From assembly GCF_030542965.1 (NCBI RefSeq), contig NZ_JAUAOA010000018.1, forward strand, positions 1-64,000: a stretch of DNA of 64,000 bases, in the 5' to 3' direction. The stretch comes from Azotosporobacter soli. Lineage in GTDB: Bacteria > Bacillota > Negativicutes > SG130. Position numbers and translations under genes: made by a program. Positions 1-64,000 of the stretch are shown piece after piece (the first letter of the stretch is position 1; the number at the start of each line of letters is the position of its first letter). The notes beneath the pieces are model-generated. The model saw only the letters and a program-made list of their open reading frames with translations. It did not search any database and was not told the origin of the DNA.

Positions 1-61
1 TGAACTGCACCCCCAAAGTTAGACAGTATAGTATACTGAAAATAACTTTGGGGGTGATTTT

Positions 62-409
62 ATGCCAAAAGGGATACCGAATCAAAAATACACTGGGGAA
101 TTTAAACTAAATGTTGTAGAAACAATGCATCGAGAGAAATTAAGTTATCGCGAGATAGCACTGCAATTTGGTATAAGTAGTCACAAGCGTGTCTCCAACT
201 GGGAACGAATCTATCTGGAAGAGGGACCTGAGGGACTTTTCATAGAACGTCGAGGGCGTGGAAGCAAAGGTCGTCCTATCGGGTTACCAAAAAAAACAGA
301 AGAAGACTTACTTGCTGAAGTCCAACGGCTGCGAGCGGAGAATGCCTATTTAAAAAAGTTGAAGGCCTTGGTTCTAGAAGAGGAACGCCAAAGCAAAAGG
401 CGCAAGTGA
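62..409 (+). CDS. IS3-family transposase OrfA (helix-turn-helix protein)
   Basis: This 115-residue protein has an N-terminal helix-turn-helix region (about residues 10-55, around SYREIALQFGI and VSNWERIYLEEG) that would bind the inverted repeats. A basic linker and a C-terminal leucine-rich helix (LLAEVQRLRAENAYLKKL) of the kind used for OrfA/OrfAB multimerisation follow. Length and architecture are typical of IS3/IS150 OrfA. It begins at an ATG 16 bases after the GGGGGTGA stretch and overlaps orfB at GTGA (406-409), where the orfB GTG start overlaps the orfA TGA stop. A slippery heptamer lies inside its 3' part. Confidence 0.93.
   Translation: MPKGIPNQKYTGEFKLNVVETMHREKLSYREIALQFGISSHKRVSNWERIYLEEGPEGLFIERRGRGSKGRPIGLPKKTEEDLLAEVQRLRAENAYLKKLKALVLEEERQSKRRK
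352..358 (+). promoter_or_regulatory. Programmed -1 ribosomal frameshift heptamer A-AAA-AAG
   Basis: In the orfA frame the codons read TTA-AAA-AAG, so the heptamer A AAA AAG is in the correct phase for a -1 slip. After slippage the frame runs without a stop through codons VEGLGSRRG and on into orfB. This would produce the OrfAB fusion, the active transposase in IS3 elements. The signal and open frame are seen directly; use of the site is inferred from the family. Confidence 0.8.
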
Positions 410-1248
410 TTTGGGAACTGAGGCATGAACATAAGATTTCTCTGCTGCTTGAAGTATCCAGTCTGCCGCGCGCTACCTATTACTATTATGCGAAAAAAAG
501 TACGGCAGTTGATAAGTATAGCGCGGTTAAAGAACAGATTACTGCAATCTACACGGAAAACAAAGGTCGCTATGGCTATCGACGTATCACGAATGAACTG
601 CACAATCGCGGATATGTCATTAACCATAAGACAGTACAACGGTTGATGAAAGAACAGGGTATCGTCTGTCGGGTTCGGATGAAAAGATATTGCTCCTACA
701 AGGGCGAGGTTGGCAAAATAGCTTTCAATCTTCTCGAACGGAATTTCGAGGCTGCAAAACCGAATCAGAAGTGGGTTACTGACGTTACAGAGTTCAAGTT
801 ATTTGGGCAGAAGCTGTATCTGTCACCGATACTGGATCTATGCAGTCGTGACATTGTCAGCTATGTTATTTCAGATCGCCCGGCACTCTCTATGGCACTG
901 CGTATGCTGGATAAAGCATTTGCCAAGATTCCAAACAACTCGAATCTCATTCTTCACTCAGATCAAGGCTGGCAATACCAACACAAACGCTATCGGCACG
1001 CACTCAAAGAAAAGGGCATTTCCCAAAGTATGAGCCGAAAAGGGAACTGTCTGGATAATGCCGTTATGGAAAACTTCTTCGGAATACTAAAGAGTGAACT
1101 TCTGTATCTACAGGAGTTTGACTCAGTTGAACATTTCAAGTCGGAGTTGATCGATTATCTCGACTACTACAACAACCGACGCATCAAGACAAAGTTAAAG
1201 GGTTTGCCACCCGCTCTACACAGGCAGCAAACCCTTATGGCTGCTTAA
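406..1248 (+). CDS. IS3-family transposase OrfB (DDE integrase catalytic subunit)
   Basis: This 280-residue protein has an N-terminal HTH_21-type segment (about residues 50-80, YGYRRITNELHNRGY) followed by an rve/DDE integrase core. The acidic triad is recognisable: Asp in WVTDVTEFK, Asp in LHSDQGWQYQ, and Glu in CLDNAVMENFFG. The C-terminal YYNNRRIKTKLKGLPP motif is typical of IS150-like OrfB. Its GTG start overlaps the orfA stop, and it is probably made mainly as the C-terminal part of the frameshifted OrfAB fusion. It shows no internal stop or truncation. Confidence 0.95.
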   Translation: MIWELRHEHKISLLLEVSSLPRATYYYYAKKSTAVDKYSAVKEQITAIYTENKGRYGYRRITNELHNRGYVINHKTVQRLMKEQGIVCRVRMKRYCSYKGEVGKIAFNLLERNFEAAKPNQKWVTDVTEFKLFGQKLYLSPILDLCSRDIVSYVISDRPALSMALRMLDKAFAKIPNNSNLILHSDQGWQYQHKRYRHALKEKGISQSMSRKGNCLDNAVMENFFGILKSELLYLQEFDSVEHFKSELIDYLDYYNNRRIKTKLKGLPPALHRQQTLMAA

Positions 1249-1313
1249 AATAAATAGTTGTCTAACTTTTTGGGGTCACTTCAATTTGCCGGGACTTTTT
1301 TTGACGGAAAAAA

Positions 1314-2192
1314 TCATTTCCGCTGCCAAGCGCCGCTGCCTAAGCTGACGCCTGAGAGAACCAGGAAAAGAGCGGCGATATGATGCCAGCCGAGCGGTTC
1401 GTAGAGAAAGAGTGCCGAAGCGAAGATTCCGGCAATGGGAATGCCGTTTTGAAAGAGCGAGGTGTTGGAAGCGCCGATGCGTTGAATGCCCCGGTTCCAA
1501 AGGTAACCTCCCAGCGCGGTGCTGCCGAAGCTGGAAATCAGCAGCATGATTAGCGGCCAGGCGTCCTTGATATTGCCGTAGCTCCAAGCATCACCGCTGC
1601 AGAGCGTTAAGAAGATGAGACCGGCGGCGGCCAATGGATGACTATAGGCGGTGACAATCAGCGGTGAGACGAGGGTGGTGGCTTTTTTTACGCAGAGATA
1701 ACCAAGGACGGCGGCTAGGGTGGCTGCAAAAATTAACGCGTCGCCAAATGGCGTGGCGATCGAATGCGTGTTGCCGGAAACGACCAGCAATACGCCGCAG
1801 AAACCGAGAATAATGCCGATGATTTTGGCGGCGGACAACGGCTCGGCGGCGTAGCGGCTGGCCAGTAAAGCTGTCACCAGTGGATTCAAGCCGAGCAATA
1901 AGGAGGCGTGCGTTGCGCTGGTATTGGCCAGACCGAAGGCGAGAAAAAGTTGATGGACTAAAATCGAAAAAAAGGCGACGCCGATAATCGGCCACCAGGC
2001 GCGGCGCGGTACCGCCAGCTGCGATGAGCGGAGAATGGCTGGCAAAAGGCTGAACGCTGCCAGAGCCATGCGGATCGTCGCGAGCGCCAACGGCGGAAAA
2101 TAGCCGAGCAGGTATTTAATCATCACGACGTTGACGCCCCAAAGGATGACGACAAACGTTAAAATAGCATAAGTCATACGATGTTGTTTCAT
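1314..2192 (-). CDS. EamA/DMT-superfamily permease
   Basis: This 292-residue integral membrane protein has about ten hydrophobic segments arranged as two EamA repeats (about residues 8-138 and 150-285). The N-terminal signature ILWGVNVVMIKYLLGYFPP is typical of EamA exporters, which move amino acids or other small metabolites; the substrate cannot be told from sequence. It is the last gene of a minus-strand run with two DUF606-type DMT proteins upstream (20 bases to the next gene), so an operon is likely. Its stop lies 31 bases from the IS right end, so transcription may once have continued into sequence now displaced by the IS. Confidence 0.88.
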   Translation of the reverse strand: MKQHRMTYAILTFVVILWGVNVVMIKYLLGYFPPLALATIRMALAAFSLLPAILRSSQLAVPRRAWWPIIGVAFFSILVHQLFLAFGLANTSATHASLLLGLNPLVTALLASRYAAEPLSAAKIIGIILGFCGVLLVVSGNTHSIATPFGDALIFAATLAAVLGYLCVKKATTLVSPLIVTAYSHPLAAAGLIFLTLCSGDAWSYGNIKDAWPLIMLLISSFGSTALGGYLWNRGIQRIGASNTSLFQNGIPIAGIFASALFLYEPLGWHHIAALFLVLSGVSLGSGAWQRK

Positions 2193-2212
2193 GATAAGAC
2201 TCCGTTTCTGCG

Positions 2213-2668
2213 TTAGCGGGAAATGGCGCTTGCTTTAGCGCGCAGTGTGATATATTGGTTCAGCAAGAGGCCGCAGGCAATGAGCAGTCCGCCGAGTATG
2301 CGCGGCCATGGCAGCGGAAAGGCGCAGTAATAGTCAAGCAGCAGGCCGCCGATCCATTGGCCGAGGAATAACAGCAGCGAGGAAGCGAGCAGTGCGGTAC
2401 GCGGCAAGAGATGGTTGAGCGACATTACGACCAGCACGCCGATCAGGCCGCCGGTCAGCGTCCACCAAGGCAGTGCGGACAGTTCCGTAAACGGGTGGAG
2501 CGCTGCCGGAACGGCAAGGAATAAAAGCGCGGCGGCTGCGCTGCCGACGACATGGTTGATGAACGAGCCTTGCAGCGCACCGATTCGTCTGGCGAGCGAC
2601 AGATTAATCAGCCAGGAAAGGACGCCGATCGCGCCGCTGGCCAGACTGAGAAAAAGATAAGTCAGCAT
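2213..2668 (-). CDS. DMT-family small transporter (DUF606/YdcZ-like)
   Basis: This 151-residue, very hydrophobic protein has about five membrane segments, beginning LTYLFLSLASGAIGVLSWLINLSLARRIGALQGSF with the conserved N-H-V-G segment (NHVVGSAAAALLF). Length and pattern match DUF606 (YdcZ) proteins, which are half-size relatives of the EamA exporters and commonly occur as adjacent pairs. A second DUF606 gene lies 15 bases upstream, so the two probably form a heteromeric transporter. Substrate unknown. Confidence 0.82.
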   Translation of the reverse strand: MLTYLFLSLASGAIGVLSWLINLSLARRIGALQGSFINHVVGSAAAALLFLAVPAALHPFTELSALPWWTLTGGLIGVLVVMSLNHLLPRTALLASSLLLFLGQWIGGLLLDYYCAFPLPWPRILGGLLIACGLLLNQYITLRAKASAISR

Positions 2669-2683
2669 GCGGATAACTCCTTT

Positions 2684-3103
2684 CTAACCAAGACCAAGCA
2701 GGACGATTCCTGCCAAAATGAGAAGAAAACCCGGTAGATGGCGCACCGTCACCGCTTCGCGCGGTGAACCGCCGATCCCCCAATGCCCTGCCGCTGCCGC
2801 ACACAGGGTCTGTCCGGCGAGCGCTCCCGCCAGCGTCAGCGTCGCTCCGGCGAATTGCATACAAAAGCTGCTGAGTCCGACCATCATAACGCCTAGGAAA
2901 CCGGCGCTGTACAAGAACGGGTTGGCAGGAAAATTACGCAGCGGGCGGCGCAGTGCAAACAAGAGGGCGGCAGCGCATAGCGTGCCGAAAGCATGCACCC
3001 AAAACACGGTAAAATACAGATTGCTTCGCGCTGCCAACGTTCCGTTAATGGTCAGCATCGCGGCAGATAACAAGCCGATGCAAAAAAGAGCGCCGTAATG
3101 CAA
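2684..3103 (-). CDS. DMT-family small transporter (DUF606/YdcZ-like), second subunit
   Basis: This 139-residue protein has about five membrane segments and the DUF606 pattern (LTINGTLAARSNLYFTVFWVHAFGT, then an ALAGQTLCAAAAGHWG segment near residue 90). The best start is TTG at 3103, preceded on the minus strand by GGAGG with an eight-base spacer; no ATG fits better. It forms a pair with the DUF606 gene immediately downstream and sits between that gene and the YibE/F gene. The paired half-size architecture is known for the family; substrate is not visible. Confidence 0.78.
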   Translation of the reverse strand: MHYGALFCIGLLSAAMLTINGTLAARSNLYFTVFWVHAFGTLCAAALLFALRRPLRNFPANPFLYSAGFLGVMMVGLSSFCMQFAGATLTLAGALAGQTLCAAAAGHWGIGGSPREAVTVRHLPGFLLILAGIVLLGLG

Positions 3104-3126
3104 AATGATCGCCTCCTAGAGCAGCA

Positions 3127-4236
3127 TTACTGGTTTTTATTTTCCTGGTGAAACAGCCAGGCGGAAATTAAAGCGGTCAGCGGGATCGAGCAAATGAGGC
3201 CGATACTGCCGGTCAGCGCGCGTGCGACCTCTGTGGCGATCAGACTGAGATTGAAGATCTTCAGCGGTGAGACCTGAGGTTGCGACATAATCAAAAGGAC
3301 AAGCGGCAGTGAACTGCCGACATAGGCGAGGATCAGCGTGTTGGACATCGTACCCATGATGTCGCGGCCGACGTTCATGCCGGAGATAAAGAGCTGCTTG
3401 CGACTGATTTCAGGATGGGCGGCGGAGACTTCGCGCAGCGACGAAGCGATAGAAATCGAAACGTCCATTACTGCGCCAAGTGCGCCGAATACCATGCCGG
3501 AAAAAAGAATGCCCTGAAAATCGACTTGGGATAAGGTCGCTGCTTTGAGCAGCATTGCTTCTTCACTGTCGAGGCCGGTCAAGTGCATCAATTTAACGCT
3601 GGCGGCTGACAGGAGTCCGGCAATAATTACGCCGCTCATCGAACCAAGCAATGCCGCGACCGTCTTACGCGACCAGCCGCTGATCGGCAGATGGGTGAGG
3701 ACTGCGATTACCGCGCAGACGCTGACGGTAAGCGCGGCTAAATTCCAAGAGCCTGAAAGGACCTGGCCGATGTAAAATTTGAAGATGATCAGCAGCGAAA
3801 CGCCGATCACGATGACCGATTTCAAACCGACGATGCGAGCGAATACCAAGAGCACCAGGACGAATAATCCGACCAGATAATAGATATAGTCGAGACGGTC
3901 AAAGTCGCTGATGTTGTAAGCGGTCTTGCCGAAATCATGGCTGACTGCGACAATGACCTTATCGCCGGGCTCTACCTTCATCTCATAGGCCGATTTGCCG
4001 GAGACGTAATTGATCGTGTCGATTTCCTTGCCGATGTCCGGTCCGCTGGTCAGGCGAAAGTGGACCATCATGCCCTCGCCAAGCGCCGCTTTTTTCTGCG
4101 CGGAAAGTTCGAGCGGCGTGACGCTCAGTACAAGACCTTTTTCATATTCGATGGCTGGCGCCGCAGGAGCGGCTTCGGCCGAAATGGAAAACGACAGGCT
4201 GAGCAGTAACAGCAAAAAGAGCGATAAACGTTTCAA
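3127..4236 (-). CDS. YibE/F family membrane protein
   Basis: This 369-residue protein begins with a signal-peptide-like segment (KRLSLFLLLLLSLSFSISAEA). A roughly 80-residue extracytoplasmic beta-rich region follows (about residues 28-105, with KVIVAVSHDFGKTAYNISDF), then seven or so membrane segments. The membrane part contains the YibE/F core (GALGAVMDVSISIASSLREVSAAHPE and NVGRDIMGTMSNTLILAYVGSSLP). Family function is not established; members are common in Firmicutes. It is the first gene of the four-gene minus-strand run, with a GAGGAATT-type ribosome binding site. Confidence 0.87.
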   Translation of the reverse strand: MKRLSLFLLLLLSLSFSISAEAAPAAPAIEYEKGLVLSVTPLELSAQKKAALGEGMMVHFRLTSGPDIGKEIDTINYVSGKSAYEMKVEPGDKVIVAVSHDFGKTAYNISDFDRLDYIYYLVGLFVLVLLVFARIVGLKSVIVIGVSLLIIFKFYIGQVLSGSWNLAALTVSVCAVIAVLTHLPISGWSRKTVAALLGSMSGVIIAGLLSAASVKLMHLTGLDSEEAMLLKAATLSQVDFQGILFSGMVFGALGAVMDVSISIASSLREVSAAHPEISRKQLFISGMNVGRDIMGTMSNTLILAYVGSSLPLVLLIMSQPQVSPLKIFNLSLIATEVARALTGSIGLICSIPLTALISAWLFHQENKNQ

Positions 4237-4405
4237 AATGGAATTCCTCCTTAGTCAAGATGGTTGCAATGCCTTTTTATCATAGCATATCAGGCTTTAG
4301 GTTCCTATGCTTTCGGCGATTTTTGCCGAGGGTGCTGACAACGCGCTAAAATCGTGGTAAGGTATGGACTATGAGATTTATCTCACGTAAGGAGGTGAGC
4401 AGAGA

Positions 4406-5101
4406 ATGAAAGAACTTACGGTTACGTATCTGGAACATAGCGGTTTTGCTGTGCGCTGCGCTGACGATCTGCTGGTGTTTGATTATTTTCGCGATCCGGC
4501 CGAACGACTGCCCGTGCTGATTGAAAAGGCGAAGCGGATTTTGTTTTTTAGCTCGCATGCGCATAGCGACCACTTTGTCGCCACGATCGGCAATTGGCAA
4601 AATCAGGTGCGCGCCTATATTTTAAGTGAAGACATTCATGCGGTTAGCGGTATGGGCAGCGTAGCGCATGAAAAAATCATTTACTGCAAGCCGTACCAAC
4701 GGATTGCGCTCGACGACCTAACGATAGAGACGTATGGCTCGACGGATGCAGGCGTTTCGTTTTGCGTTGCACTAAACGGCTGGCGCATTTTTCACGCCGG
4801 GGATCTGAACCGCTGGCACTGGACCGGCGATACGCCCGCCAATCGTAAGCAAGCGGATGCTGCATGGCGTCGCGAACTGGCGAAAGTGGCCGGTTTAACG
4901 ATGGATTTGGCTTTTTTTCCCGTTGATCAGCGTCTGGGTGAGTACCGGGCGGCCGGCGTGAAGGAGTTTTGCGATCAGGTCAGGGTAAAGCAACTGGTTA
5001 CGATGCACAGCAACGGTGCGCCGTGGCAGCCGCCGTTTGATTTTCCCGTTCCGGTCTGGAGTCCATTGCATGCCGGAGAAGAATTTGTCATGCAAAGATA
5101 A
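4406..5101 (+). CDS. MBL-fold metallo-hydrolase
   Basis: This 231-residue protein carries the metallo-beta-lactamase motif HAHSDHF (about residues 51-57), a later FHAGDLNRWHW segment (about residue 130) supplying a further metal-binding Asp, and a C-terminal TMHSNGAPW histidine. These resemble the UPF0173/L-ascorbate-6-phosphate-lactonase-like branch that binds two metal ions. The start is set by AAGGAGGTGAG ten bases upstream of the ATG. The gene is followed 26 bases later by the cyclophilin lipoprotein gene in the same direction. Substrate is unknown. Confidence 0.85.
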   Translation: MKELTVTYLEHSGFAVRCADDLLVFDYFRDPAERLPVLIEKAKRILFFSSHAHSDHFVATIGNWQNQVRAYILSEDIHAVSGMGSVAHEKIIYCKPYQRIALDDLTIETYGSTDAGVSFCVALNGWRIFHAGDLNRWHWTGDTPANRKQADAAWRRELAKVAGLTMDLAFFPVDQRLGEYRAAGVKEFCDQVRVKQLVTMHSNGAPWQPPFDFPVPVWSPLHAGEEFVMQR

Positions 5102-5127
5102 AATGAGGATGAAGAAAGAGGTTTTTT

Positions 5128-5739
5128 ATGAGAAAAAATGGAACTGTGTTGCTGACATTACTAGCTATAGTTCTCTTGGTTTTGACCGCGGGCTGCGCTG
5201 GCGTGCCGTCCCAACCGGCAAAGCCTGATAAACCGGTTGAACAGGCTCCTGTGCAAACGCCAAGCGGTAAGAACCCGATCGCGGTATTTGAAACGTCGAA
5301 GGGAACGTTCAAGGTGGAATTGAATGCCGATAAAGCGCCGCAAACGGTGAACAATTTTGTCTCGCTGAGCCGCAAAGGCTTTTATGACGGACTCATTTTT
5401 CACCGCGTCATCGACGGTTTCATGATCCAGGGCGGCGATCCGAAAGGCAATGGTACCGGCGGACCTGGTTACAGTATTCCGGACGAGTTCAGCAAGGACC
5501 TGCGCCATTCGGGGGCGGGTATCCTGTCGATGGCGAATGCCGGACCGAACAGCGGCGGCTCGCAGTTTTTCATCACGCTGGCTCCCACGCCTTGGCTGGA
5601 CGGCAAACATGCGGTATTCGGCAATGTGAGCGAAGGTCTCGATGTGGTAAAAATGATCGGCAAGGCGAAAACCGGGCCGCAGGACAAACCGGTTGAAGAT
5701 ATCGTGATTAAGAAAATAACGATTCAAGAAACGCCCTGA
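5128..5739 (+). CDS. Peptidyl-prolyl cis-trans isomerase, cyclophilin type, lipoprotein
   Basis: The 203-residue protein starts with a lipoprotein signal peptide ending in the lipobox LTAGC (Cys23), then a Pro-rich linker and a cyclophilin domain (about residues 47-200). Cyclophilin hallmarks are present: [35 protein letters not shown] and [10 protein letters not shown]. It should catalyse proline isomerisation during folding of exported proteins while anchored at the membrane. Its TGA stop overlaps the ATG of the following GIY-YIG gene by one base, so the two are translationally coupled. Confidence 0.95.
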
Positions 5740-5996
5740 TGACCGCTTACACCTATTTGCTGCGCTGCCGGGACGGCAGCCTGTACGGTGGTTGGACGAC
5801 GGATCTGGAGAGTCGTATTGCAGCGCATAACCAAGGCAACGGCGCAAAATATACCCGCGGTCGCGGGCCGGTCACGCTCGCATATCACGAAGAATTTGAC
5901 ACGAAGCAGGCCGCGCAGGCCAGGGAATATGCAATTAAAAGGTTGACGAAACGCGAAAAGGAAGCTTTGGCGGCTGCCTATGCGAAAAAGGAGTAG
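5739..5996 (+). CDS. GIY-YIG nuclease-superfamily protein (UPF0213/YhbQ-like)
   Basis: This 85-residue protein is a stand-alone GIY-YIG domain. The signature appears as YTYLLRCRDGSLYGGWT, followed by the conserved Arg (LESRIAAHNQG), GAKYTRGRGPV and the Glu-containing AREYAIKRLTKREK. It is the standard length for the UPF0213 family, whose exact cellular role is not settled although nuclease activity has been reported for relatives. Its ATG overlaps the stop of the cyclophilin gene, and an intrinsic terminator begins at its stop codon. Confidence 0.93.
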   Translation: MTAYTYLLRCRDGSLYGGWTTDLESRIAAHNQGNGAKYTRGRGPVTLAYHEEFDTKQAAQAREYAIKRLTKREKEALAAAYAKKE

Positions 5997-6020
5997 TTCC
6001 TCTTGGAACTGCTCCTTTTT
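5985..6020 (+). terminator. Intrinsic terminator after the GIY-YIG gene
   Basis: The arms AAGGAGTAGTTCC and GGAACTGCTCCTT form a hairpin with a short TCTT loop and a T-run on the plus strand. The left arm overlaps the stop codon of the preceding gene. Confidence 0.85.
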
Positions 6021-6086
6021 CTCGGATAGAGGAATTTTGCCAAAAGAGACGGAAATAGTAGAGAAATGCAGTGAAGGAGCAAAGCA

Positions 6087-7754
6087 GTGAAGAGCAGAGA
6101 AATGAAACGACGAAGCGTAAAAATGATATATGCAGCCATAATAATTTTTAGTTTGATGGTTTCGATCGTATCGGCAGCGGAGCAAGAAGACAGCGTGGAA
6201 GCACGACTGTACAGCATGTCGCTCGAGCAAAAGGTCGGGCAGCTGATGATCGGCTTTTTCCGTGGCCCGGTTCTTTCTGACGAATTGGCAAAGCGGCTGG
6301 AGACGCTTCACCTTGGCGGCGTGATTTTATATGGCGTCAGCGGCAATGTGGAAAATCCGCGGCAAATTGTTGCACTAACGGATTCGCTGCAGCTGCAGAT
6401 GCGCACGCAGGGCGATGTGCCGCTTTTTATCTCGATCGACCAGGAAGGCGGCAGGGTGACACGATTGACGCAGGGAGTAACGGTCTTTCCAGGCAATATG
6501 GCGCTGGGAGCGACCGGCAGTGAAGAACTCGCGGCTAAGACCGCACAGGTGATAGCGCGTGAGCTGCATAGCATCGGCATTAACATGAACTTTGCGCCGG
6601 TCGTCGATGTGAACAGCAATCCGGCTAATCCGGTGATCGGCATTCGTTCGTTCGGATCGGACCCGAAGCTGGTCGCGAGACTGGGAACGGCAATGCTTGC
6701 GCCTTATCGCAACGAGCAGGTCCTTTGCGTGGCCAAACATTTTCCAGGACACGGCGATACGGCGGTCGATTCGCATCTCGGACTGCCATTGGCCGGACAG
6801 ACGCGCGCTGAGTTGGAAGAGACGGCGTTGTACCCGTTCCGTCAAATGATCCGATCCGGCGTTCCGGCAGTCATGACTGCGCACGTCGTCGTACCGGCGC
6901 TCGATGAAAGCGGTCTGCCGGCGACGCTTTCGCCGACGGTCGTCGGTTTATTGCGCCGGGAAATAGGCAGCGGCCTGATCATAACCGATTCGCTCAGCAT
7001 GGGGGCGATTGACCAGCGCTGGGGCATGGAGGAGGCGGCGGTGCAGGCCTTTCTGGCCGGCGCGGATTTGCTGCTCTTTGGCGCAGATACCGGACATGAA
7101 CCGGCCGAACAGGCGGCGATTCATCGTGCGCTTTTGGCTGCGTTAAAAAGCGGGCGAATAACAGAGAAGAGGCTGGATGAATCTGTGCGGCGCATCTTGC
7201 AGAGCAAGGAGCGCTACGGATTGTTAGATGCAGCGCCAAAGGCGGCCGATGAAGCGGCGTTGAAGGAATTGGCTTCGCCGGAGTATTTGGCGGTGGCGGA
7301 GGAAGTGGCGAAAGCCAGTATCACGCTGTTGCGTGACAAAAATCATTTGCTGCCTCTTGTGCAGGGCGGAAGTATTCCGCTGCTATGGCCGAAGGAGTAT
7401 AGCGCCGCCTTGCCGCCGCTTCTGGCGCAATGTCCGAATTTAAAACCCTGTTTGCTGCCGCTCAACGCGACAATTACTGATGTGCCGCTTGCGTTTCGTC
7501 AGGCGCCGTTGATCGTTGCCGGATCATACAATTTGTACCGTAACCGGCAGTGGCTCGAACTACTTAAAGCGCTGCCGCAGGAGCGTATGCTTATAGCGGC
7601 GATGGGCGTGCCGTATGACAGCGATTATCTGCCCGGCGTTTCAACATTTTTAGCGGTTTATGGCGATCAACCGGTGAGCGTTGCGGCGCTGGGTGCGGTA
7701 TTGGCGGGGCGTCAGGCCGCGCCTGGTCGTTTGCCGGTTGCGGCGGGAAAATAA
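6087..7754 (+). CDS. Glycoside hydrolase family 3, NagZ-like beta-N-acetylhexosaminidase
   Basis: This 555-residue protein has an N-terminal signal segment (KMIYAAIIIFSLMVSIVSAAE) and a GH3 catalytic domain (about residues 45-385). It shows the NagZ-type substrate and catalytic loop KHFPGHGDTAVDSHLGLP (about residue 214) and the nucleophile segment IITDSLSMGAI. A smaller C-terminal domain follows. The reaction is removal of N-acetylglucosamine from muropeptides during cell-wall turnover, here probably outside the cytoplasm. The start is GTG at 6087 with AAGGAG seven bases upstream; in-frame ATGs at 6102 and 6123 are alternatives. Confidence 0.93.
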   Translation: MKSREMKRRSVKMIYAAIIIFSLMVSIVSAAEQEDSVEARLYSMSLEQKVGQLMIGFFRGPVLSDELAKRLETLHLGGVILYGVSGNVENPRQIVALTDSLQLQMRTQGDVPLFISIDQEGGRVTRLTQGVTVFPGNMALGATGSEELAAKTAQVIARELHSIGINMNFAPVVDVNSNPANPVIGIRSFGSDPKLVARLGTAMLAPYRNEQVLCVAKHFPGHGDTAVDSHLGLPLAGQTRAELEETALYPFRQMIRSGVPAVMTAHVVVPALDESGLPATLSPTVVGLLRREIGSGLIITDSLSMGAIDQRWGMEEAAVQAFLAGADLLLFGADTGHEPAEQAAIHRALLAALKSGRITEKRLDESVRRILQSKERYGLLDAAPKAADEAALKELASPEYLAVAEEVAKASITLLRDKNHLLPLVQGGSIPLLWPKEYSAALPPLLAQCPNLKPCLLPLNATITDVPLAFRQAPLIVAGSYNLYRNRQWLELLKALPQERMLIAAMGVPYDSDYLPGVSTFLAVYGDQPVSVAALGAVLAGRQAAPGRLPVAAGK

Positions 7755-7833
7755 TCTGCCGGACAGGCAGGAGTTTCTCTCTCGGGTAGTAAATTAAGAA
7801 AGAAAGACGGCGTAAAGGTGGAGGGGACACAGG

Positions 7834-8730
7834 ATGGTGAATTGGACGCACAACAATGAATTTCTTGAGAATTTATATGATGGTGTCTACGGCGTCGATG
7901 ACAGCCGGACGATCTTGTTTTGGAACCGTGCGGCGGAAGAGCTGACCGGTTATAAGGCGACGGAGGTCATTGGCCGTTTTTGCTATGACGAAATATTGTC
8001 GCATCTCAATGAACGGGGCGAGCGGCTTTGCGGTAAATCGTGTCCGATGCTCAAGACGATGGCGGATCAGCTTGTACGTGAGGAGCAGGTTTTCCTGCGT
8101 CACAAACAGGGGCAGCAAATTGCGGTGAATATGCGCTTTATTCCGGCGACCGACGATCAGGGAAATGTCATCGGTGCGATGGCCTTATTCGTCAAATCCG
8201 GCACGCCGACGAATCCGAGTCAGATTAAAGAATTGATGCGTAAGGCTTTTCTCGATTCATTGACAGGCCTGGCAAATCGCGAGTATATGGAGAATAAGGT
8301 GCGTATGCTCCTAGCTTCGGAAAATGAACGCGGCAGCCGCTCCTTTAGCATGCTCTTCTTTCAGTTGGAAAACTTGCGCGAAGTCAATGATGAGTTTGGC
8401 ATGAGCGTAGGCAATGAAGTGCTGAAGATTATGGCCAAGACGATTGCAGAAAACATGGATGACGGCGATATCCTCAGCCGCTGGCAGGGCGGATTGTTCA
8501 TGCTGCTTTGCTACAAGAGTCAAAAGGGAATGCTACTGAATTGGGCGAACAAAGTGCGCGACTTGATCCAAACAGCCGGGCAAAAATACAAGGAGGAGCT
8601 TGAACTGGCGATTTGCGTGGGCGGTGCGATCGCGCATACCGGTGCGACGGAAGAATATTTATATAAGACGCTGGAAGAACAGATTAAAGCGAGCCGCCAT
8701 CAGGATAAAGGGCTTGAAATTGTAGGTTAA
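7834..8730 (+). CDS. PAS domain plus degenerate GGDEF domain protein
   Basis: A PAS domain (about residues 8-115) contains the Cys pattern RLCGKSCPMLKT often seen in PAS sensors. A GGDEF-type domain (about residues 130-295) follows, entered by the typical DSLTGLANREYMENKV. The catalytic signature is lost: where GGDEF is expected the protein reads RWQGGLFMLL. It should therefore not make cyclic di-GMP, although it could bind nucleotide or a partner. The protein is cytoplasmic with no membrane segment. It stands alone, with an RBS-like GGAGGGGAC just before its ATG. Confidence 0.88.
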   Translation: MVNWTHNNEFLENLYDGVYGVDDSRTILFWNRAAEELTGYKATEVIGRFCYDEILSHLNERGERLCGKSCPMLKTMADQLVREEQVFLRHKQGQQIAVNMRFIPATDDQGNVIGAMALFVKSGTPTNPSQIKELMRKAFLDSLTGLANREYMENKVRMLLASENERGSRSFSMLFFQLENLREVNDEFGMSVGNEVLKIMAKTIAENMDDGDILSRWQGGLFMLLCYKSQKGMLLNWANKVRDLIQTAGQKYKEELELAICVGGAIAHTGATEEYLYKTLEEQIKASRHQDKGLEIVG

Positions 8731-8799
8731 TGGTTTGCCTCTTATTCCGGATGTGGTAAAGTAGATAAGCGGGATAGGGTAGGAATAGGAGAAACAGGA

Positions 8800-9015
8800 A
8801 TGATGGCTAGGAAAATCATTGTCAATCAAACGTTAGTGACGACGCTGCTCCAGACGAAGGTAGAACGGATTGCCGATGAATGCGGCGTGAGCGCTGTCTT
8901 TGTTGAATGTCGGCTGCGCAAGGACCGTCGCTGGCTGAATGAATTTGAGATTCACGGCGAAGCCGGAAAGGTTGACGGTTTTTTCGTGCGGATTAAAGAC
9001 TTGGAAGTGCATTAA
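8800..9015 (+). CDS. Small conserved-looking protein of unknown function
   Basis: This 71-residue, soluble, charged protein was not recognised. It has two Cys residues (ADECGVSAVFVECRL) and ends in a beta-rich segment (GFFVRIKDLEVH). A GGAGAAACAGGA tract precedes the ATG (the second ATG, three bases later, is equally possible), and an intrinsic terminator follows within 12 bases, which supports a real single-gene unit. No function is proposed. Confidence 0.6.
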   Translation: MMARKIIVNQTLVTTLLQTKVERIADECGVSAVFVECRLRKDRRWLNEFEIHGEAGKVDGFFVRIKDLEVH

Positions 9016-9026
9016 GAATTGCTTTG

Positions 9027-9078
9027 AACAGAAGGCGACGTCGCGGCGGAATAGTTGCGGCAGCGCCTTCTGTTTTAA
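9027..9078 (+). terminator. Intrinsic terminator
   Basis: The arms AACAGAAGGCG and CGCCTTCTGTT pair perfectly over 11 bases and are followed by a T-run on the plus strand. It closes the small gene ending at 9015. Confidence 0.8.
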
Positions 9079-9159
9079 CAATATTGTAATAACCATTTAA
9101 ACAATAACTATTATTTTCATGGACATGGCGCTTTTGACAAGGAAAAAGGAAAGGGTGAG

Positions 9160-9810
9160 ATGATGCGGGAAATTGATATGAAAAGTTGGTCGAGAAGGGA
9201 ACATTATCAGCTGTTTTACACATATGCCAAACCGTATTTCAGTTTGAGCGCACAGCTCGATCTGACGCAATTTAAGGCATGGCTGAAAGAGACGGGACGT
9301 CCGTTTTTTCCCTGGATGGTCTATCTGGTCAGCCGTGTGGCCAATGAAATGCCGGAGTTTCGTCAGCGCATACGTGCAGGAGCCGTCGTGGAACATGATG
9401 TCGTGCATCCGTCGTTCACAATTATGCTGCCGGATGAACGGTTTGGCTTTTGTGCGACGCCTTATCAGCTCGCGGGCGACGCATTTGTCGAAACTGCGCT
9501 GGAGCGGATGGCGGCTGCGCAGAACGGTGCACTGCTGAGCGATGACGGCGATGATTTGCTCTTTATCACCAGCGTTCCCTGGGTTGCCTTTAACGGCATC
9601 AGTCATGCGATGCGAGGCGACGACAGTGACGCCGTCCCGAGGATTGCCTGGGGAAAATATGAGCAGGTCGGCGAACGTTGGAAAATGACGCTGTCAGTGC
9701 AGGTTCATCACGGGTTGGCGGATGGTCTTCATCTCGGCCGTTTTTTTGCGCGCCTACAGGCTTTCTTGACGGAACCGGCAAAATGCGTTGAAGGATGCAG
9801 CACGGTATGA
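9160..9810 (+). CDS. CatA-like O-acetyltransferase (chloramphenicol acetyltransferase family)
   Basis: This 216-residue protein matches the CAT fold in length and motif order. The N-terminal region has SRREHYQLFYTYAKPYFSL, and the C-terminal catalytic segment VQVHHGLADGLHLGRFF contains the HHxxxDG motif with the general-base His. CAT enzymes acetylate chloramphenicol from acetyl-CoA as trimers, but many chromosomal homologues have unknown substrates, so resistance should not be assumed. The start has AAAGGGTGAG upstream, with alternative ATGs at 9163 and 9178. Confidence 0.85.
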   Translation: MMREIDMKSWSRREHYQLFYTYAKPYFSLSAQLDLTQFKAWLKETGRPFFPWMVYLVSRVANEMPEFRQRIRAGAVVEHDVVHPSFTIMLPDERFGFCATPYQLAGDAFVETALERMAAAQNGALLSDDGDDLLFITSVPWVAFNGISHAMRGDDSDAVPRIAWGKYEQVGERWKMTLSVQVHHGLADGLHLGRFFARLQAFLTEPAKCVEGCSTV

Positions 9811-9834
9811 TAAGCTAAAAGGAAAGAATAACCA

Positions 9835-10179
9835 ATGCGTAAGAATGGGGTGATCGCTATGTTTCCGGCAGAATCGATTTGTGTCGTAGGCAATGCAAAA
9901 TCTTCGCAACAGGGGCGTTTTTCCATTTGCTTTATTGTGGATAAGGAATCGGGACTTATCGTTGATTCAAGCAGTACGACGGCGATGGAACTGACGCGGG
10001 ATTTTCTCCGTTACCTTTTTATCGGCAAGAGTCTGCAGGGCGATGAAATGACGACGATTGCCGAGATTGAAAGCCGTTACTTTGGTTCTTCCATTAATGC
10101 GGTCGTCACGGCGTTTAAGGATGCGCAGCGCAAATTCGCCAGCATCAAGCGCGGCATTCCGCTGCATCTGACCGAATAA
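9835..10179 (+). CDS. DUF3870 domain-containing protein
   Basis: This 114-residue soluble protein resembles DUF3870 proteins of Firmicutes, with SICVVGNAKSSQQ followed by a FSICFIVDKESGLIVDSSS beta segment and a C-terminal FKDAQRKFASIKRG helix. DUF3870 has no established function. It follows the CAT-like gene by 24 bases and could be co-transcribed. ATG 9835 has AAGGAAAG upstream; an internal ATG at 9859 is an alternative start. Confidence 0.7.
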   Translation: MRKNGVIAMFPAESICVVGNAKSSQQGRFSICFIVDKESGLIVDSSSTTAMELTRDFLRYLFIGKSLQGDEMTTIAEIESRYFGSSINAVVTAFKDAQRKFASIKRGIPLHLTE

Positions 10180-10188
10180 CTGAAACTG

Positions 10189-10226
10189 ACAAGGGCTGGG
10201 AAAGCAGGGAGCTTTCCCGGCCTTGT
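10189..10226 (+). terminator. Strong hairpin, possible terminator
   Basis: ACAAGG and GGGAAAGC pair with GCTTTCCC and CCTTGT around a short purine loop. There is no long T-run, so termination may be weak or factor-dependent. Confidence 0.5.
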
Positions 10227-10298
10227 TGCTATAACGGCAGGAGTTTGTCGGCAGGGCGAGAAGGTAGTGGCAAGAAGAGAAGCGAGAGGGGGCTGCCT

Positions 10299-11969
10299 AT
10301 GCGACGACCGGGATATGGGTTCATCATAGGGCGCTTTCTAACAGGCATACGTTTGGTGCTGCATATTTTTTGGCGTTTTTATCGCCTGAAAATCCAGAGT
10401 ATCTTTAAGGACAAGGCCTGGATCGCGCTGCGGCGCGAAGCGTTATATGTGCAGACGGCCAAGGAGTTTTGTAGCGCGGCGGCAGCGATGGGCGGGCTGC
10501 TGATCAAACTGGGCCAGGTACTGAGCTCGCGCGTCGACTTGCTGCCGCGCAGCGTGCTTATTGAATTGGCTCACTTGCAGGATGAGGTGGCGCCGGTCGC
10601 GCTGCAGGATGTGACGGAGGCCGTCGAAGCCGAGTTCGCACGTCCGCTCTTAGAGGTCTTTTCTTTTTTTGAAGCGCAGCCTCTTGCTTCCGCGTCATTA
10701 GGGCAGGTTCACCGGGCCGGTTTGATCAGCGGTGAAAAGGTTGCGGTCAAGGTCATGCGTCCTTATATGGAAACGATTATTGCGGTCGACTTGACCGTGT
10801 TGGCGCAGGCGGTACGTCTGATTAAACTGTTTACCGACTGGGCGAACTTTATTGATATCGATCGAATTCACAGCGAAATCAACGAGACATTTTGGCGTGA
10901 ACTGGATTACCTGCAGGAAGGTCGCAGCGCCGAACTGATCGCTGCCAATTGCAAAAGCGATCCTGGCGTACGCGTGCCGAAAATCTACTGGTCCTATACG
11001 ACACGGCGCGTTCTGACGATGGAGTATATGCAAGGCGTCAAGATCACCGATTATGAAGCGCTGCAAGCGATCGGCGTCGACCGTCGCGCGTTGGCAGCGC
11101 AGCTGATCAAGCTGTATGTCGGCCAGGTCTTGGTGGATGGTTTTTTTCATGCGGATCCGCATCCGGGGAATCTGTTCGTCGATGAACAGGGGCGACTGAT
11201 TCTGCTTGATTTCGGCATGACCGGCAGCATCACGGCGCTGACGCGTGAAATATTAGCGGAACTGGTCGTTGCCGCCGTGCGGCGTGATTATCTTCAGGTC
11301 GTGCATCATTTGAAGCGTCTGAACTTTTTATTGCCTGGAGCCGACAATGAAAGCGTGGGCAAGGTCGTCGGCCAGTTGATTGAACATTTGTTGGGCGATG
11401 AGCGTACGTTTACGGATGCGGCGCTGCGTGAATTTATTGCGGATCTGGAAACGATGCTCTATGAGCAGCCTTTTCAATTGCCTGCCAGTTATGTCTTCCT
11501 CGGGCGGGCGCTTGGTACCGTTTATGGTCTTTGTCTCGGACTGGATGCGGAGTTTAAATTTCTTGATGAGGCCAAGCCTTATCTGTTGCAGTTTTCTCGC
11601 AGCAACGAAAGCGTCTGGCAGGAAGCGGTGAAAAAATCGACCCAGGCGGCCGTTTCCCTTTTGGAATTGCCGCCTTTGGCGGAGCGACTGTTGCGGCGCA
11701 CCGAGCGGGGCGAAATTTCGGTTCGCGTGCCGCTTACGCGCTTGGAGGAGCATTTGGGCAATATCGTGAAAATGCTGCAGGCGCTTGTCTGGAGCGTACT
11801 GGCGGGCGGAATGACAATCGCCTGCGCCTATTTATATGTACATGGCTTCGAGTTTGAGGCGAAGAGCGGAGCCGCACTGCTCTTCCTCTTGGTCCTTTGC
11901 CTGCTACGCCGTGAACGTGTGGCGAAGCGGCGATTTCTTACCGCCGGATCAGGTGTAAAAAAAGAATAG
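10299..11969 (+). CDS. ABC1/UbiB-family atypical kinase (AarF-like)
   Basis: The 556-residue protein has the UbiB-like kinase domain (about residues 50-400). The N-terminal KxGQ motif region reads GGLLIKLGQVLSSRVDLLP, the Ala-rich loop is ASLGQVHRA, and the ATP-binding Lys lies in VAVKVMRP. Catalytic HADPHPGNLFV and metal-binding LLDFGMTGSI follow. Two hydrophobic segments near the C-terminus anchor it in the membrane. Relatives support isoprenoid quinone biosynthesis or lipid homeostasis through ATPase activity. ATG 10299 is preferred because GAGGGGG lies six bases upstream; an upstream in-frame TTG at 10245 would add 18 non-conserved residues. Confidence 0.92.
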   Translation: MRRPGYGFIIGRFLTGIRLVLHIFWRFYRLKIQSIFKDKAWIALRREALYVQTAKEFCSAAAAMGGLLIKLGQVLSSRVDLLPRSVLIELAHLQDEVAPVALQDVTEAVEAEFARPLLEVFSFFEAQPLASASLGQVHRAGLISGEKVAVKVMRPYMETIIAVDLTVLAQAVRLIKLFTDWANFIDIDRIHSEINETFWRELDYLQEGRSAELIAANCKSDPGVRVPKIYWSYTTRRVLTMEYMQGVKITDYEALQAIGVDRRALAAQLIKLYVGQVLVDGFFHADPHPGNLFVDEQGRLILLDFGMTGSITALTREILAELVVAAVRRDYLQVVHHLKRLNFLLPGADNESVGKVVGQLIEHLLGDERTFTDAALREFIADLETMLYEQPFQLPASYVFLGRALGTVYGLCLGLDAEFKFLDEAKPYLLQFSRSNESVWQEAVKKSTQAAVSLLELPPLAERLLRRTERGEISVRVPLTRLEEHLGNIVKMLQALVWSVLAGGMTIACAYLYVHGFEFEAKSGAALLFLLVLCLLRRERVAKRRFLTAGSGVKKE

Positions 11970-12003
11970 CGTTTGTTTTGTCTGAGACAGCAGAGCACAA
12001 AAA

Positions 12004-12036
12004 AAGGGAGCATCACAAATTCATGTGGTGCTCCCT
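12004..12036 (+). terminator. Intrinsic terminator after the UbiB-like gene
   Basis: AGGGAGCATCACA pairs with TGTGGTGCTCCCT around an AATTCA loop. A poly-A tract precedes it, giving a U-run on the minus strand, so it may act in both directions. Confidence 0.7.
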
Positions 12037-12040
12037 TGCG

Positions 12041-12220
12041 GCTGTCGACAAAACGAAATCAAGAGGAACGTTTTTACACGAAGAGTTGAAGAAGGGAAGG
12101 CGGGAAGAGTTTATTATTACTCTTCCACTCTTTCTAACGGGCCGATAGGATCGGCCCGCTTCGCTTCTTCGTGTTATCGTTTATTTTCATTTCGTGTCCA
12201 TTTTATTTTTTCAATTGTCC
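12041..12220. repeat. Dispersed structured intergenic repeat, copy 1
   Basis: This stretch matches 40097-40283 over nearly its whole length. It contains GGGCCGAT/ATCGGCCC (hairpin 12139-12157, loop AGG), a second hairpin GGAAGAGT/ACTCTTCC with an AT-rich loop, and closing arms ACACGAAGA ... TCTTCGTGT. All elements point to one long branched fold. It encodes no plausible protein. It lies 18 bases from the stop of the ABC permease gene, so it may also end that transcript. Confidence 0.85.
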
Positions 12221-12238
12221 ACACTCGAAAGAGGAAAA

Positions 12239-13363
12239 TCAGGCCAACGTTTTTTTGAATTTCAGCAGACTGAGAAATAAAGTGGCGATGATGAACGAGG
12301 CGAGCGCAGCGGTCTGCGACCAAAGAAACTCGATGCCGATTCCCTTGAGTACGATGCCGCGCATGATTTCAAGATAGAAGGTCAGCGGCAGCAGTTGGCC
12401 GAGATGAAAGAAAAAGTCCGGCATTGCGGCGCGGGGGAACATGAAGCCGGAGAGCAGTACACTGGGCAAGAAAACGGCAAAGGAAAGCTGCATCGCCTGC
12501 ATCTGCGTTTTGGTCACGGTCGAGATCAAAACGCCGAGCGAGAGCGACGCGACGATGAACAGCGTCGTCAGAATGTAAAGAAGCGTGAGGCTACCCAAGA
12601 ACGGCATGTCGAAAACCAAAATGCCGATCATCAGGGCCAAGGTAGCCTGAACGTAGCCGACAAAGATGTAGGGAATGATTTTTCCCAGCATCAGTTCATA
12701 CGATTTCATCGGCGTGACGATCAGCTGTTCCAACGTGCCGCGCTCACGTTCGCGTACGATGGCCATCGAGGTGATCATGACCATCGTCATCGTCAAGACG
12801 ATGCCCAAAATGCCGGGGACCATGTAGTAAGCGGAAACGAAGTCAGGATTGTACCAGGGACGGATGCGAACGTCATAAGGCTGCTCGAGCAGACGTCCGC
12901 CGCTGCTTTGCAGTCGTTTCGTCAATACCTCCTGTGATTTCAACTGCCCGATCATTTGCGCGGTGCTGATGGCGGAAGATGCCGACATCGAGTCGGAGGC
13001 GTCGACGATTACTTGCAGCGCTGCGCTGCGTCCATGCTTGACGTTTTCACTGAAGTCAGGCGGGATGATGATGCCGACTTTGCAACGCCCGCTTTCGACC
13101 GCAGCCGTCACGTCCTGATAGTTGGCGGCGGTTGCTTGGATGTCAAAATACTGACTGGATTCGAAGGCGCTGAGGATATCGCGCCCTTCCTGCTGTAAGG
13201 ACTGGTCAAAAACAATGGTCGGCAGATGTTTGACGTCCGTGTTGATTGCAAAGCCGAACATCAAAAGCTGAAAGATCGGAATGCCGACTAACATGCCGAA
13301 GGTCAGACGGTCGCGGCCCATCTGGATGAATTCTTTTAACAACAAAGCGCGCAGGCGGATCAT
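12239..13363 (-). CDS. ABC-2 type transporter permease (YbhS/YbhR-like)
   Basis: This 374-residue protein has one N-terminal membrane segment, a roughly 150-residue extracytoplasmic region and five C-terminal membrane segments. The ABC-2 signature region includes AIVRERERGTLEQLIVTPMKSYELMLGKIIPY. It would form the membrane channel of an efflux pump with the two upstream ATPases and the HlyD-type adaptor. Its start overlaps the preceding ATPase gene by four bases. E. coli YbhFSR uses two different permeases; only one is present here, so it may act as a homodimer. Confidence 0.92.
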   Translation of the reverse strand: MIRLRALLLKEFIQMGRDRLTFGMLVGIPIFQLLMFGFAINTDVKHLPTIVFDQSLQQEGRDILSAFESSQYFDIQATAANYQDVTAAVESGRCKVGIIIPPDFSENVKHGRSAALQVIVDASDSMSASSAISTAQMIGQLKSQEVLTKRLQSSGGRLLEQPYDVRIRPWYNPDFVSAYYMVPGILGIVLTMTMVMITSMAIVRERERGTLEQLIVTPMKSYELMLGKIIPYIFVGYVQATLALMIGILVFDMPFLGSLTLLYILTTLFIVASLSLGVLISTVTKTQMQAMQLSFAVFLPSVLLSGFMFPRAAMPDFFFHLGQLLPLTFYLEIMRGIVLKGIGIEFLWSQTAALASFIIATLFLSLLKFKKTLA

Positions 13364-14268
13364 CCGATCAACTCCTTGCGGTTGGTTTTTACGTAATGGA
13401 CGAACACGTCTTCGAGGCTGGGCGCAATCACGCGCGGCGCAAACGGAGCAAAAGCTTCCACTTGCTCCGCTTGCACCAAAGCATGCAGACTGGTGCCATA
13501 GGGGTATAGATCGAGGCAGGGCAATGTAGCGGCTTTGATGGAATCGAAGAGCGCCATCGGCGTTGTGGTCGGCAGTTCAAGCAACGTGCCTGGCAACGCT
13601 TTCTTTAAATTTTCCGGCGTATCATCGGCAATCAATTTGCCTTCAAAGATGAAGCCGATCTTATCGCAGTGTTCCGCTTCATCCATGAAATGGGTCGTAA
13701 CCATCACAGTCGTCTTGGCGGCGGCCAAATCATAGATGATATCCCAAAATAAGCGGCGCGATTTGGGATCGACGCCGCCGGTCGGTTCGTCAAGAAAGAG
13801 CAGCGGCGGCTGGTGCAGGATCGAGCAGCCGAGCGCCAGCCGCTGCTTGAAACCGCCGGACAGACTGGCGGTCAAAGCCTGACGCCGGTCCTGCAAACCG
13901 GACATGACTAGCATTTCATCGATGCGCGCCTGTTTGCGTCCACCGGATAGATTGTACATTCCGGCGTAGAAGGTAAGATTTTCGTGCACGGTCAAATCAT
14001 CGTACAGGCTGAACTTTTGCGACATGTAGCCAATATGCTGCCGAATTTCTTCCTGCTGTGAACCAAGCTCCAGACCTAAAATCCTTCCTGTGCCGTGAGA
14101 CGGAGCCAGTATGCCGCAAAGCATACGAATCGTCGTTGATTTGCCGGAACCGTTCGGGCCGAGAAAACCATATATGCTGCCAGCAGGGATGGAAAGATTT
14201 ACTTTATCAACTGCGACAAAGTCGCCGAAGGTGCGGCTCAATTCATGTGTGTGCAGTGCGAGCGTCAA
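13360..14268 (-). CDS. ABC transporter ATP-binding protein (YbhF C-terminal-half-like)
   Basis: This 302-residue ATPase has Walker A LGPNGSGKSTTIR, signature LSGGFKQRLALGC, Walker B LLFLDEPTGGVDP and an H-loop MVTTHFMDEAEHCD. A C-terminal regulatory tail of the DrrA/CcmA type follows. It overlaps both neighbours by four bases, showing tight translational coupling. It probably pairs with the upstream ATPase as a heterodimer, equivalent to the two halves fused in E. coli YbhF. Confidence 0.95.
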   Translation of the reverse strand: MTLALHTHELSRTFGDFVAVDKVNLSIPAGSIYGFLGPNGSGKSTTIRMLCGILAPSHGTGRILGLELGSQQEEIRQHIGYMSQKFSLYDDLTVHENLTFYAGMYNLSGGRKQARIDEMLVMSGLQDRRQALTASLSGGFKQRLALGCSILHQPPLLFLDEPTGGVDPKSRRLFWDIIYDLAAAKTTVMVTTHFMDEAEHCDKIGFIFEGKLIADDTPENLKKALPGTLLELPTTTPMALFDSIKAATLPCLDLYPYGTSLHALVQAEQVEAFAPFAPRVIAPSLEDVFVHYVKTNRKELIG

Positions 14269-15170
14269 AGCATATCCTCCTTTCCCGAGAGCGCCACGAA
14301 GACATCTTCCAAAGTCGGCGTTATTTCGCGCAGGGAAAGCAGCGGAATGTCGTTCGCTGCCAGCTGTGCACGGATCAGCGGAAGTGCGGCGTCGGGGTTC
14401 TTGACGGCGATATGGTATTTTTCGCCGAAGGAATCGATATCAAGCAGATAGTCGCCGTGCAGATGACGTCGGACATCTTTCGCGGCGGCATGAAGTTCGA
14501 GCAGGCGGTGAGGATAGGCTTGCTTCAATTCAGCGGGTGTGCCGAGCGCGGCCAGACGTCCCTGATGCTGAAAGGCGATACGGTGACAAAGTTCCGCCTC
14601 TTCCATATAGGGCGTGGAAACAAAAATTGTCATGCCTTCCTGGTTTAGATGATAGAGCATATGCCAGAATTCACGGCGTGATACGGGATCGACGCCGGTT
14701 GTCGGTTCGTCGAGAAAGAAAAGTTTTGGCCGGTGCATCAGGCCGGCGGCCAGCGCCAGTTTTTGCCGCATGCCGCCGGAGAGCTGATCAGCCAAACGGT
14801 CTTTGAATGGCAAAAGATTGGTAAACGTCAGGATTTCATGCCCCAAACGGTCGACCTGAGCCTGTTCGGCGCCGTAGAGCGCGCCAAGCAAGCGAATGTT
14901 TTCCATCACCGTGAGGTCGCCGTAGAGGCTGAAACGCTGCGGCACATAACCGAGCTGACTTTTGACGGATTCCGCGCTGCTGCTCTCCAAAAGGCGAATC
15001 GAGCCGGACGAGACCGGCAGCAAGCCGAGAATCAGGCGAATGAGCGTCGTCTTCCCAGCTCCGTCCGGACCGACTAAACCAAAAATTTCGCCGGGCCGGA
15101 CATGCAGCGAAATGCCGTCTACCGCCGTCTGGTCATTAAATTTTTTAACGACTTGCTCCAGGCGGATCAT
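14265..15170 (-). CDS. ABC transporter ATP-binding protein (YbhF N-terminal-half-like)
   Basis: This 301-residue ATPase has Walker A VGPDGAGKTTLIR, signature LSGGMRQKLALAAGL, Walker B LFFLDEPTTGVDP, and a His-loop region that reads IFVSTPYMEEAEL. The usual switch His is replaced by Pro (STPYMEEAE rather than STHYMEEAE). If the pair forms a heterodimer, this subunit would carry a degenerate catalytic site, a known feature of asymmetric ABC pumps. It overlaps the HlyD gene upstream and the second ATPase downstream by four bases each. Confidence 0.94.
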   Translation of the reverse strand: MIRLEQVVKKFNDQTAVDGISLHVRPGEIFGLVGPDGAGKTTLIRLILGLLPVSSGSIRLLESSSAESVKSQLGYVPQRFSLYGDLTVMENIRLLGALYGAEQAQVDRLGHEILTFTNLLPFKDRLADQLSGGMRQKLALAAGLMHRPKLFFLDEPTTGVDPVSRREFWHMLYHLNQEGMTIFVSTPYMEEAELCHRIAFQHQGRLAALGTPAELKQAYPHRLLELHAAAKDVRRHLHGDYLLDIDSFGEKYHIAVKNPDAALPLIRAQLAANDIPLLSLREITPTLEDVFVALSGKEDML

Positions 15171-16141
15171 GGGATGACCACATCGGCCGGCATGCCCGGC
15201 TTTAGCAACCCATCGGCGTTGTCGAGCCGGACTTTGACCGCGAATACCTGGTTGGCGCGTTCTTTTTGCGTGATGCTTTGCCGCGGCGTGAATTCGGCAT
15301 TTTGACTGATTTCTTTAATGCTGCCCTTGAATACGCGCGTCGGAAAGGAATCGACGCGGACGTCCACCGCTTGCCCGATGCGCAACAGTCCCAATTGTTC
15401 CGACGCGATAAATACTTTTACCCAGCAGTCGTTCATATCGCCGACTGTTGCGATCGCTGCGCCGGGATTGACGTATTCGCCTGCTTCAAAATTTTTCGTC
15501 AGAACCAGACCCGACAGCGGACTGACGATAAGAGCGTCCGCTAAGGCGGCCTTGCTTGCAGCGACAATCGCCGCAGAACGCTCCACTTCCAGGCGCTGCG
15601 CAAGAATCACGTCGCTGCGGTTGCCGGATTGAAGCAGACTTTGGCGTGCACGGGCAACGGACAAGGCATTATTCGCCACTTCGTCGCCGGAGCGAGCCGC
15701 GTCGAATTGCTGGCTCGAAATCGCACCGCTTTGATAGAGGCGGCTATAGCGTTCAAAATCACTATGCGCTTTTTGGTATTGCGATTCGGCGGCGGCCAGA
15801 TTGGCCGTCGCTTCATCCAACTCCTGACTGCGCGCGCCTTTTTCCAGATCGGACAGTTGAGCGCTTGCTTTGCTGAGACCGGCTTCGTCGCGCAGCAACT
15901 GCGCTTCCAAATCCGGGCGGGAGAGAATGGCAATGCGCTGCCCGGCTTGGACGGCATCGCCTTTTTGCAGCGTGAACTGCGTCAAATAGCCGTTCGTTTT
16001 CGGCATGATGTCGGCGCGGGTGACTTCGATTGTTCCGGTCGCGGTAATTCCGGTTGGACGATTGCCGAGCAGCTTGTAGGCGGTGGCTGCGCCTAACGTC
16101 GCAAACAATAAAACGGCGATGATGATTTTCTTTCTGTCCAT
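15167..16141 (-). CDS. HlyD-family periplasmic adaptor (membrane fusion protein, YbhG-like)
   Basis: The 324-residue protein has an N-terminal membrane anchor (KKIIIAVLLFATLGAATAYKLL) and a biotinyl-lipoyl-like half (ITATGTIEVTRADIMPKTNGYL). A long alpha-hairpin follows at about residues 85-195 (SKASAQLSDLEKGARSQELDEA onward), then a returning lipoyl half (IVSPLSGLVLTKNFEAGEYV) and a beta-barrel. It would link the ABC pump to an outer-membrane or extracellular path. An adaptor of this type fits a diderm cell but is not proof of one. It lies 4 bases downstream of the TetR gene, in the same operon. Confidence 0.93.
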   Translation of the reverse strand: MDRKKIIIAVLLFATLGAATAYKLLGNRPTGITATGTIEVTRADIMPKTNGYLTQFTLQKGDAVQAGQRIAILSRPDLEAQLLRDEAGLSKASAQLSDLEKGARSQELDEATANLAAAESQYQKAHSDFERYSRLYQSGAISSQQFDAARSGDEVANNALSVARARQSLLQSGNRSDVILAQRLEVERSAAIVAASKAALADALIVSPLSGLVLTKNFEAGEYVNPGAAIATVGDMNDCWVKVFIASEQLGLLRIGQAVDVRVDSFPTRVFKGSIKEISQNAEFTPRQSITQKERANQVFAVKVRLDNADGLLKPGMPADVVIP

Positions 16142-16145
16142 GCGT

Positions 16146-16736
16146 TTACCTCCTGATACCGTTCAGATAAATGTGTAAGGCTTGCTCGATATAACGGACG
16201 TCGTGATCTTGTCGTTCGGGGAAAAAAGCAGTGGCAAACGGTTTGGCAATGAAATAAAAATTCAAGATGCCGACAAGCGATAATGCGGCATACGCCGGAT
16301 CAATATCCGATTTGAATTCACCGCTCGTGCTGCCGCTGGAGATACAGGCATGAAGAAAGTTGTAAAAGCGTTGGATATGTTTTTTGACAACACTTTCAAA
16401 GCAAGGCGTCGGATTGGCCAATTCGTTGTGCCATAAGCGGAGAAGGTAAGGATGACGCCGATGAGCCGCCAAAATAAGCTCGGCGTAACAGGAAAGACGT
16501 GCTGTCATGTCGGCAGGTAAATCGCTCAGTGAAGGCAACGATTCCGATACACTGGAAAACTGATTTTCCAGTACCGCCGTGTACAAGCCTTCTTTACCGC
16601 TAAAATAATAGGAAATCAATGCACTGTTTACAGCGGCGGCATCGGCCAACTGGCGGATGGATACGCCGCCGAGGCCTTTTTGCGCAAAGAGCGGCGTTGC
16701 CGCGTCGAGCAGGCGGATTCGGGTATCTTGTTCCAT
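16146..16736 (-). CDS. TetR-family regulator, CecR/YbiH-like
   Basis: This 196-residue protein has a TetR DNA-binding domain at about residues 5-50 (GLGGVSIRQLADAAAVNSALISYYFSGKEGLY) and a C-terminal ligand domain resembling CecR (DUF1956). The chosen ATG at 16736 has GGAGG five bases upstream; a TTG twelve bases further out is less likely. It heads the efflux operon and probably represses it, as CecR does for ybhGFSR in E. coli. A palindrome lies directly upstream. Confidence 0.9.
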   Translation of the reverse strand: MEQDTRIRLLDAATPLFAQKGLGGVSIRQLADAAAVNSALISYYFSGKEGLYTAVLENQFSSVSESLPSLSDLPADMTARLSCYAELILAAHRRHPYLLRLWHNELANPTPCFESVVKKHIQRFYNFLHACISSGSTSGEFKSDIDPAYAALSLVGILNFYFIAKPFATAFFPERQDHDVRYIEQALHIYLNGIRR

Positions 16737-16752
16737 GTTGGCCTCCAATTAA

Positions 16753-16768
16753 TTAATCGATTGATTAA
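16753..16768. promoter_or_regulatory. Probable TetR operator palindrome
   Basis: TTAATCGATTGATTAA is a near-perfect 16-base palindrome immediately upstream of the regulator's ribosome binding site. Position and symmetry suit autoregulation by the TetR protein; this is inferred, not shown. Confidence 0.6.
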
Positions 16769-16830
16769 AAGATACTGCAGTTGCAAAAAAATGTCAATTG
16801 CTTTAGGCTTTTTTCTTATAATAAAAAAGA

Positions 16831-16873
16831 AAAACCAAAGAGGCACTCGGTCGAGCCCCTTTTGGTTTTTCTG
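16831..16873. terminator. Bidirectional terminator-like hairpin
   Basis: AAAAACCAAA with GAGGC pairs imperfectly with GCCCC and TTTTGGTTTTT around a short loop. It lies between the efflux-operon promoter region and the end of the azoreductase gene, and would terminate the latter on the minus strand. Confidence 0.6.
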
Positions 16874-16924
16874 ATTGGCAATGCTTGTTTGCTTAGTTTG
16901 TGAGAACTGTGAAGGAGAATTTGC

Positions 16925-17536
16925 TCAGAACTTAGCTGTGAGTGCGTCGAGTTGACTCAGTGCGACGTCGAAGCTGGCGTCGCCTAAGCCCATATTGGTG
17001 CCTTCGCACACCAACGTGTGAAAGTTTTGAATGCCAAGGAAGCCGAAGACATGCTTCAGGTACGGCGTGGCATGGTCGAATGTGCTGAACGGAATTTCCT
17101 GATACAGACCGCCGCGCGCTTGAATCAAAAGGATCGGTTTGTCGCTCAGCAGACCAACCGGACCGGTTTCCGTGTATGAAAACGTTTTTCCGGCGATGAC
17201 CAGATTGTCGATATAAGCCTTTACCATAGGCGGAAAAAGAAAATTCCACATCGGAGCGGCAAGGATTACTTTGTCGGCTGCGAGAAATTGATCCAACAAT
17301 TCATTCATTCTGCCGACTAATTTCAATTCAGCGGGCGTGTGGTTTTCTGTCTTTCCCCAGGCGGAAAAAACCGTGCTATCGATAAAGGGAATGTCCACTG
17401 CGTAAAGATCGAGACGTTCGATGCGGTCATCGGGGTGCCGTTTTGCATAGGCTGTGAGAAAGGCTTCCGTGAGACGCAGCGTATACGAAGCGTCGGTTGG
17501 CTTGGGATTGGCTGTCACTACCAGTACTTTTTTCAT
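16925..17536 (-). CDS. azoR: FMN-dependent NADH-azoreductase (flavodoxin-like)
   Basis: This 203-residue protein begins KKVLVVTANPKPTDASYTLRL, the FMN-phosphate-binding loop of the AzoR/NAD(P)H-quinone-reductase family. It contains the flavin-contact segment APMWNFLFPPMVKAYIDNLVIAGKTFSYT and a later RGGLYQ. Members reduce quinones and azo compounds with NADH. ATG 17536 is preferred because GGAGG lies just upstream; longer in-frame extensions are unsupported. It is divergent from the VOC gene and has no adjacent regulator. The exact substrate is not predictable. Confidence 0.92.
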   Translation of the reverse strand: MKKVLVVTANPKPTDASYTLRLTEAFLTAYAKRHPDDRIERLDLYAVDIPFIDSTVFSAWGKTENHTPAELKLVGRMNELLDQFLAADKVILAAPMWNFLFPPMVKAYIDNLVIAGKTFSYTETGPVGLLSDKPILLIQARGGLYQEIPFSTFDHATPYLKHVFGFLGIQNFHTLVCEGTNMGLGDASFDVALSQLDALTAKF

Positions 17537-17742
17537 GAGGATGCCTCCTTTGTTTTGAAAAAATAGGGGGTGACCGGATAGGGGCCATAAGTCAATTTTA
17601 GTATTGCTTACAAAAAATGTCAAACAATAGTGTGCGCTTGTTTTAGGCGTTGGCAGGTATTTTTTTGTTGCAGGTAGAATATTATTTTTAGGCAGCAAGA
17701 TGGATTTGTTAAATTGAATTTGCGAAATGGAGACGGATTGAT

Positions 17743-18153
17743 ATGAAAATCAAACGAATGGATGCGACGATCAGTACCGATAAATTACAGGAGTCGAAAG
17801 AATTTTACATGAAGCATTTTGGCTTCCGCTTAGTATATGAAGGAGATTGGTATGTTGAACTGCTCTCGCCGACGCTTAATGCCGGAATCAGTTTTACCTT
17901 ACCGCAGCGGGAAGCGGGAGAATTTTTTAATGGCCGCGGCTTGATCTTGTCGTTTGAAGTGGAGGATGTCGAAACGGAATTGCAGCGACTGAAAGATGAA
18001 GGACTGCTGATTTATCAGGAATTGCAGGACAAGCCTTGGGGGGAACGCAGCTTTATCGTGAACGATCCGAATGGCGTTCATTTGTATATCTTCCAATCTA
18101 TCGAGCCTACGCCGGAGTACAAGGAAATTTATGCGTCGTTTCAAAACAAATAA
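17743..18153 (+). CDS. VOC-superfamily (glyoxalase-like) protein
   Basis: The 136-residue protein is a single vicinal-oxygen-chelate domain with two beta-alpha-beta modules (DATISTDKLQESKEFYMKHFGFRLVYE and ILSFEVEDVETELQRLKDEG). It ends with WGERSFIVNDPNGVHLYIFQ, which supplies the usual metal-side residues. Family members include dioxygenases, isomerases and antibiotic-binding proteins; the substrate is not evident. It is transcribed divergently from the azoreductase gene. Confidence 0.88.
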   Translation: MKIKRMDATISTDKLQESKEFYMKHFGFRLVYEGDWYVELLSPTLNAGISFTLPQREAGEFFNGRGLILSFEVEDVETELQRLKDEGLLIYQELQDKPWGERSFIVNDPNGVHLYIFQSIEPTPEYKEIYASFQNK

Positions 18154-18193
18154 CGCGGACGGCAAAGCAGAGGACTGACAGGAGAGAAACTAG

Positions 18194-18883
18194 ATGACAT
18201 TGACAGAATTCACCATCCGCATTGCCTGCGCCTTCTTACTGGGTGCGGCGATCGGATTTGAAAGGCAGTGGCGACAACGGATGGCCGGACTGCGTACCAA
18301 TACGCTGGTCGCGACAGGATCGGCGCTGTTTGTCGCTTTGGCGGCGTTGACCGTTAACGATGCCAGCCCCAGCCGTATTGCCGCGCAAATTGTCTCCGGC
18401 ATCGGTTTTTTGGGAGCCGGGGTCATCATGCGTGACGGTTTTGATATCAGGGGCTTGAACACGGCGGCGACGCTTTGGTGCTCGGCGGCCATCGGTGCAT
18501 TGACCGGTTCTGGTTATCTGGTGGAAGCGATAATGGGGACTGGCGTCATTTTAGCCGCTAACGTACTGCTTCGACCTTTGGCGCGCAACGTGAACCGCCA
18601 TAGCGTGATCACTGGCGAAGAAGAAGTACGATATTCGATTATGATCATTTGCGATGCCGGGCATGAAGCACAAGTGCGCGGCCAGATGCTGCAGGCGTCG
18701 GAAGGCGACGGTTTGTCGCTGATCGGTTTACATAGCCAGGAATTGCGCAACGATGCCGCTCAAGTCAAGGTGGATGCGAAGATGGTCTGCGTCGGGCGCA
18801 TTGATGCCGTCGTGGAGAGTCTGGTGGGGCGGATCCGCCTGACGGAAGGTACGGCAGCGGTCAGCTGGCAGGTCGATCTGTAA
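18194..18883 (+). CDS. MgtC/SapB family membrane protein
   Basis: This 229-residue protein has four or five N-terminal membrane segments with the MgtC signature RIACAFLLGAAIGFERQWRQRMAGLRTNTLVATGSALFV. A later GIGFLGAGVIMRDG-type loop follows, and then a soluble C-terminal domain (about residues 145-229) of ACT-like character. MgtC proteins are linked to magnesium limitation and modulation of ATP synthase. AGGAGAGAAACT precedes the ATG. The gene is transcribed on its own or with the VOC gene 40 bases upstream. Confidence 0.92.
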   Translation: MTLTEFTIRIACAFLLGAAIGFERQWRQRMAGLRTNTLVATGSALFVALAALTVNDASPSRIAAQIVSGIGFLGAGVIMRDGFDIRGLNTAATLWCSAAIGALTGSGYLVEAIMGTGVILAANVLLRPLARNVNRHSVITGEEEVRYSIMIICDAGHEAQVRGQMLQASEGDGLSLIGLHSQELRNDAAQVKVDAKMVCVGRIDAVVESLVGRIRLTEGTAAVSWQVDL

Positions 18884-18891
18884 AGAGACGC

Positions 18892-18920
18892 TTGTGTTCT
18901 TTTTCTGAAACAGGTATAAT
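18892..18920 (+). promoter_or_regulatory. Sigma-A-type promoter for the MFS gene
   Basis: TTGTGT, 17 bases and TATAAT lie between the MgtC stop and the MFS start. The spacing and -10 are consensus. Confidence 0.65.
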
Positions 18921-19006
18921 CCAATAATGTGTCATCGGCGACAAGGCGACTGCGTCTTGTCGTTTCCGTTTGTCAGAAAAGAAAAAATGAAGTGATGGAG
19001 TTTTGC

Positions 19007-20179
19007 ATGAAAGAGCTGGTTACCCTTTTAGCATATGGAACCTACTTGTTTATGGGCGGCATTGGAAGCTTGAACAGCCTTGCGATTCTTGAAATGGGAG
19101 AAACGTTTCAGGTGGACAGCGGTGTGATCAGTTATTGGTTGACGCTTGGTTCAATTGGAACGACATTGGCTGTGTATGCCAACGGTTATTTACTGAGTCG
19201 AATCGGACCGCGCCAGATTGCGTTGACGGCTACGGCGTGCGCCGCCGGCGGTTGTCTGCTGGTGGCATCGGCAGGCAGCTTGCTGATGTTGGGTGAGGGA
19301 ATCCTGCTTGGCGGCATCGGCATCGGTCTGATGTCTTCGGCAGCCAACTATCTGCTCGTGGCAACGCATAATGAGGAGGAACGCACCGGTAAATTAATGC
19401 TGGTTAACTTTTGCTACAGTTTGGCTGCGATTTTAACGCCGCTGTGGGCAGGCTGGTTATTGGCCAAAGAATGGAGTTGGCAACCGCTCTATCAAGGCTG
19501 TCTGTTTTTTGTCGTGTTATGGCTCGTGCTGGCTAGGCGTTTGCCGAAGCAGCCGCTGCCGCAGGCAAAACAGGAGGACACGGGCCGTCAGTCATGGCCA
19601 ATGCGCGTTTATTTGGCGGGAACGATTTTTGTTCTGTACGTCATTGCCGAAGTTACCTATTTTAGTTGGCTGGTTGTTTATTTGCGCGAAGCGGCCGCGT
19701 TGGATGTGAAAAGCGCAGGCATCGCGCTGTCTCTGTTTTGGGCTTGCATGGCGGCCGGGCGTTTGACGTCCGGATTACTGGGGCGTTGGTTGCCGCTTAG
19801 AACGTATTTGGCGATATCGCTCTTAGTCGCAGCGTTTGCCTATCTTGGTCTGCTCTTGGCGCCGGGCAATCGTTTAGCTTGCTTTATCTTGACAGGGCTG
19901 GCCGGCCTGGCTTGCTCAGGACTCTATGCGGCCTTGCTGGCCTTTGGCACGCAACAGGCGGAACAGGCTACGCCTTCGCTGATTTCTTTCTTTTTGGGCG
20001 GCGGTTCGATTGCCGGTATTGTCTCCGGTGCGTTTGGCGGTTTTTTGAAGCAAAGCGGCGGCGTCGATGCCTGTCTGGCACTGAGCGCCGCGCTGCTGGT
20101 TGTCGTATTGCTGCTCTTTGGCGTCGCGCGGCATCTGGAAAATGTGGAACAGGAAGAGGCGGATGCACTTCCTTCATAA
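19007..20179 (+). CDS. MFS transporter
   Basis: The 390-residue protein has about twelve hydrophobic segments in two halves. The N-terminal half reads MGGIGSLNSLAILEMGETFQVDSGVISYWLTLGSIGTTLAVYANGYLLSRIGPRQI, and the inter-domain loop contains KQEDTGRQSWP. It is a general MFS permease, possibly of the sugar/fucose-permease-like type; the substrate is not recognised. ATG 19007 follows GGAG by six bases. An earlier in-frame ATG at 18929 would add a non-hydrophobic, unconserved leader just downstream of the -10 and is rejected. Confidence 0.87.
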   Translation: MKELVTLLAYGTYLFMGGIGSLNSLAILEMGETFQVDSGVISYWLTLGSIGTTLAVYANGYLLSRIGPRQIALTATACAAGGCLLVASAGSLLMLGEGILLGGIGIGLMSSAANYLLVATHNEEERTGKLMLVNFCYSLAAILTPLWAGWLLAKEWSWQPLYQGCLFFVVLWLVLARRLPKQPLPQAKQEDTGRQSWPMRVYLAGTIFVLYVIAEVTYFSWLVVYLREAAALDVKSAGIALSLFWACMAAGRLTSGLLGRWLPLRTYLAISLLVAAFAYLGLLLAPGNRLACFILTGLAGLACSGLYAALLAFGTQQAEQATPSLISFFLGGGSIAGIVSGAFGGFLKQSGGVDACLALSAALLVVVLLLFGVARHLENVEQEEADALPS

Positions 20180-20194
20180 ATGAAATTAAAAGAA

Positions 20195-20229
20195 AAGGCC
20201 TCCGCGAATGCCATGCGGAGGCCCTTTCT
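20195..20229. terminator. Bidirectional intrinsic terminator
   Basis: AAAGGCCTCCGC pairs with GCGGAGGCCCTTT around a nine-base loop, with A- and T-tracts on both sides. It separates the convergent MFS and GTPase-like genes. Confidence 0.88.
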
Positions 20230-20230
20230 T

Positions 20231-21541
20231 TCAGAAAAAACGTTCCAGCAGACTGGAAAGTGAGGGACCGCTGACTTCTTTTAAATCATAGCGAACGCGC
20301 AGGAGTGGTTTGGCGATAGAAAGAACGCGGCGTAAGTCGATCGGGGTGGCGGATAAGATCAGATCGCACGGGCAGTTTTCGATTGTTGCGGACAAATCGG
20401 CAAGCTGAGCGCTGCCGTAGCCCATGGCCGGCAAGGCTTGTTCAAGATGCGGGAAGGCTGCATAGGTATCGCGCAGACTGCCTACGGCAAACGGCTTGGC
20501 ATCGATGATTTGCGCGCCGTATTGTTGGGCGGCGATGACGCCCGCGCCGTACGGTAATTCGCCATGCGTCAGACTGGGGCCGTCTTCGATTACCAATACG
20601 CGTTTGCCTTGCAGCAGCGATTCGTTTTCCACATGGAGTATGGAAGCGGCGTGCAGGATGGCGGCCTGCGGCGCCATCCGACGACAGTTGTCCTCTACTT
20701 CGCTTATCGCTGCGACCGCGGCAATGTTTGTCTTGTTGATGATGACGGCCGCAGCCATGCGCAAGTTCGTTTCACCCGGATGATAGCTGATTTCATGACC
20801 GGGGCGCAGAGGGTCGGCCACTACGATGTGGAAATTGGGCTGGTAAAAAGGAAAATCGTTGTTTCCTCCATCCCAGACAAGGATATCCGCTTCCTGCTGT
20901 GCCTCTTCTAATATGGCTTCGTAATCAACACCGGCGTAGACGACGGTGCCGGCGTTTAGATGGGGTTCATATTCTTCGCGTTCTTCAATCGAACAGCGCT
21001 GCAGATCCAGATCAGCCAGCGTTGCAAAACGTTGACAGCGTTGGCGTAAAAGATCTCCGTACGGCATGGGATGGCGGACGACGACGATTCGCTTGCCTTT
21101 TTCCTGCAGCAAGGAGGTAATGTAGCGGGTGGTCTGACTTTTTCCGGCGCCGGTGCGAACCGCGCAAACCGAGATAACCGGCTTTGTCGCATGCAACATG
21201 GTGCTGAGCGGACCGGCCAGACGAAAATCAGCGCCGGCCGCTAAGATGGCGGATGCGATATGCATCAGATTTAGATGGGAAATATCACTGTAGGCGAAAA
21301 TAACCTGGCGGACGTCATAGGCGGCAATGAGCGAAGGAAGCTCTGCTTCCGGCCAAACAGGAATTCCGGCAGGATAAAGAGGCCCGGCCAATTCGGCAGG
21401 GTAGTCGCGCCCGGAGATGTTCGGGATTTGCGCTGCGGTAAAAGCGACGACCTGATAACTGGCGTCATTGCGAAAGCAGGTGTTAAAGACATGAAAATCG
21501 CGTCCGGCAGCGCCCATGATGATCACGCGGATTCGTTCCAT
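20231..21541 (-). CDS. Cyclic 2,3-diphosphoglycerate synthetase-like P-loop NTPase
   Basis: This 436-residue protein begins with a Rossmann-like NAD-binding motif (IMGAAGRDFHVFN) and has a P-loop in the middle (VCAVRTGAGKSQTTRYI, about residue 135). Later segments VWDGGNNDFPFY and VVADPLRPGHE resemble archaeal cyclic 2,3-DPG synthetase. Bacterial homologues exist, but their reaction is not well established, so a general GTPase/ATP-dependent ligase role is equally possible. It is followed on the minus strand by the shared terminator, and lies 11 bases after the PfpI gene, so the two form an operon. Confidence 0.78.
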   Translation of the reverse strand: MERIRVIIMGAAGRDFHVFNTCFRNDASYQVVAFTAAQIPNISGRDYPAELAGPLYPAGIPVWPEAELPSLIAAYDVRQVIFAYSDISHLNLMHIASAILAAGADFRLAGPLSTMLHATKPVISVCAVRTGAGKSQTTRYITSLLQEKGKRIVVVRHPMPYGDLLRQRCQRFATLADLDLQRCSIEEREEYEPHLNAGTVVYAGVDYEAILEEAQQEADILVWDGGNNDFPFYQPNFHIVVADPLRPGHEISYHPGETNLRMAAAVIINKTNIAAVAAISEVEDNCRRMAPQAAILHAASILHVENESLLQGKRVLVIEDGPSLTHGELPYGAGVIAAQQYGAQIIDAKPFAVGSLRDTYAAFPHLEQALPAMGYGSAQLADLSATIENCPCDLILSATPIDLRRVLSIAKPLLRVRYDLKEVSGPSLSSLLERFF

Positions 21542-21552
21542 CGAAAAACCTC

Positions 21553-22089
21553 CTAGCGGACGGGTTTATATTTGCTAAGGACGCCGAGAAAGGCTTGCAT
21601 GTAAGCGGGCAAATCGGGGGGGCGGCGACTGGAGACCAGATGTTCGTCTACGACGACTGTTTCATTGAACCAAAGCGCGCCTGCGTTCATCATATCATCC
21701 TTGATGCCAGGCGTGCTGGTAACGCGTCGTCCTTTAAGGATATGGGCAGAAATTAGGACCCAACCGGCATGACAGATTTGGCCGATTGGTTTACGCGCCT
21801 GATCCATGCTGCGAACCAATTCAAGTACTGTCTGGTCGCGGCGTAATTTGTCCGGCGCCCAGCCGCCCGGAACCAGCAAGGCATCATATTCGTCGGCGCG
21901 AATTTGCTGAAAGGAAATGTCAGAAGTGGCTGGAACGCCATATTTTCCGTGATAAATAGCGCCGGCGGATTCTCCGGCGAGAATTACCTTGGCTCCGGCT
22001 TCACGCAAACGCAGCACCGGATACCAAAGCTCTAGGTCTTCGAAATCGTCGGCAATGAGCTGTAGGATTTTTCGCGGAGCAGTTGACAC
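21553..22089 (-). CDS. DJ-1/PfpI family protein
   Basis: The 178-residue protein has the class I glutamine-amidotransferase-like fold of PfpI/DJ-1. It contains DALLVPGGWAPDKLR and the nucleophile elbow GQICHAGWVLISA with its reactive Cys, followed by STPGIKDDMMNAGA. Family members act as deglycases, chaperones or peptidases; the precise role is unclear. It is the first gene of a two-gene operon with the cyclic-DPG-synthetase-like gene. Confidence 0.9.
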   Translation of the reverse strand: MSTAPRKILQLIADDFEDLELWYPVLRLREAGAKVILAGESAGAIYHGKYGVPATSDISFQQIRADEYDALLVPGGWAPDKLRRDQTVLELVRSMDQARKPIGQICHAGWVLISAHILKGRRVTSTPGIKDDMMNAGALWFNETVVVDEHLVSSRRPPDLPAYMQAFLGVLSKYKPVR

Positions 22090-22223
22090 GGCGGATCGCC
22101 TCCTAAAAATAACAGATAGGGACTACTTCGCGTCATTCATAGCAAAACACCTGCTGTTATGGAAAAAAATACAAACAAAAAGGAGCTGGAACCAGCATGG
22201 CGAAGAGGTAAATAACTGCAAAT

Positions 22224-22252
22224 TTGACAGCGAATTTGCATCACGCTATAAT
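22224..22252 (+). promoter_or_regulatory. Perfect-consensus sigma-A promoter
   Basis: TTGACA, exactly 17 bases and TATAAT precede the Aas-like gene, giving a leader of roughly 50 bases. This is among the strongest promoters in the window. Confidence 0.85.
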
Positions 22253-22306
22253 CGTAAACGGTTGTCTAGCCGGAAAAAACTGCCGAATGGCAGCGAGGAG
22301 AATAAT

Positions 22307-24427
22307 ATGAAGCGAATGTTGCGCTGGCTTATTCGAGTTTTGTTTGCAGTGCGTCTGATTCATTTTGAAAAGTTGGCGTTGCGTGGCCCGAGTATTTTGC
22401 TGCCAAACCATATTTCCCTTTGGGATGCGATCTTCTTATATCTGTTTTTACCGGAGAATGCATGCTTTGTCGCCAGTCGTGAAGTGGTCAAACAACATCC
22501 GCTGGCTTTTCGTCTCGTTAATTATGTAGAACTGGAGCCGTTTGACATTTATTCGCTTAAGAAATTGGCGGAAATGGTGCGCAGCGGACAATTGGTGGTC
22601 TTGTTTCCGGAAGCGAGGATCAGTACGACAGGAAGTCTGATGAAACTCTATAGCGGCGTCAGCTTCTTAGCTTTAAAAACCCAAGCCAGCATTTATCCGG
22701 TCATTTTTTCCGGACTGGAATTTTCCAAGTTGTCCGGCGTTAAATCGCTGATGAACTCGCGCTGGTTTCCGCAGGTCAGCATTTATCTGGGGCAGCCGGC
22801 GACCTTACCGCTACGCCCTGGCGTGAGCTTTAAGCTGCAGAAGGAAGAAATGGACAGCCGCGTGATGACGATTATGCAGGAAGCGGTCTTCGAGGCGCAT
22901 AACTTGAGGAAAGAAGTCAATCTGTTCCATGAACTGCAAGAAGCGGCGCTGCGTAACGGAACCGGCAAGGTTGTCGCGGAGGATCCAAATGGAACGATTA
23001 CCTATAGCCGGACGATCATTGGCAGCTATTTGCTAGGCAGCAAACTAAAGGCTTTGCTCGGTGAAGAAGAGCGGGTCGGCGTGCTTTTGCCGACATCCGT
23101 CGGACATATGGTGACGTTGTTTGCGTTATTTTATCTGGGCAAGACGCCGGCTATCCTAAACTTCAGCGCCGGCAGCAAGAATAACATCGACTGTGCGGCG
23201 TTGGCGGGCGTTACGACGATTCTGACCTCGCGCCTCTTCGTGACGAAAGCCGGACTAGAAGAGCATGTCGAGCGCTTGGCGGCGGTTTATCAAATCGTTT
23301 ATTTGGAAGATCTGCGCAGGACGATTTCGCTAACGGATAAGATAAAAGCTTATTTGCGCTACAAATGGGGCTGCCGGAGCGCGGCGCGAAACGGCGAAGT
23401 TATTGTCTTTACCAGCGGCAGCGAAAGTCGACCGAAAGGCGTTGTTCTGTCGCACTATAATATCATGACGAACATCCATCAGATTGGCAGTGTGATTGAC
23501 TACACGCCACGCGACATTCTGCTGAATCCGTTGCCGATGTTTCATGCTTTTGGCCTTACGGTGGGGACGCTTTTGCCGGTACTGGAAGGTATGAAAGTGT
23601 ACTTGTACCCCAATCCGCTTCAATATAAAGCGATTCCTGAAATTGCTTACCAGCAGAATATAACCATTTTGCTCGGAACGCCGACTTTTTTGCTTGGCTA
23701 CGGTAAAAACGCGCATAACTATGATTTTTACAGCATGCGTTACGTGTTGGCTGGTGGTGAACGGTTGAAAGAAGAGGTGCGCCTTTTGTGGGAAGATAAA
23801 TTCGGCTTGCGGATTTTTGAAGGCTATGGCACTACGGAAGCGGCTCCGGTGATCAGTTTTAACAATCCGATGTTTTATCGCAAAGGATCAGTCGGCCGAT
23901 TTTTGCCAGGCATTGAATGGCGCAGCGAAGCGGTTGATGGAATTGCAGAGGGCGGAAATCTTTGGATTAAAGGACCCAATATCATGCGCGGCTATTTGCT
24001 TGCCGGACGCGGTTTTGTCGCAGCCGATGCATGGTACGACTGCGGCGATGTCGTGACGGTTGATCAGGAGGGCTTTATCGAAATCAAAGCCAGGTTGAAG
24101 CGCTTTGCCAAAATTTCCGGGGAAATGATTAGCCTCGATGCGGTGGAAAAAATGGCGGAGGACTGTTTCGGCGTGGGGCAAAATGCCGTAGTCAATATCG
24201 CCGACAGCAAGAAAGGCGAACGCCTTATTTTATATACCCAGAATAAGACGGCGAGTCGGACGTTCTTTAAAGAGTATTTGCAGCTGCAAGGCCAAAGCTT
24301 ACTGCAATTGCCGTCGTTGGTGGTTGTGGTTGAAACGCTGCCGCTGCTTGGCAGCGGCAAGATCGATTACGTGTTGCTGCGCGCGCAGGCGGAAGCAGGC
24401 AAAAAAGCAGGCGATGCGGTTCAATGA
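22307..24427 (+). CDS. Aas-like bifunctional acyltransferase / acyl-ACP synthetase
   Basis: The 706-residue protein joins a PlsC-type acyltransferase (about residues 1-190) to an AMP-dependent acyl ligase (about 210-700). The acyltransferase has NHISLWDAIFL (the NHxxxxD motif) and VLFPEARISTTGSLMK. The ligase has the P-loop-like VFTSGSESRPKGVVLSH, GYGTTEAAPVISF and WYDCGDVVTVD. Size and domain order match E. coli Aas (2-acylglycerophosphoethanolamine acyltransferase/acyl-ACP synthetase), which recycles lysophospholipids at the inner membrane. ATG 22307 follows GAGGAG by seven bases. Upstream in-frame codons overlap the divergent pfpI gene and are rejected. Confidence 0.88.
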   Translation: MKRMLRWLIRVLFAVRLIHFEKLALRGPSILLPNHISLWDAIFLYLFLPENACFVASREVVKQHPLAFRLVNYVELEPFDIYSLKKLAEMVRSGQLVVLFPEARISTTGSLMKLYSGVSFLALKTQASIYPVIFSGLEFSKLSGVKSLMNSRWFPQVSIYLGQPATLPLRPGVSFKLQKEEMDSRVMTIMQEAVFEAHNLRKEVNLFHELQEAALRNGTGKVVAEDPNGTITYSRTIIGSYLLGSKLKALLGEEERVGVLLPTSVGHMVTLFALFYLGKTPAILNFSAGSKNNIDCAALAGVTTILTSRLFVTKAGLEEHVERLAAVYQIVYLEDLRRTISLTDKIKAYLRYKWGCRSAARNGEVIVFTSGSESRPKGVVLSHYNIMTNIHQIGSVIDYTPRDILLNPLPMFHAFGLTVGTLLPVLEGMKVYLYPNPLQYKAIPEIAYQQNITILLGTPTFLLGYGKNAHNYDFYSMRYVLAGGERLKEEVRLLWEDKFGLRIFEGYGTTEAAPVISFNNPMFYRKGSVGRFLPGIEWRSEAVDGIAEGGNLWIKGPNIMRGYLLAGRGFVAADAWYDCGDVVTVDQEGFIEIKARLKRFAKISGEMISLDAVEKMAEDCFGVGQNAVVNIADSKKGERLILYTQNKTASRTFFKEYLQLQGQSLLQLPSLVVVVETLPLLGSGKIDYVLLRAQAEAGKKAGDAVQ

Positions 24428-24436
24428 TGCAGGAGA

Positions 24437-24471
24437 AAGAGGCTGTGTTTAGCAAAACGCCGCCTCTTTTC
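24437..24471 (+). terminator. Intrinsic terminator after the Aas-like gene
   Basis: AAAGAGGC pairs with GCCTCTTT across an 18-base loop, followed by T-rich sequence. A TATAAT -10 (24487-24492) for the next gene comes right after. Confidence 0.65.
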
Positions 24472-24532
24472 TGCTTTTTCTTATGCTATAATGAAATGGC
24501 AGGTCAAAGCAGAGCAAAAGGAGCGAATTTGC

Positions 24533-24841
24533 ATGGCAAAAATACCGAAGATACCAAAAGGTCGCAGCGATAAAGATATGTTTGTCGGGTTTTCCGAAAC
24601 GCCAAGTTTTGAAAACCAAGTGCTGGCTGAGGAAGCGGCGCAGCCAAAGGTGAAGGCGACGACGAAAAGTGCGGATGAAGGCTTTTTGACGTCAGCGCTC
24701 AAGGAAAAAGTGGAACGGGCGCTTTTGGAACAAAAACTTTACTTATATAAACAGGGAATGGTCGATTATGAAATCAAAGTAAGCTGCCAGGCGGGCCAAG
24801 TGCTCCTGACGGCAGTGGCCAAACCGCCACGAAAGGGGTAA
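24533..24841 (+). CDS. Small protein of unknown function
   Basis: The 102-residue protein was not recognised. It has a basic N-terminus (AKIPKIPKGRSDKDMF), an Ala/Lys/Glu-rich middle and a C-terminal beta-rich stretch (MVDYEIKVSCQAGQVLLTAVA). ATG 24533 has AAGGAG nine bases upstream, and a TATAAT -10 about 40 bases upstream. It lies 4 bases before the HD-domain gene, so the two are probably co-transcribed. Confidence 0.6.
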   Translation: MAKIPKIPKGRSDKDMFVGFSETPSFENQVLAEEAAQPKVKATTKSADEGFLTSALKEKVERALLEQKLYLYKQGMVDYEIKVSCQAGQVLLTAVAKPPRKG

Positions 24842-24845
24842 TACC

Positions 24846-25616
24846 ATGGACGGACAGCAATTGGATTGTTTGACGCAGTGGTTTACGGCGCATGTGCGGA
24901 CTTTTGACGGCGGTGATGCCGATATGAGACTGCATATCGGGCTGAAAGAAGCGCATACCAAGCGAGTCGTGGAAACGATTACCGATCTTGTTGTGGAGTT
25001 GGAATGGGAGCCGTCGCGTCAGCGCATCGCTGCAGCTGCGGCTCTGCTTCATGATGTCGGGCGCTTTTCCCAATACTCCATTTACCGCACTTTCAATGAT
25101 GCAAGATCGATTAACCATGCTTTACTGGGGACGCGAATCTTGCGCGAAGAAGGCGTATGGGAGTCGGCGGGACTTTCAGAACCGTTTGTCCCGAAGATGG
25201 AGCGGGTGATCTTGTACCATAATGTGCGTGAAGTGCCGAAGAAAGAAGAGGCGGATGTGCTTGCGATGGCTCACTTGCTTCGTGATGCCGATAAGCTTGA
25301 TATTTATCAGTTGATCGCCAGCGAAACGATGCCGCCGTCGAAAGAGTTGAAAAATGTCAAAATTTCTTCGAATGCGATTGTGCAGGCTGTATTAGCGGGA
25401 CGCATGGCGCATCGTCGCGATATGCTGACTTCGCTCGATCAATTGCTCTTTCGCTTGTCCTGGGTTTATAACATTCAATATGCAGCGACCTTTCGCCGCT
25501 TGGTAAACAGCGGTCTCTGGCAAAAAATATCGGAACTGGTTCCCAACCAACCGGCCGCGCGCAAAGCACTGGCGCATTTGCATCAATATGTGGTCAGGCG
25601 GGCGAAGGAAAAATAA
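24846..25616 (+). CDS. HD-domain phosphohydrolase
   Basis: This 256-residue protein has an HD domain. The metal ligands are visible as His in EAHTKRV (about residue 40), the HD pair in ALLHDVGRFSQY (about residue 71), a downstream His in ILYHNVRE, and Asp in LLRDADKLDIYQL. HD enzymes hydrolyse phosphate monoesters or nucleotides, but the substrate here is unknown. It follows the small unknown gene with a GGGGTAATACC junction. Confidence 0.85.
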   Translation: MDGQQLDCLTQWFTAHVRTFDGGDADMRLHIGLKEAHTKRVVETITDLVVELEWEPSRQRIAAAAALLHDVGRFSQYSIYRTFNDARSINHALLGTRILREEGVWESAGLSEPFVPKMERVILYHNVREVPKKEEADVLAMAHLLRDADKLDIYQLIASETMPPSKELKNVKISSNAIVQAVLAGRMAHRRDMLTSLDQLLFRLSWVYNIQYAATFRRLVNSGLWQKISELVPNQPAARKALAHLHQYVVRRAKEK

Positions 25617-25617
25617 A

Positions 25618-25667
25618 AGCGTAAACGGGCAGGGATAACAACGCAAGAAAACGCTTTTATGTGAATT
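25618..25667 (+). terminator. Possible terminator after the HD gene
   Basis: AAAAGCGT and ACGCTTTT can pair across a loop of about 28 bases, ending in a short T-run. The large loop makes this a moderate call. Confidence 0.45.
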
Positions 25668-25761
25668 TAATTTACAGTCTGCCCTTAAACGGGCGATAAT
25701 GTGTGAATTAAAAAATAAATATGTAAAATTGAAGCAGGAATTTATTTCTTGAAAGAGAATA

Positions 25762-27177
25762 ATGAATTTTGCATACAAAACAAATAAAAGGAAGAGGGTG
25801 GATTCGAAAGTGACTGGCGTGATATTAGCACTTATTGTAACCGTACTGGTCGGCTTTTTGATTGTGAAAAAGTATAAGCCGCAACCTGTTCTCGTCATGG
25901 GCGGGATGATCCTGATGCTCTGTGCGGTCGGTTTCCATTTGGGAACGATCTTGCCGGCGAAAGAAAGTACAGGAGCCGTGTTCTTCGACTTGTTTGAATT
26001 TATCAAGAAGACATTGAGCACGCGAGTTGCCGGATTGGGTCTTAGCATCATGGCGGTGGGCGGATTTGCCCGTTACATGGACCAAATCGGCGCCAGCAAA
26101 GTGCTGGTGCAGCTGGCGATTAAGCCGTTGCGCAAACTGAAGGCTCCATACGTGATGCTTTCCGCTTGCTTTCTGATGGGACAATTCCTCGGTCTGTTCA
26201 TTAACAGCGCGTCCGGACTCGGCATGCTGCTGATGGTGACGATGTTCCCTGTCTTGGTCAGCTTAGGCGTCAGCCGTCTGTCCGCTACGGCGGCGATTGC
26301 GACGACGATGTGCCTGGACTGGAGCCCGACCGATCCCGGCAGCGTGCTGTCGGCGGAAAAAGCAGGCATGAGTATCGGCGTGTACTGGCAGGAATATCAG
26401 GTTCCGGTCGCGCTTACGGTCATGGCGGCTGTTGCCGTTCTTCACTACCTGGTACAGCGTTGGTTCGACCGTCGTGAAGGTCACAAAGTCGAGATCATTG
26501 CTCCGGCCGCAACGCCGGCCGATGCGGAAAAACTTCCGCCGGCCTGGTTTGCTTTATTGCCGATGGTGCCGCTGATCCTGATCTTGACGTTCACGATGGC
26601 CATCAAAGATATCAAGATGGATCTGGTCAATTCGATGCTGATCAGTTTGTTTGTCGCGATGGCCTGCGAATTTATTCGCAGTCGCGATCTGAACAAAGTG
26701 TTCGCCGACATCCAAGTTTTCTTTGACGGCATGGGCATGCAATTTGCTGCAGTCGTCACGCTGGTGGTTTCCGGTGAAGTATTCGCGCAGGGCCTGCGTT
26801 CCGTAGGCGCGATTGACAGCATCATTAGCTCGGCGCAAAACGCCGGCTTTGGCGCTTCCGGCATGATCTTGGTCATGGTCGGGATCATTGCGGTTTGCTC
26901 CGTCGTTATGGGCTCCGGCAATGCGCCGTTCTTCGCGTTTGCGGCATTGGCGCCCGTCGTGGCGGCTAAGATGTCGATTCCTCCGGTCTTGATGCTGTTG
27001 CCGATGCACTTTGGCGCCAGTATCTCACGCGCCGTGTCGCCGATCACGGCGGTCATCGTTGTTACGTCCGGCATCGCGGGCGTATCGCCGTTTGATTTGG
27101 TGAAGCGAACTGCAATTCCGATGGCGGGGGCGCTGATCGTCAACGTGGCTGCGACATTCGTATATTTTTATCGTTAA
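25762..27177 (+). CDS. DcuC-family C4-dicarboxylate-type carrier
   Basis: The 471-residue protein has about twelve membrane segments and resembles DcuC proteins throughout (GLSIMAVGGFARYMDQIGASKVLVQLAIKPL, MCLDWSPTDPGSVLSAEKAGM, VMGSGNAPFFAFAALAP). DcuC carriers export or exchange succinate, fumarate and related dicarboxylates in anaerobes; relatives with other substrates exist. The start is uncertain: ATG 25762 has only a weak GAAAGAG, while GTG 25810, just before the first membrane segment, has GAGGGTGG upstream. It is followed by an intrinsic terminator, so it is monocistronic. Confidence 0.85.
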   Translation: MNFAYKTNKRKRVDSKVTGVILALIVTVLVGFLIVKKYKPQPVLVMGGMILMLCAVGFHLGTILPAKESTGAVFFDLFEFIKKTLSTRVAGLGLSIMAVGGFARYMDQIGASKVLVQLAIKPLRKLKAPYVMLSACFLMGQFLGLFINSASGLGMLLMVTMFPVLVSLGVSRLSATAAIATTMCLDWSPTDPGSVLSAEKAGMSIGVYWQEYQVPVALTVMAAVAVLHYLVQRWFDRREGHKVEIIAPAATPADAEKLPPAWFALLPMVPLILILTFTMAIKDIKMDLVNSMLISLFVAMACEFIRSRDLNKVFADIQVFFDGMGMQFAAVVTLVVSGEVFAQGLRSVGAIDSIISSAQNAGFGASGMILVMVGIIAVCSVVMGSGNAPFFAFAALAPVVAAKMSIPPVLMLLPMHFGASISRAVSPITAVIVVTSGIAGVSPFDLVKRTAIPMAGALIVNVAATFVYFYR

Positions 27178-27187
27178 ACGATCGAAA

Positions 27188-27223
27188 AAATCCTCGGGCA
27201 TTTTTTGCCTGGGGATTTTTTTT
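27188..27223 (+). terminator. Intrinsic terminator after the DcuC-type gene
   Basis: AATCCTCGGGCA pairs (with G-U pairs) with TGCCTGGGGATT, followed by eight T on the plus strand. Confidence 0.85.
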
Positions 27224-27390
27224 GCTCTGATTTTCTTATATTAGAAATAAATTTGAGTTGCAAGAAATATATGTGAATTTAATGGTTGCTATCAGTTGCG
27301 TTTTTGAGGATAATAAGGGGGAGAGAAGAGAGACGGTTTTTAGCTTTGGAAGATAGCTGATGGGGTTGAATGAAGGAGCAGTGTTGGCAA

Positions 27391-28542
27391 ATGAGAGTAC
27401 TGATGTTGAATGAAGTCAAAGAGAATATGATTTTAGAAGAATCTATCAGCAGCCCGGACGGCAATATGGTCTTGGGACAGGGCACCGTCTTAACTACGCA
27501 CTGGATTAGTCGGATGAAGGACTGGGAAATTGACCGGATTAAAGTTACGCTGCCGAAAGCCGAAGAGGCCTTTGACGTTGAAAATTTAGGTGATATGCTA
27601 AAAGATTTGTTGACGAGCAGTCGGGATACTGCGCCGAAGCAGCAAAGCGGTTTAGCAAAATTTAAAGAGACCCGTGATATTATCAAGAAAGACTTGCAGC
27701 GCGTCTTTGTACAAACGCGTTACAGCGGCGAGGTGCCGATTGCAGAAATGCAGCGCTTGACGCTGCTGATCGTGCAAAAGCTGCTGCCGATCAAGGGCGG
27801 CATCTGGTATGTGCATGAACCGGGGCGCGGTGAAGAATATTTATATCGTCATGCGCTCGACGTAGCGGTCTATACCGGTTTATTGGCGACCTGGCTTGGG
27901 CAGTCGGAAAATGAAATCAAAGAAGCGGTCTATGCCGGTCTCTTGCACGATATCGGCAAGAGCCAGGTATATCATGAAATATTGACGAAACCGGAAAAAT
28001 TGAGCGTCAAAGAGACGATGATGGCCAAGGTGCATGTAACGCACAGCTATCGTCTGTTGAATGAATTGCCGGGCGTACCTCCTCATATCTCGAATGCGAT
28101 TTTTCAGCATCATGAGAGACTGAATGGCGAGGGCTATCCGCGCGCGTTGTCTGGTGAGGCCATTTCGCCATTGGCGAGAATGCTGGCGATTGCCGATGTC
28201 TATGATGCGCTGACCAGCGATCGGCCGTATCGTAAGGCGATCTCGCAGCTCAGTGCGGCACAGGTGATGTGGACACAGGAACGAAGCGGACTCGATGAAC
28301 AGCTCCTGATGCTCTTCATCGGCAAGATCAGAGAAAGTTTGCTTAATGAGGAAGTCATCCTGAACGATGGTCGGCGCGCCAAAATCGCCGTGTTTCCGGA
28401 ACTGCCGGAAACGAAGCCAATCTTGGAACTGGCGGATGGAACGATGGTCAATTTGGCGACGGATTCGCATCTTTCGGTGAAGTCCTGGCTCTGGCCAGAT
28501 GGGGCTGTTATCGCCATGCCTGGCGACAGTCCTGGAAAATAG
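27391..28542 (+). CDS. HD-GYP domain protein (probable cyclic di-GMP phosphodiesterase)
   Basis: The 383-residue protein has an N-terminal region typical of HD-GYP proteins (VKENMILEESISSPDGNMVLGQGTVLT). A complete HD-GYP domain at about residues 150-320 follows, with GLLHDIGKSQV, HVTHSYRLL, FQHHERLNGEGYPRAL and IADVYDALTSDRPY. All metal ligands and the GYP motif are present, so hydrolysis of cyclic di-GMP is likely. ATG 27391 fits the family start; an upstream ATG (27370) adds seven residues. It stands alone before spermidine synthase. Confidence 0.92.
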   Translation: MRVLMLNEVKENMILEESISSPDGNMVLGQGTVLTTHWISRMKDWEIDRIKVTLPKAEEAFDVENLGDMLKDLLTSSRDTAPKQQSGLAKFKETRDIIKKDLQRVFVQTRYSGEVPIAEMQRLTLLIVQKLLPIKGGIWYVHEPGRGEEYLYRHALDVAVYTGLLATWLGQSENEIKEAVYAGLLHDIGKSQVYHEILTKPEKLSVKETMMAKVHVTHSYRLLNELPGVPPHISNAIFQHHERLNGEGYPRALSGEAISPLARMLAIADVYDALTSDRPYRKAISQLSAAQVMWTQERSGLDEQLLMLFIGKIRESLLNEEVILNDGRRAKIAVFPELPETKPILELADGTMVNLATDSHLSVKSWLWPDGAVIAMPGDSPGK

Positions 28543-28649
28543 GGCTTTTCTCAAAGGCCGTTTTATGATAAAATTCATTCCTGTATATGGTAGGCCGGAT
28601 GGTCTGCAAAGAGTGTCGCCCCGGAGGGCGAAGCAGGAGGAATGGTAGA

Positions 28650-29486
28650 ATGGATTTATGGTTTACAGAGTTTCAGACGAAGAATCTGGGCATGAAGGTT
28701 CGAGTGAAAGAAACCTTGTATATGGGAAAATCACAGTTTCAGGATGTGGCTGTGATTGATACCGAGCAGTTTGGGCGTATGTTGGTGCTTGATGGTGTGT
28801 TTCAGACATCGATTAAGGATGAGTTCACCTATCACGAAATGATCGCCCATGTACCGATGCTCACCCACCCGAACCCGAAGCGGGTCTTGGTCATTGGCGG
28901 CGGCGACGGCGGTACGATCCGTGAAGTCGTGAAGCATGCCGCGCTGGAAAAAGCGGAAATGGTGGAAATTGACGGCGTTGTGGTCGAAGTTTCCAAACAG
29001 TTCCTGCCGGAAATCAGCGAAGCCTTGCTGAATAACCACCCTAAGGTGGAACTTAAAATTTGCGACGGCATCCAACATATGAAAGATGCGGACGGGATCT
29101 ATGATGTGATCATCGTTGATTGTTCGGATCCGATCGGGCCGGGCGAAGGACTGTTTACCGGCGCTTTCTATAAAGACGTCTATAAGGCTCTGAAGCCGGA
29201 CGGCTTGTTTGTTCAGCAGACGGAATCGCCGTTTTTCCATCAGGAGTTGATTCGTTATCTGCACAAGGAGATTTCCGCCCTTTTCCCAGTCACGCGGATG
29301 TATCTTAGCAATGTGCCGCTCTATCCGGGCGGAATGCATTCGTTTACGATGGGCTCGAAAAAATATGATCCATTAGCGATCGAAGTGCCCGAAACTCCAT
29401 TTGCCACGCGTTATTACAACAAAGACCTTCACAAGACTTGCTTTAGCCTGCCTGGTTTTGTCAAAGATTTGACCGGCAGCAAATAG
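28650..29486 (+). CDS. speE: Spermidine synthase
   Basis: The 278-residue protein matches SpeE across its length, with LWFTEFQTKNLGMKVRVKETLY, GRMLVLDGVFQTSIKDEFTYHEMIAHVP, the GGGDGGTIREV S-adenosyl-binding motif and DVIIVDCSDPIGPGEGLFT. It transfers an aminopropyl group from decarboxylated S-adenosylmethionine to putrescine. ATG 28650 has AGGAGG nine bases upstream; upstream codons are unconserved. No speD lies in the window. The gene ends at a strong bidirectional terminator shared with the convergent aminopeptidase. Confidence 0.96.
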   Translation: MDLWFTEFQTKNLGMKVRVKETLYMGKSQFQDVAVIDTEQFGRMLVLDGVFQTSIKDEFTYHEMIAHVPMLTHPNPKRVLVIGGGDGGTIREVVKHAALEKAEMVEIDGVVVEVSKQFLPEISEALLNNHPKVELKICDGIQHMKDADGIYDVIIVDCSDPIGPGEGLFTGAFYKDVYKALKPDGLFVQQTESPFFHQELIRYLHKEISALFPVTRMYLSNVPLYPGGMHSFTMGSKKYDPLAIEVPETPFATRYYNKDLHKTCFSLPGFVKDLTGSK

Positions 29487-29536
29487 AAATGAAAAAGACA
29501 GCTGCGTTTTTAATAACGCAGCTGTCTTTTTCATTT
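29487..29536. terminator. Bidirectional intrinsic terminator
   Basis: A 22-bp perfect stem (left arm from 29487, right arm to 29536) contains GACAGCTGCGTT/AACGCAGCTGTC flanked by A- and T-tracts. It touches both the speE stop and the stop of the convergent aminopeptidase gene. Confidence 0.93.
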
Positions 29537-30649
29537 CTATGCGAGTGCTTCCGGATTCAGTCCGGCAAGTTCGTCAATTACGAAACGTCCGTCTTTGCGG
29601 ATCAGGCGGTCATCGAACCAAATTTCGCCGCCGCCGCATTCTGCGGTCTGGATGCAGACGAGATCCCAATGCACAGCGGAGCGGTTACCGTTATCGGCGG
29701 TTTTGTATGCGTTGCCCGGTGTAAAGTGAAAGCTGCCTTTGATTTTTTCATCGAATAGCGTATCTTTCATTGCCGTCGTAATATGCGGGTGGATGCCGAG
29801 CGCAAATTCGCCGATATAGCGGGCGCCGGGATCGGTGTCGAGGACTTGATTGATGCCTGCCGTATTATTGGCGCTGGCTTTGACGATTTTTCCCTCTTTG
29901 AATTCGAAGCAGATGTTTTCATAGGTGACGCCCTGATAAACAGACGGCGTATTGTAGGATAGCGTGCCGTTGATCGAATCCTTGACGGGTGCGGTGTAGA
30001 CCTCGCCGTCGGGAATATTGCGCAAGCCGCAGCATTTGACGGCGGGAATGTCTTTGATCGAAAACGCCAGATCGGTGCCGGGGCCGACGATGCGCACGCG
30101 ATCGGTCTGGTCAAGAAGCTTAACCAGCGGCTCCATCGCCAGCGACATTTTTTGATAGTCGAGATTGCATACGTCAAAATAAAAATCAGCGAAGGCTTCG
30201 CTGCTCATGTTGGCCAGTTGCGCCATTGCGGCGTTAGGGTAACGTAAAACGCACCATTTGGTCTGGTTCACGCGCAGTTCGGAATGAACCGGGTGCCACC
30301 AATGACGTTGGTATAGGTCCATTTGCGAGCCTGGCACATCCGACAATTCACTGGCGTTGAAACCGGCACGCAGGCCGATATACGCATCCATTTCTTTCAT
30401 ACGGGCGGCTTCCCAAGCGGCGATGCTGTCGAGTTGTTCGCTTGTGGCGCCAAGCAGCAGGGCGCGTTGGATCGCATTGTTTTTGATGGTTACGAACGGC
30501 AGACCACCAGCCTGATAGGCTTCTGCCACAAGGGCCTTGACCAAAGGAAGTCCGTCGTCGTAGACTTCGATCAGCACTTTTTCGCCCGGCTGCAGTGATA
30601 CGGAATAGTGGATTAGGTTTTTAGCAAGTGTCTTGATACGGGGATCCAT
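29537..30649 (-). CDS. Aminopeptidase, M29 family
   Basis: The 370-residue protein resembles thermophilic-type M29 aminopeptidases (AmpS/AmpT). It begins DPRIKTLAKNLIHYSVSLQPGEKVLIEVYD and contains ELSDVPGSQMDLYQ, the metal-site segments PDGEVYTAPVKDSINGTL and GEFALGIHPHITTAM, and a C-terminal SAVHWDLVCIQT. M29 enzymes use a two-metal site to release N-terminal amino acids in the cytoplasm. It is monocistronic, with GGAGGAATTGCT upstream of its ATG. Confidence 0.93.
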   Translation of the reverse strand: MDPRIKTLAKNLIHYSVSLQPGEKVLIEVYDDGLPLVKALVAEAYQAGGLPFVTIKNNAIQRALLLGATSEQLDSIAAWEAARMKEMDAYIGLRAGFNASELSDVPGSQMDLYQRHWWHPVHSELRVNQTKWCVLRYPNAAMAQLANMSSEAFADFYFDVCNLDYQKMSLAMEPLVKLLDQTDRVRIVGPGTDLAFSIKDIPAVKCCGLRNIPDGEVYTAPVKDSINGTLSYNTPSVYQGVTYENICFEFKEGKIVKASANNTAGINQVLDTDPGARYIGEFALGIHPHITTAMKDTLFDEKIKGSFHFTPGNAYKTADNGNRSAVHWDLVCIQTAECGGGEIWFDDRLIRKDGRFVIDELAGLNPEALA

Positions 30650-30742
30650 AGCAATTCCTCCTTTTATGACAAACGAGTAACACTGACTCTAGTATAGTAG
30701 ATAAGTCCTGATTTTAAAATGCAGTTTTTTTATGAAAACCTA

Positions 30743-30771
30743 TTGCGATTCTTTGTGCACTTTGCTATAAT
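30743..30771 (+). promoter_or_regulatory. Promoter of the tRNA operon
   Basis: TTGCGA, 17 bases and TATAAT lie 12 bases upstream of the first tRNA base, suiting a stable-RNA promoter. Confidence 0.75.
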
Positions 30772-30783
30772 TATCAATGTCGT

Positions 30784-30859
30784 TCCTCGGTAGCTCAGCT
30801 GGTAGAGCAATCGGCTGTTAACCGATCGGTCGTAGGTTCGAGTCCTACCCGGGGAGCCA
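30784..30859 (+). tRNA. tRNA-Asn(GTT)
   Basis: The cloverleaf is complete: acceptor TCCTCGG pairs with CCGGGGA, the anticodon loop contains GTT, the T-arm has GGTTCGAGTCC, and CCA is encoded. It is the first of three tRNAs in one transcript. Confidence 0.97.
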
Positions 30860-30860
30860 T

Positions 30861-30935
30861 GGCCCGTTGGTCAAGCGGTTAAGACACCGCCCTTTCACGG
30901 CGGTATCAAGGGTTCGAATCCCTTACGGGTCACCA
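30861..30935 (+). tRNA. tRNA-Glu(TTC)
   Basis: Acceptor GGCCCGT pairs with ACGGGTC, the anticodon in the CTTTCAC loop is TTC, the T-arm has GGTTCGAATCC, and CCA is encoded. One base separates it from tRNA-Asn. Confidence 0.97.
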
Positions 30936-30942
30936 ATATTGC

Positions 30943-31018
<76 letters not shown>

Positions 31019-31026
31019 TAACGAAC

Positions 31027-31058
31027 AAGCTTTTGGATAGCATCCGAAAGCTTTTTTT
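31027..31058 (+). terminator. Intrinsic terminator of the tRNA operon
   Basis: AAGCTTTTGGAT pairs with ATCCGAAAGCTT around a short loop, followed by a T-run. Confidence 0.88.
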
Positions 31059-31168
31059 TAGTGCAAATGAGCTTAAACATCACTAATTTGTCGAGTTTAG
31101 GCAGAAGATAGCAGGAAATGACGGAAAGTTGACGAAATTTTCATTCGTAGGGATGTGAGGTGTAAACG

Positions 31169-32821
31169 GTGGAAAATGGCGTGAGTCGCAAGACAATGAT
31201 ACGGTTGCTTTTGCTGGTACTTGGAATTGCGCTGCTCTGCACGATGGCAGTGCAGTTTTACAATAGCCAATATCGGCAGGTTATGCGTCAGGAACGCGTG
31301 CGTTTGCAAACGATGCAACGGCAGATCGAAGCCGAAGTGGCGATGCGCTTGATGGCGCTGCAGACTTTGGCCAGCGATGAAGGGATCTGGGAACTGGAGC
31401 CGCAACATGTGGCTAATGGGCTGAAAAGGCCGCAGCAATTATTAGGTTTTTTACATATGACGATCTACAATCGGGCAGGAACCATTTTGGCGCAGACGAT
31501 GCCTCCGACTGCGCGCGCCAATGTCGATGATGATCGACAATATATCGATTTGGTTTTAAAGAATGGGCGTCCGATGGTCACGGAACTGCGCCGTGACAAG
31601 GTGACGGGCGCGAATTATTTCAGTTGGTTGGCGCCGATTTTTGATGCGCAGCAAAAAGTCAATGGCGTGATCATCGCGGACATGGCCGCGCAGGAAATGA
31701 CGCGCTGGCTGCCGGAGGACAAGCTTGTGCCGGGTGAGCACTTGTTTGTACGCGATGACCAGGGCCAGTTCATCTATCATCCGGGTAATGCCGCGCCGCA
31801 AAGCGAGCAAGAGGCGCAGTGGCTGACGCAGGATCAGGGATTGGCGCTTCGCCTCGGAAACGATGGAACCTTGATCGTTCGCCGAGTGGAAGAGGAAAGG
31901 CTTTACTTATATGCGCATCTCGAGAATGCGCCGTGGCAATTTGTTTTGGCATCGACGATGCAGCGGATTTATTTGCAGGTTTTTTGGCAATCCATCTATC
32001 AGGTCGTTTTCTTTCTCTTGGTCATCGTCTTGATCCTCTTATTGTACCGGTATTTGCAGCAGGGGCAGCTTTATGAGGAAAACATGCGGCGCATGCGTTT
32101 GGAGCGCTTGCTGAGCGTAAATCAAATGGCCGCCGGACTGGCGCATGAGATACGAAATCCCTTGACCACAATCAAAGGTTTTGTTCAACTGCGGCTGCAA
32201 CGTTCCAAGCTGCAAGGCGAACAGGATGAGCATTTCCAAATCATTCTTGGCGAGATTGAACGTCTCGACAAATTGGTCGGCGAGTTTCAACAATTAACCA
32301 AGCCGATGGAAAATCCGCGCTTTGTCCGTTTGGACTTAGGACGATTGGTGACGGATGTGCTCTTGCTGATGGGGCCGCAAGGCGTGGCGAAAAAGGTGAG
32401 GATCATCGTCAAGCCGATGGGGCTGCCGTCCGGCGCGCCGGTCTATATGGACGTCGCGGATGCGCTGACTGCCCGTCTGCGCTGTGAGATCATCGGCGAC
32501 GAAAGTCAGTTGAAGCAGGTCGTCATCAATCTGGTGAAGAATGCGATCGAGTCGGTTGATGAAGGCGGTTGCGTCGAGGTCGGCGTAGGGATGCAGGAGG
32601 GGATGGCCGCTCTTGTCGTGCGTGACGACGGCGCGGGCATGACGAGCGAAGTCGTCGCGCGGCTCGGCACGCCGTTCTTTACGACAAAGAATGACGGCAA
32701 TGGCCTGGGGCTGTCCATCAGTTATAATATCGTCGAAAATCATGGCGGACGCGTAGTCGTGAAAAGTCAGCCGGGACGAGGTGCGGTTTTCATCGTCCTG
32801 TTGCCGTTGGCTGACCGATAA
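31169..32821 (+). CDS. Membrane-bound sensor histidine kinase (orphan)
   Basis: The 550-residue protein has an N-terminal membrane segment (MIRLLLLVLGIALLCTMAVQF), an extracytoplasmic Cache-like sensor of about 240 residues and a second membrane segment near residue 275 (VVFFLLVIVLILLLY). A HisKA box with the phospho-acceptor His (AAGLAHEIRNPLTTIKGF) and a HATPase domain (VKNAIESVDEG, DDGAGMTSEV, GNGLGLSISYNIV) follow. The layout resembles KinB/NtrB-type kinases that feed a phosphorelay. No response regulator is adjacent. GTG 31169 has GAGG eight bases upstream. Confidence 0.92.
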   Translation: MENGVSRKTMIRLLLLVLGIALLCTMAVQFYNSQYRQVMRQERVRLQTMQRQIEAEVAMRLMALQTLASDEGIWELEPQHVANGLKRPQQLLGFLHMTIYNRAGTILAQTMPPTARANVDDDRQYIDLVLKNGRPMVTELRRDKVTGANYFSWLAPIFDAQQKVNGVIIADMAAQEMTRWLPEDKLVPGEHLFVRDDQGQFIYHPGNAAPQSEQEAQWLTQDQGLALRLGNDGTLIVRRVEEERLYLYAHLENAPWQFVLASTMQRIYLQVFWQSIYQVVFFLLVIVLILLLYRYLQQGQLYEENMRRMRLERLLSVNQMAAGLAHEIRNPLTTIKGFVQLRLQRSKLQGEQDEHFQIILGEIERLDKLVGEFQQLTKPMENPRFVRLDLGRLVTDVLLLMGPQGVAKKVRIIVKPMGLPSGAPVYMDVADALTARLRCEIIGDESQLKQVVINLVKNAIESVDEGGCVEVGVGMQEGMAALVVRDDGAGMTSEVVARLGTPFFTTKNDGNGLGLSISYNIVENHGGRVVVKSQPGRGAVFIVLLPLADR

Positions 32822-32823
32822 GA

Positions 32824-32870
32824 AAAACCCGGTTTGCAGCATCCAAGAGGAGGCGTGCAGACCGGGTTTG
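32824..32870. terminator. Bidirectional terminator-like hairpin
   Basis: AAACCCGGT pairs with ACCGGGTTT, and TGCA pairs with TGCA inside, with a purine-rich loop. It separates the kinase gene from the convergent LUD-protein gene. Confidence 0.75.
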
Positions 32871-32873
32871 CCT

Positions 32874-33515
32874 TTAAAAACCTAATTCTTCGCCGATGAT
32901 GATGACGGAGATGTCGCTGCTTAACGGTTGTTTATGCAAGATCGACGTGATCGTGCAGATCCGGCTGGCGCCTTGGCAGTCGCTGCATTGGCCGGTGGTC
33001 ACGCAAGGATTGGGGCGATTAAGACGCTTGTTGTTGAGCGGTGCAGCCAAAAGGCGAATGCGTTCCTGTGCGGCAGCTATATTCGGTACGATCTTGTTCG
33101 CGCCGGTTACGACGAAGACTTTGCCGGGGCCGAACGTCATTGCTGCGACGCGGTTTCCGGCGCCGTCGACGTTGACCAGTTCGCCGTTTAACGTCAGAGC
33201 ATTCGTACTGGTGAGAAAGATGTCACAGGTCAGTTGCTGACGGCGAATGGCTAAACTTTCTTCCGGACTCAAGCCGGGCTTGTTGTGATTCAAGAGGTGC
33301 TGGCCGCGTTCTTCCAGGGCGGCGATCAGGCCGATTTCCTGCAGCGTCCACGAACCGGCAACGCCGACAGTGGCCGAAAGCGGGATCGCTTCCAAAAGTT
33401 CGGCGACGGCCGGAGCGGCTGTCGCGTGGTAGCAGGCCTTAAAGCGATTGGCTTGCAGTGCGCTCACGGTACGAAGCGAAAGTGTTTCATTATGCCAGGG
33501 TTGAAATGGATTCAT
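32874..33515 (-). CDS. LUD-domain protein (LutC/DUF162-like)
   Basis: The 213-residue protein resembles the single-domain LUD (lactate-utilisation) family. Recognisable segments are TVGVAGSWTLQEIGLIAALEERG, CDIFLTSTNALTLNGELVNVDGAGNRVAAMTFGP and KVFVVTGANKIV. A C-terminal Cys group (CVTTGQCSDCQGASRIC) suggests metal or Fe-S binding. Members are often annotated as lactate-utilisation proteins, but free-standing copies like this have no proven reaction. AAGGAGG seven bases upstream fixes the ATG. No lutA or lutB lies nearby. Confidence 0.85.
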   Translation of the reverse strand: MNPFQPWHNETLSLRTVSALQANRFKACYHATAAPAVAELLEAIPLSATVGVAGSWTLQEIGLIAALEERGQHLLNHNKPGLSPEESLAIRRQQLTCDIFLTSTNALTLNGELVNVDGAGNRVAAMTFGPGKVFVVTGANKIVPNIAAAQERIRLLAAPLNNKRLNRPNPCVTTGQCSDCQGASRICTITSILHKQPLSSDISVIIIGEELGF

Positions 33516-33665
33516 GGCGAAACCTCCTTGTAAATTACAATGCTTTTTATGCTAAAGGTTCGCAACAGCAGAAGAATAATCCTTCCGACGAAGGGGCATT
33601 GCGAAAAAAGTAACGAAAAAAACAGGAATTAATGCTTTAGTTGACGTATTATCTAAATTTATGGG

Positions 33666-34679
33666 GTGATGCGAGTGCAGTTAGGACAGCTGAGAATAAC
33701 TTTGGTCACATTTACGGTGATCTTGGCGGTCGGCATAGCCGGAATGATGCTGATAGAACACTTGTCGTTTATTGATGCGACATATATGGCGATTGCAACG
33801 GTGGCGACCGTTGGTTACGGCGATATTGTGCCCAAAACGATTCCCGGAAAAATTTTCACTTCACTTTTTATTTTAGCCGGGGTTGGTATGTCGTTATATA
33901 CGTTTACATTGGTCGTCAGCATGTCCATCGAAGGACGTTTAAAAGATATTTTTGGGAGGAAAGAAATGGACAGACGGATTGCCGGATTGCAGAATCATAT
34001 TATTGTTTGCGGCGCGGGACGGGTTGGCTCGAATGTCATTAAGAATCTGCAGCAGGAAGGCCAGACGTTTGTGGTGATTGAAAAGGATCAGGAGCGCTTT
34101 GACGGATTATGTGAACGGAAAATCCTGGCGATCCACGGCGATTCGACGTTGGATGAAGTGATCCTGCGCGCCGGATTGATGAATGCGCAGGGGATCATAA
34201 CGGCGCTGTCGCATGACGCGGATAATGTGTATGTGACGCTGACCGCCAAAAGCTTGAATCCCGGCATTCATATTGTAGCGCGGGCCGATCGGCCGGAAGC
34301 GGAAGAAAAGCTGCGCCGCGCGGGTGCGGACACGGTCATCTTCCCCTCGGTCATGGGCGGGCGGCAAATGGTGTCGGCGATGACGCGACCGGTCATCACG
34401 GATTTTGTCGAAAACCTCTTTTACAATCAGGATCTGCATATGGACATCGCAGAGATTGTAGTTAGTATGGATTCTGAATTGGTGGGCAAGACATTTTTAG
34501 AAAGCGACATTAAAGGCCGCTACGATTCTATTGTTGTCGCGATCAAGCGGGGCGATCAGGTGATCACCAATCCACGCGCCAGCGATATCATTTGCGGCGG
34601 CGACATCATGATCGTATTGGGGCAGCGGGAACCGTTAAGCCGTTTGAATCAACTGGCGGTCGGACATTCGGCCGGTTAA
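33666..34679 (+). CDS. Potassium channel with RCK/TrkA-N regulatory domains
   Basis: The 337-residue protein has two membrane helices around a K+ selectivity filter (TVATVGYGDIVP, about residue 48). A TrkA-N Rossmann domain at about residues 112-230 (HIIVCGAGRVGSNVIKNL, then VIEKDQERFD) and a TrkA-C domain follow. The architecture is that of MthK-like ligand-gated channels. An internal Met-rich start near residue 100 (GRKEMDRRIAGLQN), as used in MthK to make free RCK subunits, is possible. Start choice between GTG 33666 and GTG 33675 is open. The nadR gene follows after 12 bases. Confidence 0.9.
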   Translation: MMRVQLGQLRITLVTFTVILAVGIAGMMLIEHLSFIDATYMAIATVATVGYGDIVPKTIPGKIFTSLFILAGVGMSLYTFTLVVSMSIEGRLKDIFGRKEMDRRIAGLQNHIIVCGAGRVGSNVIKNLQQEGQTFVVIEKDQERFDGLCERKILAIHGDSTLDEVILRAGLMNAQGIITALSHDADNVYVTLTAKSLNPGIHIVARADRPEAEEKLRRAGADTVIFPSVMGGRQMVSAMTRPVITDFVENLFYNQDLHMDIAEIVVSMDSELVGKTFLESDIKGRYDSIVVAIKRGDQVITNPRASDIICGGDIMIVLGQREPLSRLNQLAVGHSAG

Positions 34680-34691
34680 GGAGGAGAATGG

Positions 34692-35207
34692 ATGGATGCG
34701 AAGCAGAGAAGGCAAGAATTACTTCGTTTATTAGAGAAAGCAACGACTCCGCTTACCGGAACGCAATTGGCGCGCGAATTAGGCGTCAGTCGCCAGGTTA
34801 TTGTCGGTGACTTTGCACTCTTGCGAGCCACCGGTGCGGAAGTATACGCAACGCCGCAGGGCTATTTGCTGCCGAAGCGATCCGTCGCGCAAGTGGTCTC
34901 GGCGACATTGGCCTGTAAGCATGCCCGGGAGCGGCTGCATGAAGAGTTGGCCATCATCATCGATAACGGCGGTAAGGTTGTCGACGTCGTGGTGGAACAC
35001 CCGCTCTACGGCGAGATCAAGGCGACGCTGATGCTGTCGACCCGGCGCGAGCTGAATCAGTTCCTGGCACAGCTTTCCGAGAGCAATGCCGAGCCGCTGT
35101 CGGCGATTACCGACGGCGTTCACCTGCATACGGTGGAAGTTCCGGATGCAGAGACATTGGAGCGGATAAAGCACGAGTTGAAAGAAAAAGGAATCTTACT
35201 GAACTGA
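34692..35207 (+). CDS. NAD-biosynthesis transcription repressor (NadR/NiaR-type, HTH_11 plus 3H domain)
   Basis: The 171-residue protein has an N-terminal winged helix (about residues 5-60, TPLTGTQLARELGVSRQVIVGDFALLR) and a C-terminal 3H domain with conserved His residues (EHPLYGEIKATLML and TDGVHLHTVEVP). In Firmicutes and Thermotoga, NiaR proteins of this type bind nicotinate-family ligands and repress nad genes. AAGGAGG seven bases upstream fixes the ATG. It ends with its own terminator just before the nadA promoter, which it probably controls. Confidence 0.93.
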   Translation: MDAKQRRQELLRLLEKATTPLTGTQLARELGVSRQVIVGDFALLRATGAEVYATPQGYLLPKRSVAQVVSATLACKHARERLHEELAIIIDNGGKVVDVVVEHPLYGEIKATLMLSTRRELNQFLAQLSESNAEPLSAITDGVHLHTVEVPDAETLERIKHELKEKGILLN

Positions 35208-35220
35208 ATAAGAAGAAGGC

Positions 35221-35266
35221 GCGTCGTCTCGAACAAGCGAAGAACTTGTCCAGAGACGACGTTTTT
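35221..35266 (+). terminator. Intrinsic terminator after nadR
   Basis: CGTCGTCTC pairs with GAGACGACG, with AACAAG/CTTGT inside, followed by TTTTTCTTTTC. Confidence 0.9.
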
Positions 35267-35284
35267 CTTTTCTCTCAGGCAAGA

Positions 35285-35328
35285 TGTCTTGTCAGCGCGG
35301 CGGAATAAGTCTATAATATGACAAGATA
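35285..35328 (+). promoter_or_regulatory. nadA promoter bracketed by an inverted repeat (putative NadR operator)
   Basis: The promoter is TTGTCA (35289-35294), 17 bases, TATAAT (35312-35317). The -35 lies in TGTCTTGTCA, and its inverted partner TGACAAGATA lies at 35319-35328 over the likely start site. The two half-sites are 34 bases apart, start to start. This arrangement fits repression of nadABC by the upstream 3H-domain regulator. Confidence 0.7.
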
Positions 35329-35366
35329 GGTGTAAAGACAGCTTGAGAATAGAGGCGAAGAAAAGA

Positions 35367-36275
35367 ATGAACCAAGAGATGCAAAAAGAAATTGAGCTCT
35401 GGAAGAAAAAACGCCGTGCGGTGATTTTCGCTCATTACTATCAGCGGCCGGAAATTCAGGCTGTGGCGGATCTGGTAGGCGATTCGCTGGAACTAGCGCG
35501 CGCCGCGGCAGAAACCGATGCAGACGTAATCGTACTCTGCGGCGTTCATTTTATGGCGGAAAGCGCTGCGTTGCTTGCATCCGAGAAGCAAGTGCTGCTG
35601 CCGGAGGCGGGCGCAGGCTGTCCGATGGCGGATATGGTGACGGAAAAAGCGCTGGCCGAATGGAAAGAAAAAAATCCAAAGGCGGTTATTGTAGCCTATG
35701 TTAACACGTCGGCTGCCGTCAAGGCGCTTAGCGATATTTGCTGTACCTCGGCGAATGCCGTCAAAGTAGTGGCTTCGCTGCCGGACGAACAAGAGGTTCT
35801 GTTTTTGCCGGATCGCAATCTCGGCGGCTATGTCATACGCCAGACAGGAAGAGAGATGGAACTTTGGCCGGGTTGGTGCAACACGCATGAATGGGTGACG
35901 CAGGAGGATGTGTTAGCGGCAAAAAAAGCGCATCCTGGCGCTCTTGTGCTGGTTCATCCGGAATGTTGCGCCGCGGTCGCTAATTTGGCCGACCATATTG
36001 CGAGCACAGCCGGAATGGTGCGTTTTGCCGCGGCGAGTGCAGCGACGGAATTTATCGTCGTTACGGAGTCGGGTATTTTAGAGCGGTTTAGTAAAACCTG
36101 TCCGGAGAAATCATTTTATCTGGCGACGCCCAAACTGGTCTGTCCGAATATGAAGCTGACGCGTTTGTCGTCGGTACTGCGTGCGCTCGAAACCATGAGT
36201 CCGGTCATTCGCGTTTCGGAAGACCTGCGTGCACCAGCGCTGACAAGTTTAACCAGGATGTTGAAACTGGGGTGA
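35367..36275 (+). CDS. nadA: Quinolinate synthase A
   Basis: The 302-residue enzyme condenses iminoaspartate with dihydroxyacetone phosphate to quinolinate using a [4Fe-4S] cluster. Hallmarks are VIFAHYYQRPEIQAVADLVGDSLELA, CGVHFMAESAALL, the cluster Cys candidates in LPEAGAGCPMADMV and LVHPECCAAV, and a third Cys near KLVCPNMKLT. ATG 35367 matches the usual start of the family; a TTG at 35343 would extend it by 8 residues. It is the first gene of nadA-nadB-nadC-niaP, with six bases before nadB. Confidence 0.95.
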   Translation: MNQEMQKEIELWKKKRRAVIFAHYYQRPEIQAVADLVGDSLELARAAAETDADVIVLCGVHFMAESAALLASEKQVLLPEAGAGCPMADMVTEKALAEWKEKNPKAVIVAYVNTSAAVKALSDICCTSANAVKVVASLPDEQEVLFLPDRNLGGYVIRQTGREMELWPGWCNTHEWVTQEDVLAAKKAHPGALVLVHPECCAAVANLADHIASTAGMVRFAAASAATEFIVVTESGILERFSKTCPEKSFYLATPKLVCPNMKLTRLSSVLRALETMSPVIRVSEDLRAPALTSLTRMLKLG

Positions 36276-36281
36276 GCGGAT

Positions 36282-37883
36282 ATGGAGCGACGCTATTTGC
36301 GGAATTTCGATTTGCGGCAAATCGAGCAGGAAGAAACGATGTGCCTAATCATCGGTGGCGGCATCGCCGGGCTTTGGGCGGCGTTGGAACTTGCTCGCGC
36401 CGGAACGCAGGTTACCGTAGTCGTTAAAGGCGGCGGCAAGGACAGCAACAGTTATCATGCCCAAGGCGGCATTGCCGCTGCCGTCGGTGAGGATGATTCG
36501 GCGGCGCTTCATGCGGCCGATACGCTGATAGCCGGGAGCGGTCTGTGCGATCCGGCGGCGGTCCGCCTGGTGACGCAAGAAGGGGCGGCGGCCATTCGCG
36601 CTTTGTCTGCTGCGGGCGTTTGCTTTGATACGGCAGACGGCAGCTGGCAACGCGGTCGCGAAGGCGGGCATAACCGCCGCCGCGTCTTGCATGTCGACGG
36701 CGATGCGACAGGGGCGGGCATCATCCGGCAACTATGGCGTCTGGCGGAGGAACACCCGAATATTAACGTTGTGACGTCCTGCATCGCGGTGGATTTGCTG
36801 CGTGAAGGCGGACGCTGTTGCGGCGCGCTGCTGCAAAGGGACGGAGCGGGTTCCTTTTCGGCGGTTTGTGCGGCCAACACGATTTTAGCGACCGGCGGCG
36901 TGGGGCGTCTCTACCGTAATACCAGCAATCCGGAAGGTGCGACCGGAGACGGGGTTGCGATGGCTTACCGGGCCGGAGTTCAGTTGACGGACTTGGAGTT
37001 TGTCCAGTTTCATCCGACGGTGCTGGCCTCGCCGCATGCGCCTTCTTTTTTGATCTCGGAGGCGGTACGCGGCGAAGGGGCGCGGCTCGTGAACGGCGCA
37101 GGGCAGTATTTTATGACGGGCGTTCATCCGTTGGCGGAACTTGCGCCGCGTGATGTGGTTGCGCGGGAGATGCATCGCCAGCGTTTTGTATTAAAAGAAA
37201 GCGTCTTCTTAGATGCGACGCGTCTGACCAATTGCCAGGAACGATTTCCGGGCATTTATCAGACCTGCAAGCAATGGGGCTTTGACATGAAGCGCGACTT
37301 GCTGCCGGTAGCACCGGCGGCGCATTATTGGATGGGCGGCATTCGAACCGATCTGATGGGGCGCACCAGTCTTCCCGGCCTCTATGCCTGCGGCGAAGTG
37401 GCCTGCAGCGGATTGCACGGCGCGAACCGTTTGGCCAGCAATTCACTGCTGGAAGGCATTGTGCTCGGCGGACGGGCAGCGGCTGCAATTGGACGGGAAC
37501 GGCAGCTTCAGCAGATAAAACTTACGACCTCGTCCCAGGAAGCGTTAACGTCGTTGAGCGACGGAGATTGGCGGCAACAAATCAGTGCTTGCATGGAAGA
37601 ACATGTCGGCGTGGCGCGCAGCGCTGCGTCGCTACGAAAAGGCGTGCAGTTTCTTACGCAAACCGCGCAGGCGCTGCGCAATGTTAGCGCGGACACGGCG
37701 CAGGCCGTCGAAGCTTGCAATATGCTGACGGTGGGACGGCTGATCGCGCTGGCGGCGCTCTGGCGGCAAGAAACGAGGGGCGGGCATTGCCGGACGGATT
37801 ATACGCAAACGAACGGGAAACCCTATCATGCGGCGCTTTATTGGCGCAGAGGAGGCGGGCGAAGATGGAGACAGGGAAATTGA
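36282..37883 (+). CDS. nadB: L-aspartate oxidase
   Basis: The 533-residue flavoprotein oxidises L-aspartate to iminoaspartate, the substrate of NadA. The FAD-binding motif is IIGGGIAGLWAALELA, followed by SNSYHAQGGIAAAVGEDD, RREGGHNRRRVLHVDGDATG-like residues, FHPT, and the C-terminal LPGLYACGEVACSGLHGANRLASNSLLEG typical of the fumarate reductase/NadB superfamily. Its 3' end overlaps nadC by 19 bases. Confidence 0.96.
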   Translation: MERRYLRNFDLRQIEQEETMCLIIGGGIAGLWAALELARAGTQVTVVVKGGGKDSNSYHAQGGIAAAVGEDDSAALHAADTLIAGSGLCDPAAVRLVTQEGAAAIRALSAAGVCFDTADGSWQRGREGGHNRRRVLHVDGDATGAGIIRQLWRLAEEHPNINVVTSCIAVDLLREGGRCCGALLQRDGAGSFSAVCAANTILATGGVGRLYRNTSNPEGATGDGVAMAYRAGVQLTDLEFVQFHPTVLASPHAPSFLISEAVRGEGARLVNGAGQYFMTGVHPLAELAPRDVVAREMHRQRFVLKESVFLDATRLTNCQERFPGIYQTCKQWGFDMKRDLLPVAPAAHYWMGGIRTDLMGRTSLPGLYACGEVACSGLHGANRLASNSLLEGIVLGGRAAAAIGRERQLQQIKLTTSSQEALTSLSDGDWRQQISACMEEHVGVARSAASLRKGVQFLTQTAQALRNVSADTAQAVEACNMLTVGRLIALAALWRQETRGGHCRTDYTQTNGKPYHAALYWRRGGGRRWRQGN

Positions 37884-38713
37884 AAAGCATGTTGAACGCA
37901 TGGCTGGAAGAAGACATCGGACACGGCGATCTGACGAGCGAAAGCATTGTCCCGGTCAGTTTGCGAAGCAGCGGCGTCATTCATGCCAAAGCGGCGGGCG
38001 TGATCGCGGGACTGGATTTGGCGGCGGAAGTGTTTCGTCTGCTCGATCCGGAAATTGATTTTCGCTCTCGGGTCAAGGACGGCGACGCAGTCGCTGCAGG
38101 AACTGTTTTGGCGGAAGTTTACGGTTCGGCGCGGGCTCTGCTGAGCGGCGAGAGGCTGGCGCTCAATCTGCTGCAGCATCTTAGCGGCATCGCGACAAAG
38201 ACAGCCGCCTGGCAAAAAGAATTAGCGGGAACGCAGACCAAATTGACGGATACGCGTAAGACGCTGCCCGGTTTGCGGCAACTGCAAAAATACGCTGTGC
38301 GGGTCGGCGGCGGTTCCAATCACCGTTTCGGTTTATATGACGGCGTATTGATTAAAGACAATCACATCAAACTGGCCGGAGGAATTGCAGAGGCTATCCA
38401 AGCGGCGCGTGAGCGTGCGCCGCATACGATTAAGATCGAGGTGGAGGTTGAAACGCTGGATGGCGTCGAAGAAGCGCTGGCAGCGGGAGCCGATATCATC
38501 ATGCTGGATAACATGGAAATCGAAACAATGCGGCAAGCGGTTGCCCTCAATCGTGGGCGCGTGCTGCTCGAAGCATCTGGCGGCATTGACGGCAAAAAAC
38601 TTGCGCAGGTAGCGGCGACGGGCGTCGATCTGATTTCAGCCGGCGCTTTGACGCATTCTGTGACCGGACTCGACATCAGTCTCGATATCGGCGAAGCGAA
38701 AGGGGGACGCTAA
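37865..38713 (+). CDS. nadC: Nicotinate-nucleotide pyrophosphorylase (carboxylating)
   Basis: The 282-residue enzyme converts quinolinate and PRPP to nicotinate mononucleotide. Conserved segments include WLEEDIGHGDLTSESIV, GERLALNLLQHLSGIAT, TDTRKTLPGLRQLQKYAVRVGGGSNHRFGLYDGVLIKDNH and LLEASGGIDGKKL. ATG 37865 has GGAGG nine bases upstream and begins inside nadB; longer in-frame extensions run through nadB and are rejected. Confidence 0.96.
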   Translation: METGKLKSMLNAWLEEDIGHGDLTSESIVPVSLRSSGVIHAKAAGVIAGLDLAAEVFRLLDPEIDFRSRVKDGDAVAAGTVLAEVYGSARALLSGERLALNLLQHLSGIATKTAAWQKELAGTQTKLTDTRKTLPGLRQLQKYAVRVGGGSNHRFGLYDGVLIKDNHIKLAGGIAEAIQAARERAPHTIKIEVEVETLDGVEEALAAGADIIMLDNMEIETMRQAVALNRGRVLLEASGGIDGKKLAQVAATGVDLISAGALTHSVTGLDISLDIGEAKGGR

Positions 38714-38747
38714 AGAGATGGCGTTAGTAAAAGAAAGGAGAGCGACG

Positions 38748-40070
38748 ATGGATATTCTTAGTCGGATGGAGAGAATTCCGCTTGGACGCTTTCATTATCG
38801 ATTATTGGCTTTTACCGGTTTCGGCTGGATGTTTGATGCGATGGACACCGGCATTATCGCCTTCGTCTTGCCGACGCTGGCGAAAGCGTGGGGCTTGAGC
38901 AGCGCGCAGATGGGCTATATCGGCAGCGCCGGACTGATCGGCATGGCGCTCGGCGCAGTATTGGCCGGTACGGCGGCTGACCGGATCGGGCGGAGGAATC
39001 TCTTCGCTGCGACGCTGGTGCTTTACAGCATCGCCACCGGACTTTGCGGTCTGGCCTGGAACTTCGAATCGTTGCTCGCGTTTCGTTTTCTCGTCGGCTT
39101 TGGACTTGGCGGACAATTGCCGGTTGCCGTCACGCTGATGACCGAATACTCGCCGCCCGATAAACGCGGCCGTTTCATCGTCCTGCTGGAAAGTTTCTGG
39201 GGGCTTGGCTGGCTGGCGGCGGCGCTCGTCGCTTATCTGGTGATTCCTCACTACGGCTGGCAGGCGGCGTTTCTGATCGGCTCCTTGCCTGCGCTGTATG
39301 TGTTTCAGGTATGGCGCGGCGTACCGGAATCGGTACGCTATCTGGTGGATAAAGGACGTGTGCAGGAAGCACATCATTTGGTTTGCCAGTTGGAACAGGC
39401 GGCTGGTCTTGCCGTTGTGGAGGAGGCCGTGCTGCCGCCGAAACAGGAACAGACGCGTGCGGCGTTCAGCGATATTTGGGGACGCGCCTTTATCCGGCGC
39501 ACATTGATGCTTTGGCTGCTTTGGTTTGGCATCGTATACTCCTATTATGGGATTTTTACCTGGCTGCCTTCGCTGTTGGTCGGACAAGGTTACACGGTGC
39601 TGAAAAGTTTTGAGGCCGTTTTATGGATGACGCTCGCGCAGCTGCCCGGCTATTTTGCCGCCGCCTACTTGGTCGACAAGATAGGCCGCAAACTGACGCT
39701 GTCCGGATTTTTGACCGGTTGTGCGCTTTGCGCGTATTTCTTCGGTCAGGGCGGCAGCGAAACGATGCTCCTGGTTTGGGGCAGCCTGATGTCCTTTTTT
39801 AATCTCGGTGCGTGGGGCGTCGTTTATACCTACACGCCGGAATTGTATCCGACGCGCATCCGGGCGCTTGGTTCCGGCTGGGCCGCGGCAGTCGGGCGGA
39901 TCGGCGGCATTCTGGCGCCGACGGTGGTCGGCTATATGATTGCCGGACAAGGCGGGTTTGAAAAAATATTTGCGATGTTCACAGCCGTGATGCTGGGCGT
40001 CGCGCTGATCGTGCTGCTGCTCGGCGAAGAGACAAAAGGACGGACGCTGAGCGAGATCAACAAAGGATAA
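38748..40070 (+). CDS. MFS transporter, probable nicotinate/nicotinamide permease (NiaP-like)
   Basis: The 440-residue protein has about twelve membrane segments. It begins MERIPLGRFHYRLLAFTGFGWMFDAMDTGIIAFVLPTLA, closely resembling NiaP (YceI) and related aromatic-acid carriers. The sugar-porter-type motif DRIGRRN follows helix 2. Its place directly after nadC in a presumed NadR-controlled operon supports uptake of nicotinate as a salvage route. ATG 38748 has AAAGGAG seven bases upstream; an ATG at 38718 would add ten residues. Confidence 0.85.
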   Translation: MDILSRMERIPLGRFHYRLLAFTGFGWMFDAMDTGIIAFVLPTLAKAWGLSSAQMGYIGSAGLIGMALGAVLAGTAADRIGRRNLFAATLVLYSIATGLCGLAWNFESLLAFRFLVGFGLGGQLPVAVTLMTEYSPPDKRGRFIVLLESFWGLGWLAAALVAYLVIPHYGWQAAFLIGSLPALYVFQVWRGVPESVRYLVDKGRVQEAHHLVCQLEQAAGLAVVEEAVLPPKQEQTRAAFSDIWGRAFIRRTLMLWLLWFGIVYSYYGIFTWLPSLLVGQGYTVLKSFEAVLWMTLAQLPGYFAAAYLVDKIGRKLTLSGFLTGCALCAYFFGQGGSETMLLVWGSLMSFFNLGAWGVVYTYTPELYPTRIRALGSGWAAAVGRIGGILAPTVVGYMIAGQGGFEKIFAMFTAVMLGVALIVLLLGEETKGRTLSEINKG

Positions 40071-40096
40071 AGAACCGGCTGCGTCCGCTTCTTTGA

Positions 40097-40283
40097 GACT
40101 GTTGAAAAAACGAAATCAAATGGGACGTTTTTACACGAAGAGCCGAAGAAGGGAAGATGGGAAGATTTTATTATTCTTCATTTCTTCCTACCGGGCCGAT
40201 AGGATCGGCCCGCTTCGCTTCTTCGTGTTATTGTTTCTTTTTGTCCTGCTCTTCTTTTGTGTCCATTCTATTTTTCAATGGTC
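40097..40283. repeat. Dispersed structured intergenic repeat, copy 2
   Basis: This stretch is homologous to 12041-12220. It shares an identical hairpin GGGCCGAT-AGG-ATCGGCCC, the block CGCTTCGCTTCTTCGTGTTA and the closing arm TTTTTACACGAAGAG. The ends GACTGTTGAAAAA and TTTTTCAATGGTC are near-perfect inverted repeats, as in a small transposon-derived element. It lies between the niaP stop and the promoter of the two-component system. Confidence 0.85.
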
Positions 40284-40308
40284 TAACCGGCTGCGGCCGG
40301 TTCTTTCT

Positions 40309-40337
40309 TTATCTGCGGCGAAGCTCCATGCTATAAT
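40309..40337 (+). promoter_or_regulatory. Promoter of the two-component operon
   Basis: TTATCT, 17 bases and TATAAT lie 29 bases upstream of the response-regulator ATG. Confidence 0.6.
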
Positions 40338-40365
40338 CAAAGCAGGAAACGGAGGTGGGACGACG

Positions 40366-41070
40366 ATGGAGCGTTTGCTTGCATTACTGGTGGATGATGA
40401 CGTTAAGATCACGACGCTATTGTCCAGCTATTTTGAAAAAGAAGGCTTTTCTGTTCTGGTGGCGCATGACGGCCCGGGTGCGCTGGCGGAACTTGAGGCG
40501 AAACGGCCTGATATCATGGTGCTCGACCTGATGCTGCCCGGCATGGACGGGTGGGAAGTCTGCCGCCAGGCGCGACGAATCGGCGATGTGCCGATCATCA
40601 TGCTGACGGCCAGGGACGACGAAGTGGATCGTCTGGTCGGGCTCGAGATGGGAGCGGACGACTATGTGACAAAACCGTTCAGTCCGCGCGAAGTCGTTGT
40701 GCGCGCCAAGGTGATCCTGCGCCGCACCCAGGGGAAGGCGGCGGAGAAGGAAAAAGAGAACAGCGTGCGCGTCAACGGATTGACGCTGGATCGCGATGCT
40801 TTCCGCGCCTGGTATGCAGAGAGCGAGCTCGAACTAACGCCGACCGAATTTCGCATCTTGGATCTCTTGGCATCGAGTCCCGGCCGCGTCTATAGCCGGA
40901 TGCAAATTGTCGAACAGGTGCAGGGGTATGCGTTTGAAGGCTATGAACGGACGATTGACGCACATATCAAAAACCTGCGACGCAAATTGGCCGAACACAG
41001 CGGCGAACTGCAATTGATCCAAACCGTGTACGGCGTCGGTTACAAACTGGCCGGTGAAAACCATGCGTAG
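40366..41070 (+). CDS. OmpR/PhoB-family response regulator
   Basis: The 234-residue protein has a receiver domain (about residues 5-118) with the acidic pocket VDDD, phospho-acceptor Asp54 in [13 protein letters not shown] and switch Lys in [10 protein letters not shown] winged-helix DNA-binding domain at about residues 135-230 ([43 protein letters not shown]) follows. ATG 40366 follows GGAGGTGGGACGACG. An in-frame extension back to 40093 runs through the intergenic repeat and promoter and is rejected. It overlaps the histidine-kinase gene by eight bases. Confidence 0.95.
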
Positions 41071-42250
41071 CATTTTGCACCGGATTGCCGGATTAATGTT
41101 CCTATCGATTGTTGCGACCGTGCTGCTCTTGGTCTATCTGGCGAACTATCAGATGGATCGCCAGTTCGGCGAATACCTTACCGTTCAACACGGACACATG
41201 CAGGAACGCATGGGCGGCGGTATGATGCTGGGACAAGGACAAGGACAAGGACAAGGACAAGGACAAGGACAAGGACAAGGACAAGGACGGCGCTTACCCG
41301 AACTGATCGGAGCGGCAGAGCAAAACTTCATGGAATCCTATCACCGCTCGCTGCTTTGGGTCGGAGCGGCTATATTAGTGATCGGCTTGGTCGGCAGTTA
41401 CTTTGTCGCACGCAGCATCACCGTGCCGCTGCGCAGACTGAGCCGCGCGGTCGATGCGGTGGGGCAGGGACGCTACGGCGAACTGGTCAAAATACAAAGC
41501 GAGGATGAGGTCGGCCACTTGGGTGCGGCGTTCAATACGATGTCGCACAGCCTGGCCGACAACCAGAGACTCAGACGGCGGCTGCTTGCCGACATCGCGC
41601 ATGAACTGCGCACGCCGCTGACGATCATTCAAGGCAATCTTGAAGGCATGCTCGAAGGCGTCATTGCACGCGACGACGCCCAATTGGCGTCGCTGCATGA
41701 AGAAGCGGCGCAGCTCGGTCGCCTGATCACCGATCTGCGCGATCTGTCGCTGGCCGAAGCCGGACAGTTGACGCTCGACATACAGCCGATCCGTATCGAA
41801 GCGCTGCTTGGCCGGGCCGTCGGTATGCTTGCGCCGCTGGCCGAAGAAAAAAGCATCACTCTGCTCGAACGATACGAAGATAACCTGCCGCTGATCCGCG
41901 GCGACGCCGGACGCTTAAACCAAGTCTTGTATAATTTGCTGACCAATGCGCTGCGCTATTCGCCGTACGGCGCGTCGGTCGTCGTCAGCGCGGCGCTTAT
42001 CACCAAACCGCAGGCGCGCTGGCTGGAAATTGCGGTCAGCGATCAAGGGCCGGGCGTTGCGCCAAGCGATCAACCGTACATCTTTGAACATTTTTACCGC
42101 GCAGATAAAGCGCGCGATAGAGAAAGCGGCGGTTCGGGACTCGGACTGGCAATCGCCCGCCGTCTGGTCGAAGGGCATGGCGGCTCGATCGGCGTCGAGA
42201 GCGAAGTGGGGCAGGGCAGCCGTTTCTGGCTGCGTCTGCCGGTTGCGTAA
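41063..42250 (+). CDS. HAMP-domain sensor histidine kinase with a (Gly-Gln)9 repeat
   Basis: The 395-residue kinase has membrane segments at about residues 10-28 and 95-115, an extracytoplasmic loop of about 65 residues and a HAMP domain ([24 protein letters not shown]). A HisKA box ([19 protein letters not shown]) and a HATPase domain ([48 protein letters not shown]) follow. The extracytoplasmic loop is Met/Gly/Gln-rich and carries nine GQ dipeptides, an unusual low-complexity sensor. ATG 41063 has GGTGA five bases upstream; GTG 41054 is an alternative. Confidence 0.93.
41231..41284 (+). repeat. Hexanucleotide tandem repeat (GGACAA)9 inside the kinase gene
   Basis: Nine perfect copies of GGACAA, followed by a degenerate GGACGG, encode Gly-Gln dipeptides in the extracytoplasmic sensor loop. 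The six-base unit keeps the frame whatever the copy number. Confidence 0.98.
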
Positions 42251-42256
42251 TAAAGC

Positions 42257-42307
42257 GAAAACCGTTTCTGTTTATGCCAAACTACGCATAAACAGAAACG
42301 GTTTTTT
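42257..42307 (+). terminator. Intrinsic terminator after the two-component operon
   Basis: AAAACCGTTTCTGTTTATG pairs perfectly with CATAAACAGAAACGGTTTT around a short loop, followed by more T. Confidence 0.93.
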
Positions 42308-42352
42308 ATGATGAAACAGGAACTCGATTCTGCCGGAAAAATTCTTATTTCC

Positions 42353-42384
42353 TTCATACTCCATTCATACTCTTTCGCTATACT
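42353..42384 (+). promoter_or_regulatory. Promoter with direct repeats, likely response-regulator box
   Basis: Two exact copies of TTCATACTC (42353-42361, 42364-42372) are spaced 11 bases start to start. They overlap the -35 position of a TATACT -10 (42379-42384). OmpR-family regulators bind such phased direct repeats, and the adjacent two-component system is the obvious candidate. Confidence 0.65.
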
Positions 42385-42412
42385 TAAGACAAGCGAAAGG
42401 GAGGTGACAATC

Positions 42413-42658
42413 ATGATGATGGGATATGGCTTCGGCGGCCCGTGGGGCGTCGTAGGAATGGGAATCTCATTTATTGTTCACGGTTTGTTTCTCTTCCTCC
42501 TGATTTTGGCCGCGATCTGGCTCTTCCGTCAAGTGTTTCGCAAAGATGGCGACGGCGAAGCCACAGCGCTTGAAATTCTCAAACGGCGTTATGCCGGCGG
42601 CGAAATCGATCAGGCGGAATATGAACGAATGAAACTGGTCTTGCGTAATCCAGGATAA
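42413..42658 (+). CDS. SHOCT-domain small membrane protein
   Basis: The 81-residue protein has a Gly/Met-rich start (MMMGYGFGGPWGVVGMG), one membrane helix (about residues 17-40, SFIVHGLFLFLLILAAIWLF) and a C-terminal SHOCT motif (LEILKRRYAGGEIDQAEYERMKLVL). SHOCT proteins of this layout often follow two-component systems for metal or envelope stress; the molecular role is unknown. GGGAGGTGACAATC before the ATG is a strong ribosome binding site. It is the first gene after the putative regulator-box promoter. Confidence 0.85.
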   Translation: MMMGYGFGGPWGVVGMGISFIVHGLFLFLLILAAIWLFRQVFRKDGDGEATALEILKRRYAGGEIDQAEYERMKLVLRNPG

Positions 42659-42746
42659 CAGAAGTTCTTCAAAAAACATTCATCGGTTATTCACAATTGG
42701 AAGTTACTATTAGAAATATAAAGCGAAAAAACAGGAGGAAATGAAA

Positions 42747-43178
42747 ATGAAAAAAGCATTCGTAATGGTATTGGCAGTGGCAATCTTAGCGCTGGGCAGC
42801 GTGATGGCGTTCGCGGCGACGCCGAATCCAATGCCGGCGGCTTGTCCCGGGCAGCAGCAAATGGTTGACCGCCTGGTGCAGGATAACGTTCTGAGCGCGG
42901 AAAAGGCAAATCAATTCGTCACGTACATGCAAGCCAACTGCCCGATGCTAAAGGGTGAAAATAAAAATGGCGGCGACATGGCGCAGCTTCACAAAAACAT
43001 GATGGACAAAGTGGTGGCTGACGGCGTGCTGACCAGCGAAGAAGCAACGAAAGTAAATGAATACATGACCAAGAATTGCCCGATGATGAATGGCCATCAC
43101 GGCAAAGGTCACATGATGATGGGCGGCGGCCAACGCGGCGGCTGCATGATGAACCAAACCAGCCAAACGAACCAATAA
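42747..43178 (+). CDS. Exported Met/His-rich DUF2680-like protein
   Basis: The 143-residue protein has a cleavable signal peptide (KKAFVMVLAVAILALGSVMAFA-A). Two related helical repeats follow (MVDRLVQDNVLSAEKANQFVTYMQANCPM and MMDKVVADGVLTSEEATKVNEYMTKNCPM), resembling DUF2680. The tail is rich in metal-binding residues (HHGKGHMMMGGGQRGGCMM). The repeat and tail suggest an extracytoplasmic metal-binding or metal-sensing accessory, perhaps for copper; this is inference. ATG 42747 is preferred (AGGAGG eight bases upstream) over ATG 42741, which would overlap the Shine-Dalgarno spacing. Confidence 0.8.
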   Translation: MKKAFVMVLAVAILALGSVMAFAATPNPMPAACPGQQQMVDRLVQDNVLSAEKANQFVTYMQANCPMLKGENKNGGDMAQLHKNMMDKVVADGVLTSEEATKVNEYMTKNCPMMNGHHGKGHMMMGGGQRGGCMMNQTSQTNQ

Positions 43179-43187
43179 CAGGCTCTT

Positions 43188-43226
43188 AAAAGCGCTTGTC
43201 AGGAATTTGCCTGGCAAGCGCTTTTA
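43188..43226 (+). terminator. Intrinsic terminator
   Basis: AAAAGCGCTTG pairs with CAAGCGCTTTT, with CAGG/CCTG inside, followed by TTATTAT. Confidence 0.88.
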
Positions 43227-43280
43227 TTATGTAATATAATAGCGGTAGAGTCGGTCGGTGCAAGAGGAGGCGGTAAAAAG

Positions 43281-43496
43281 GTGTTAATGTGGATGATCAT
43301 CATCCTGGCGGCGGGATATTTATACTATACGCGCAAACAGGCAAAAGAGAGAGCGGCGCAGATGAAACGGAAGCCGACGGAAGATTACATTGAAGCCGAA
43401 GCCAAAGTCGTCGTTGAAATTCCTTGCTCCCAATGCGGCAAACTGGTCGAAGACGATTTTCGCCACTGCCCGTATTGCGGGCAAAAGATCAAATAA
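43281..43496 (+). CDS. Small membrane-anchored zinc-ribbon protein
   Basis: The 71-residue protein has one N-terminal membrane helix (MWMIIILAAGYLYYTRKQ), a charged linker and a C-terminal zinc ribbon (CSQCGKLVEDDFRHCPYCGQ, two CxxC pairs). GTG 43281 follows GAGGAGGCGG; an ATG at 43287 is an alternative start. It is a single gene between a terminator and the tRNA-Arg promoter, with unknown function. Confidence 0.8.
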   Translation: MLMWMIIILAAGYLYYTRKQAKERAAQMKRKPTEDYIEAEAKVVVEIPCSQCGKLVEDDFRHCPYCGQKIK

Positions 43497-43510
43497 AGTA
43501 CGGAAAGCAT

Positions 43511-43539
43511 TAGACAGCTTAGCGATGTTATGTTATAAT
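43511..43539 (+). promoter_or_regulatory. tRNA-Arg promoter
   Basis: TAGACA, 17 bases and TATAAT lie 23 bases upstream of the tRNA. Confidence 0.75.
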
Positions 43540-43562
43540 GCTATTTGTGACTAATGCTTACT

Positions 43563-43637
43563 GCGCCTGTAGCTCAGTGGATAGAGCACCGGCCTCCGAA
43601 GCCGGGTGCGCAAGTTCGATTCTCGCCAGGCGCACCA
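43563..43637 (+). tRNA. tRNA-Arg(CCG), integration site of the island
   Basis: Acceptor GCGCCTG pairs with CAGGCGC, the anticodon loop CTCCGAA gives CCG, the T-arm has AGTTCGATTCT, and CCA is encoded. From the anticodon loop onward its sequence is duplicated at 46329, marking an attachment site. Confidence 0.96.
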
Positions 43638-43849
43638 TTTGAGAATCAAACCCTCCAGCAAATTTGCTGGAGGGTTTTTTGTGTTTGTGGGGCAATAGAG
43701 AAGTGGCTATAAAGGTATTTGCTAGTATGCAATTTTGGTGTGCGTAAAATAGTGTCAATGATAAAAAACAGCATGGTTTCGAAGGTTTGGCTACTTTAAG
43801 TGGAATAGTATTAAAAAGGCATATATGCATGCCTGACCCCAAGAGACCC
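43594..43849 (+). repeat. Island direct repeat, copy 1 (att core 43594-43659 plus extension)
   Basis: The first 66 bases, from the tRNA-Arg anticodon loop through the CCA end to the left arm of the terminator, are identical to 46329-46394. About 190 further bases match imperfectly, ending near the shared block CATGCCTGACCCC. A crossover in the anticodon loop is typical of tyrosine recombinases that use tRNA genes. Confidence 0.9.
43651..43682 (+). terminator. Intrinsic terminator of tRNA-Arg
   Basis: CCCTCCAGCAAA pairs with TTTGCTGGAGGG and is followed by six T. A variant copy lies at 46386-46416. Confidence 0.88.
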
Positions 43850-43851
43850 CT

Positions 43852-43938
43852 ATTCAGATGACGCTTGACACGTATAGTCATTTGATGCCGGATATGCAGG
43901 AAACGGCTCTTAAGGCATTACATTTAATGGATATGTAG
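43852..43938 (+). pseudogene. C-terminal remnant of a tyrosine recombinase/integrase
   Basis: The frame ending at the TAG at 43936-43938 reads MTLDTYSHLMPDMQ and then ETALKALHLMDM. This is the characteristic C-terminal end of phage-type integrases, where the active-site Tyr sits in the TYSHL motif. Nothing upstream in this frame resembles the rest of the protein, so only the last 28 or so codons survive. It lies just inside the tRNA-proximal end, where integrase genes normally sit. Confidence 0.75.
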
Positions 43939-44005
43939 TTATAGCAATGAGGTAAAAGACTCAATGATGGATAGTTAAAATTAAAAATGAATCAAATTTA
44001 ATAAA

Positions 44006-44084
44006 ACGCAAAAAAAAATGCAGGAATATAGGTGTTTTGGAAAGAAGTAAGTGTTAATTCCTTAAAAACGCAAAAAAAAAATGC
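44006..44084 (+). promoter_or_regulatory. Repeated CGC-A-tract-TGC motif upstream of the AAA operon
   Basis: CGC, nine A and TGC (44007-44021) recur as CGC, ten A and TGC (44069-44084), 62 bases apart. They lie in the leader of the AAA ATPase gene and could be operator or bent-DNA sites. Function is inferred only from position. Confidence 0.35.
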
Positions 44085-44140
44085 GTATTTAAAATACTTT
44101 TAATAAGGTTTTTAGAGGAAGATTGTAAGGAGGAAATATT

Positions 44141-45448
44141 ATGTTGTTAGAAAAAATTCGAATCGATGGTTTTAGAAATATTGTTGATACTACAATTGAT
44201 TTCAACGAGTACATTTCAGCTATACTAGGATTTAATAATTATGGTAAAACAAATTTGTTGACGGGTATAGAATTTGCTAAAAATTTTATTGATAATTCAC
44301 CTAAAACAAAAACTAGAATGATGAATGATTCTAATATGGTTCCTATCAATAATTTAACTGCGGATAAAGACTTTTCCTTTGGGATGGAATTTATTTCAAG
44401 TGAAACTGGGGAATCTGTGAAGTATTCCTTTTCTTTTGAGTGGGTTAAAAATGAGGAGCAAGGGGCTCGCATAAAAGAGGAGTCATTAAGTATAAAAGAA
44501 AAAAATTCATCTAAGTATAAAAACTATATAAAACGAAATTTTGAAAATGGTTATTATAGAACTACATTATCGGGGCGAGTAGATAATAAAATAGAGGTTA
44601 AAAAAAATGAGCTTATTTTGAATAAGCTAAGAGAACATGAGGATATTATCTATGCGAAGATATTGAAGGAAATTTTAAATGCTAAATTTGAAGTTAATTC
44701 TTTCTTCGGTATAGATGCAGCATTAAAAGGAATTGCAATTACAAATGGAAATGATGTTGATTTTAAATATACCTTTGATCGCGAAAATGGAGCAGATATT
44801 GCGAGAGTAATTTACAATATACAAAAGAACTGTCCAGATAAATATCAATTACTTATTAATTCACTACAGAGTTTGATCCCAACAATTGAAAAATTTGAAC
44901 CTGTTTGCATAGATTTTAAAGAGCACTTTATGGCTAGTTTTGAAGCTGAACTTGAAGAGAAAATACCATTTAAAGTTCCGGAAAAATACTATGATATTCG
45001 AGTTAAAGAAAAATACAATAATCAGTCAACTAGCGTACAGTCATTGTCATCAGGAACAAAGAGGATCATAGTATTATTAACATCGGTAATTATAGCTGAT
45101 CTCGAAAATGTTAAATTAATGTTGCTTGAAGAACTAGAAAATTCAATTCATCCATACTTATTTCAAAACTTATTGATAATTTTAAGTGAAATTGCCAGTA
45201 ATTGCCGAATATTAATCAGTAGTCATTCACCATACTTGGTAAGATACCTTGACTTAGAAAATATTTATGTTGCGGTTCCATCGAATTCTGGTTTAGCTAA
45301 GTTTAGAAAAGTTAAAAAATCTATGCGTAGAAGTTTGTATAGAAACGCGGAAGTAAGTGATATGAACGTAGGAGACTATCTCTTTGATTTGCTTATTGAA
45401 AGTGTAGAAGATCAATCAGATATTTGTCATTACATAGATTGTGATTGA
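44141..45448 (+). CDS. AAA/ABC-type ATPase of a two-gene defence module
   Basis: The 435-residue protein has an SMC/OLD-like ATPase fold. Walker A is GFNNYGKTNLLTG (residue 29 onward), the ABC-like signature VQSLSSGTKRIIVLL is near residue 305, Walker B is KLMLLEELENSIHP and the His switch is RILISSHSPYLVRYLD. A central insert of about 200 residues separates the motifs. AAA ATPases of this sort occur with TOPRIM/RloB partners in abortive-infection systems (AbiL, PARIS-like). Strongly AT-rich base composition sets it apart from flanking genes. AAGGAGG precedes the ATG, and the partner gene follows after 15 bases. Confidence 0.82.
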   Translation: MLLEKIRIDGFRNIVDTTIDFNEYISAILGFNNYGKTNLLTGIEFAKNFIDNSPKTKTRMMNDSNMVPINNLTADKDFSFGMEFISSETGESVKYSFSFEWVKNEEQGARIKEESLSIKEKNSSKYKNYIKRNFENGYYRTTLSGRVDNKIEVKKNELILNKLREHEDIIYAKILKEILNAKFEVNSFFGIDAALKGIAITNGNDVDFKYTFDRENGADIARVIYNIQKNCPDKYQLLINSLQSLIPTIEKFEPVCIDFKEHFMASFEAELEEKIPFKVPEKYYDIRVKEKYNNQSTSVQSLSSGTKRIIVLLTSVIIADLENVKLMLLEELENSIHPYLFQNLLIILSEIASNCRILISSHSPYLVRYLDLENIYVAVPSNSGLAKFRKVKKSMRRSLYRNAEVSDMNVGDYLFDLLIESVEDQSDICHYIDCD

Positions 45449-45463
45449 GAAGAAAGGAGTAGT

Positions 45464-46063
45464 ATGGCGAAAAAAACAAAGCAAAATATTAAAAAAGGCA
45501 TAGTTATTTTTGTTGAAGGTGAAACAGATAAGTTTTTTTATGAAGCTCTTTTAATTTATTTTAAAACTATCTCAGAATCTGAAATTATAGTAGAAAAACC
45601 TTTAATATTTAATCTAAAAGGTGTAGGTAATTATAATGCCAAAGCGCTAAGTAAGTTTAAGAAGGATTGTGTAGAAAAATATCCAGACGTGAGTTTTACA
45701 GTTTTTTGTGCTTATGATACAGATATTTTTGAATATGCTGTAAAGCCAGCAGTTAATTGGAGTAGGGTTGAAAAGATTCTTAAGGATAGTGGTGCAAAAA
45801 AGGTAATTCATTTAAAAGCCAAGCGTAACATAGAAGATTGGTTTATGCTTGATAGTGAAGGTATATGTAGATATTTAGGTATGAAATTAACTACGGTAAC
45901 TGGGAAAGATGGATTAGATAAGATTAAAAAATTGTTTAAACAGAAAAATAAAGTTTATCAAAAAGGATCTTATACAGAAAAATTCATCCCATATTTAGAT
46001 TTAAGCCTTTTGTATCAACAACTTCACACTACTTTAGAGCCATTAAAAAAAGCTTATCAATAA
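45464..46063 (+). CDS. TOPRIM/RloB-like partner of the AAA ATPase
   Basis: The 199-residue protein starts with a basic tail (AKKTKQNIKKG) followed by IVIFVEGETDKFFYEALL, a TOPRIM-like motif with the catalytic Glu. A later acidic pair (FCAYDTDIFEY) and the conserved NIEDWFMLD segment follow. The pattern resembles RloB/AbiLii proteins, presumed nucleases or toxins controlled by their ATPase partner. It is cotranscribed with the ATPase gene, with AAAGGAG before its ATG. The exact family (RloB versus other TOPRIM families) is uncertain. Confidence 0.72.
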   Translation: MAKKTKQNIKKGIVIFVEGETDKFFYEALLIYFKTISESEIIVEKPLIFNLKGVGNYNAKALSKFKKDCVEKYPDVSFTVFCAYDTDIFEYAVKPAVNWSRVEKILKDSGAKKVIHLKAKRNIEDWFMLDSEGICRYLGMKLTTVTGKDGLDKIKKLFKQKNKVYQKGSYTEKFIPYLDLSLLYQQLHTTLEPLKKAYQ

Positions 46064-46328
46064 TGATTGCTTTCATTATGAAAGATTTCCCGAGTTGCAA
46101 TCGGATCAAGGGAGTAAGTTGCTTTTTCCGGTCTGAAATTCTCATATGAATTGGAACTGAAACGGGCAGATCTTCGAAAGAACAAAGAATACATAGTTAA
46201 TTAGGAGGACAATACGCCATAAAACTGCTTGGGAAGAGCAGACTGAATAAAAATAGCTCTAACCCTAAAGTGTTGATATTACTGACTCCGTGGACTCCGT
46301 AATATTATGTAAAATCGCCCGGTATGTA

Positions 46329-46590
46329 CTCCGAAGCCGGGTGCGCAAGTTCGATTCTCGCCAGGCGCACCATTTGAGAATCAAACCCTCCAGCGAATTT
46401 GCTGGAGGGTCTTTTTGCGTTTATGGGGAAATAAATAGAGAGGCTATAAAAATTTGCGACTCTGTACGGCTCTGTAGTTTTGGCGTGCTTAAAATAGTGG
46501 CAATGATAAAAAACAGTATGGTCTCGAAGGTTTCAACTATTTAAGTGGAATAGCAAAAAGACATATATGCATGCCTGACCCCGAGAGACC
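46329..46590 (+). repeat. Island direct repeat, copy 2 (partial tRNA-Arg plus extension)
   Basis: The first 66 bases are identical to 43594-43659 and comprise the tRNA-Arg 3' part from the anticodon loop plus the terminator left arm. About 190 bases of imperfect homology follow. The sequence upstream of the anticodon loop does not form a tRNA 5' half, so this is an attachment-site scar. The surrounding stretch 46064-46880 holds no gene that I can support. Confidence 0.9.
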
Positions 46591-46880
46591 CGAAAGGGCG
46601 GAATTTTTTCGGGTTATGAAAACAATGAAGTCATCCCCTTGTTTGGATGAAAAAGGAATATAGACATGAATGATCCTAAGAAAAAAGCGAGCATCTGCCC
46701 CGGATATTTCATGAGTTTACAGAATATAACTGATTTTTGATTTTTTTGGAAGGATTTTGATAAAGTGGTGTGAATATATTATGACAGAACAAGTTTTGAA
46801 AAGTGATAAGTTATAAATAGTAAATAGAAACGTCTTCTTATCGTTTGGGAAAAGCATAGAAAATACTAAGAGAGAATGCG

Positions 46881-47651
46881 GTGAATACTATGCAAGATAA
46901 TCGACGAGATTTTACAGAAAATGAAAAAATGCTTCTGCATACAGAAGTAAAAGGAAGATGTCCTCTTTGCGGCGATATATTAACACATGCAAAAAACAAT
47001 AAAATTAACAAAACATTTGAAGTTGCACATATTTATCCGGCTAATCCACGACATGATGAAGTGGTTTTATTGGCTAATGAGGAAAGGTTAAGTGCTGATG
47101 TGAATGATATGAAAAATGTAATTGCGGTATGCAGAAAATGCCATAGGATTTTTGATACTCCGCGTACTGTTGAAGAGTATAGGAAATGGTTTCGGCTTAA
47201 GAAAAAACTAATTCAAGATGCAGAAGTGAAAAGCGCATATGCAGTGTTCAATATCGAGCATGAAATTCGATTCGTATTAGAAAGACTTAATGAACAGTTT
47301 CTGGAATCAGAAATTGTTCCGCTAAGTTATAATTCATTAAAAGTTGACCAAAAGGCAAACAATACGCTGCCTTACGTGATTAAGCAATCAATAAAACGTG
47401 ATGTAGTGGATTACTTTGACTACGTTAGGAGAATTTTTATTGAAATAGATAAGAATACACCATATAAATTTGATACTTTAGCGGCTCAAATAAAGGGATT
47501 TTATAGTAAGTGTATGCAAATAAATCAAAATCAAGAATATGTATATAATGCATTAGTTGACTGGATAAACGAAAAGACCGACTCATATTCTCGAAAGTCA
47601 TGTGAAATTATTGTTGCCTACTTTATTCAAGATTGCGAGGTTTTTTCATGA
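46881..47651 (+). CDS. HNH nuclease effector of an ABC-three-component (ABC-3C) system
   Basis: The 256-residue protein has an N-terminal zinc-stabilised HNH domain. The first Cys pair is in GRCPLCGDIL, the first His in FEVAHIYPANPRHDE, the Asn in DMKNVIAVC, and the second Cys pair and His in CRKCHRIFD (about residues 30-95). The C-terminal helical half probably docks to the other subunits. The last base group ATGA overlaps the start of the middle-component gene. Effectors of many kinds, including nucleases, are known to occupy this slot. Start GTG 46881 or ATG 46890. Confidence 0.82.
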   Translation: MNTMQDNRRDFTENEKMLLHTEVKGRCPLCGDILTHAKNNKINKTFEVAHIYPANPRHDEVVLLANEERLSADVNDMKNVIAVCRKCHRIFDTPRTVEEYRKWFRLKKKLIQDAEVKSAYAVFNIEHEIRFVLERLNEQFLESEIVPLSYNSLKVDQKANNTLPYVIKQSIKRDVVDYFDYVRRIFIEIDKNTPYKFDTLAAQIKGFYSKCMQINQNQEYVYNALVDWINEKTDSYSRKSCEIIVAYFIQDCEVFS

Positions 47652-47887
47652 TATTACCTAATAAGCTAATAAATTTTCACGATAGTATAATGGGGAAATT
47701 GGTGTATATATTAGATGAAGTTATCACAGAAAAGCAAAATATTGCCTGTCTCTATGACAAAGTAAAGAATAATTTTGAAGATATAAACCAGTATATTTTG
47801 ACTTTAGATGTTCTTTGTGTTCTTAAAAAAATAAGAATGGATGAGGAAAAGCAGGTGATTATATATGTTGGAAAAAATAATTTGTGA
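47648..47887 (+). CDS. ABC-3C middle component (MC6-like)
   Basis: The 79-residue protein begins MILPNKLINFHDSIMGKLVYIL, matching the usual opening of middle component 6 proteins, small winged-helix-like linkers between the ATPase and effector of ABC-3C systems. The ATG overlaps the HNH stop as ATGA, and its 3' end overlaps the ATPase gene by 23 bases, so the three genes form one coupled operon. An upstream in-frame ATG (47633) inside the HNH gene is less likely. Confidence 0.78.
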   Translation: MILPNKLINFHDSIMGKLVYILDEVITEKQNIACLYDKVKNNFEDINQYILTLDVLCVLKKIRMDEEKQVIIYVGKNNL

Positions 47888-49490
47888 TAAATTTGTTCAA
47901 AATGAAATTACATTTAAGCCGAGTCTGAATGCTGTTGTAGGAGATACGATTGCATCGAACTCTATTGGTAAATCCACGATGTTGATGATTATTGATTTCG
48001 TTTTTGGTGGGGAAGGCTATATTAATAAAAATCACGATGTAATAGATCATGTAGGACACCATGAATTCAAATTTGTTTTTAAATTTGAAGGGGAGAGGAA
48101 ATACTTTAAGAGAGATACTGGTAATTACAAACAAGTGTCTGTCTGTAATCAGAATTTTAGTGTGGAGAAAGACATTAAGGTTGAAGAATTTACCAGTATA
48201 TTGCAAGAAAAATATGCCTGTGAACTTGAAGATGTATCTTTTAGAGACATGATTGGGCGCTATTTCAGAGTTTATGGGAAAGAAAATTTAAATGAAAGAA
48301 AGCCGATACAATATTTTGAAAAAGAAGGAGCAGCCGATTCAATTATTGCACTCATTAAGCTCTTTGATAAGTATAAAATCATTAGAGAGTTTGAAAAGCA
48401 AATCAAAAAACTAAGTGATGAACGTGCTCTCTTGATTGCGGCGGCAAAACAAGATTTGATTCCACGGATGACAAGAACAATTTTCAATAAAAATGAAAAA
48501 AAGTTAGAAGATTTAACAAAACAATTAGAGTCTTTGAAATCAGAAATTGTAAGCACATCTGTAAGTCTTGAAGCCTTAATTTCAAACGAAGTTTTAGCTC
48601 TTCAGAAAGAGAAAGGTATGTTGTTGATCCAGGTAAATGTCTTAAAAAATAGATTAAATCGAACTCAAATTAATCTCAAAAATAAGAATGTAAATATTCA
48701 ACCGGAACTTGACAAGTTAATTGATTACTTTCCGGATTTTAATGTTGAGGAAATAAGAAAAGTAGATATTTTTCATGAATCTATTACAAAAATTTTAAAA
48801 GAAGAATTAAAGGGCGCAGAAAAAGAGATTAAAATTCAATTATTGGAACTTGAGAAAGAAATTTTTCGACTTGATGAAGAAATTAAATCCAAATTGACAA
48901 TAAAAAATGCACCTAAATTTGCAATTGATAAAGTCGTCGAGCTAGCAGCGCAAATAAAACAATTGGATGATGAAAACGGTTACTTTAAGAGGAAAGAAAC
49001 CTTGGATGATAATATAGAAAGCGCAAGGGGAAATTTGGATTCTTTAAAAGCGAAAATTCTTGATGATATGTGTAGTCAAATCAATAGTAAAATGCATGAA
49101 CTAAATAGGGCGATTTATCCAGATGCGCGACGTGCGCCGGAAATTAACATTCATAGTAATAAATATATTTTTAGTACTTATGGTGATACGGGAACGGGAA
49201 CTGCTTTTGCAAATTTGATTACATTTGATTTAGCATTGTTGAGTTTAACTTGCCTGCCTGCGATTGCTCATGACTTACCTCTACTTAAAAACATTGAAAA
49301 TACTGCAATGGGGAATATAGTTAAAATTTATAGTGAATCAAAAAAACAAATTTTTATTGCTATTGATAAGCTGAGCTCATACAGCGAAGAAACTGTAAAA
49401 ATGGTCGAATCATGTAAGGTGTTGCAACTTTCAAAGGAGAAACTTCTTTTTACACAGAATTGGAAGCGGAGAAAGGAAAATGAAGTGTAG
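47865..49490 (+). CDS. DUF2326-type SMC/Rad50-like ATPase of the ABC-3C system
   Basis: The 541-residue protein has the typical N-terminal ATPase segment (LNAVVGDTIASNSIGKSTMLMIIDFVFGGEGYI, Walker A at about residues 27-42). A long coiled-coil middle (about residues 175-420, rich in Lys/Glu/Leu heptads) and a C-terminal ATPase half with the GDTGTGTAFANLITFDLALL segment follow. DUF2326 ATPases define ABC-3C systems, proposed by comparative genomics to sense invading nucleic acid and trigger the effector. Base composition is strongly AT-rich like its partners. Confidence 0.85.
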   Translation: MLEKIICDKFVQNEITFKPSLNAVVGDTIASNSIGKSTMLMIIDFVFGGEGYINKNHDVIDHVGHHEFKFVFKFEGERKYFKRDTGNYKQVSVCNQNFSVEKDIKVEEFTSILQEKYACELEDVSFRDMIGRYFRVYGKENLNERKPIQYFEKEGAADSIIALIKLFDKYKIIREFEKQIKKLSDERALLIAAAKQDLIPRMTRTIFNKNEKKLEDLTKQLESLKSEIVSTSVSLEALISNEVLALQKEKGMLLIQVNVLKNRLNRTQINLKNKNVNIQPELDKLIDYFPDFNVEEIRKVDIFHESITKILKEELKGAEKEIKIQLLELEKEIFRLDEEIKSKLTIKNAPKFAIDKVVELAAQIKQLDDENGYFKRKETLDDNIESARGNLDSLKAKILDDMCSQINSKMHELNRAIYPDARRAPEINIHSNKYIFSTYGDTGTGTAFANLITFDLALLSLTCLPAIAHDLPLLKNIENTAMGNIVKIYSESKKQIFIAIDKLSSYSEETVKMVESCKVLQLSKEKLLFTQNWKRRKENEV

Positions 49491-49655
49491 TTAATTTCGG
49501 TTACAATGAATAAGTATGAAGATAAGCTAAAAGCGTTTGTGCGAAACAATTGAATGGTGATTTTATAGCAATAGTCGTGGTATAAAAAAAATGGCGGTCT
49601 CTAAGAGACGCGGGGACAGTTTTTCATGCTTCGATCTTATGAAAAATAACGCTAG

Positions 49656-49695
49656 AAAAGAGGTGAGCGGACGTTAATCCGTTTACCTCTTTTTT
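49656..49695 (+). terminator. Intrinsic terminator near the island's right side
   Basis: AAAGAGGTGAGCGGA pairs (with G-U pairs) with TCCGTTTACCTCTTT, followed by T-tracts. It lies about 165 bases after the ATPase stop, with no gene between. Confidence 0.75.
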
Positions 49696-49759
49696 GTCGT
49701 AATTCGTTTTTCGTGATTTGCGGCCTCCTGATCCCCGTCGCTGCGGTTTTTTCAGAACG

Positions 49760-49975
49760 TTACGTCCGAGGAGAGAAGGACATGGTTTGGCGGGCAAAAG
49801 AGCGGAGACGTGCGACAGGGATGTCGCACGCCAGCAGAGGGTCGACGAAACCGGATGTTTTTAGTGTCAAACGCGCCATGGATGGCATAGCGTTTGACCA
49901 TGGATGGCCCTTATGCTGGGGATGTCGGCGATTGCAGAACGCCAAGCCTTGGCCGACCCGCTGGACATTTTTTGT
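49760..49975 (+). ncRNA. Candidate CsrA-binding RNA (hairpins with GGA loops)
   Basis: Hairpins with GGA in the loop occur in a row. CGTGCGACA-GGGA-TGTCGCACG (49809-49830) is a perfect nine-pair stem and its loop region reads ACAGGGATGT, matching the known CsrA consensus. GTCAAACGC with inner GCCA-TGGA-TGGC (49866-49898) and CCA-TGGA-TGG (49898-49907) follow. Further GGA motifs occur in CGAGGAG, AAGGACATGG, CCGGATG, GGGGATGTC and CTGGACA. No convincing protein is encoded from 49491 to 50202. Transcription and strand are inferred. Confidence 0.45.
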
Positions 49976-50099
49976 TCTGATAAAATCGCAGCGACGCAAG
50001 GGGCCTAGGTGTCGATGGACGAAGCACGACCAAATTCAAATTGCTGGGCCATGCAATCACGTTGAGCGAAACCATCAACCGACAAAAGGCATAAAAAAA

Positions 50100-50138
50100 G
50101 CAGGCGCAGCTTTCAGCATTTGAAAACCGCGCCTGCCA
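50100..50138 (-). terminator. Intrinsic terminator of the pucG-MFS operon
   Basis: GCAGGCGC pairs with GCGCCTGC, with TTTCA/TGAAA nested inside. A seven-A tract on its plus-strand left side gives the U-run for minus-strand transcripts. Confidence 0.82.
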
Positions 50139-50202
50139 GGAAGGGGAGACGAATTGTCGATAATTGCAAGTTTCGTTATAAAAAATGAGTAGAGCAAGAG
50201 GC

Positions 50203-51459
50203 TTAGCTTTTGTTTTTCACTTTCAAGGCCACGAGAGCCGAAGCGACAGCTGCGGCGATTAGAAAGAGGAATGCCATGTCGAAGGAACCGTGGTTCAAGT
50301 CGATCAGGTAGCCCATGACCCAAGGGGAGATGAAACCGGCTACCTGGCCGCCGAAGTTGACGGTGCCGGAACTTGCGCCCATTATTTCCTGGGGAATGGA
50401 ATCGATGACCAGACCCCAAAAAGCGGCGAAGGCCAGGAAGAGGAATAAAGCCGAAATGCATTGGAAGGCGACTGCCAAGGAAGCAGACGTGACCGTGAAG
50501 GTAAAGTAGAGAAACACCGCAGATAAGAGCGTACTGGGAATGAACAACCACTTCCGGTAGCCCTTGAAACGATCGGAGAGGTAACCGCCTGCCAGCATGC
50601 CGATCGTGCCGACGAAGAACGGCAACGAACCGTAGATGCCGGTCTTGATCAGAGAAAAGCCTCTGACTTTCATCAGATACGAAGGCAGCCAGGAGATGAA
50701 GCCCCAAAAGGTGATATCGAACAGGAACCAGATCAGAACCATTTGCCAGATCATTTTACTTTTGATGAACTGGCTGAACTTTATTTCCTTGGTCTGCTCG
50801 GCGCTGTCGGCGTTCGACTCGGCCAACTCGCTCAGTTCGGATGCGCTGATATGCGGATGCTGGGCGGGGTTGTCCTTGATGTAGAACCAAATCAGCAAGG
50901 CGATAAAGATGCCGGGCAGGCCTAAGGTGACGAATACGCTCTGCCAGCCGAAGGCGGCGATGATGCTTGCGCCGATCAGGGAGGCCAGCGCCGGGCCCAG
51001 CGTATTGACCGAAGCCTGGATCGCGGTCGCGGTCGCCCGTTCATTGGAAGGAAAATAGGTTGCGATGGTCTTCCAGGAAGAACCGGGGAAACAGCCTTCG
51101 CCGACGCCGAAGACGAAGCGGCAGAGCAGCAAAAGCGGATAGGAAACGACAAGGCCGGTAAGGCTTGTGAAAACAGACCACCAGGCAATCGCGAGCGCCA
51201 TGACCCGCCTGGGGCCGAATTTATCGGCCAGCAGACCGCCTGGGATTTGAAAAAGCGAATAACCGGCGAAAAAGGTGCTGAGGATGATTCCCTGTGAAGC
51301 GGCATCGAGCTGAAAGTCTTTCCCGATGAAGGGCAGCGCGATGCTTACGACCATTCGGTCTAAAAAGGAGAATAACCAACTTACCCACAAGATGCTGAGC
51401 ACAGAATAGCGAACTTTCCAACGGAATTTACGCTGTGGAGAAGTAGACAGGGATGTCAC
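50203..51459 (-). CDS. MFS transporter (anion:cation symporter type)
   Basis: The 418-residue protein has about twelve membrane segments and resembles the ACS subfamily of organic-anion/H+ symporters (LFSFLDRMVVSIALPFIGKDFQL, FQIPGGLLADKFGPRRV, RFVFGVGEGCFPGSSWKTIATYFP). Its start, GTG at 51459 with AGGGGG seven bases upstream, lies 11 bases after the aminotransferase gene, so both are one operon. Context suggests uptake of a ureide or related anion such as allantoate; the sequence alone does not show the substrate. Confidence 0.87.
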   Translation of the reverse strand: MTSLSTSPQRKFRWKVRYSVLSILWVSWLFSFLDRMVVSIALPFIGKDFQLDAASQGIILSTFFAGYSLFQIPGGLLADKFGPRRVMALAIAWWSVFTSLTGLVVSYPLLLLCRFVFGVGEGCFPGSSWKTIATYFPSNERATATAIQASVNTLGPALASLIGASIIAAFGWQSVFVTLGLPGIFIALLIWFYIKDNPAQHPHISASELSELAESNADSAEQTKEIKFSQFIKSKMIWQMVLIWFLFDITFWGFISWLPSYLMKVRGFSLIKTGIYGSLPFFVGTIGMLAGGYLSDRFKGYRKWLFIPSTLLSAVFLYFTFTVTSASLAVAFQCISALFLFLAFAAFWGLVIDSIPQEIMGASSGTVNFGGQVAGFISPWVMGYLIDLNHGSFDMAFLFLIAAAVASALVALKVKNKS

Positions 51460-51470
51460 GTGAATTCCCC

Positions 51471-52697
51471 CTAATTCTTTTTGTGGTATACGTCTAAAGC
51501 GGCTTGAACAGCATCACCTAGGGAAATCTTGGCATGATGGCGGTAGAGGACGGCTTCGAGAGCGCTCAGCACATGAAGTATATTTTTTTGTCTGCAGCTG
51601 TAGCCCATGCTGCCGATGCGCCAGATCTTGCCTTTCAAAGGGCCGAAGGAACTGGCGATTTCGATTTCGAAATCATTCAGGAGCATCGCGCGAACGGCTT
51701 CGCCGTCGATGCCGTCCGGGATGGAAATCGCGGTCACGACAGGCAGTTTGGCGGCGCTGTCGCCGTATAGATTGAGGCCCATCGCTTTTATTCCGGCGGT
51801 AAGCGCCGCTTCATGCAGCTTGTGGCGGGCAAACCGTTCTTCCAGTCCTTCTTCCAAGACGAGGCGCAGACCTTCGCGCAGTGCATACAGCATCGAGGTT
51901 GCTTCGGTATGATGGTTCAGGCGGACTGGACTCCAGTAATCCATCAGTTGGCTAAGGTCGAAGTAATTTGTCCGGATCAGGCGGTCCTGTTCCGCGTCGT
52001 ACGTGGCGGGATCGGCCAGGCCGCGTTCGATTTTCTTGCGCTGCAAGAGGATTTTTTCGACGCGGGCATTGAAGGTGATCGGCGCCATGCCGGAAGGCAC
52101 GGAGAGACATTTTTGCGCACCGCCGATCGCGGCGTCGATTTTCCATTCGTCGACTTTGACTTCCGTGCCGCCGAGCGTTGCGACCGCATCGACGACAAAG
52201 AGAACATCCTGTGCGCGGCAGGCTGCGCCGATTTCTTTAAGCGGCTGCATGCAACCGGTGGAGGTTTCGCCATGCACCATTGCGACGATTTTCGGTTTGA
52301 CTCTTTTTATTTCATCTATGACGACTTGCGGCTCAAATACGCTGCCCCATTCCGTTTCGATGGTAGCTACCTTGGCGCCGTAGCGCTGGGCGATTTCAAC
52401 CAGCAGATGGCCGAAGCGGCCGTAGATGGGAACGAAAACGAGATCGCCGGGCTCGATCAGGCTCGCTAAGACGGCTTCGATGCCGGCGCGCGATGTGCCG
52501 TCGATTGGAAAAGCCCACTGGTTTTCGGTCTGGAAGACACGGCGGATCATTTCCATCGTCTCGTTCATAAGCGTGGTAAAGGCGGGATCGAATTGCCCTA
52601 AGATGGGCGTGCACATCGCGCGCAAAACGCGCGGATCGACTTCGACAGGGCCTGGCGTCATAATGGTTCGTAAGGTGGCGTTCAGTTCTTTATACAT
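51471..52697 (-). CDS. (S)-ureidoglycine-glyoxylate aminotransferase (PucG-like)
   Basis: The 408-residue PLP enzyme belongs to the alanine-glyoxylate/serine-pyruvate aminotransferase family. It has MTPGPVEVDPRVLRAM, the PLP-phosphate region GTSRAGIEAVLASLIEPGD, Asp in VVDAVATLGGTEVKVDEW and the Schiff-base Lys in GGAQKCLSVPSG. PucG transfers the amino group of ureidoglycine to glyoxylate, giving oxalurate and glycine. Neighbouring allantoate and oxalurate genes support that role over plain alanine-glyoxylate transamination. ATG 52697 has AAAGGA upstream; longer in-frame codons run through leader hairpins and are rejected. Confidence 0.85.
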   Translation of the reverse strand: MYKELNATLRTIMTPGPVEVDPRVLRAMCTPILGQFDPAFTTLMNETMEMIRRVFQTENQWAFPIDGTSRAGIEAVLASLIEPGDLVFVPIYGRFGHLLVEIAQRYGAKVATIETEWGSVFEPQVVIDEIKRVKPKIVAMVHGETSTGCMQPLKEIGAACRAQDVLFVVDAVATLGGTEVKVDEWKIDAAIGGAQKCLSVPSGMAPITFNARVEKILLQRKKIERGLADPATYDAEQDRLIRTNYFDLSQLMDYWSPVRLNHHTEATSMLYALREGLRLVLEEGLEERFARHKLHEAALTAGIKAMGLNLYGDSAAKLPVVTAISIPDGIDGEAVRAMLLNDFEIEIASSFGPLKGKIWRIGSMGYSCRQKNILHVLSALEAVLYRHHAKISLGDAVQAALDVYHKKN

Positions 52698-52744
52698 GAG
52701 CGTGTGTCCTTTCTTCTTCACTTGCGCGATATTCCATATTCTCC

Positions 52745-52774
52745 AAAAACCTATGCCAGGCGGCATAGGTTTTT
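52745..52774 (-). terminator. Terminator-like hairpin in the pucG leader (possible attenuator)
   Basis: AAAAACCTATGCC and GGCATAGGTTTTT form a perfect stem with a four-base loop and a U-run in either direction. It lies between the likely promoter and the pucG start, so it could attenuate that transcript. Confidence 0.55.
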
Positions 52775-52860
52775 GTTTAATGTGAATTATCTTATTTCTT
52801 GTTCGAAAAAAATGCAATAGAAAAACGATCTTTTTGCAGATGCTACTGTACACATGTAAA

Positions 52861-52889
52861 ATTATAAACGCTTTGTCTGCATAAGTCTT
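52861..52889 (-). promoter_or_regulatory. Possible pucG promoter
   Basis: On the minus strand, TATAAT (52866-52861) follows AAGACT by 17 bases. The -35 is weak. TACACATGTA, a perfect palindrome, lies just downstream (52849-52858) and may be an operator. Confidence 0.45.
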
Positions 52890-52894
52890 CGCGG

Positions 52895-52931
52895 CTTTTG
52901 GATAAAAACACACCCTCTTTTTATCCAAAAG
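52895..52931. other. Perfect 14-bp inverted repeat between pucG and the chemoreceptor gene
   Basis: CTTTTGGATAAAAA and TTTTTATCCAAAAG are exact reverse complements separated by nine bases. It lacks a clear downstream T-run, so it may be a regulatory palindrome or insulator. The repeated word TTTGCAGATGC occurs at 52833 and 53051 in the same 400-base spacer. Confidence 0.6.
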
Positions 52932-53097
52932 CGACAAAAGACAGAAAAATGAAAAAGGGTTGAAGTTTCGAGAAGGTTTTGTTGTCGTGACGTAGAAAAG
53001 AGCTAGTGCCAAATCTGTTTCTTTTTCTTAAGTTGATGCAGTAGACTCTCTTTGCAGATGCGTTTTACTGAACAATGAAAAGGGGGCAGAAACAGAG

Positions 53098-55077
53098 ATG
53101 AATAAACGTAGTTTGGGTCTTACGCAAAAATTGATTCTCTCGTTCATCACGATTTTACTCATTCCCAGCGTATGCATCGGTTGGTTCTCCTATAAAACGG
53201 CATACGACAAAGTGGAGCAGGCGATGCTGGAAAACGCCAATGGCAATGTCGTCATGCTCAATCACACGCTGGATCAAATGATCGGCGGCACGAAGAAAGA
53301 AGTGGATTTTTTGGCCAACCGTTTGCCGCTGGGCGCGATCGGGCCTGTCCAAGGCGATGAGGACGCTTTTGTCCGCGCGATGCTGGATGCGTACAGAGCG
53401 AAGAATCCCGAAGTGGAATTGGCGGCGGTGGGAACCGATAAAGGCGTTTACATCAATTCGCCTAAAAGTGCGGTGAATCCGGCAGGCTATGATCCGCGAA
53501 AACGCCCCTGGTATATGATGTCATCCGAGAATAAAGGCAAGCCTACGGTGATCAATCCGTACGTTTCGACCAATAGCGGACAGGTGGTGGTGACGGTTGC
53601 GCAGACGGCCGACGATAATCACGGCGTCGTCTCCGTCAGTTTGTCGATCAAGGCGCTGACCGATATCGCGAGCCAGATCAAGATCGGAAAGGAAGGCTAT
53701 ATCTTCATTGTCGATAAAAACCGCAACATGCTGGTGCATCCCACGATAAAACCGGGGACGAAGAATGAAGACGCTTTGATCGAGGAGATGGCCAAGCAGA
53801 AAAACGGTACGATCCGTTATGAATACCAGGGCGAGAAGAAGCTCGTCTTCTTTACCACGAATGAGATGACTGGCTGGCTGATTGCGGGCACGATGGCGGA
53901 AGCGGAAGTGGCGGCCAGCACCCGATCGATTTTGCTGACGACGGCGGGCGTGATCGCGATATTCCTTGTCGTTGGCGGCATCCTGATTTATCTGGTGATC
54001 GGTTCCGTCAGACGGCCGTTGGTCGCGATGGTCGACGCTGCGGAACGAATCTGCAACGGCGATTTGACGGTGGAAGTGCCGGTCACGTCGCAGGACGAAT
54101 TGGGCAGGGTGAGCGCGAGCTTCAATAAGATGAGCGCGGCGCTGCGCCGTTTCCTGCGGCAGATACAGCAAACCGGCGATCATCTGTCGGCTTCCAGCGA
54201 GCAGCTTTCGGCAAGCGCGGGCGAGTCTTCGCAGGCGGCCTGTCAGGTGGCGGATGCGATTACCGATGTGGCAGGCAGTATGGAACGGCAGCGCAATTCG
54301 GTGAAAGGCACAAGCGCTGTCTTAGAAAAAATGACGGCAAGCATGGGACAGGTCGCGGTGCATAATGAAGCGGTTGCGAAGCAGTCGGCAAAAGCCGCAG
54401 CGAAAGCGGTCGACGGCAGCGACGCGATCAGCAAAGCGGTAGGACAGATGGCGAAAATCGAGCAGACGGTCAATAGTTCTGCGCAGATTGTGGCAAAACT
54501 GGGCGACCGTTCGAAGGAGATCGGGCAGATCGTCGATACGATTTCCGGCATTGCCGGGCAGACGAATCTGTTGGCGCTCAACGCGGCGATCGAAGCGGCC
54601 AGAGCCGGAGAGCAGGGGCGCGGCTTTGCGGTCGTGGCGGATGAAGTAAGGAAGCTGGCGGAACAATCGCAGGAAGCGGCCAAACAAATCGCCGCATTGA
54701 TTGCTGAGATCCGGACCGATACTGATATGGCGGTCAGCGCGATGAGCGACGGCACGAAAGAAGTGGAAATGGGTGCGGCGGTCATCCATACCACGGGGCA
54801 GGTCTTTGAAGAAATCACTGCCGTGGTTACGGATGTTTCCGTTAAAATGAATGATGTCACGGCGGATATCGCGCAAACCGTAAGCGGCAGCGAACAGATC
54901 ATCGCCGCAATGAAAGAGATTGATGCGATGAGCAGAAAAGTGGCGGAAGAAGCGGACACGGTTTCGGCGGCGACGCAGGAACAGACGGCTTCGATGCAAG
55001 AGATTGCTTCCGCCAGTCAGGTGCTGTTGCAGTCGGCGCAAAATTTGCAGGATGAAGTGAATAAGTTCCGTCTGTGA
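53098..55077 (+). CDS. Methyl-accepting chemotaxis protein with dCache-type sensor
   Basis: The 659-residue receptor has an N-terminal membrane segment ([21 protein letters not shown]) and a periplasmic/extracellular Cache domain of about 240 residues ([13 protein letters not shown] and [17 protein letters not shown] are typical). A second membrane helix near residue 285, a HAMP domain and a cytoplasmic signalling domain follow, with the hairpin tip [41 protein letters not shown]. It would steer motility in response to a small ligand. Its position between ureide genes suggests, but does not show, a purine-derived ligand. Confidence 0.95.
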
Positions 55078-55080
55078 TAA

Positions 55081-55126
55081 AAAAAGGGGACGGTCTCAAA
55101 AGAGTTTTTTGAGACCGTCCCTTTTT
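55081..55126. terminator. Bidirectional intrinsic terminator
   Basis: GGGGACGGTCTCAAAA pairs with TTTTGAGACCGTCCC around a short loop, with A- and T-tracts outside. It closes the chemoreceptor gene and probably the convergent hydrolase gene. Confidence 0.92.
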
Positions 55127-55168
55127 CGTATGAAGCTGTAGCGACCGATGCCTTTTCCTGTCTGTTTT

Positions 55169-56050
55169 TTAAGGCGTTTCATTGCCTGCGTTCGCCTTAT
55201 CGTCTAACCAGCTGAGGATTTCTTCGTAAACAAAGCGGCCGGATTCATCGCTGGTGTCCCGGTCGAAGTCATGCGCTTCGCGGTAGAGCGTGAGGAGGCG
55301 GGCGTTTGGAATCTGTTTGCTGAGGGTCTTTGACATCCGGTAAGGCACATCGGGGTCCAGCGTTGCCGCCGCCAAGAAGGTCGGCGGAAAGACCGCCAGT
55401 GTTGCTTCGTCCAGCGAATAGTTCGCGGGATTTTCGTCGCCGCAGAGTTGCTTGAGCCACGTTCCGTCCTGCCTTGCTTTTATGTAGAGCGAAAAGCGCA
55501 GCGCGATGGGGCCGTAGGTCTGCGGCGCGCCAAGAACGATTTTGGCGATGGTTTCGTCGGGGACGGGCGGCAGTTTGTTGTAAAATTTGCTGGGCGCAGC
55601 GAATTGCGGCTCGTCGAGTCTGGCATAGCCGTAGAGGCTGATGACGGCGAGCGGCGGAGTTGTTTTGTTTTTTAGCAGCAACGCACAGAGCATCAAGGAG
55701 AGGTAAGCGCCGGCCGAACGGCCGAACAGGATATAACGTTCGTTCTGCAGATTGAATCCGTCCTGCCGGTTTGCAAAATAAAAAGACAGCGCTTCAAAGG
55801 CGGAGCGCAGGATCAAAGGCAGCGGCGCTTCGGGCGCTAAGGGATAATCGAGCGCGAGAAAGTCATAGCCTGCTGCTAAAAATTGCTGAAGGTAGGGGGT
55901 GGGAAGATCGTCTCGTGTTCCGTAGAGCAAACCGCCGCCGTGAAAATAAAGAACGGTTATGTTTTTTCGTTTACTCTTGGCCCGGTGCAATTCGAAGGTC
56001 AACCGGATATTTTCTTTCGTCGTAAAGCAGAATGATTCTGCGTCATTCAT
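55169..56050 (-). CDS. Alpha/beta hydrolase (hormone-sensitive-lipase-like esterase)
   Basis: The 293-residue protein has the HSL-type oxyanion motif YFHGGGLLYGTRDD (about residue 40), the nucleophile elbow FGRSAGAYLSL with its Ser, a late Asp in LDPDVPYRMSK and a catalytic His in YREAHDFDRD. The class hydrolyses carboxylic esters; the substrate is unknown. ATG 56050 follows GGGAG by eight bases and overlaps the pucR stop by eight bases, so it is cotranscribed with pucR. A longer start at 56065 is possible. Its place in a ureide locus is unusual. Confidence 0.87.
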   Translation of the reverse strand: MNDAESFCFTTKENIRLTFELHRAKSKRKNITVLYFHGGGLLYGTRDDLPTPYLQQFLAAGYDFLALDYPLAPEAPLPLILRSAFEALSFYFANRQDGFNLQNERYILFGRSAGAYLSLMLCALLLKNKTTPPLAVISLYGYARLDEPQFAAPSKFYNKLPPVPDETIAKIVLGAPQTYGPIALRFSLYIKARQDGTWLKQLCGDENPANYSLDEATLAVFPPTFLAAATLDPDVPYRMSKTLSKQIPNARLLTLYREAHDFDRDTSDESGRFVYEEILSWLDDKANAGNETP

Positions 56051-57671
56051 TGAGTTTTCTCCCATCGATCAATTTGAACAAGCGGGTTGCGATTTGAATT
56101 TGAAGCAGTTCTTCTGAATTGCTGAAATCAAGCGTAAGAATGCTTTTTATTTTTTCAATGCGATAGCGTACTGTTTTGGGATGGAGGAAAAGTTTTTCCG
56201 CGGTGTGATTATAACTTTGGTTTGTGTCCAGAAATGTTTTTAGCGTTTCGAAGAGCTGCGGGTATTCGCGTCCGAACGCGGCGATTTTGGGCGAGATGAA
56301 TTTTGTAAGATCGTTTAGGTTGTTGGAATCTAAGAAGAGTTTGTAAATGCCGAGTTCTTCGTACGGCAGGATGGTGTTTGCATTGTGAAATAAGCGCAGC
56401 ACTTTTTGCGTGTCCAGAACTTCGCGGTTTGCACGGGGGATGCTTAGTTTTTCCACGTGCGAGCTGATGCTGACATGGTAATACAGATCTTTGAAGAGAT
56501 TGTTTTCCGTCAGGCTGTTCATTGCCTTTTCGATTGCGTCTACAGCAAGGCTGGGCTGGTTAGCGCCAAAGTTAAGGATGAATGCGACGACATCGAGCTT
56601 TTCGAGGAAAACAATATCTTTAAAGATGGATTTGAACTTGAGTCGCAGGTGACGTAAGGCTTGCGGCAGGATGTTTTTGTCCAGATGCTTGTGTTCGTCT
56701 TGCGGGTACAGCTTGATCAGCATGACTTGATAGTATTTGTGCTTGTTGATGCCAAGAGATTCGAGAACTTCGTCGATGTCTTTTTCCTCGTAGAGCCGGT
56801 CGTTTAATAAATCGCCGATGATGTTGTTTTTCTGTTGGAATAAGTTTTGCGAGATTACGTAGTTTTTCAATAGCTCCATCTGCAAGAACTTTACGGCATT
56901 TTCGATGATCATGAAGTCTTCCGGACCGATTTTCTCCGGCAGTTCGTGGATGACAAGCTCGTAGTCGTCATAGCCGAGGTGGGGGATGTGAACGCGAAGT
57001 TGGGTTCCTTTCGTTTCGGGAACGAGGCCGTTGTAAACGACAGTCCGGCGCTCGTATTTGAAATGCGCATATTTTTCCGTTGAAACATCGCTGACGCCAA
57101 GCAGGGTCACGTCGCAAAGGGCAGGCGTGGTGGCGACTTCCGTTCCCTTCGTTGCATTGATGAGACTTACATCGCGTTGGATCATTTTTTTGAATTCGCC
57201 AAGGATGGTATTCAGGGAAGGCATCTTCAGCGCGAGGCTCGTCAACTCGCTGTGCACTTCATAGTATTTGTTCAGCAGATTCATATTGTTGTTGATGATC
57301 GGGCCTAAGATGGCCAGAATGATGGCCTCGTATTTCACGTCCTTGCCGATTTGAATGAGCGGGATCAGATATTTGTCGCAAAGCTCGATCATCCGCCCTG
57401 GAATCTGAGGAACCAGCCGGTCGATCTTTAGGATGATCGCGCTGATTCCGACGCTGTGCAGCTTTTCGAAGAACACATCCAGTTCCTGCTCATCCAGATT
57501 TTGCAATGCGAAAAAACTGGTGAGCAGCACTTCGCCGGAGCGTCCCCAGTTTGCGATGTCGGTCGCTTCGAGGATATTGACGCTGCTGATTTCATTAAGA
57601 ATCCCGTTCTTGCCGGCGATTAGTTTCGCGTCGCAAAGCGAGGGGATCTTCAATATATCTTTGATGTTCAA
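56043..57671 (-). CDS. PucR-family transcriptional regulator
   Basis: The 542-residue protein has the N-terminal PucR domain (about residues 1-130, with LLTSFFALQN and AIILKIDRLVPQIPGRMIELCDKYLIPLIQIG). A GGDEF-like middle follows, then a C-terminal PucR helix-turn-helix (LKTFLDTNQSYNHTAEKLFLHPKTVRYRIEKIKSIL). Family members, such as PucR of Bacillus subtilis, activate purine-catabolism genes in response to allantoin or allantoate. It is divergent from the fdrA-ylbE gene across 141 bases, the usual arrangement for control of that operon. Confidence 0.92.
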   Translation of the reverse strand: MNIKDILKIPSLCDAKLIAGKNGILNEISSVNILEATDIANWGRSGEVLLTSFFALQNLDEQELDVFFEKLHSVGISAIILKIDRLVPQIPGRMIELCDKYLIPLIQIGKDVKYEAIILAILGPIINNNMNLLNKYYEVHSELTSLALKMPSLNTILGEFKKMIQRDVSLINATKGTEVATTPALCDVTLLGVSDVSTEKYAHFKYERRTVVYNGLVPETKGTQLRVHIPHLGYDDYELVIHELPEKIGPEDFMIIENAVKFLQMELLKNYVISQNLFQQKNNIIGDLLNDRLYEEKDIDEVLESLGINKHKYYQVMLIKLYPQDEHKHLDKNILPQALRHLRLKFKSIFKDIVFLEKLDVVAFILNFGANQPSLAVDAIEKAMNSLTENNLFKDLYYHVSISSHVEKLSIPRANREVLDTQKVLRLFHNANTILPYEELGIYKLFLDSNNLNDLTKFISPKIAAFGREYPQLFETLKTFLDTNQSYNHTAEKLFLHPKTVRYRIEKIKSILTLDFSNSEELLQIQIATRLFKLIDGRKLNE

Positions 57672-57754
57672 AGTCTTGCTCCTTTATCCTTTATGTCTAA
57701 AAAAAACGCGATTTTGTATAATTTCATACCAATGATAATGCAAAAAAACAGTGG

Positions 57755-57760
57755 TATAAT
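57755..57760 (+). promoter_or_regulatory. Probable -10 of the fdrA-ylbE operon
   Basis: TATAAT preceded by GTGG lies 52 bases before the ATG. The corresponding -35 position (ATGATA) is poor, as expected for an activator-dependent promoter. The word GTATAAT also occurs at 57716 in the same intergenic region. Confidence 0.5.
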
Positions 57761-57812
57761 GACGGTGAATTCACAATTAACAAAATATTAACACACGTAA
57801 AGGGGAATTGAA

Positions 57813-60812
57813 ATGCTATATACGGTAATTAAGAAAAATAGTTATCAGGATTCTATTAATCTTATGCTGCTTACCAACTCGATCAATACTCTTGCCGGTA
57901 TAACGAAGTGTTCGATCATGATGGGGACGGATGCGAATAAGGATATCCTTAAGAATAGCGGCCTCTTTACGCCGGAAGGCGAAACGGCGACGCCGAGCGA
58001 TATGATCATCGTGCTTGAGGCAACGGATGAAAGCGTCATTGAAAAAGTGCTCAGCGCGACCGAGGTCTTTTTAAATGATCTGGCGGTCAAGAGCAAAAAA
58101 GAGAAAACGCAAAGCGTGACCAGCCTTGACGCCGCGCTGGCTGAAATGCCGGATGCCAACTTAGCTCTTTTTTCGATACCCGGCGAATACGCTGCCGGAG
58201 AAATCGAGAAAGCTTTGGATAAGGGAATGAACGTGTTTTCTTTTAGTGACAATATTGCGCTGGAAGAGGAAGTGCGGCTTAAACGAAAAGCGCATGAAAA
58301 GGGCTTGCTGCTGATGGGGCCGGATTGCGGTACTGGCATTATCTCCAGCATCCCGATTGCGTTTACCAATGTTGTACGGCCTGGCAACATCGGGATCGTC
58401 GGCGCTTCCGGTACCGGAATTCAGGAAGTCACGACAATCATCGACCGACTTGGCGGCGGCGTTGTCCATGCAATCGGGACCGGCGGACGTGATTTGAGTG
58501 AAGAAGTCAACGGTATAACGGTGCGCGATGCGATTTTAGGTCTTGAATATCACGACGCGACGGACGTAATTGTCGTGATTTCAAAGCCGCCGGCGCCGAA
58601 GGTCAGAGATGAGATCGTCGAGCTCTTGCACAGTCTTTCCAAACCGGTTGTGGCGATCTTCTTAGGTGAAAAGCCGGAAGGCCACGAAGGCAATGTCTAC
58701 CTGGCGCATACGCTGGAGGAAACGGCCATGATCGCAGTCGATCTGGCAAACAATCGTCCTGTGAAAGCGAATTATCTGGAAACAGCGACATTTGAACCGA
58801 CGACGACGCTGCCGATGCATAAGACGGTCAAGGGCTTGTATTCCGGCGGTACGCTGGCAGCGGAAGCGGGCATGCTGATTGCCGAAGCGCTTGGCCTTGG
58901 CAAGCTGATTAAGCAGGAAGGATATATCCTGAATGCGAACGGTTACGAAGTGATCGATCTGGGCGATGATATTTACACGCAAGGAAAACCGCATCCGATG
59001 ATCGATCCGGAAGTTCGAATCAAGAAGATTAAAGAGTATGCAAGCGACGAAAATACCGGAGTCATCCTGCTGGACTGCGTGCACGGCTACGGTTCGCATC
59101 CGGATATGGCAGGCGCGTTGCGCGACGTTATCAAGGAAAGCAAAGAAACGGCGAAAAGAGCGGGACGGGACTTGTATTTCGTGGCAACGGTATGCGGAAC
59201 GCAAAGTGATCCGCAAGACTATGGTGCCGCGATAAAGACGCTGAGAGAATGCGGCGTGCTGGTGGAAGAAAGCAACGCGAAAGCGGTGCGCCTTGCTCTT
59301 AAATTGAAAGGCATTGTCTGTAAAGAAAGCGATAAATATGTAACGGAACGAAAAGCGGCTAAAAAAGCGTTGCCGAAGCTGAGCGAGAGCGTGATGGATC
59401 TTTTGCATTCGAAACCGCGCATCATCAACATTGGCTTGGGCAGTTTCACCGAGTCGATTCTGGCATACGGCGGCAGTGCGGTGCAGTACACCTGGAAACC
59501 GGCGGCAGGCGGCAATAAAAAAATGATCAAACTGTTGCAGCTGCTTTCGAACAGGGAAGAGCTGGAAGCGGCCAATAGTCAGGTGGTCGAACAGCTGAAG
59601 AATTCGCAGCCGTTCTTGATGGATGTCGTTCCGGCGAAATCCGTGGTGGAGGTTTTGAACGGCAAGGTGCTGCTGCATGCCGGACCGCCTATCGAATTCA
59701 AAGACATGACGGGGCCGATGCAAGGTTCCTGTATCGGAGCGGTTTTATTTGAAGGTTGGGCTGCGGATGAAGTGCAGGCACGCTGCTTATTGGAAAAGGG
59801 CGAAGTGAAATTCATGCCCTGCCATCATGCCAATGCGGTAGGGCCGATGGGCGGCATCACCTCAGGCAACATGCCGGTTTTGGTCGTGGAAAACAAGCTC
59901 GATGGTTCGGTAGCCTACTGCATCATGAATGAAGGGATCGGCAAAGTGCTGCGTTTCGGCGCTTATTCGGAAGAAGTCATTACCCGCCTGCACTGGATGA
60001 AGGATACGCTTGGCCCGGTGTTGTCGAAAGCGTTGAAGCGCAAGGAAGGCGGACTGAACTTAAATGTGGTCATTGCCAAGGCGATTACCATGGGCGATGA
60101 ATTCCACCAGAGGAACATTGCCGCGACGCTTAATTTCCTGAAAGAAATCACGCCGCTGATCACAGAATTGACGATTGATGAGAAAGAAAAATACAGCGTC
60201 ATCAAATTTTTGGCGGATACAGATCAGTTTTTCCTGAATATCATGATGGCCGCCGGCAAATCGATGGTCGATTGCGCGAGAAAAATCAAAAGCGGCACGG
60301 TGGTTACGACCATGGCAAGAAACGGACGCGAGTTCGGCGTACGAATCAGCGGCATGGGCGACGAATGGTTCACAGCGCCGGCGAATACGCCGAACGGTTT
60401 GTACTTTACGGGGTATTCGGAAAGCGATGCCAATCCGGATATCGGCGACAGCGCGATAACGGAGACGGTAGGCGTCGGCGGCATGGCGATGATCGCAGCG
60501 CCGGGCGTCACTCGATTTGTCGGTGCAGGCGGCTTTGACGATGCGCTGCAGGTATCGAATGAAATGGATGAAATCTGCATTGCGAACAATTCCAACTGGA
60601 GTATCCCGACCTGGGACTTCAAAGGCGCGTGTCTGGGCATTGACGCGCGAAAGGTTGTCGAGACCGGAATCACGCCGCTGATCAATACGGGGATCGCGCA
60701 TAAGAATGCCGGCGTAGGTCAGATCGGAGCCGGTACGGTCCGCGCGCCGCTCGCGTGCTTTGAAAAGGCGCTGTCGGCTTATGCGAAAAAATTAGGCTTG
60801 GAAGTGGAATAA
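57813..60812 (+). CDS. FdrA-YlbE fusion (AllF-AllG), oxamate carbamoyltransferase subunits
   Basis: The 999-residue protein joins two families. Residues 1 to about 515 are FdrA-like (CoA-ligase-type Rossmann region with GPDCGTGIIS, GIVGASGTGIQEVT, and a DCVHGYGSHPDMAG segment). Residues from about 520 to the end are DUF1116/YlbE-like (INIGLGSFTESI, MPCHHANAVGPMGGITSGNMPV, MARNGREFGVRISGMGDEWFTAPA). In E. coli these are separate genes in the allantoin cluster whose products, with YlbF, form oxamate carbamoyltransferase, converting oxalurate and phosphate to oxamate and carbamoyl phosphate. The joint lies near the end of the FdrA part (LALKLKGIVCK). The AllH gene follows after one base. Confidence 0.88.
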   Translation: MLYTVIKKNSYQDSINLMLLTNSINTLAGITKCSIMMGTDANKDILKNSGLFTPEGETATPSDMIIVLEATDESVIEKVLSATEVFLNDLAVKSKKEKTQSVTSLDAALAEMPDANLALFSIPGEYAAGEIEKALDKGMNVFSFSDNIALEEEVRLKRKAHEKGLLLMGPDCGTGIISSIPIAFTNVVRPGNIGIVGASGTGIQEVTTIIDRLGGGVVHAIGTGGRDLSEEVNGITVRDAILGLEYHDATDVIVVISKPPAPKVRDEIVELLHSLSKPVVAIFLGEKPEGHEGNVYLAHTLEETAMIAVDLANNRPVKANYLETATFEPTTTLPMHKTVKGLYSGGTLAAEAGMLIAEALGLGKLIKQEGYILNANGYEVIDLGDDIYTQGKPHPMIDPEVRIKKIKEYASDENTGVILLDCVHGYGSHPDMAGALRDVIKESKETAKRAGRDLYFVATVCGTQSDPQDYGAAIKTLRECGVLVEESNAKAVRLALKLKGIVCKESDKYVTERKAAKKALPKLSESVMDLLHSKPRIINIGLGSFTESILAYGGSAVQYTWKPAAGGNKKMIKLLQLLSNREELEAANSQVVEQLKNSQPFLMDVVPAKSVVEVLNGKVLLHAGPPIEFKDMTGPMQGSCIGAVLFEGWAADEVQARCLLEKGEVKFMPCHHANAVGPMGGITSGNMPVLVVENKLDGSVAYCIMNEGIGKVLRFGAYSEEVITRLHWMKDTLGPVLSKALKRKEGGLNLNVVIAKAITMGDEFHQRNIAATLNFLKEITPLITELTIDEKEKYSVIKFLADTDQFFLNIMMAAGKSMVDCARKIKSGTVVTTMARNGREFGVRISGMGDEWFTAPANTPNGLYFTGYSESDANPDIGDSAITETVGVGGMAMIAAPGVTRFVGAGGFDDALQVSNEMDEICIANNSNWSIPTWDFKGACLGIDARKVVETGITPLINTGIAHKNAGVGQIGAGTVRAPLACFEKALSAYAKKLGLEVE

Positions 60813-60813
60813 A

Positions 60814-61650
60814 ATGAAGGCTGAAAATGGAGAGAGGAAGAGCAGTTTCTTGCCTCGTTGCCTGAACGGGCGTTATGCGGGGCGAGTTCACAGCAAATTC
60901 AAGCGTGGGATCAATCTGGAGTTTACGGATTGTTTGATTCACCTCGGCGTTGATAAAGCGCCTCTCTCCGCGATGGGCCTGAATATAGAAGAAGAAAAAA
61001 TGACCCGACTGCTTGCGGCTGTACGCATTGACGATATCGTCATCAACAAAGACGATGCTTTGCTCTTTTATAGCATCCAAGGCGAAATGCCTGTTGCGTA
61101 TGGAAACTTGAAAGAGATTGATTTGAAGCTCAGAGCAACCGCGTTATCCAGAAAAAAAATAACCGACAGTTTTTTGTATAGACGGTTGGAAGACTGTGAA
61201 TGGGAATCGTGCATCGGAATCGCATTGGATGAAAAAACAAGCGAATCTGTCACGCTGCTTTTGCAGTCTGATAAATCCGATGCGCAAATGAACGGGCAGC
61301 TAATCGCATTTTTCATCGGCAGGGGAAAAGGGCTGACGCCGAGCGGAGATGATATTTTAACCGGATTTACCTTGGCGCTGCAGCTGTTTGGCGACTTTGC
61401 CGTCTGGAGGAACAGTCTTGAGAAGGAGGTTGCGAAGAAACGAACGACATCGGTCAGTTTGGCCTATTTGACGGCCTTGCTGCAAGGCTATGCAAGCGAA
61501 CCTTTTATCACACTTATCAATGCGCTGGATGAGGAAAAGAATCAGATCATAGAGGAAACGCTGGAAGAAATAAAACGGCTGGGCCATACATCCGGCAGTG
61601 ACACGTTATTCGGACTTTTTCTCGGGTTGCAGTTTTTAGCGAAGGAATAG
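60814..61650 (+). CDS. DUF2877 protein (YlbF/AllH), oxamate carbamoyltransferase subunit
   Basis: The 278-residue protein has the DUF2877 hallmark GRGKGLTPSGDDILTGFTLAL (about residue 168) and a C-terminal GHTSGSDTLFGLFLGL. In E. coli the equivalent gene ylbF accompanies fdrA and ylbE, and the three products form oxamate carbamoyltransferase. It starts one base after the fusion gene and is followed eight bases later by the amidohydrolase gene, with AGGAGG just after its stop. Confidence 0.86.
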   Translation: MKAENGERKSSFLPRCLNGRYAGRVHSKFKRGINLEFTDCLIHLGVDKAPLSAMGLNIEEEKMTRLLAAVRIDDIVINKDDALLFYSIQGEMPVAYGNLKEIDLKLRATALSRKKITDSFLYRRLEDCEWESCIGIALDEKTSESVTLLLQSDKSDAQMNGQLIAFFIGRGKGLTPSGDDILTGFTLALQLFGDFAVWRNSLEKEVAKKRTTSVSLAYLTALLQGYASEPFITLINALDEEKNQIIEETLEEIKRLGHTSGSDTLFGLFLGLQFLAKE

Positions 61651-61658
61651 GAGGGCTT

Positions 61659-62885
61659 ATGATGGAGATGACGTTGAATGAAATCCAAGAGACGATGGAT
61701 TGGCTGGCTTCGATCAGTGACGGCGAGGGGCCTGGGACGACGAGACTGCTTTATTCGCCAAGCTGGTTGACCGCGCAAACGAAGCTGAAAGAACGCTTTG
61801 AAGCGCTGGGTATGCGCTGCCATTTTGATGCGATCGGCAATTTGTACGGTACGCTGGAAGGGAGCGAAATGCCGGAGAAGACGATTGCGACTGGGTCGCA
61901 CGTCGACACCGTGGTCCGAGGCGGAAAACTGGATGGGCAGCTTGGTATTTTCGGCGGCTACCTGGCTGTGAAAAAGCTGCTTGAAGTCTATGGGAAACCG
62001 AAAAAGAGCATCCAGATTATTTCGATGGCGGAAGAAGAAGGTTCACGTTTTCCTTATGTTTTCTGGGGCAGCAAGAACATCTTTGGTCTGGCGAAAAAAG
62101 AAGACGTCGCAGCGATTAAGGATGCGGATGGGATCGGTTTTGTCGAGGCTATGCAGAAAGCGGGCTTTGACTTTAGCGAAGCGCATCAGGAACGGACGGA
62201 TATAGAGGCTTTCATTGAACTGCATATCGAGCAGGGGAATTTTCTCGAGGAAGAGCAGTTCACAGTTGGCGTCGTAAATTCGATCGTCGGACAAAAACGT
62301 TACAATATAACGTTGAAAGGCGAGGCCAACCATGCGGGGACGACGTTGATGCGTTATCGCAAAGACACCGTCGAATGCATGGCCCGCATCATCACGCAGT
62401 CCATTGATAAGGCGAAAGCTGCCGGTGATCCGCTTGTTCTCACGTTCGGCAAAGTCGTTCCCAGTCCCAACACGGTCAATGTCGTACCCGGCGAAACTTT
62501 GTTCACAATGGATTGCCGCCATACGGACGCTGCTTTCTTACAAGAATTCACACTCGGTCTTGAAAACGATATGAGGAAAATAGCTGAGCGCTATGGCATT
62601 TCGATTGAAATTGACAATTGGATGAATGAGAAGCCGGTGTTGATGGATGCGAAAGTGGTAGAGACTATTGAAAACGTCTGTCGGAGTAAAAACCTGAATT
62701 ATAAGCTCATGCACAGCGGCGCCGGTCACGACTCGCAAATTTTTGCGCCGCGCGTTCCGACGGGAATGATCTTTGTGCCGAGCATCAAGGGGATCAGCCA
62801 TAATCCGGCGGAAGATACCAAAGTGGAAGATCTGCGTGAGGGAATCAGGGCGCTCGCCTATACGCTGCATGAATTCGCCTATTAA
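61659..62885 (+). CDS. allC: Allantoate amidohydrolase (M20-family Zn hydrolase)
   Basis: The 408-residue protein matches the AllC/ureidoglycolate-hydrolase/carbamoylase branch of M20. Metal ligands are visible in TGSHVDTVVRGGKLDGQLG, AEEEGSRF and IELHIEQG, and substrate-side residues in NHAGTTLMRYRKD and SGAGHDSQIFA. The length equals E. coli AllC. It hydrolyses allantoate to ureidoglycine, CO2 and ammonia; ureidoglycolate or N-carbamoyl-amino-acid hydrolysis is possible in relatives. AGGAGGGCTT precedes ATG 61659; ATG 61662 is an alternative. Confidence 0.88.
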   Translation: MMEMTLNEIQETMDWLASISDGEGPGTTRLLYSPSWLTAQTKLKERFEALGMRCHFDAIGNLYGTLEGSEMPEKTIATGSHVDTVVRGGKLDGQLGIFGGYLAVKKLLEVYGKPKKSIQIISMAEEEGSRFPYVFWGSKNIFGLAKKEDVAAIKDADGIGFVEAMQKAGFDFSEAHQERTDIEAFIELHIEQGNFLEEEQFTVGVVNSIVGQKRYNITLKGEANHAGTTLMRYRKDTVECMARIITQSIDKAKAAGDPLVLTFGKVVPSPNTVNVVPGETLFTMDCRHTDAAFLQEFTLGLENDMRKIAERYGISIEIDNWMNEKPVLMDAKVVETIENVCRSKNLNYKLMHSGAGHDSQIFAPRVPTGMIFVPSIKGISHNPAEDTKVEDLREGIRALAYTLHEFAY

Positions 62886-62909
62886 TGAAATGATGAAAGG
62901 ATGTTTATT

Positions 62910-64000
62910 ATGAGCACAAAAGCGTTAGCAGGATATCCGGAGAATTATTGGAAACGCCTTGTCTTTACGTTCTGTATGGGATGGACCATCATTTGGGTGT
63001 ATCGGGCGATGCTGTCGCCGATTTATCCTGAGATTCAAGCAACGATCGGACCGCAAACGAATGCGGCCATGGGCATTATCGCTTCGTGTTATTTCTTTGG
63101 TTATACGGCTTTGCAGATTCCATCCGGCTTCTTAGTCGATCGGTTTGGTCAGAAGAAAGTGTTGATACCGGGCTTTATTATCTTTGCCGCCGGTGTTTTC
63201 AGCATCGCTTCCGCCACATCGATCATGCCGATTTATATCGGTGCGGTTTTGGCGGGCGTCGGTTGCGGCACGTATTACGGCTCGGCCTACTCGTTGACGT
63301 CGCAACATGTTCCGCCCGAGAAGAAAGGGCTGCAAACGGCTATCGTCAACAGCGGTTCGGCGCTGGGGATGATTCTTGGTATGACCGGATCCAGCTACTT
63401 TGTTAAGACAATGGGTCTGCCGTGGCAGACGATGGTTATCGTTTCCGGTTGCCTGTTGGTTTTTCTCGTTCTCTGGTTCTTCTTTGTCATCATTGAGCCC
63501 AGCAAGGTTGCCCCTGCTGCTAAGGACGCCGCCGACAAAGCGGCTGCGGCGGACGTCGTCGAAACATCAAAAGGATCGATGTTCCGTCCGTCTCTGCTGA
63601 CTTGCTACCTGCTCTATTTCACGACCTGCTATGCGTATTATATGATCGTGACCTGGTTGCCGAAGTTCCTTGAAGCGGAACGCGCCATCAAGGGCGGGAT
63701 GATCGGACTTACGGTATCGATGATTGCGGTTACGGCTGTACCTGGGGCGTTGTATTTTGCCAGAATGTCCGACAAGAAGCGCGACAAGAAAGCAAAGATC
63801 ATCCTTTTCCTTGAGATTGCCGCCTTTATGCTGATTGCCGTTTCCATGTTTGTACCCGATACGACCAGCCTTGTTATTGTCTTACTGCTCTATGGATTCT
63901 TGGGTAAAATGGCCGTCGATCCGGTTCTGATCTCCTATGTCTCCGACCAGGCGGATAAGAAGACGATGGCTACGACGCTGGGAACGTTTAACTTCTTCGG
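62910..64000 (+). CDS. MFS transporter, 3' end beyond the window
   Basis: The open frame starts at ATG 62910 (STKALAGYPENYWKRLVF) with AAAGGATG upstream and runs to the window edge without a stop, 363 codons so far. It contains MFS motifs in helices 1-6 (FFGYTALQIPSGFLVDRFGQKKV, AGVGCGTYYGSAYSLTSQHVPPEKKGL) and a charged inter-domain loop (KDAADKAAAADVVE), then helices 7-10. It lies 24 bases after allC, so it is probably the permease of the ureide operon, bringing in allantoate or a related compound. Substrate is inferred only from context. Confidence 0.87.
   Translation, partial: MSTKALAGYPENYWKRLVFTFCMGWTIIWVYRAMLSPIYPEIQATIGPQTNAAMGIIASCYFFGYTALQIPSGFLVDRFGQKKVLIPGFIIFAAGVFSIASATSIMPIYIGAVLAGVGCGTYYGSAYSLTSQHVPPEKKGLQTAIVNSGSALGMILGMTGSSYFVKTMGLPWQTMVIVSGCLLVFLVLWFFFVIIEPSKVAPAAKDAADKAAAADVVETSKGSMFRPSLLTCYLLYFTTCYAYYMIVTWLPKFLEAERAIKGGMIGLTVSMIAVTAVPGALYFARMSDKKRDKKAKIILFLEIAAFMLIAVSMFVPDTTSLVIVLLLYGFLGKMAVDPVLISYVSDQADKKTMATTLGTFNFF

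What the first reader, a model, noticed from the sequence alone, without database searches (positions are those of the whole stretch)
49760..49975. Row of hairpins with GGA loops, a candidate CsrB-like RNA sponge at the island border
A perfect stem with ACAGGGATGT and further TGGA-loop stems occur in about 100 bases, with around ten GGA motifs in 250 bases. CsrA-titrating RNAs have this form in Gammaproteobacteria; in Firmicutes CsrA is usually antagonised by the protein FliW, so an RNA sponge would be notable. The downstream frame ending at 50092 (KFKLLGHAITLSETINRQKA) looks protein-like, so a structured translated region is an alternative.
Basis: partly seen in the sequence, partly recalled or inferred. 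Interest (0 to 1): 0.6.

Follow-up and report, generated by a model that had tools for sequence, protein, structure and literature searches.

The report
Dispersed RNA-hairpin repeats resembling CsrA sites
The hairpins with GGA loops are one of about 30 scattered copies of a structured repeat whose paired loops match the known docking site of the RNA-binding regulator CsrA; this hints at a genome-wide set of CsrA decoys in Firmicutes-type bacteria, but neither transcription nor binding has been shown.

Summary
The hairpins are real, and the element is larger than reported: one 271-nt stem-loop (49733-50003; RNA z -8.2), capped by hairpins with ANGGAN hexaloops directly on stems. It is one of about 30 dispersed intergenic copies in this csrA+ (two genes), fliW+ genome. 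Across 28 distinct copies the stems covary strongly (35 of 41 pairs change on both sides). GGA (28/28 and 25/25) and the closing C-G of hairpin 1 stay fixed, while the two positions that CsrA/RsmE leaves free vary. Another Negativicutes genus carries many repeats with the same two-hairpin core, and a third lineage carries many copies of Rfam TwoAYGGAY, already predicted (2014) to bind CsrA; the window copy itself has no Rfam match. So it works like a two-site CsrA RNA, but is not CsrB-like: few accessible sites, no conserved promoter, random orientation to neighbours, and the window copy lies between terminator-like hairpins. Two TwoAYGGAY-rich genomes lack csrA and fliW. A palindromic mobile repeat whose loops serve another binder remains the main rival. 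Best reading: a REP-like repeat family carrying a conserved double CsrA-type site, acting as dispersed decoys or cis sites (inferred, about 0.55).

The parts
49733..50003 (+). whole structured repeat unit (one long stem-loop)
   Evidence: RNA fold z -8.2; about 30 homologous copies in the genome; covariation
49733..49758 (+). 5' arm of the terminal stem, CCCCGTCGCTGCGGTTTTTTCAGAAC
   Evidence: pairs with 49974-50003; compensatory changes among copies
49809..49830 (+). hairpin 1, 8-bp stem with hexaloop AGGGAT (CANGGANG motif)
   Evidence: GGA 28/28, closing C-G 28/28 among copies, stem cells 97.7% paired
49831..49919 (+). hairpin 2, its apex split in this copy by an extra hairpin module
   Evidence: fold; GGA 25/25 in copies; insertion seen against uninserted copies
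49866..49898 (+). extra hairpin module with hexaloop ATGGAT (49878-49883)
   Evidence: fold; module also found in other copies of the repeat
49899..49906 (+). CATGGATG, the original hairpin 2 loop motif, displaced by the extra module
   Evidence: alignment to uninserted copies
49974..50003 (+). 3' arm of the terminal stem, GTTCTGATAAAATCGCAGCGACGCAAGGGG
50029..50045 (+). conserved 3' box (ACCAAATTCAAATTGCT here), origin of the protein-like reading
   Evidence: aligned by eye with TATCAAGTTNAATTTGC of other copies
49660..49695 (+). terminator-like hairpin with T run upstream of the repeat
   Evidence: read directly; not listed by the scanner
50099..50137 (-). terminator-like hairpin of the convergent MFS gene, downstream of the repeat

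Best explanation
The feature is one copy of a REP-like family of about 30 dispersed, intergenic, palindromic repeats. Shown here: each copy folds into a long stem capped by two adjacent hairpins; the stems are kept by compensatory changes; the loops are held at CA-N-GGA-N-G. Inferred: when a copy is transcribed on its GGA strand, the two hairpins, about 28 nt apart, occupy the two RNA-binding faces of one CsrA dimer. Each copy is then a two-site CsrA decoy, or a cis docking site on the transcript that carries it, and together the copies buffer free CsrA alongside FliW. Some copies gained a third or fourth site through an extra GGA hairpin. Certainty by step: conserved structured repeat family about 0.95; CsrA as the binder about 0.55; decoy pool rather than cis control about 0.35.
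For: About 30 copies. 41 pairs: 90.1% of cells paired vs 65.4% shuffled; 35 pairs change on both sides. In hairpin 1 the loop C, GGA and G are 28/28 and A 26/28, GGA 25/25 in hairpin 2, with N positions free; this matches the published ANGGAX-on-stem rule (PMC4005645). Same two-hairpin core in about 38 genomes of genus g59 and TwoAYGGAY in g88 and g82. TwoAYGGAY was predicted to bind CsrA (PMC4333381). Two csrA and one fliW in the genome. 13 of 14 near-complete element-bearing genomes have csrA (my tally), though they are few lineages.
Against: No binding or transcript data. No conserved promoter; no sigma-70-like site near the window copy, which lies between two terminator-like hairpins. No orientation bias. 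G315 (rated 100% complete) and G317 lack csrA and fliW yet keep intact elements. Some own-genome hairpin 1 loops lack the N (CAGGACG), a weaker form in PMC4005645.
Confidence: 0.55

Rival explanations
1. A mobile palindromic DNA repeat (REP or MITE type). Its hairpins are recognised as single-stranded DNA by a transposase or other host protein, and the GGA loops reflect that recognition, not CsrA.
For: About 30 dispersed copies, tandem arrays, random orientation, long inverted repeats, no promoter. Persists in csrA-lacking relatives. Copies in g88 share a near-identical hairpin 1, as after recent spread. The G-U over A-C excess would also arise from one-strand ssDNA.
Against: The fixed and free loop positions coincide with the CsrA/RsmE rule. 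The core is kept with unrelated outer parts in another genus. IS200 transposase genes lie near only two copies.
Confidence: 0.3
2. A standalone CsrB-type sponge sRNA gene at the island border, as first proposed.
For: GGA hairpins and csrA are present.
Against: About 30 copies, few accessible sites each, no promoter, terminators on both sides.
Confidence: 0.07
3. A structured protein-coding region.
For: An open frame (136 aa, GTG start, 49713-50123) crosses the element.
Against: Differences between copies follow base pairing; the 3' box lies at variable spacing from the stem, and stops such as TAG follow the stem in several copies.
Confidence: 0.02

Closest known systems
TwoAYGGAY RNA (Rfam RF01731, clan CL00106)
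   Same: Two adjacent hairpins with ANGGAY-like loops, second hairpin with an asymmetric internal loop, enclosed by an outer stem; many copies per genome in related Negativicutes.
   Different: The window copy has no match; the best own-genome copy gets 32.1 bits against a cut-off of 43. Outer stem, 3' box and extra hairpin module differ.
CsrB/CsrC, RsmX/Y/Z sponge sRNAs
   Same: GGA in hairpin loops matching the CsrA/RsmE site; stable RNA fold.
   Different: Two to four sites per copy rather than many, no own promoter seen, about 30 dispersed copies, Negativicutes with FliW present.
REP/BIME/MITE-type intergenic palindromic repeats
   Same: Dispersed, intergenic, inverted-repeat units in tens of copies, some in tandem arrays.
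   Different: A conserved double-hairpin core with a protein-site-like loop motif; no consistently associated transposase found.

Membership tests
TwoAYGGAY (RF01731) | Score above Rfam's gathering cut-off (43 bits) | tested here: not met
   Window: no match at E up to 10; best own-genome copy 32.1 bits
TwoAYGGAY (RF01731) | Two adjacent hairpins with AYGGAY terminal loops | tested here: met
   Met in topology; loop is ANGGAN rather than strictly AYGGAY (AGGGAT in the window hairpin 1)
CsrB/RsmZ-type sponge sRNA | GGA motifs exposed in hairpin loops | tested here: met
CsrB/RsmZ-type sponge sRNA | Many sites on one RNA | tested here: not met
   Mostly two apical sites per copy, up to four with extra modules
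CsrB/RsmZ-type sponge sRNA | Own promoter and terminator, a discrete transcript | tested here: inconclusive
   No sigma-70-like site; other promoter types not excluded; no RNA-seq
CsrB/RsmZ-type sponge sRNA | Binds and titrates CsrA | not testable with these tools
   csrA is present; binding needs an assay
CsrB/RsmZ-type sponge sRNA | Transcription under a GacA/UvrY-type regulator | not tested
   not examined
REP/MITE-type repeat | Many dispersed intergenic palindromic copies | tested here: met
REP/MITE-type repeat | Associated Y1 (RAYT or IS200-type) transposase or target-site duplication | tested here: inconclusive
   18 IS200-like genes, mostly at contig ends, two near a repeat, one broken divergent Y1 gene; duplications not measured

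The most novel reading that the evidence does not exclude
A selfish or domesticated REP-like repeat has spread a double CsrA site to tens of loci in several Negativicutes lineages. It works as a genome-wide distributed CsrA buffer beside FliW, in place of one dedicated sponge sRNA, and some copies grow by gaining further GGA hairpins.
Probability: 0.3. Interest if true: 0.82.

Novelty: new variant of a known kind. Interest (0 to 1): 0.62.

Why it matters
CsrA-titrating RNAs are established in Gammaproteobacteria, while in Firmicutes FliW is the known antagonist. A covarying double CsrA-type site in many copies per genome, in several Negativicutes lineages, would mean that CsrA control outside Proteobacteria may rest on repeats rather than on one sRNA gene. 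It also makes the 2014 prediction for TwoAYGGAY, for which I found no validation in the papers held, directly testable, with dozens of natural variants and csrA-lacking relatives as controls.

Tried and rejected
A standalone CsrB-like gene: rejected on copy number, promoter and number of sites. Coding frame: rejected. Raw GGA count as evidence: dropped, only slightly above shuffles. A pattern for the 3' stem in genome contigs gave three hits; the two I read look like coding-sequence chance matches and the third (Variovorax) was not inspected. Two exact patterns in viral contigs gave nothing. G-U versus A-C asymmetry was tried as proof of an RNA strand: G-U is kept at 42% and A-C at 15% of the shuffled number (difference reached by 16 of 500 shuffles), but one-strand ssDNA would show it too. 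IS200 as the mobiliser: near only two copies. Searches for papers joining CsrA with REP sequences or with Negativicutes found nothing useful.

Full report
OBSERVATION. The stem with ACAGGGATGT is exact at 49809-49830. It belongs to a larger unit: 49733-50003 folds as one long stem closed by CCCCGTCGCTGCGGTTTTTTCAGAAC and GTTCTGATAAAATCGCAGCGACGCAAGGGG, z -8.2 against dinucleotide shuffles. The GGA count is only slightly above shuffles (9 vs 7.1); what stands out is that apical loops are ANGGA loops, against about 4% of loops in shuffles.

IT IS A REPEAT FAMILY. A DNA search found 16 matching stretches in the own genome. A covariance model of the core (R1) found 30 places, 28 with E below 1e-7. 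They include tandem arrays: three on C21 at 330-base spacing, and groups of three on C11 and on C14 at 1-2 kb spacing. They lie between genes by my ORF picks, a mechanical call. Orientation to neighbours is mixed: upstream gene co-directional 12, opposite 10, nine antisense to both neighbours.

COVARIATION. In 28 distinct copies, 90.1% of cells pair (65.4% shuffled, 31-43% when partners are slid), and 35 of 41 pairs show changes on both sides, beyond all 500 shuffles. Some of these sequences trained the model and the alignment is fitted to it, which favours the structure, but the slid controls and the size of the effect leave little doubt. Column statistics: hairpin 1 loop C 28/28, A 26/28, GGA 28/28, G 28/28, with the two intervening positions free; hairpin 2 loop GGA 25/25. 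Duss et al. (PMC4005645) define the high-affinity CsrA/RsmE site as an ANGGAX hexaloop directly on a stem, with N and X free. The conserved and free positions coincide with that rule. About half the copies lack N in hairpin 1 (CAGGACG), which that paper gives as a lower-affinity form.

RELATIVES. Class-wide searches (380 genomes) with R1, and then with a combined two-hairpin model R2, found the same two-hairpin topology, with unrelated outer parts, in about 38 genomes of one genus (g59), up to at least 14 copies each, the scoring cap. R2 was trained partly on g59 sequences, so its high g59 scores are not independent; R1, trained on the own genome only, had already found 11 g59 genomes. One g59 element reaches 40.8 bits with Rfam TwoAYGGAY (cut-off 43). 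An own-genome copy gets 32.1 bits. TwoAYGGAY is in clan CL00106 together with a CsrC family. A 2014 paper (PMC4333381) predicted that it binds CsrA; I found no validation in the held papers. Whether the three lineages are homologous or convergent is not proven; the shared topology favours homology.

CSRA. The genome has csrA beside fliW in a flagellar locus and a second csrA. 228 of 380 class genomes have csrA. Among near-complete genomes with elements, 13 of 14 have csrA (my tally), but these are only a few lineages. The exception, G315, and the less complete G317 lack csrA and fliW and still carry intact copies. That is either recent loss or independence from CsrA. Copies in g88 are too alike to measure decay.

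TRANSCRIPTION. No conserved promoter precedes the copies. The window copy has no sigma-70-like site and lies between a terminator-like hairpin at 49660-49695 (read by eye; the scanner did not list it) and the terminator of the convergent MFS gene. This weakens the sponge reading most for this particular copy.

MECHANISM. Two loops about 28 nt apart would suit the two RNA faces of one CsrA dimer (own knowledge of dual-site binding, not tested here). Copies with the extra hairpin module have more sites; the pattern search placed six exact matches of that module inside these repeats and one weak match elsewhere. I therefore favour dispersed two-site decoys or cis sites, carried by a repeat that spreads like REP elements; the mobile-DNA rival keeps about 0.3.

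THE PROTEIN-LIKE FRAME. The 3' flank of nearly all copies carries TATCAAGTTNAATTTGC at variable spacing from the stem; the window version gives the KFKLL reading. It is not a conserved frame.

SUBMISSION NOTE.

Noticed in passing
43563-46433: The 3' part of the tRNA gene at 43563-43634 and following bases (43594-43697) are repeated at about 46329-46433 (105 bp, 95% identity), bracketing an AT-rich AAA_21 ATPase gene and a 199-aa gene: probably a small tRNA-targeted island.
   Followed up: partly
46881-49490: A gene with HNH and ABC-3C CTD11 domains and a DUF2326 gene, likely an ABC-three-component defence-type system next to the repeat.
   Followed up: partly
L023:1127-2103: The second csrA (70 aa) lies between two small genes with no Pfam match; a possible partner or antagonist pair was not examined.
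   Followed up: no
L027-L056 (R1 alignment A5): Besides the loops, an internal loop is nearly invariant in own-genome copies: CAA on the 5' side and GC-A-G on the 3' side. No binder is known.
   Followed up: no
L166-L171; window 49863-49887: A small GGA-hairpin module (AGTGTCNNNCGCGCCANGGATGGCA) occurs inside several copies of the repeat, twice in each of the two C4 copies.
   Followed up: partly
L011:1350-1433: A c-di-GMP-II riboswitch precedes a response-regulator/GGDEF gene that lies between two repeat copies.
   Followed up: no
G000 contig ends (L147-L164): 18 IS200-like Y1 transposase genes in two near-identical groups, mostly at contig ends; two lie near a repeat.
   Followed up: partly
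G315 and G317 (genus g88): Two genomes lack both csrA and fliW, while congeners G314 and G318 have both, a natural control for the CsrA hypothesis.
   Followed up: partly
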